This document shows positions 1-13,556 of a stretch of 13,556 nt of DNA, piece by piece (the stretch's first letter is position 1; each line of letters begins with the position of its first letter). Position numbers and translations under genes: made by a program. This DNA is from a bacterium (GTDB lineage Bacteria > Blakebacterota > Blakebacteria > Blakebacterales > Blakebacteraceae), in contig JALGWK010000051.1 in the NCBI GenBank assembly GCA_025774205.1, positions 1 through 13,556 on the forward strand, read 5' to 3'. The notes under the pieces were generated by a model that did not search any database, had not been told where the DNA came from, and worked only from the letters and a program-made list of their open reading frames with translations.

Positions 1-1
1 C

Positions 2-992
2 GGGAAATTCCCCAAGCCCGATTTCATCTGGCAGGATCACATCTGCTGCAGCCATGCCAAGTGGTACCAGGTGGTCACCGACATGGAGCCGGATATCCCC
101 CACTTCTGCACCGACGTGGGATCGGGCCCCTACCACGAACTGGACGAGAACCGTCTCAAGTATGTGGTGGATCAGCTCCACGACGGGATCGAGTGGCTGG
201 AGGAGAAGACCGGTCGGGAGTACGACGACGGGAAACTGTACGAGGCGGTGCACAACGAATGCCGCAGCACCTCCGTCTGGGCTGAGATCTGCAATCTGAA
301 CAAGGCCATCCCCGCGCCGCTCGATGAGAAGACGATGTATTCCCTCTATGTGCTGGGTACGCTTGAGAAGCACAGCAAGGTGGTGGCCGACTTCTACGAG
401 GAACTCCGCGACGAGGTGCAGGACCGGGTCGACAACGGCATCGCCGCGGTGGCGAACGAGCGCTGCCGGCTCATCTCCGACACCCAGCCGCCGTGGGGGT
501 TCCTGAAGGTCTTCCGCTACCTGGAGGAGTTCGGGGCGGTCTCGGTCGGTTCGCTCTACACCTTCGGCCTGATCGGCATCTGGGAGGTCAAGGAGGACGG
601 CACCTGGGGGCCCCGGACAACTCCTGCACAGCAGGGGGTCTCGTTCGAGTCGCGTGATCACGCGCTCCGCGTGCTGGCCGACTGGAACCTGAGCAAACCG
701 GAGTGGCAGCATTTCTATTCGCCGCAACTCAAGAGTGACATGATGCTTCGTATCGCCCGGGAGTGGGACCTTCAGGGTGTCCTCCTGGGGTGTCCTCCTG
801 CACTACAATCGCGGTTGCGAGGGACTGTCGATCGGTATCGCCGAGAACCGCCTGGCCCTGCAGAAGGAGGGCTACCCGGTGATGTCGTTCGAGGGGAACA
901 TGGGTGATGAGCGGGAGTTCGACGAGGCCCGGACAATGTCACGAATTGACACCTTCATGGAGACTCTCGGGCTGACCCGGGATTTCGCGTAG
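2..992 (+). pseudogene. bzdO: BzdO/BcrB-like catalytic subunit of ATP-dependent benzoyl-CoA reductase, 5'-truncated by the window edge and frameshifted
   Basis: The reading frame is open from base 2 and runs in one frame to about 787. It then continues in the next frame to the stop at 990-992. Across the break the protein reads [19 protein letters not shown] once one copy of a 13-bp tandem repeat (775-800) is skipped. Cysteines lie in ICCSHAK, HFCTD, NECRS and NRGCEG contexts. This pattern fits the HgdB/BcrB/BcrC family, whose subunits hold Fe-S clusters and the CoA-ester site; the C-terminal block with NRGCEG and ENRLAL looks most like the BcrB/BadE/BzdO type. About 326 codons are visible after correction; the family is roughly 430-450 residues, so the N-terminal quarter is off the left edge. 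As given, the raw frame ends at 907 with a nonsense tail after residue GVLLG. Two activases and a ferredoxin follow, the order N-O-P-Q-M of bzd clusters. A 2-hydroxyacyl-CoA dehydratase-like enzyme for another substrate remains possible. Confidence 0.8.
775..800. repeat. Exact 13-bp tandem duplication causing a frameshift
   Basis: GGGTGTCCTCCTG occurs at 775-787 and again, identically and head to tail, at 788-800. Thirteen is not a multiple of three, so the second copy shifts the frame of the BzdO-like gene by +1. Removing either copy gives one uninterrupted protein through the conserved [10 protein letters not shown] region. The event is therefore recent, or a sequence or assembly error. Confidence 0.95.
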
Positions 993-1068
993 TGCACCGC
1001 TCTTACGGATTGATGTACTCAGGGACCGGGTAGACCGATAACCGGAAACGTACAGGGAGCTTGATACC

Positions 1069-1869
1069 ATGGTTTCGATCGGCGTGGACATGGGAGCCAA
1101 GAACATCAAAGTGGTCGTCCTGAAAGACAATGAGGTGGTCAGCAAGGCCCTGGTCACTGCGGGACTCGACACCGAAGGCGCGCTGAAGAAGGCCCTGCAG
1201 GCCGCCTCCGGGGAAGCCGGCCTCGAGTATACAGAAGCCGATTACATCACCGCCACGGGAGCGGGCCGCAAGGACGTGCCGATGGCCAATGATGAACTGA
1301 CCGAGGTGGGTGCGGCCGTGCGCGGGGCCCTCCACTTCTTCAAGGACGCCCGTACTGTGATCGACGTGGGTGCCGAAGAGGGACGCGGAGTCCGCTGTGA
1401 CGCGGAGGGTCGGGTGATCGATTTCGTGGTCAATGAGAAGTGTGCCGCGGGAGCCGGAGCCTTCTGCGAGGCGATGGCCCGGGCCCTGGAGGTCCCGCTT
1501 GAGGAGTTCGGGCCCCTCTCACTTGAATCGGACCGGGAGATCCCGATGAACGCCCAGTGCGCCGTCTTCGCCGAGTCGGAGGTGGTGAGCCTGGTGCATG
1601 CCAAGACACCGAAACAGGACATCGCCCGGGCGGTCCACGACGCCATCGCGAGCCGGATCACATCCATGGTCCGCAGGGTTGGCCTTGAAGAACAGGTGGC
1701 CCTGGTGGGAGGGCTGGCCTATAACGTCGGTTTCATCGATTCCCTCAAGAGAGACCTTGAGACGGAAGTACTGATCCCTCCCGATCCGGAATATGCGGCG
1801 GCGATCGGCGCGGCCGTCGTGGCTGCCGAACGGGGCTTGAAGGCGAGTGAAGGGGGTGAGAATTCATGA
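1069..1869 (+). CDS. bzdP: BzdP/BcrD-like ATP-binding activase subunit of benzoyl-CoA reductase
   Basis: A 266-residue member of the BadF/BadG/BcrA/BcrD ASKHA family, which hydrolyses ATP to push an electron from a bridging [4Fe-4S] cluster to the catalytic subunits. The first phosphate loop is GVDMGAKNIK (residues 5-14). The two cluster cysteines are seen at Cys125 (NEKCAAGAG) and Cys164 (NAQCAVFAESE), and the adenosine loop is GGLAYNVG (214-221). The second phosphate motif is DVGAEEGRG (99-107) rather than the GGQD of HgdC and of its partner downstream. The GAEE form is, as I recall, the BcrD/BadG type, which supports this assignment over BcrA. The start is ATG at 1069 with AGGGAG at 1054-1059. 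The stop overlaps the next ATG by 4 nt (ATGA), so the two subunits are probably translationally coupled and made in equal amounts for a heterodimer. Confidence 0.85.
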   Translation: MVSIGVDMGAKNIKVVVLKDNEVVSKALVTAGLDTEGALKKALQAASGEAGLEYTEADYITATGAGRKDVPMANDELTEVGAAVRGALHFFKDARTVIDVGAEEGRGVRCDAEGRVIDFVVNEKCAAGAGAFCEAMARALEVPLEEFGPLSLESDREIPMNAQCAVFAESEVVSLVHAKTPKQDIARAVHDAIASRITSMVRRVGLEEQVALVGGLAYNVGFIDSLKRDLETEVLIPPDPEYAAAIGAAVVAAERGLKASEGGENS

Positions 1870-2741
1870 CGACCGAATACTGGCGCTGGAAAGAGTACAA
1901 CTGGAAGGATCCTGATATCGACTGGAAGGAAGCCAGGAACATCACGGTCGGGGTCGATGTGGGCTCGGTGAGTTCTCAGGCCGTGGTCATGACCGATGGG
2001 GAACTGTTCGCCTACAGCAACATGCGGACCGGTTCAGACAGCCCGGAGAGCGCGGAGAACGCGCTCAACTGGGCCCTTGAAGACACCGGTCTGACGCTGG
2101 ATGACATCCACTACGCGGTGGGTACCGGGTACGGACGGATAAACGTGCCCTTCGCCGACCGGGCCATTACCGAGATCGCCTGTCACGGCCGGGGAGCCAA
2201 TTACATGTATGGTCCCACGGTGCGGACCATCCTCGATATGGGCGGCCAGGACTGCAAGGTCATCCAGGTGGATGAGAAGGGGAAGGTCCAGGAGTTCCTG
2301 ATGAACGACAAGTGCGCGGCCGGGACCGGTCGGGGGATGGAAGTTTTTGCCGATCTGCTGGAGATACCGATCGAGGAGATCGGTGAACTCTCCTTCCAGA
2401 TCGAGGAGGAACCGGAGCCGGTCAGCAGCACCTGTGTCATCTTCGCCAAGACGGAGGCCACCGGTCTCCTGCGCCAGGGGTGGCCGAAGAACGACGTTCT
2501 GGCCGCCTACTGCTCGGCCATGGCCCTGCGGGTGGTGGCACTGATTGAGCGGGTCGGGGTGGAAGAGGACTTCGCCATCACCGGCGGCATCGCCAAGAAT
2601 GCCGGCGTGGTTCAACGGCTTACGAAGCAGCTCGGCCTGGTGGCGCTCGAGCCGAAGCACGACACCCAGATCGCCGGCGCGCTCGGTGGCGCGCTCTTCG
2701 CCCAGACCCTGGCCGTGAAGGAGGGCAGGGTATCGGCCTGA
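1866..2741 (+). CDS. bzdQ: BzdQ/BcrA-like ATP-binding activase subunit of benzoyl-CoA reductase
   Basis: A 291-residue ASKHA-fold activase. It has a short Trp-rich N-terminal lead (WRWKEYNWKDPDIDW, 6-20) before the phosphate-1 loop GVDVGSVSSQ (29-38). The second phosphate loop is the canonical DMGGQDCK (124-131). Cluster cysteines are Cys150 (NDKCAAGTG) and Cys190 (SSTCVIFAKTE), and the adenosine loop is GGIAKNAG (240-247). With the preceding BzdP-like protein it should form the heterodimer that hydrolyses ATP and passes an electron from ferredoxin to the catalytic subunits. Its length and the N-terminal extension fit the bzd-type Q subunit better than the longer bcr-type BcrA. It begins at the ATGA overlap, with a G-rich stretch (GGGGGTGAG, about 1852-1860) as ribosome binding site. 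No missing key residue was seen. An activase for a 2-hydroxyacyl-CoA dehydratase is less likely because those usually have a single homodimeric activator gene. Confidence 0.86.
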   Translation: MTTEYWRWKEYNWKDPDIDWKEARNITVGVDVGSVSSQAVVMTDGELFAYSNMRTGSDSPESAENALNWALEDTGLTLDDIHYAVGTGYGRINVPFADRAITEIACHGRGANYMYGPTVRTILDMGGQDCKVIQVDEKGKVQEFLMNDKCAAGTGRGMEVFADLLEIPIEEIGELSFQIEEEPEPVSSTCVIFAKTEATGLLRQGWPKNDVLAAYCSAMALRVVALIERVGVEEDFAITGGIAKNAGVVQRLTKQLGLVALEPKHDTQIAGALGGALFAQTLAVKEGRVSA

Positions 2742-2810
2742 GCGCGGAAGGCGCCCCCTTGAACCCGAAATCGACACTGAGTATCTGACTCTGCTGGAGG
2801 GAAGCGGGAG

Positions 2811-3086
2811 ATGAAAGCCAACTACGGCTACCACGACGGCTCGGGAGATTTCTTCATCACGATCGACAGCAACCTCTGCACCGGCTGTGTCGAGTGCATA
2901 TCGGCCTGTCCGGCGGATGTCCTGGAGATGATCACCGACGATTACGATGACGTTGTAGCAGCGGTGAAGGAAGAACACCGGAAGAAGATCAAGTACTCCT
3001 GCGCCGAATGCAAACCGGTCGATGAGCAGCCACCTCTGCCCTGTGTGTCAGCCTGTGAGCCGGGAGCCATCATCCACTCCTGGTGA
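2811..3086 (+). CDS. bzdM: 2[4Fe-4S] ferredoxin, BzdM-like electron donor
   Basis: A 91-residue soluble ferredoxin. The first cluster motif is the classical CX2CX2CX3CP (Cys23, 26, 29, 33). The second is stretched: Cys64, Cys67, then ten residues, Cys78, three residues, Cys82 followed by Glu-Pro (CX2CX10CX3CEP). Long second-cluster loops occur in Allochromatium/Thauera-type ferredoxins of unusually low potential; Thauera ferredoxin is the known donor to class I benzoyl-CoA reductase. A charged linker (about 43-60) joins the halves, longer than in clostridial ferredoxins. It lies 69 nt after the activases and 52 nt before the oxidoreductase, so it probably belongs to the same operon and shuttles electrons between them. 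The start is ATG 2811 with GGAGG at 2796-2800. The 2Fe or 3Fe content cannot be judged from sequence. Confidence 0.85.
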   Translation: MKANYGYHDGSGDFFITIDSNLCTGCVECISACPADVLEMITDDYDDVVAAVKEEHRKKIKYSCAECKPVDEQPPLPCVSACEPGAIIHSW

Positions 3087-3138
3087 TCGCGGCAGGTGGC
3101 TGGACGCTAGATACTGGTACCGATGTGACGGATACCCT

Positions 3139-5607
3139 ATGAGCACGATACGGCTCACCATCGAAAACACCCCGGTCGAGGTCCCGATCGGCACCTCTCT
3201 GCTCGATGCCGCCCGGACGGCGGATATCTATATCCCCTCTCTCTGTGATCATCCCGATTTGCCTCCCTGGCACGACCTGGACGAATGGCCGGAGGTGTTC
3301 CAGGGGGAGAATCGGATCGAAGGTGATCCGGCCACCGATCGGCCTGAGCCTGGTTGCGGTCTCTGCGTCGTGGCGGTGGATGGCGTCGATGAACCGGTCC
3401 GCGCCTGCGCGACGACTGTGGAAGACGGGATGCGGATCCGGGTCGAGGGCGAGGATCTGGGCGCCCTGCGACAGCAGAGACTCGGCGAGATATTCACCCA
3501 TCACCCCCACGCCTGCCTCACCTGCGCCCAGAAAGTCGGGTGCAGTCGGGAACCGTGCTCCAGTGATGTCCCGGTCGACGAGCGCTGCTGTCCGTTGCTG
3601 GGAAACTGTGAGCTGGAACGGGTTGCCGACCATGTGGGGATCCCCGCCGACGCACTCCGCTATCGTCCGGAGGGTCTGCCCCGGATCACTGATGATCCAC
3701 TCTTTGATCGCGACTTCAACCTCTGCATCGCCTGTACCCGGTGTGTCCGTGCCTGCCGCGATCTGCGTGGAGTCGACGTCATCGGTTTCACCTTCCACGA
3801 GGGTCGCTACCGTATCGGAACCCGGGCTCCTTCACTGGTCGATTCGGAGTGCCGCTTCTGCACCGCCTGTGTCGAGGTATGTCCGACCGGCGCTCTGCGC
3901 GACCGTGACCTGCCGGCCGGGAACAGGGAGGATGCCCTGGTAGCCTGCCGGACCGGCTGTCCTGCGCATACCGATGTTCCTGTTTACGTGGGGCTGGCCG
4001 CCGAAGGCCGCCTGGCTGAGTCGGCCGCGGTAGTGCGGGAGCGGGCGCCGCTGGTCCACGTTCTGGGACATGTCTGCTTCCATCCCTGCGAATCGGTCTG
4101 TCGCCGGGGTGAGGTGAACGATTCCGTGGCCATCCGGGCGGTCAAACGGACCGCCGCCGAGCATGATGACGGTCGCTGGAAGGAGATGTATCCGCAACCC
4201 GAACCGACGGGGAGAAAAGTGGCGGTTATCGGGGCCGGACCGGCAGGTATCACAGCCTCGTATTTCCTCAACGCGGCCGGTCACGCGGTCACCCTCATCG
4301 ATCGGGAAGATAGGGTGGGGGGCATGCTCAGGAGCGCCATCCCGACCTTCCGGCTCCCCCGTGAAGACCTCGAGCGGGAGGTCGCCGACATCATCGACCT
4401 GGGCATCGAGGTGCGCGCCGGATTCGAACTGGGGCGTGACGGCTCGATCGACGATCTCCTCGACAACGAGTTCAACGCGCTCCTGCTGGCCACCGGCGCC
4501 GGGAAGAGCAAACGGATCCCGCTGCCCGGGAATGACCTGAACGGCGTCTGGTGGGGGCTCGAGTTCCTGAGGGAGAGCAGCATCGGCTCCCCGCCGGAAC
4601 TGTCGGGGCGCTGTGTGGTAGTCGGAGGCGGTAATGTGGCCATGGACGTGGCCCGCTCGGCCTGGCGACTGGGAGCCGATAGCGTGGATCTCCTCTGTCT
4701 CGAATCGGAGGCGGAGATCCCGGCGTACGAGTCGGAGATCGCCGAAGCGCTGGAGGAGGGGGTGCGCATCCATTATGGCTGGGGTCCGGTGGAGATCACC
4801 GGGACCGGGGAAGAGGGCACGGTATCGGAGATCGTCTTCCGTCGCTGCCTCAGCGTGTTCGATGACGCGGGCGCTTTCGCACCGACCTACGATGACGACG
4901 AAACCCGCACCATTTCGGCGGAGAACGTGATCCTGGCAATCGGACAGGAAGTGGAAGCGGTCGAGGGTGATCGCGATCGGGCCGGTCTCTTCAGGGCCGG
5001 TGACTTCCTCACGGGACCCGCTTCGGTGATCGAGGCGATCGCGTCCGGCCGCGGCGCCGCCGAGGAGATCGACACCTTCCTGGGCGGAACGGGAGACGTC
5101 ACTCTGCGTCTCGTCGAGCGTGACCCGATACCGACCTTCCTGGGCCGGGAAGAAGGATTCGCCGGGCGCTCGCGACTCGACGTGCCCTGTCTTCCGGACG
5201 AGGATCGCCGATCATTCAAAACCCTCTCTCTCGGCCTTGATGCCAAGGCAACGCAGGCGGAAGGATCCCGTTGTCTCCGCTGCGACATGCGTCTGGAAAT
5301 CGCGCCCGTAACGCTGCCCCCCAGACTCTGGCTCGACTTCACTCCCGAACAGGTCGCGGAAGTGCCGTCGGAACCGGGTGCCTATCAGCTTCTGGATGGC
5401 ACCGGGAAGGTGATGGCAGTGGTGGGTGTTCCCGACCTGAGGGAGGCGCTTCTGGGACGGGTGGAAGAAAAAGGCGAAGCGGTCTATTTCCTCTACCAGG
5501 AAGATCCGATGTATACCCGTCTTGAGAGTGAACTCCTCCAGCAGTGCCTCCAGCAGCAGGGGGAGATGCCGGGAGGAGCTCTCGACGACCTGGACGATCT
5601 CTTCTGA
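3139..5607 (+). CDS. bzdV: Large Fe-S/FAD NAD(P)H:ferredoxin oxidoreductase (BzdV-like) with a degenerate GIY-YIG-like C-terminal domain
   Basis: An 822-residue multidomain electron-transfer protein. Residues 1-95 form a NuoG-like [2Fe-2S] domain (Cys36, 73, 76, 90). Residues 122-135 give HX3CX2CX5C, the His-ligated [4Fe-4S] of NuoG and Fe-hydrogenases. Residues 196-206 and 238-248 are two four-Cys cluster motifs, the second ending CP. Residues 270-340 are the GltD-type cysteine domain (CRTGCPAH, CFHPCESVCRRG). Next come an FAD fold (GAGPAG, 365-370), an NAD(P) fold (GGGNVAMD, 496-503), a second FAD motif (about 619-641) and CLRC (712-715). Residues 731-813 look like a degraded GIY-YIG domain. 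The likely role is to move electrons between NADPH and the upstream ferredoxin, as proposed for BzdV in Azoarcus or the flavoprotein subunit of 2-oxoglutarate:NADP+ oxidoreductase. ATG 3139 was chosen because the 2Fe-2S fold begins there; an in-frame ATG at 3022 would overlap the ferredoxin gene. The ribosome binding site is weak. Confidence 0.85.
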   Translation: MSTIRLTIENTPVEVPIGTSLLDAARTADIYIPSLCDHPDLPPWHDLDEWPEVFQGENRIEGDPATDRPEPGCGLCVVAVDGVDEPVRACATTVEDGMRIRVEGEDLGALRQQRLGEIFTHHPHACLTCAQKVGCSREPCSSDVPVDERCCPLLGNCELERVADHVGIPADALRYRPEGLPRITDDPLFDRDFNLCIACTRCVRACRDLRGVDVIGFTFHEGRYRIGTRAPSLVDSECRFCTACVEVCPTGALRDRDLPAGNREDALVACRTGCPAHTDVPVYVGLAAEGRLAESAAVVRERAPLVHVLGHVCFHPCESVCRRGEVNDSVAIRAVKRTAAEHDDGRWKEMYPQPEPTGRKVAVIGAGPAGITASYFLNAAGHAVTLIDREDRVGGMLRSAIPTFRLPREDLEREVADIIDLGIEVRAGFELGRDGSIDDLLDNEFNALLLATGAGKSKRIPLPGNDLNGVWWGLEFLRESSIGSPPELSGRCVVVGGGNVAMDVARSAWRLGADSVDLLCLESEAEIPAYESEIAEALEEGVRIHYGWGPVEITGTGEEGTVSEIVFRRCLSVFDDAGAFAPTYDDDETRTISAENVILAIGQEVEAVEGDRDRAGLFRAGDFLTGPASVIEAIASGRGAAEEIDTFLGGTGDVTLRLVERDPIPTFLGREEGFAGRSRLDVPCLPDEDRRSFKTLSLGLDAKATQAEGSRCLRCDMRLEIAPVTLPPRLWLDFTPEQVAEVPSEPGAYQLLDGTGKVMAVVGVPDLREALLGRVEEKGEAVYFLYQEDPMYTRLESELLQQCLQQQGEMPGGALDDLDDLF

Positions 5608-5756
5608 AGAACCCCTGCCGGAGTGTTGAAACAGTCACATCGGATTAGTTTCAGTGCTCAGGTCACAGATTGTTTCTGAGTCATGGTGAGCGCCATCATC
5701 GTCTCCCGGCTCCATATCAATCTGAACCAGTAGACAATCCCGATTCACCCGGAGAT

Positions 5757-5819
5757 TTCGAGTACATTTCTTACGTGAGGCAACGATAGCGCTTCGAGCA
5801 CATTTTAGGTGAGGCAATG
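5757..5819. repeat. Pair of imperfect ~28-nt direct repeats upstream of a promoter
   Basis: Copy one is at 5757-5785 and copy two at 5793-5819, a period of 36 nt. Both share TTCGAG-N-ACATTT, then a variable core (CTTAC against TAG), then GTGAGGCAA-N-G. The second copy ends 7 nt before the -35 hexamer at 5827, where activator binding sites commonly lie. No protein can be assigned to them. Confidence 0.75.
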
Positions 5820-5826
5820 CGTCACG

Positions 5827-5853
5827 TTGACACTACCAACTAACTAATATAAT
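5827..5853 (+). promoter_or_regulatory. Sigma70-type promoter for the propeller lipoprotein gene
   Basis: The -35 hexamer TTGACA (5827-5832) and the -10 hexamer TATAAT (5848-5853) both match the consensus exactly. The spacer is 15 bp, shorter than the usual 17. Transcription would start near 5860, giving a leader of about 65 nt before the ATG at 5925. Confidence 0.65.
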
Positions 5854-5924
5854 CTCACAGAGGTCCAGATTATTCCTATTGCCGGGCGAAATATAAATTA
5901 TTGCTACACTAAAGGAGCTCAATC

Positions 5925-7019
5925 ATGAATACCCCTCTTCATTGTAGGTTTTTGCCCTGTGTCCTGTTCCTTTTCTTCGTCGGCTGTTCAGTACAACCCG
6001 TTGAGCCCGCGGAGCTTGAATTGGGGATTGCAGCGGGACGAGGCCATGATCCGGTCCCGGAACTGGCCTTTATCGGTCGTACTGATGCACCGTTCATTTC
6101 GGTTGTGGATCTCCCGTCCATGACGGAAGTGGCCCAGATTCAAGTCCCTGGCTATTCAGCCTTTAACATCACAATAGCAAACAACAGGAAATATGCTTAT
6201 GCAACTGGTACGGGCTCCGATCGCTTGAAGCCTGGACTGCTGTACGAAATCGATCTGTCAACGTTTTCAGTTGTCAGAACAGTTGTCATAGATCCCAATT
6301 TCAGTACCACCGATCTGGTGATAACACCTGACGGTAAGCGTATTGTTATTACAATGTACAGGAAACATGAAGTTGCTGTTGTAGATGCTCAGACGTTGAG
6401 TGTAGTGGCTTTCATTCCACTGACAGATAACAACGATTATGTTAACGGAATAGCAATAGGACCTGGCGGGCGGCACGTTTTTGTTTCCAGCCAAGTTTCG
6501 GGGAGAGTTCATGTAATTGATACAGATGAATTGAGTGTTGCTGCTGTTGTAGAAACCGGAGCTGCCAGTGTCAACGAGTTGGCTCTTACGCAAAATGGCC
6601 AATATATCTATGGCACGGCTGGCGGCAATGATGCAGTGATCTTGATTGATGCCAGAACATTTGAGGTCGTGGAAAACATTCCTGTCAGTCCATACCCCGT
6701 GGGAATCGCCATTCCCAAAAATGGACGAGAAGCTGCTGTTGTTCACCAACAAGGATACACACAGGGACACTCACTACTTACAATTCTTGACACCAGGACG
6801 GCTTCTGTTGTTGCTACTCTGGATATACCAGGAGGCGCCCGCCGTATTGCCATATCACAAAACGGTCATCTGGCCGTCGTTACCACAACGGCAGGCAATG
6901 TCGTTCTTGTTGATATTCCCAATCGTGAGATACTGGCAGTGGAAGAATTAGATCCAGGATCACAGAATGGACTCTTTGGGGTGGCAATTACGAACGGTGC
7001 CAGATTTAACAAGCCATGA
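5925..7019 (+). CDS. Exported lipoprotein with YVTN-type seven-bladed beta-propeller
   Basis: A 364-residue protein. A hydrophobic signal peptide ends in the lipobox LFFVGC, so Cys21 should be lipidated and the protein anchored facing the periplasm or cell surface. From about residue 45 to the end run repeated blades of the type seen in YVTN/surface-layer propellers: VVDLPSMTEVAQIQVPG, VVDAQTLSVVAFIPL, VIDTDELSVAAVVETG, LIDARTFEVVENIPVS, ILDTRTASVVATLDIPG, alternating with ITPDGKRIVIT- or IGPGGRHVFVS-like strands. Such proteins bind ligands or partners; no catalytic residues can be named. AAGGAG at 5912-5917 lies 7 nt before the ATG. The gene is visibly AT-richer (many AAT, GTT and ATA codons) than the reductase cluster, has its own promoter, and looks like an independent, possibly transferred unit. 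Function is unknown. Confidence 0.85.
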   Translation: MNTPLHCRFLPCVLFLFFVGCSVQPVEPAELELGIAAGRGHDPVPELAFIGRTDAPFISVVDLPSMTEVAQIQVPGYSAFNITIANNRKYAYATGTGSDRLKPGLLYEIDLSTFSVVRTVVIDPNFSTTDLVITPDGKRIVITMYRKHEVAVVDAQTLSVVAFIPLTDNNDYVNGIAIGPGGRHVFVSSQVSGRVHVIDTDELSVAAVVETGAASVNELALTQNGQYIYGTAGGNDAVILIDARTFEVVENIPVSPYPVGIAIPKNGREAAVVHQQGYTQGHSLLTILDTRTASVVATLDIPGGARRIAISQNGHLAVVTTTAGNVVLVDIPNREILAVEELDPGSQNGLFGVAITNGARFNKP

Positions 7020-7044
7020 ATTCGATGAGGTATTAATGAAGCTA

Positions 7045-7069
7045 CGGGACGTGGATCCGCCGCGTCCCG
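7045..7069. other. GC-rich inverted repeat after the propeller gene
   Basis: CGGGACG (7045-7051) pairs with CGTCCCG (7063-7069) around an 11-nt loop. It starts 26 nt after the stop of the propeller gene. It could stall transcription or protect the mRNA end, but there is no T-tract, so a classical intrinsic terminator is not supported. Confidence 0.45.
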
Positions 7070-7185
7070 CGGCTCAATTGCACTCCTGAAGTGGTGGCGA
7101 AAGTGCCCCGGGGCTCGGGGTGTATCAACTGCTCCGGCTCGATTGGAACCCGGAGGTGGTTCAGCGGGGCAAGGACGGAGACTGA
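7070..7185 (+). pseudogene. Remnant of a BzdV-type C-terminal (GIY-YIG-like) domain
   Basis: One frame from 7070 reads RLNCTPEVVAKVPRG. After a shift near 7106-7116 the next frame reads LGVYQLLRLDWNPEVV and stops with TGA at 7183-7185. The BzdV-like protein has RLWLDFTPEQVAEVPSEP directly followed by GAYQLLDGTG (729-756), so both the order and the spacing match. DNA similarity is also visible by eye (ACTCC-GAA, GTGGCG/GTCGCG, AAGTGCC). The fragment lacks a start and is frameshifted, so it should not be functional. It is either a decayed paralogue of that small domain or a scar of a rearranged oxidoreductase gene. Confidence 0.5.
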
Positions 7186-7258
7186 TCTCCACTGCTACCG
7201 ATAACCAGGCCAAAGTGGGTCTCACCGGGATTCAGTTTCCGATTTCATGTTGATCAGT

Positions 7259-7495
7259 TCACGCCAGCCAGCATCGAGTCTCCGTGTTGATCTGCATGTT
7301 CTCATGCCCCAGAATACCGAGCAACCCGAGCACGAGGAAACCGATCATTATCTGGGTGATCCGTCTCGCCCACGGCTTGTGTTTGCGGCCCAGGGCTCGT
7401 GAGAGAAAGGCATCGATGCCGGCGGTAGAGGTATTTCGGGTAGCCGCCTGGAAGGAATTGGTGCATATCACTATCACGTGCAACCGGGACCTCAA
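7259..7495 (-). CDS. Possible small membrane protein (weak)
   Basis: A minus-strand frame of 78 codons from a TTG start. Its second half looks protein-like: a basic stretch (GRKHKPWARR) precedes one hydrophobic segment, ITQIMIGFLVLGLLGILG, then a short polar tail. A basic flank on the N-terminal side suggests the N-terminus faces the cytoplasm. No good ribosome binding site precedes the TTG, and the first half has no recognisable character, so this could be the degraded end of a gene or chance. A plus-strand frame over the same bases (7284-7502) looks less protein-like. No family is recognised. Confidence 0.25.
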   Translation of the reverse strand: MRSRLHVIVICTNSFQAATRNTSTAGIDAFLSRALGRKHKPWARRITQIMIGFLVLGLLGILGHENMQINTETRCWLA

Positions 7496-7521
7496 GGATT
7501 GAACAGTGAAGGAGAGCGGAT

Positions 7522-8955
7522 GTGACTGACAGAACGCGATTCAGGTCGATCAACATGCTGGTGCTGAGCCTTGCATTTCTCGCGGCAGGATGCGATGAAC
7601 TGTCCGGCACGAATGAAAGTCCCGGTACTCCCACGGTTCCCTCCGGACCTGCCACCGGACTGGTGGATTCAACGTACACTTTCACGGCTTCTGCCACGGA
7701 TCCCGATGGTGATGATGTGTCGATCCGTTTCGACTTGGGCGACGGCGGGATGTCGGAATGGAGTGATTTCACGGCTTCCGGAACCGTTGTATCGATCTCT
7801 CACTCGTTCGCCTCGGCGGGTACCATGCAGGTCAGGGCGATGGCCAGGGATGGTGATGGTGAGGAATCCGGCTGGTCAGCCGGCCACGAGATCGCCATAG
7901 CGGGTCTTCCCGGCTGGAGTGTCGTGGGGACTCAGGGTTTCTCCGCCGGAGAGGTCGGCAAGCTCACCCTCAGGTTCCATGACGGAACTCCCTACGTGGC
8001 TTTCCAGGATTATGAGAACAGCTACGCTGCCACGGTGATGTACTACAACGGAACCAACTGGGTGAATCTGGGTTCAGCCGGATTCACTTCCTCGGCAGCA
8101 TATGAGCCTTCGTTCGCTATCGATTCGGGTGGAACACCCTATGTCGCTTATTACGATGACAGCAATAAAGCCAATGTGATGAAGTACAATGGCTCCACCT
8201 GGGAGCAGGTCGGTACGCCAGCCTTTTCAGAGGGCTCGATAACTTCCCCGTCCATCGCATTCCACAACACCACCCCATATGTCGCCTATGGTGATGATTT
8301 CTACGCCGACACTGGTGATACAGATCGCAAAGCGGTGGTGAAGATGTTCAATGGAACGAACTGGGTAACGGTTGGTACGCCCGGCTTCAGCGGTAGCGAA
8401 GCGAGTTCGACCTCCATGGCAGTCAATAGTGCCGGCACCCCGTATGTCGCCTTTTCCGACTGGGCCCATGCCAATCCCTTTGAGTTCGGCAAGGCCACGG
8501 TAATGAAATTCGACGGTGTCATCTGGATCGCGGAGGGATTCGAGGGCTTTTCGACCGGTCAGGTTCGCTATACCGAACTGGTGATCCATGCTGATCAGCC
8601 GTACCTGGCCTACCGGGACGCCAATGACAGGGCGACCGTTGTGACCTATAACGGCTCCACCTGGGATCCGGTCGGCAGTGAAGGATTCTCGGCCGGTACG
8701 ATCGACCTGCCCTCACTCACTGTAGCCGCGGGAACCCCGTGGATCTCGTTCAAGGACAATGCCAACAGCAGCAAGCTCACCGTCATGACCTTCGACGGCT
8801 CCTCCTGGTCGGTCCATGGTGAGGCGGGCATTTCGCCCGACTGGATAGAATTCTCATCGATCGTGATCGAAAACGGAGAACCGTGGGTGGCTTTCAAGGA
8901 TAATCAGTTCCAGGGAGGTGTCTCAGGCATGCTCTCGGTTCTGGTGTACAGGTAG
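7522..8955 (+). CDS. Exported lipoprotein with PKD-like domain and seven-fold propeller-type repeats
   Basis: A 477-residue protein. The signal peptide ends in the lipobox LAAGC, with lipidated Cys24. Residues ~30-127 resemble a PKD/cadherin-like Ig domain (TFTASATDPDGDDVSIRFDLGDG ... AGTMQVRAMARDGDGEES). Residues ~130-477 hold seven units of about 45-50 residues, each with a GTPYVAFxD-like strand and most followed by VMKYNGSTWxxVGTxGFS; the D after VAF/VAY/LAY/ISF marks each unit. Seven units fit a closed beta-propeller. Such proteins in environmental bacteria are surface or periplasmic and probably bind a partner or glycan; there is no enzymatic motif. The start codon is GTG 7522, chosen because AAGGAG (7509-7514) lies 7 nt upstream and the signal peptide follows at once. 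It is transcribed toward the converging kor-like genes, and only about 30 bp separates the two raw stops. Confidence 0.82.
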   Translation: MTDRTRFRSINMLVLSLAFLAAGCDELSGTNESPGTPTVPSGPATGLVDSTYTFTASATDPDGDDVSIRFDLGDGGMSEWSDFTASGTVVSISHSFASAGTMQVRAMARDGDGEESGWSAGHEIAIAGLPGWSVVGTQGFSAGEVGKLTLRFHDGTPYVAFQDYENSYAATVMYYNGTNWVNLGSAGFTSSAAYEPSFAIDSGGTPYVAYYDDSNKANVMKYNGSTWEQVGTPAFSEGSITSPSIAFHNTTPYVAYGDDFYADTGDTDRKAVVKMFNGTNWVTVGTPGFSGSEASSTSMAVNSAGTPYVAFSDWAHANPFEFGKATVMKFDGVIWIAEGFEGFSTGQVRYTELVIHADQPYLAYRDANDRATVVTYNGSTWDPVGSEGFSAGTIDLPSLTVAAGTPWISFKDNANSSKLTVMTFDGSSWSVHGEAGISPDWIEFSSIVIENGEPWVAFKDNQFQGGVSGMLSVLVYR

Positions 8956-8985
8956 ACCTGTAATCCGGTAACCAGAATCTGACCC

Positions 8986-10419
8986 TTAATTGATTCCCGG
9001 TATCAGGAATCGGGTTCGGCTTTTTCCGACAACGCCTTCCGCATACCGGCGCGGGCCTTCGAATCGGGAAGCGACTCGACAGCATCCCGGAGAGTGTCGA
9101 GCGGGAACCAGCGCTGAGAAAGCGGCCATTTTCGGGCCTCGATCCCGGAAGTCCACCTGCTCGATCGTCTGCGGACCATCCGGAATCGCGATTGAAGCAA
9201 GAGCAGGTTCGTTTACAACCTCCGATTCAGCCTCAGACGCATCCGATCCCTGCGGGTCTGTATACAGGGAGATCGTGACCGTCGGATGGGCCAGGCCGGC
9301 GTCTGTCGGTTCGACCGTCGGTTTCGGAGAGGACGCATCCGGTACCGGAACCTCCAGGGAGGTATCGAGCACAAGTCTCCTGATTCCCGGGAGGTGTTCC
9401 CTCGTGAAGCGTAATCCATCGACAGAGCTGACCAGGGCAACATCCTGGTGTTCCCCGGCAGGAGAGAGGATGGGATCAGAAGAGAGCAGCATGAAGGCCA
9501 CCGAAAAACCTTTTCCGACGGTCACCGGGTACTCGCCGCGGATAGCGACCTCGAGTCCGGCCCGCATCGCCGCCCGGGCGAAAAGTTCGGCAGCACTCTG
9601 AACGCCCTCGCCAGCCGATCCGGCAAGCAGGATCCGAACCGATCCGTCAAGTTGGTGGCGTGGCTGGCGCGGGATCAGCGGGGTCTCATGCGGCTCCGGG
9701 TCGGGATCGAATCGATACGGCGGTACTGCCGTCCCGGCGGGATGCTCTCCAAAGACCAGGCCCTGCTCCTCGAAGAAGGCCCTCATCACCTTCGGCTTGA
9801 GGGTTTCCGGGTTGTACTTGCCGGAATAGGAGGGACAGAAATTCATGGTCTCGACCAGTGAGAAACCCTGATGATTCAGGGCCGATTCCAGCGATTCGAC
9901 CAGGCCGCGCTCGTTGGCCAACACCCGAACCCGATGCACGTCGAGAGGGGCGACCAGCTCGCACAGGCGGAAGGGGGACTGCCTGGCTCCGTCCGGTGTG
10001 GTCGGCGTGGTCACGCCGAGGCAGGTGTAGGCGGAGTGCTGCCCGCCTGTCATCCCGTAGTTCTGGTTGTTGCACACGATCAGGGTCAGGTTCACGTTAA
10101 GTCGGGCGGCTTCCATGATGTGCTGAAGGCCGATGGCCGCGCCTCCGTCACCCATGAGTACCACGACTCTGACATGTGGCGGGGACGATATGGCGATACC
10201 GGTGCCGAGCGCGGGCGCGCGACCGTGCAGACCGTGGACGGTGTGGCTGGTGAAAAGACGGTCGGCCATGCCGATACAGCCGATGTCGGTGACCAGTACG
10301 GTTTCGCGCGGATTCCCCGTCCGTTCCAGCGCTTCCTGCAGGCCGCGGATGACCGAGGTGTGACCGCATCCCGGACACCACGGATCGGGCGCGCCGCTGG
10401 CGAATATCCCGGCCGTCAT
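8986..10419 (-). CDS. korB: 2-oxoacid:ferredoxin oxidoreductase, beta-gamma fusion (KorB-like), C-terminus frameshifted
   Basis: A 477-residue raw frame. Residues 1-~240 are the beta (TPP) subunit. WCPGCGH (Cys15, Cys18), Cys48 and Cys195 are the likely [4Fe-4S] ligands, and GDGG (90-93) with NN (117-118) is the thiamine diphosphate/Mg motif. After a linker, residues ~260 onward are the gamma domain, starting ILLAGSAGEGVQSAAELFARAA, the motif that opens CoA-site gamma subunits. The gamma part has an unusual acidic, Pro/Ser-rich insertion (about 375-420). The end is shifted: the raw frame goes ...FSALVPARHSPGCC and stops at 8986. Dropping one base from the GGG at 9103-9105 gives ...FSALVPLDTLRDAVESL... 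and a stop at 9003-9005, matching the normal gamma end. A strong AGGAGGT (10426-10432) precedes the ATG, which overlaps the alpha stop by 4 nt. 2-Oxoglutarate is the likely substrate by context; pyruvate or branched-chain acids are not excluded. Confidence 0.85.
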   Translation of the reverse strand: MTAGIFASGAPDPWCPGCGHTSVIRGLQEALERTGNPRETVLVTDIGCIGMADRLFTSHTVHGLHGRAPALGTGIAISSPPHVRVVVLMGDGGAAIGLQHIMEAARLNVNLTLIVCNNQNYGMTGGQHSAYTCLGVTTPTTPDGARQSPFRLCELVAPLDVHRVRVLANERGLVESLESALNHQGFSLVETMNFCPSYSGKYNPETLKPKVMRAFFEEQGLVFGEHPAGTAVPPYRFDPDPEPHETPLIPRQPRHQLDGSVRILLAGSAGEGVQSAAELFARAAMRAGLEVAIRGEYPVTVGKGFSVAFMLLSSDPILSPAGEHQDVALVSSVDGLRFTREHLPGIRRLVLDTSLEVPVPDASSPKPTVEPTDAGLAHPTVTISLYTDPQGSDASEAESEVVNEPALASIAIPDGPQTIEQVDFRDRGPKMAAFSALVPARHSPGCCRVASRFEGPRRYAEGVVGKSRTRFLIPGIN

Positions 10420-11597
10420 GATCGCACCTCCTGCTCCCCGAGCCCGACGGGATCCGGCGGCAATTGATCAGGATCGCAGAGTACCGCCCGCACGATCTCC
10501 TCCGGCGCCACCGGACGACCCATCACGTTCAGCGAGATCACCGCCTCAACCGGCAGGTTCCTGAGCAATCCCTCGCCGAGAAGCGCCTTTCTATACAGGC
10601 CGGTGCTGTTCTCCTCGGGGATGATGAGCCGGCGCACCCCCTGAAGGGCCTCGCGGATCGGCTCAACCAGGACGGGCGCGAGCGTGCGAACCACCAGAAG
10701 TGACACCTTCCGACCCATCGATCGCAACTGGGCGACAGCTTCGCGGGCCGCGTAGGTGGTGAAGCCGTAGGTCAGGATCAGATCTTCGGCTCCTTCTTCG
10801 CTATCGTGCAGGCAGGGCGGGAACAGGTCCAGACTCTCATGCACCAGGAGCCGTTCGGTGTCATGGCGTACTCTTTCACTGAAACTGCCGATGATGCCAC
10901 GGGCGTCGTGGGTCGAGGCCGTGACGCGGACCTGCATCTCGGGATGACCAAGAGGCGTGAAGGCCGGCACTTCACGCTCGTCCAGGTGACTGTAAGGCTG
11001 ATAGTCGGAGGGATCACCCTGATAGAGCCGACGATTCACAGGCTCGGGCAGGTTCAGCGTGCTGGTGTCGATCGAGCGCTTGCCGACCACCATGTCCCGT
11101 TCCGTCAGCAGCACCACGGGCACGCGCAGCTGTTCGGACACGTTGACGGTATGGACGGTCATCTCCGCGCATTCTTCGACACTCGAGGGGCAGAGGACCG
11201 GTACCACAAAGCCGCCCGAGATGATATTGCTCACCAGCCCCACATCGCCCTGGGCGTTCATGGTCGCCGATCCTGTAGCGGGGCCGAGCCGCTGCACCAG
11301 CACGACCGTGAGGGCGGCCTCCATGGCCAGGGCGGCGCCGATCCCCTCGGCCATCAGCAGAAAGCCCGGTCCCGAGGTGGCGGTCATCGCCTTGTGACCG
11401 TTGAGTGACGCCCCGATGAGGTATTGCAGAGCGGTGATCTCGTCGGGCGCTGAGATGCCGACGCCCGATCGGATCATCTCGGTATAGATACCCGAAGCAG
11501 GTGTGATCGGATATCCCACGAAAAAGTCCACTCCCGCGTGGAGAGCGCCCTTCGCGACGAGGAAGGATCCATCGGTCAGAGAGGCAGTATCACTCAT
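10416..11597 (-). CDS. korA: 2-oxoacid:ferredoxin oxidoreductase alpha subunit (KorA-like)
   Basis: A 393-residue alpha subunit (pyrimidine-binding domain I plus transketolase C-terminal-like domain II). The signature GYPITPAS (28-35) marks the substrate/TPP pocket. Asp52-Glu53 in DEITALQYLIGAS should include the Glu that activates the aminopyrimidine of TPP. AMTATSGPGF (70-79) is near invariant in the family, and QRLGPATG with a downstream QGD follows the KorA/VorB pattern. The C-terminal half (about 260-370) is the domain II Rossmann fold. There is no fused gamma domain at the N-terminus; that domain is on the beta partner. The enzyme would oxidise a 2-oxoacid plus CoA to acyl-CoA, CO2 and two reduced ferredoxin equivalents. 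In Thauera aromatica such a 2-oxoglutarate enzyme recharges the ferredoxin used by benzoyl-CoA reductase. The ribosome binding site before ATG 11597 is poor. The gene overlaps its partner by ATGA. Confidence 0.87.
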   Translation of the reverse strand: MSDTASLTDGSFLVAKGALHAGVDFFVGYPITPASGIYTEMIRSGVGISAPDEITALQYLIGASLNGHKAMTATSGPGFLLMAEGIGAALAMEAALTVVLVQRLGPATGSATMNAQGDVGLVSNIISGGFVVPVLCPSSVEECAEMTVHTVNVSEQLRVPVVLLTERDMVVGKRSIDTSTLNLPEPVNRRLYQGDPSDYQPYSHLDEREVPAFTPLGHPEMQVRVTASTHDARGIIGSFSERVRHDTERLLVHESLDLFPPCLHDSEEGAEDLILTYGFTTYAAREAVAQLRSMGRKVSLLVVRTLAPVLVEPIREALQGVRRLIIPEENSTGLYRKALLGEGLLRNLPVEAVISLNVMGRPVAPEEIVRAVLCDPDQLPPDPVGLGEQEVRS

Positions 11598-11869
11598 GGA
11601 CAGTCTTTTCTGCCGAGTGTCGGCTCAGTTGCCGGTGCAGCCGATATCAGGTGCATCAGGTCTGTATGGCCAGATCTGCAGGGCCAGATCTGCAGGGTAG
11701 AGAGTCATCGCGAATGGCCGACTGCTTCCCGGTTGGTGCAATATGAGGTACTACCGACTGCTCCCGGTATAGTATTTATGATGTGAAGATCTGATTTCTT
11801 TACAAAACTAATCCGGATTCAGGTGGTAACAGGGGTACATCAGATCGACACCCGTAAGGAGAATGTGTG
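11598..11869. other. Divergent intergenic region between the kor-like genes and the propeller gene
   Basis: This 272-bp gap must hold promoters for both directions. It contains the 14-bp tandem repeat (11668-11695) and a direct repeat CCGACTGCTTCCCGGT (11718-11733) / CCGACTGCTCCCGGT (11754-11768). A TATAGT at 11768-11773 is a possible -10 box for the rightward gene, but no good -35 stands 17 bp upstream. I see no gene in it. Confidence 0.5.
11668..11695. repeat. Exact 14-bp tandem duplication
   Basis: GGCCAGATCTGCAG occurs at 11668-11681 and again, identically, at 11682-11695. It lies in the presumed leader of the minus-strand kor-like genes, about 70-100 bp before their start, and includes the palindrome CAGATCTG in each copy. 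Confidence 0.95.
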
Positions 11870-13066
11870 ATGGTATTCGGCGACGTGAAAGAGCGGAGAG
11901 CAGTGCGTCCGGGAGTGTGCCCGGCTGTGATGATGGCGTGGATATTCATGACGTCCACCGGTTTGCCTGCCCTGCAGGCCCAGGAACCCGAGGTGGTGCA
12001 CAACCGTTTCCGCGCTCCGGCACGGGGAGCCCCCGAACTCGTTCAGGAGTTCGTGATCGGCCTGGATGGGCCCGAGGAGCAGCTCTTCTTCAGACCGTCC
12101 GCACTCTTCCTCGATGACGCGGGGAATGTTTACGTTCCCGATGGCAGCCATCACAGTGTCCTTGTCTTTGATAGTGACGGAACCTTCCTGCGCCGGATCG
12201 GGAAAGAGGGGTCCGGCCCCGGTGAGATCACTGCCCCAGGTAGTGCCTATCTGGCGTGGAACGGCGAGATGGTCATCCCCGATATGATGAGCCAGCGAAC
12301 CAGTTATTTCACAAAGGAAGGTGAATTTCTGCGGTCCAGGGGGATGGGCGGGGGTAACATGATGATCATCATCGGTCCCGGCAGCGGTCAGATCCCGACC
12401 GTCTCAGGTGAGTACATCAAACCCGGACCGCCGGTCATGCCATTCAGAATGGAAGGAATGGAGGGGATGGATCGCGGCGATCCGATGCTGATCGATGTCA
12501 TTGACGATGCCGGCGCTGTCATCCGTTCGATCGGTAAGCGGTGGACGCACGAAGATCGCCACCTCGCCAATATCCTCAACAATATCTCTCTGGCCTGGAG
12601 CCCGCAGGGACGCATCGCGGTCGCACCGGCCTACTTCGATGTGATCCATGTCTACGATGCCGCCTCCGGAGAGGTGGAACTCATGTTCGATCGGGGGCTG
12701 GCCTTCAATCCCCGCGAACCCTCGGCGGATATGCAGGAGCAGCGATCCCCCGACGGCAGTGAGATCCGGATGTCGCTGACCGTAAACGCCGATCCGGTCT
12801 CGCTCGACGCGGCCTTCGATCGTGAGGGTCGGATCTGGGTGCTCACCTATCTGATGGGTGAAATCGAGCGGGAGGAGCTCGAGGAGGAGGGTGAATACAC
12901 CGGACTGATCCGGCTCGAAGTCTTCAGCCCTGATGGAGAAATGCTGGCGGGTATACCGCTCGAGGAACCGGCCACGCGTATCACCTTCGGTCCCGGCGGC
13001 GAACTCTGGCTGCTCGACACCGATTACGCGGCCTCCGCCCGACGATACCAGGTCATCTGGCCGTAA
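11870..13066 (+). CDS. Exported 6-bladed beta-propeller protein
   Basis: A 398-residue protein with a basic N-terminus, a hydrophobic stretch (about 19-33) and a likely signal peptidase I site after ALQA (residue 37), leaving QEPEVVHN as the mature start. It has no lipobox. The body has NHL-like blades typical of the 6-bladed propeller family of Bacteroidota, Gemmatimonadota and related phyla: RPSALFLDDAGNVYVPDGSHHSVLVFD-type units, FLRRIGKEGSGPGEI, and a final RITFGPGGELWLLDTDYAASARRYQV. The sequence GKEGSGPGE after a blade is a hallmark of that family. A methionine- and glycine-rich patch (about 158-200: GGGNMMIII, MEGMEGMDRGD) is odd and may be a loop. No catalytic residues are recognised. 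ATG 11870 is preferred because AAGGAG (11856-11861) lies 8 nt upstream; a GTG at 11867 is the alternative. The acyl carrier gene follows after 24 nt. Confidence 0.8.
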   Translation: MVFGDVKERRAVRPGVCPAVMMAWIFMTSTGLPALQAQEPEVVHNRFRAPARGAPELVQEFVIGLDGPEEQLFFRPSALFLDDAGNVYVPDGSHHSVLVFDSDGTFLRRIGKEGSGPGEITAPGSAYLAWNGEMVIPDMMSQRTSYFTKEGEFLRSRGMGGGNMMIIIGPGSGQIPTVSGEYIKPGPPVMPFRMEGMEGMDRGDPMLIDVIDDAGAVIRSIGKRWTHEDRHLANILNNISLAWSPQGRIAVAPAYFDVIHVYDAASGEVELMFDRGLAFNPREPSADMQEQRSPDGSEIRMSLTVNADPVSLDAAFDREGRIWVLTYLMGEIEREELEEEGEYTGLIRLEVFSPDGEMLAGIPLEEPATRITFGPGGELWLLDTDYAASARRYQVIWP

Positions 13067-13090
13067 GCATTCGATAGGATTCATATCAGA

Positions 13091-13348
13091 ATGGACATCA
13101 AATCGGTAATAGCGGAGCATCTTTATAACCTTCTGACGGAAAGGGATATTACACTTGAAAAGCCTTTGAGTGAGACTACAGTACTGTTGGCAACCGGGCT
13201 CGATTCACTGGCTTACGCCATCCTGGTTGTCCAGCTGGAAACCAGACTGGGATATGATCCCTTTCTTTTGATGGAGGAACCCATCTATCCGAGAACCTAC
13301 GGCGATCTGATTGAGATCTATGAACGATTCCAGGACCACAGGCGATGA
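13091..13348 (+). CDS. Acyl/peptidyl carrier protein
   Basis: An 85-residue carrier protein. The motif ATGLDSLAYAILVVQLE places Ser39 in the DSL signature that takes the 4'-phosphopantetheine arm, and helix II follows as expected. The flanks are acidic, and TYGDLIEIYERF near the end fits helix IV. It is not the housekeeping AcpP: the sequence diverges, and the neighbour is an adenylating enzyme rather than fatty-acid synthesis genes. It should carry an acyl or aminoacyl group loaded by the enzyme encoded right after it, whose start overlaps this gene by 29 nt. The ATG at 13091 has only a weak AGGA far upstream (about 13073-13076), so translation may be coupled to the propeller gene 24 nt before. 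The cargo is unknown. Confidence 0.85.
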   Translation: MDIKSVIAEHLYNLLTERDITLEKPLSETTVLLATGLDSLAYAILVVQLETRLGYDPFLLMEEPIYPRTYGDLIEIYERFQDHRR

Positions 13349-13556
13349 TAACATTGCGGGTGCTCTGAAACATTTCAGGAGCAGGAATCAACCGCTCTGG
13401 ATATATGGAGGAAAAGAGTACTCTGTCAGCGATCTGAATCGCTTCGTAAAACAACATTCCCGTCTGTTCGCCATCCTCGACCAACATCCGCGTGTAGCTC
13501 TCTACCTGGACAACCCCGTCCACCTCGGCATGATGTTGATTTCCCTCTCCGGCAGG
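13320..13556 (+). CDS. AMP-binding (ANL superfamily) adenylating enzyme, N-terminal 79 codons only
   Basis: The frame is open from ATG 13320 to the window edge. It starts MNDSRTTGDDNIAGALKHF, then reads PLWIYGGKEYSVSDLNRFV and RVALYLDNPVHLGMMLISL. A GGKEYS/YTYAEL-like opening strand, then RVAL-L-DN and a hydrophobic helix, is the usual N-terminus of acyl-CoA synthetases and adenylation domains. The conserved AMP-binding core (TSGTTGxPKG) would lie beyond the edge, so the assignment rests on the N-terminus and on the carrier protein directly upstream. It overlaps that gene by 29 nt in another frame, indicating translational coupling. The likely job is to activate an acid with ATP and load it on the carrier protein. 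It runs off the right end; this is not a natural truncation. Confidence 0.65.
   Translation, partial: MNDSRTTGDDNIAGALKHFRSRNQPLWIYGGKEYSVSDLNRFVKQHSRLFAILDQHPRVALYLDNPVHLGMMLISLSGR

Follow-up and report, generated by a model that had tools for sequence, protein, structure and literature searches.

Background

The catalytic subunit BzdO of bzd-type (class I) benzoyl-CoA reductase has been described from Aromatoleum, where Cys380 is one of the three cysteines holding the active-site [4Fe-4S] cluster, and replacement of these cysteines by alanine has been reported to give unstable variants (PMC11971306). A frame break close to such a residue may come from the organism or from the assembly of its genome. 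Many local errors have been suspected in assemblies made with IDBA-UD (Chen et al., PMC7111523), and at joins between pieces with overlapping flanks duplicate sequence has been found to remain around the Ns (PMC7111523).

The DNA analyzed here (the window) is the whole stretch of 13,556 nucleotides presented as contig JALGWK010000051.1 of assembly GCA_025774205.1, a metagenome-assembled genome (MAG) of the family Blakebacteraceae. The lineage is an isolated one: among 59 relatives one belongs to the same genus and two to the same family, and the next share only the domain. In this work we have analyzed a 13-bp tandem duplication inside the bzdO frame of the window, comparing the site with related genomes and counting duplications of the same class through the assembly.

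Results

The duplication and the interrupted gene

The unit GGGTGTCCTCCTG, read directly in the sequence at 775-787 of the forward strand, is followed at 788-800 by a second exact copy, which is absent from the same-genus genome and was probably written by the assembler. The two copies form an exact head-to-tail pair with no extra match in the flanks. An exact tandem pair with a period of 12-40 was found in 0 of 300 simulated windows matched to the window in dinucleotide composition, so the repeat is not a chance match, and the exact duplication at 775-800 recorded by the first-pass annotation is confirmed. As 13 mod 3 = 1, the unit changes the reading frame of bzdO.

Judged by its profile matches, the broken gene is bzdO, coding for the catalytic subunit of bzd-type (class I) benzoyl-CoA reductase. 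TIGR03191 matches in two frames, upstream (2-907, forward strand; model positions 107-367) with 406 bits and downstream (789-992, forward strand; positions 364-428) with 101 bits, in agreement with the earlier claim of a frame break in a benzoyl-CoA reductase-like catalytic subunit; the cut-off of the model is 448.6 bits, which neither of the separate frames reaches, and its first 106 positions lie off the contig. The upstream frame, truncated at its 5′ end because the contig starts there, continues into 39 out-of-frame residues and a stop, and the downstream frame extends from the motif HYNRGCEG to the natural stop. The cysteine of NRGCEG aligns to Cys380 of the Aromatoleum BzdO structure (PDB 8s02), and the frameshift falls a few codons before this third cysteine ligand of the active-site cluster. 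The codon for the Cys380 equivalent is present in the DNA, but in the assembled sequence it is out of frame with the upstream part of bzdO, while it is in frame in the same-genus relative. Translated as assembled, the two-copy product would lack the Cys380 ligand together with the rest of the C-terminal part, would carry 39 unrelated residues and would presumably be inactive.

In comparison with the same-genus relative, dN and dS amount to 0.018 and 0.461 upstream of the site and to 0.014 and 0.423 downstream of it, giving dN/dS of ~0.03-0.04 on both sides of the duplication. By this measure both halves of bzdO are strongly constrained, so that the duplication must either have arisen very recently or be missing from the organism itself. 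A second intact bzdO was sought in the same genome and not found; this search otherwise hit only contig C499, which encodes a distant HGD-D paralogue.

Operon and neighboring genes

The contig starts within bzdO, at about codon 107, and neither bzdN nor the start of bzdO was found anywhere in this MAG, which is 86% complete. The earlier statement that all partner genes look functional is therefore too strong, as this incomplete genome lacks bzdN and the first 106 codons of bzdO. On the same-genus contig an ORF of 375 amino acids lies directly upstream of bzdO. Downstream of bzdO in the window the forward strand encodes a BzdP-like activase of the BadF/BcrA type (1069-1869; TIGR00241, 208 bits), the bzdQ activase (1866-2741; TIGR03192, 433 bits, above the cut-off) and a ferredoxin (2811-3086; Pfam Fer4 matches), so that bzdO shares an operon with the BzdQ activase and ferredoxin.

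Adjoining the ferredoxin gene, positions 3022-5607 encode a large protein in which an Nqo3/NuoG-like [2Fe-2S] part is fused to a GltD-like NAD(P) oxidoreductase; it may be an electron-transfer protein of the BzdV-like kind. A beta-propeller protein encoded at 5925-7019 has a weak match to the lactonase-type nitrous-oxide reductase (87 bits, cut-off 700) and is probably a generic YVTN propeller. On the minus strand (8986-11597) lies a two-gene 2-oxoacid:ferredoxin oxidoreductase, whose beta subunit (477 amino acids) has a gamma-type POR domain on its C-terminal side; by analogy with other benzoyl-CoA reductase clusters, the reductase could obtain its reduced ferredoxin from this enzyme. Just upstream of these minus-strand genes there is an imperfect 14-bp repeat in 2.9 copies (11657-11697).

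The site in related genomes

Comparison with the closest genomes had been proposed as a check in the first-pass annotation. The same-genus MAG (contig JALGVQ010000058.1, isolate Meg19_1012_Bin_119) encodes an intact BzdO of 441 amino acids; its sequence is 83% identical to the window over 5.6 kb and in the alignment lacks exactly 13 bases at the site, corresponding to one copy. A further 59 loci with a recognized motif, from many phyla, were single copy and in frame without exception (59/59), so two copies were seen in none of these relatives. At a phase-variable locus the repeat would be kept in relatives or would vary in copy number, but all motif-bearing relatives have the single copy.

It is thus very improbable that the 13-bp repeat acts as a reversible switch, turning benzoyl-CoA reductase off and on by slippage between two copies and one. 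In principle, loss of a copy can restore the frame wherever an exact tandem repeat has a unit that is not a multiple of three, but no relative, in the same genus or among the 59 motif loci, has kept this repeat, and duplications of the same class are scattered over unrelated genes. Known contingency loci are long arrays, and two copies of 13 bp are far from that.

Even less credible is that programmed ribosomal frameshifting reads through the junction and makes the two-copy form functional with about four extra residues. A GGGG run lies across the junction (787-790), where slipping by -1 would restore the downstream frame, but a slippery heptamer is not seen, the additional residues would adjoin the Cys380 loop at a place where relatives have no insertion, and those relatives are all single copy.

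Census of exact two-copy tandem duplications

Exact two-copy tandem repeats with a period of 12 or more, lying outside longer arrays, were counted in 75 unmasked contigs (510 kb) of this 527-contig MAG and in 41 contigs (363 kb) of the same-genus MAG. Eleven duplications were found in the first sample (21.6 per Mb), where ~0.07 would be expected by chance, and three in the second (8.3 per Mb). The control sample, consisting of 79 loci of other genomes (851 kb) that all lie around bzdO and hence not a random genome sample, contained one (1.2 per Mb); against it the excess in this MAG is significant (binomial p = 1.6e-4), and that in the same-genus MAG falls short of significance (p = 0.08). Extrapolation to 3.09 Mb would give several dozen duplication sites.

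The periods of the eleven duplications (13, 14, 15, 21, 22, 22, 25, 28, 32, 33 and 104 bp) do not exceed 104 bp, and eight of the eleven are not multiples of three, as in the two thirds expected without selection on frame. Homology at the junctions beyond the two copies is 0, 1 or 2 bp (n = 11), and the sites lie nearer to contig ends than expected, although weakly so (p = 0.04). Ku-dependent end joining was considered as a source of such homology-free duplications and discarded, because no Ku protein was detected in either genome of the genus, both of them incomplete.

Some of the duplications cut recognizable genes. On contig C10 (locus L118) a 22-bp duplication at 375-418 splits pyruvate phosphate dikinase, TIGR01828 being matched over positions 479-609 in one frame and 603-864 in the next. 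Another of 22 bp, on contig C26 (locus L135, 3043-3086), splits a DUF1846 protein between model positions 3-181 and 173-492. On contig C7 (locus L115, 1484-1540) a 28-bp duplication interrupts, according to the open-frame analysis, a frame matching a TonB-dependent receptor. Further exact two-copy duplications of this MAG lie at 267-474 of L133, 784-849 of L147 and 864-913 of L166. The same-genus genome has a single copy at the dikinase and DUF1846 sites, with a gap of exactly 22 bp at each, and the duplications of L133 and L162 also have counterparts there, with gaps; for those of L115, L147, L155, L166 and L187 the sampled contigs of that MAG contained no counterpart. Exact duplications blind to the reading frame thus recur through the assembly and are absent from relatives, which is the pattern expected of unmerged overlaps.

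These data bear on the proposal that bzdO of this strain was inactivated by a real tandem duplication of very recent date, or that the assembler picked a minority allele with such a break. The repeat is exact and its flanks are intact and constrained, as expected of a young mutation, and the shift costs a cluster ligand, Cys380, in a protein whose cluster-cysteine alanine variants have been reported as unstable (PMC11971306). Nevertheless we consider this origin unlikely, since ten further exact duplications occur in the 510 kb, some of them in housekeeping genes, with no bias towards multiples of three, and no Ku was found for homology-free joining. A single living genome is unlikely to hold this many recent breaks, and it is difficult to believe that one strain carries young, frame-blind, homology-free duplications in such number, including one in an enzyme of central metabolism.

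The three duplications of the same-genus MAG, of 38, 35 and 76 bp (L223, 3965-4040; L233, 16320-16389; L232, 3814-3965), the first two of which interrupt open frames, leave room for a property of the lineage and speak against an artefact to that extent. The duplications would then be real DNA, both genomes of the genus representing a deep-branching sediment lineage that makes homology-free short tandem duplications unusually often, and individual cells or strains would for a time carry many broken genes, bzdO included. A mutational habit of this kind seems rather improbable, more so than a single recent mutation, and a shared assembler explains the three duplications equally well.

Discussion

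The second 13-bp copy is most probably an error of metagenome assembly. Two contigs would have ended in the same 13 bases, and a scaffolding step would have set these ends side by side, adding no gap letters and leaving the shared end unmerged, so that the overlap was written twice. If the estimated gap at such joins was zero or negative, overlaps of 13-104 bases would be duplicated at joins generally, and the living population would have one copy and an intact BzdO. We infer the joining step itself; in the literature searched, nothing specific was found that directly describes how negative-gap joins produce duplications.

The relative was obtained from Megamat cores of the Guaymas Basin (Meg19); their reads were assembled with IDBA-UD and scaffolds of >2000 bp binned (PMC10290634; PMC9727166). 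The smallest contig sampled in the present MAG measures 2088 bp, and from this length floor and the relative the MAG presumably originates from the same kind of pipeline (IDBA-UD). Short scaffolding runs of N, of 7 and 11 letters, occur in both genomes. Against an assembly error it has to be said that there are no Ns between the copies at 775-800, unlike in the published error.

The first-pass annotation had listed four causes under a title favoring a biological break or switch. Assembly error, one of the four, has been strengthened by the census, and the switch is without support, as no relative keeps the repeat. The organism's own bzdO gene is probably intact, and the organism should still be regarded as a probable anaerobic aromatic degrader. 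The case warns that gene loss or phase variation should not be read from frameshifts in a single MAG. The extrapolated census points to dozens of falsely duplicated sites in this draft genome, some in central metabolic genes, and a census of exact two-copy tandem repeats offers a simple aid for telling assembly joins from biology.

Comparison with known systems

With phase-variable (contingency) loci the window shares a tandem repeat, with a unit that is not a multiple of three, inside a coding frame; it differs in having two copies only, conserved in no relative, in a gene for a catabolic enzyme, with similar duplications in unrelated genes. The resemblance to the local assembly error seen in IDBA-UD and CLC assemblies (PMC7111523) is that both overlapping contig ends are kept, but in that error N letters stand between the copies, whereas in the window the copies abut directly. 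Among class I benzoyl-CoA reductases, the intact same-genus relative aligns near full length to BzdO of Aromatoleum sp. CIB (PDB 8s02, 8s1t, 8s2r; PMC11971306; phmmer E = 2.3e-195), and Cys380 is conserved together with the residues around it. The frame of the window, as assembled, breaks before the Cys380 equivalent, so that its product would be without this ligand, but its operon has, like class I systems, BzdQ, a BzdP-like activase, a ferredoxin and a GltD-like oxidoreductase.
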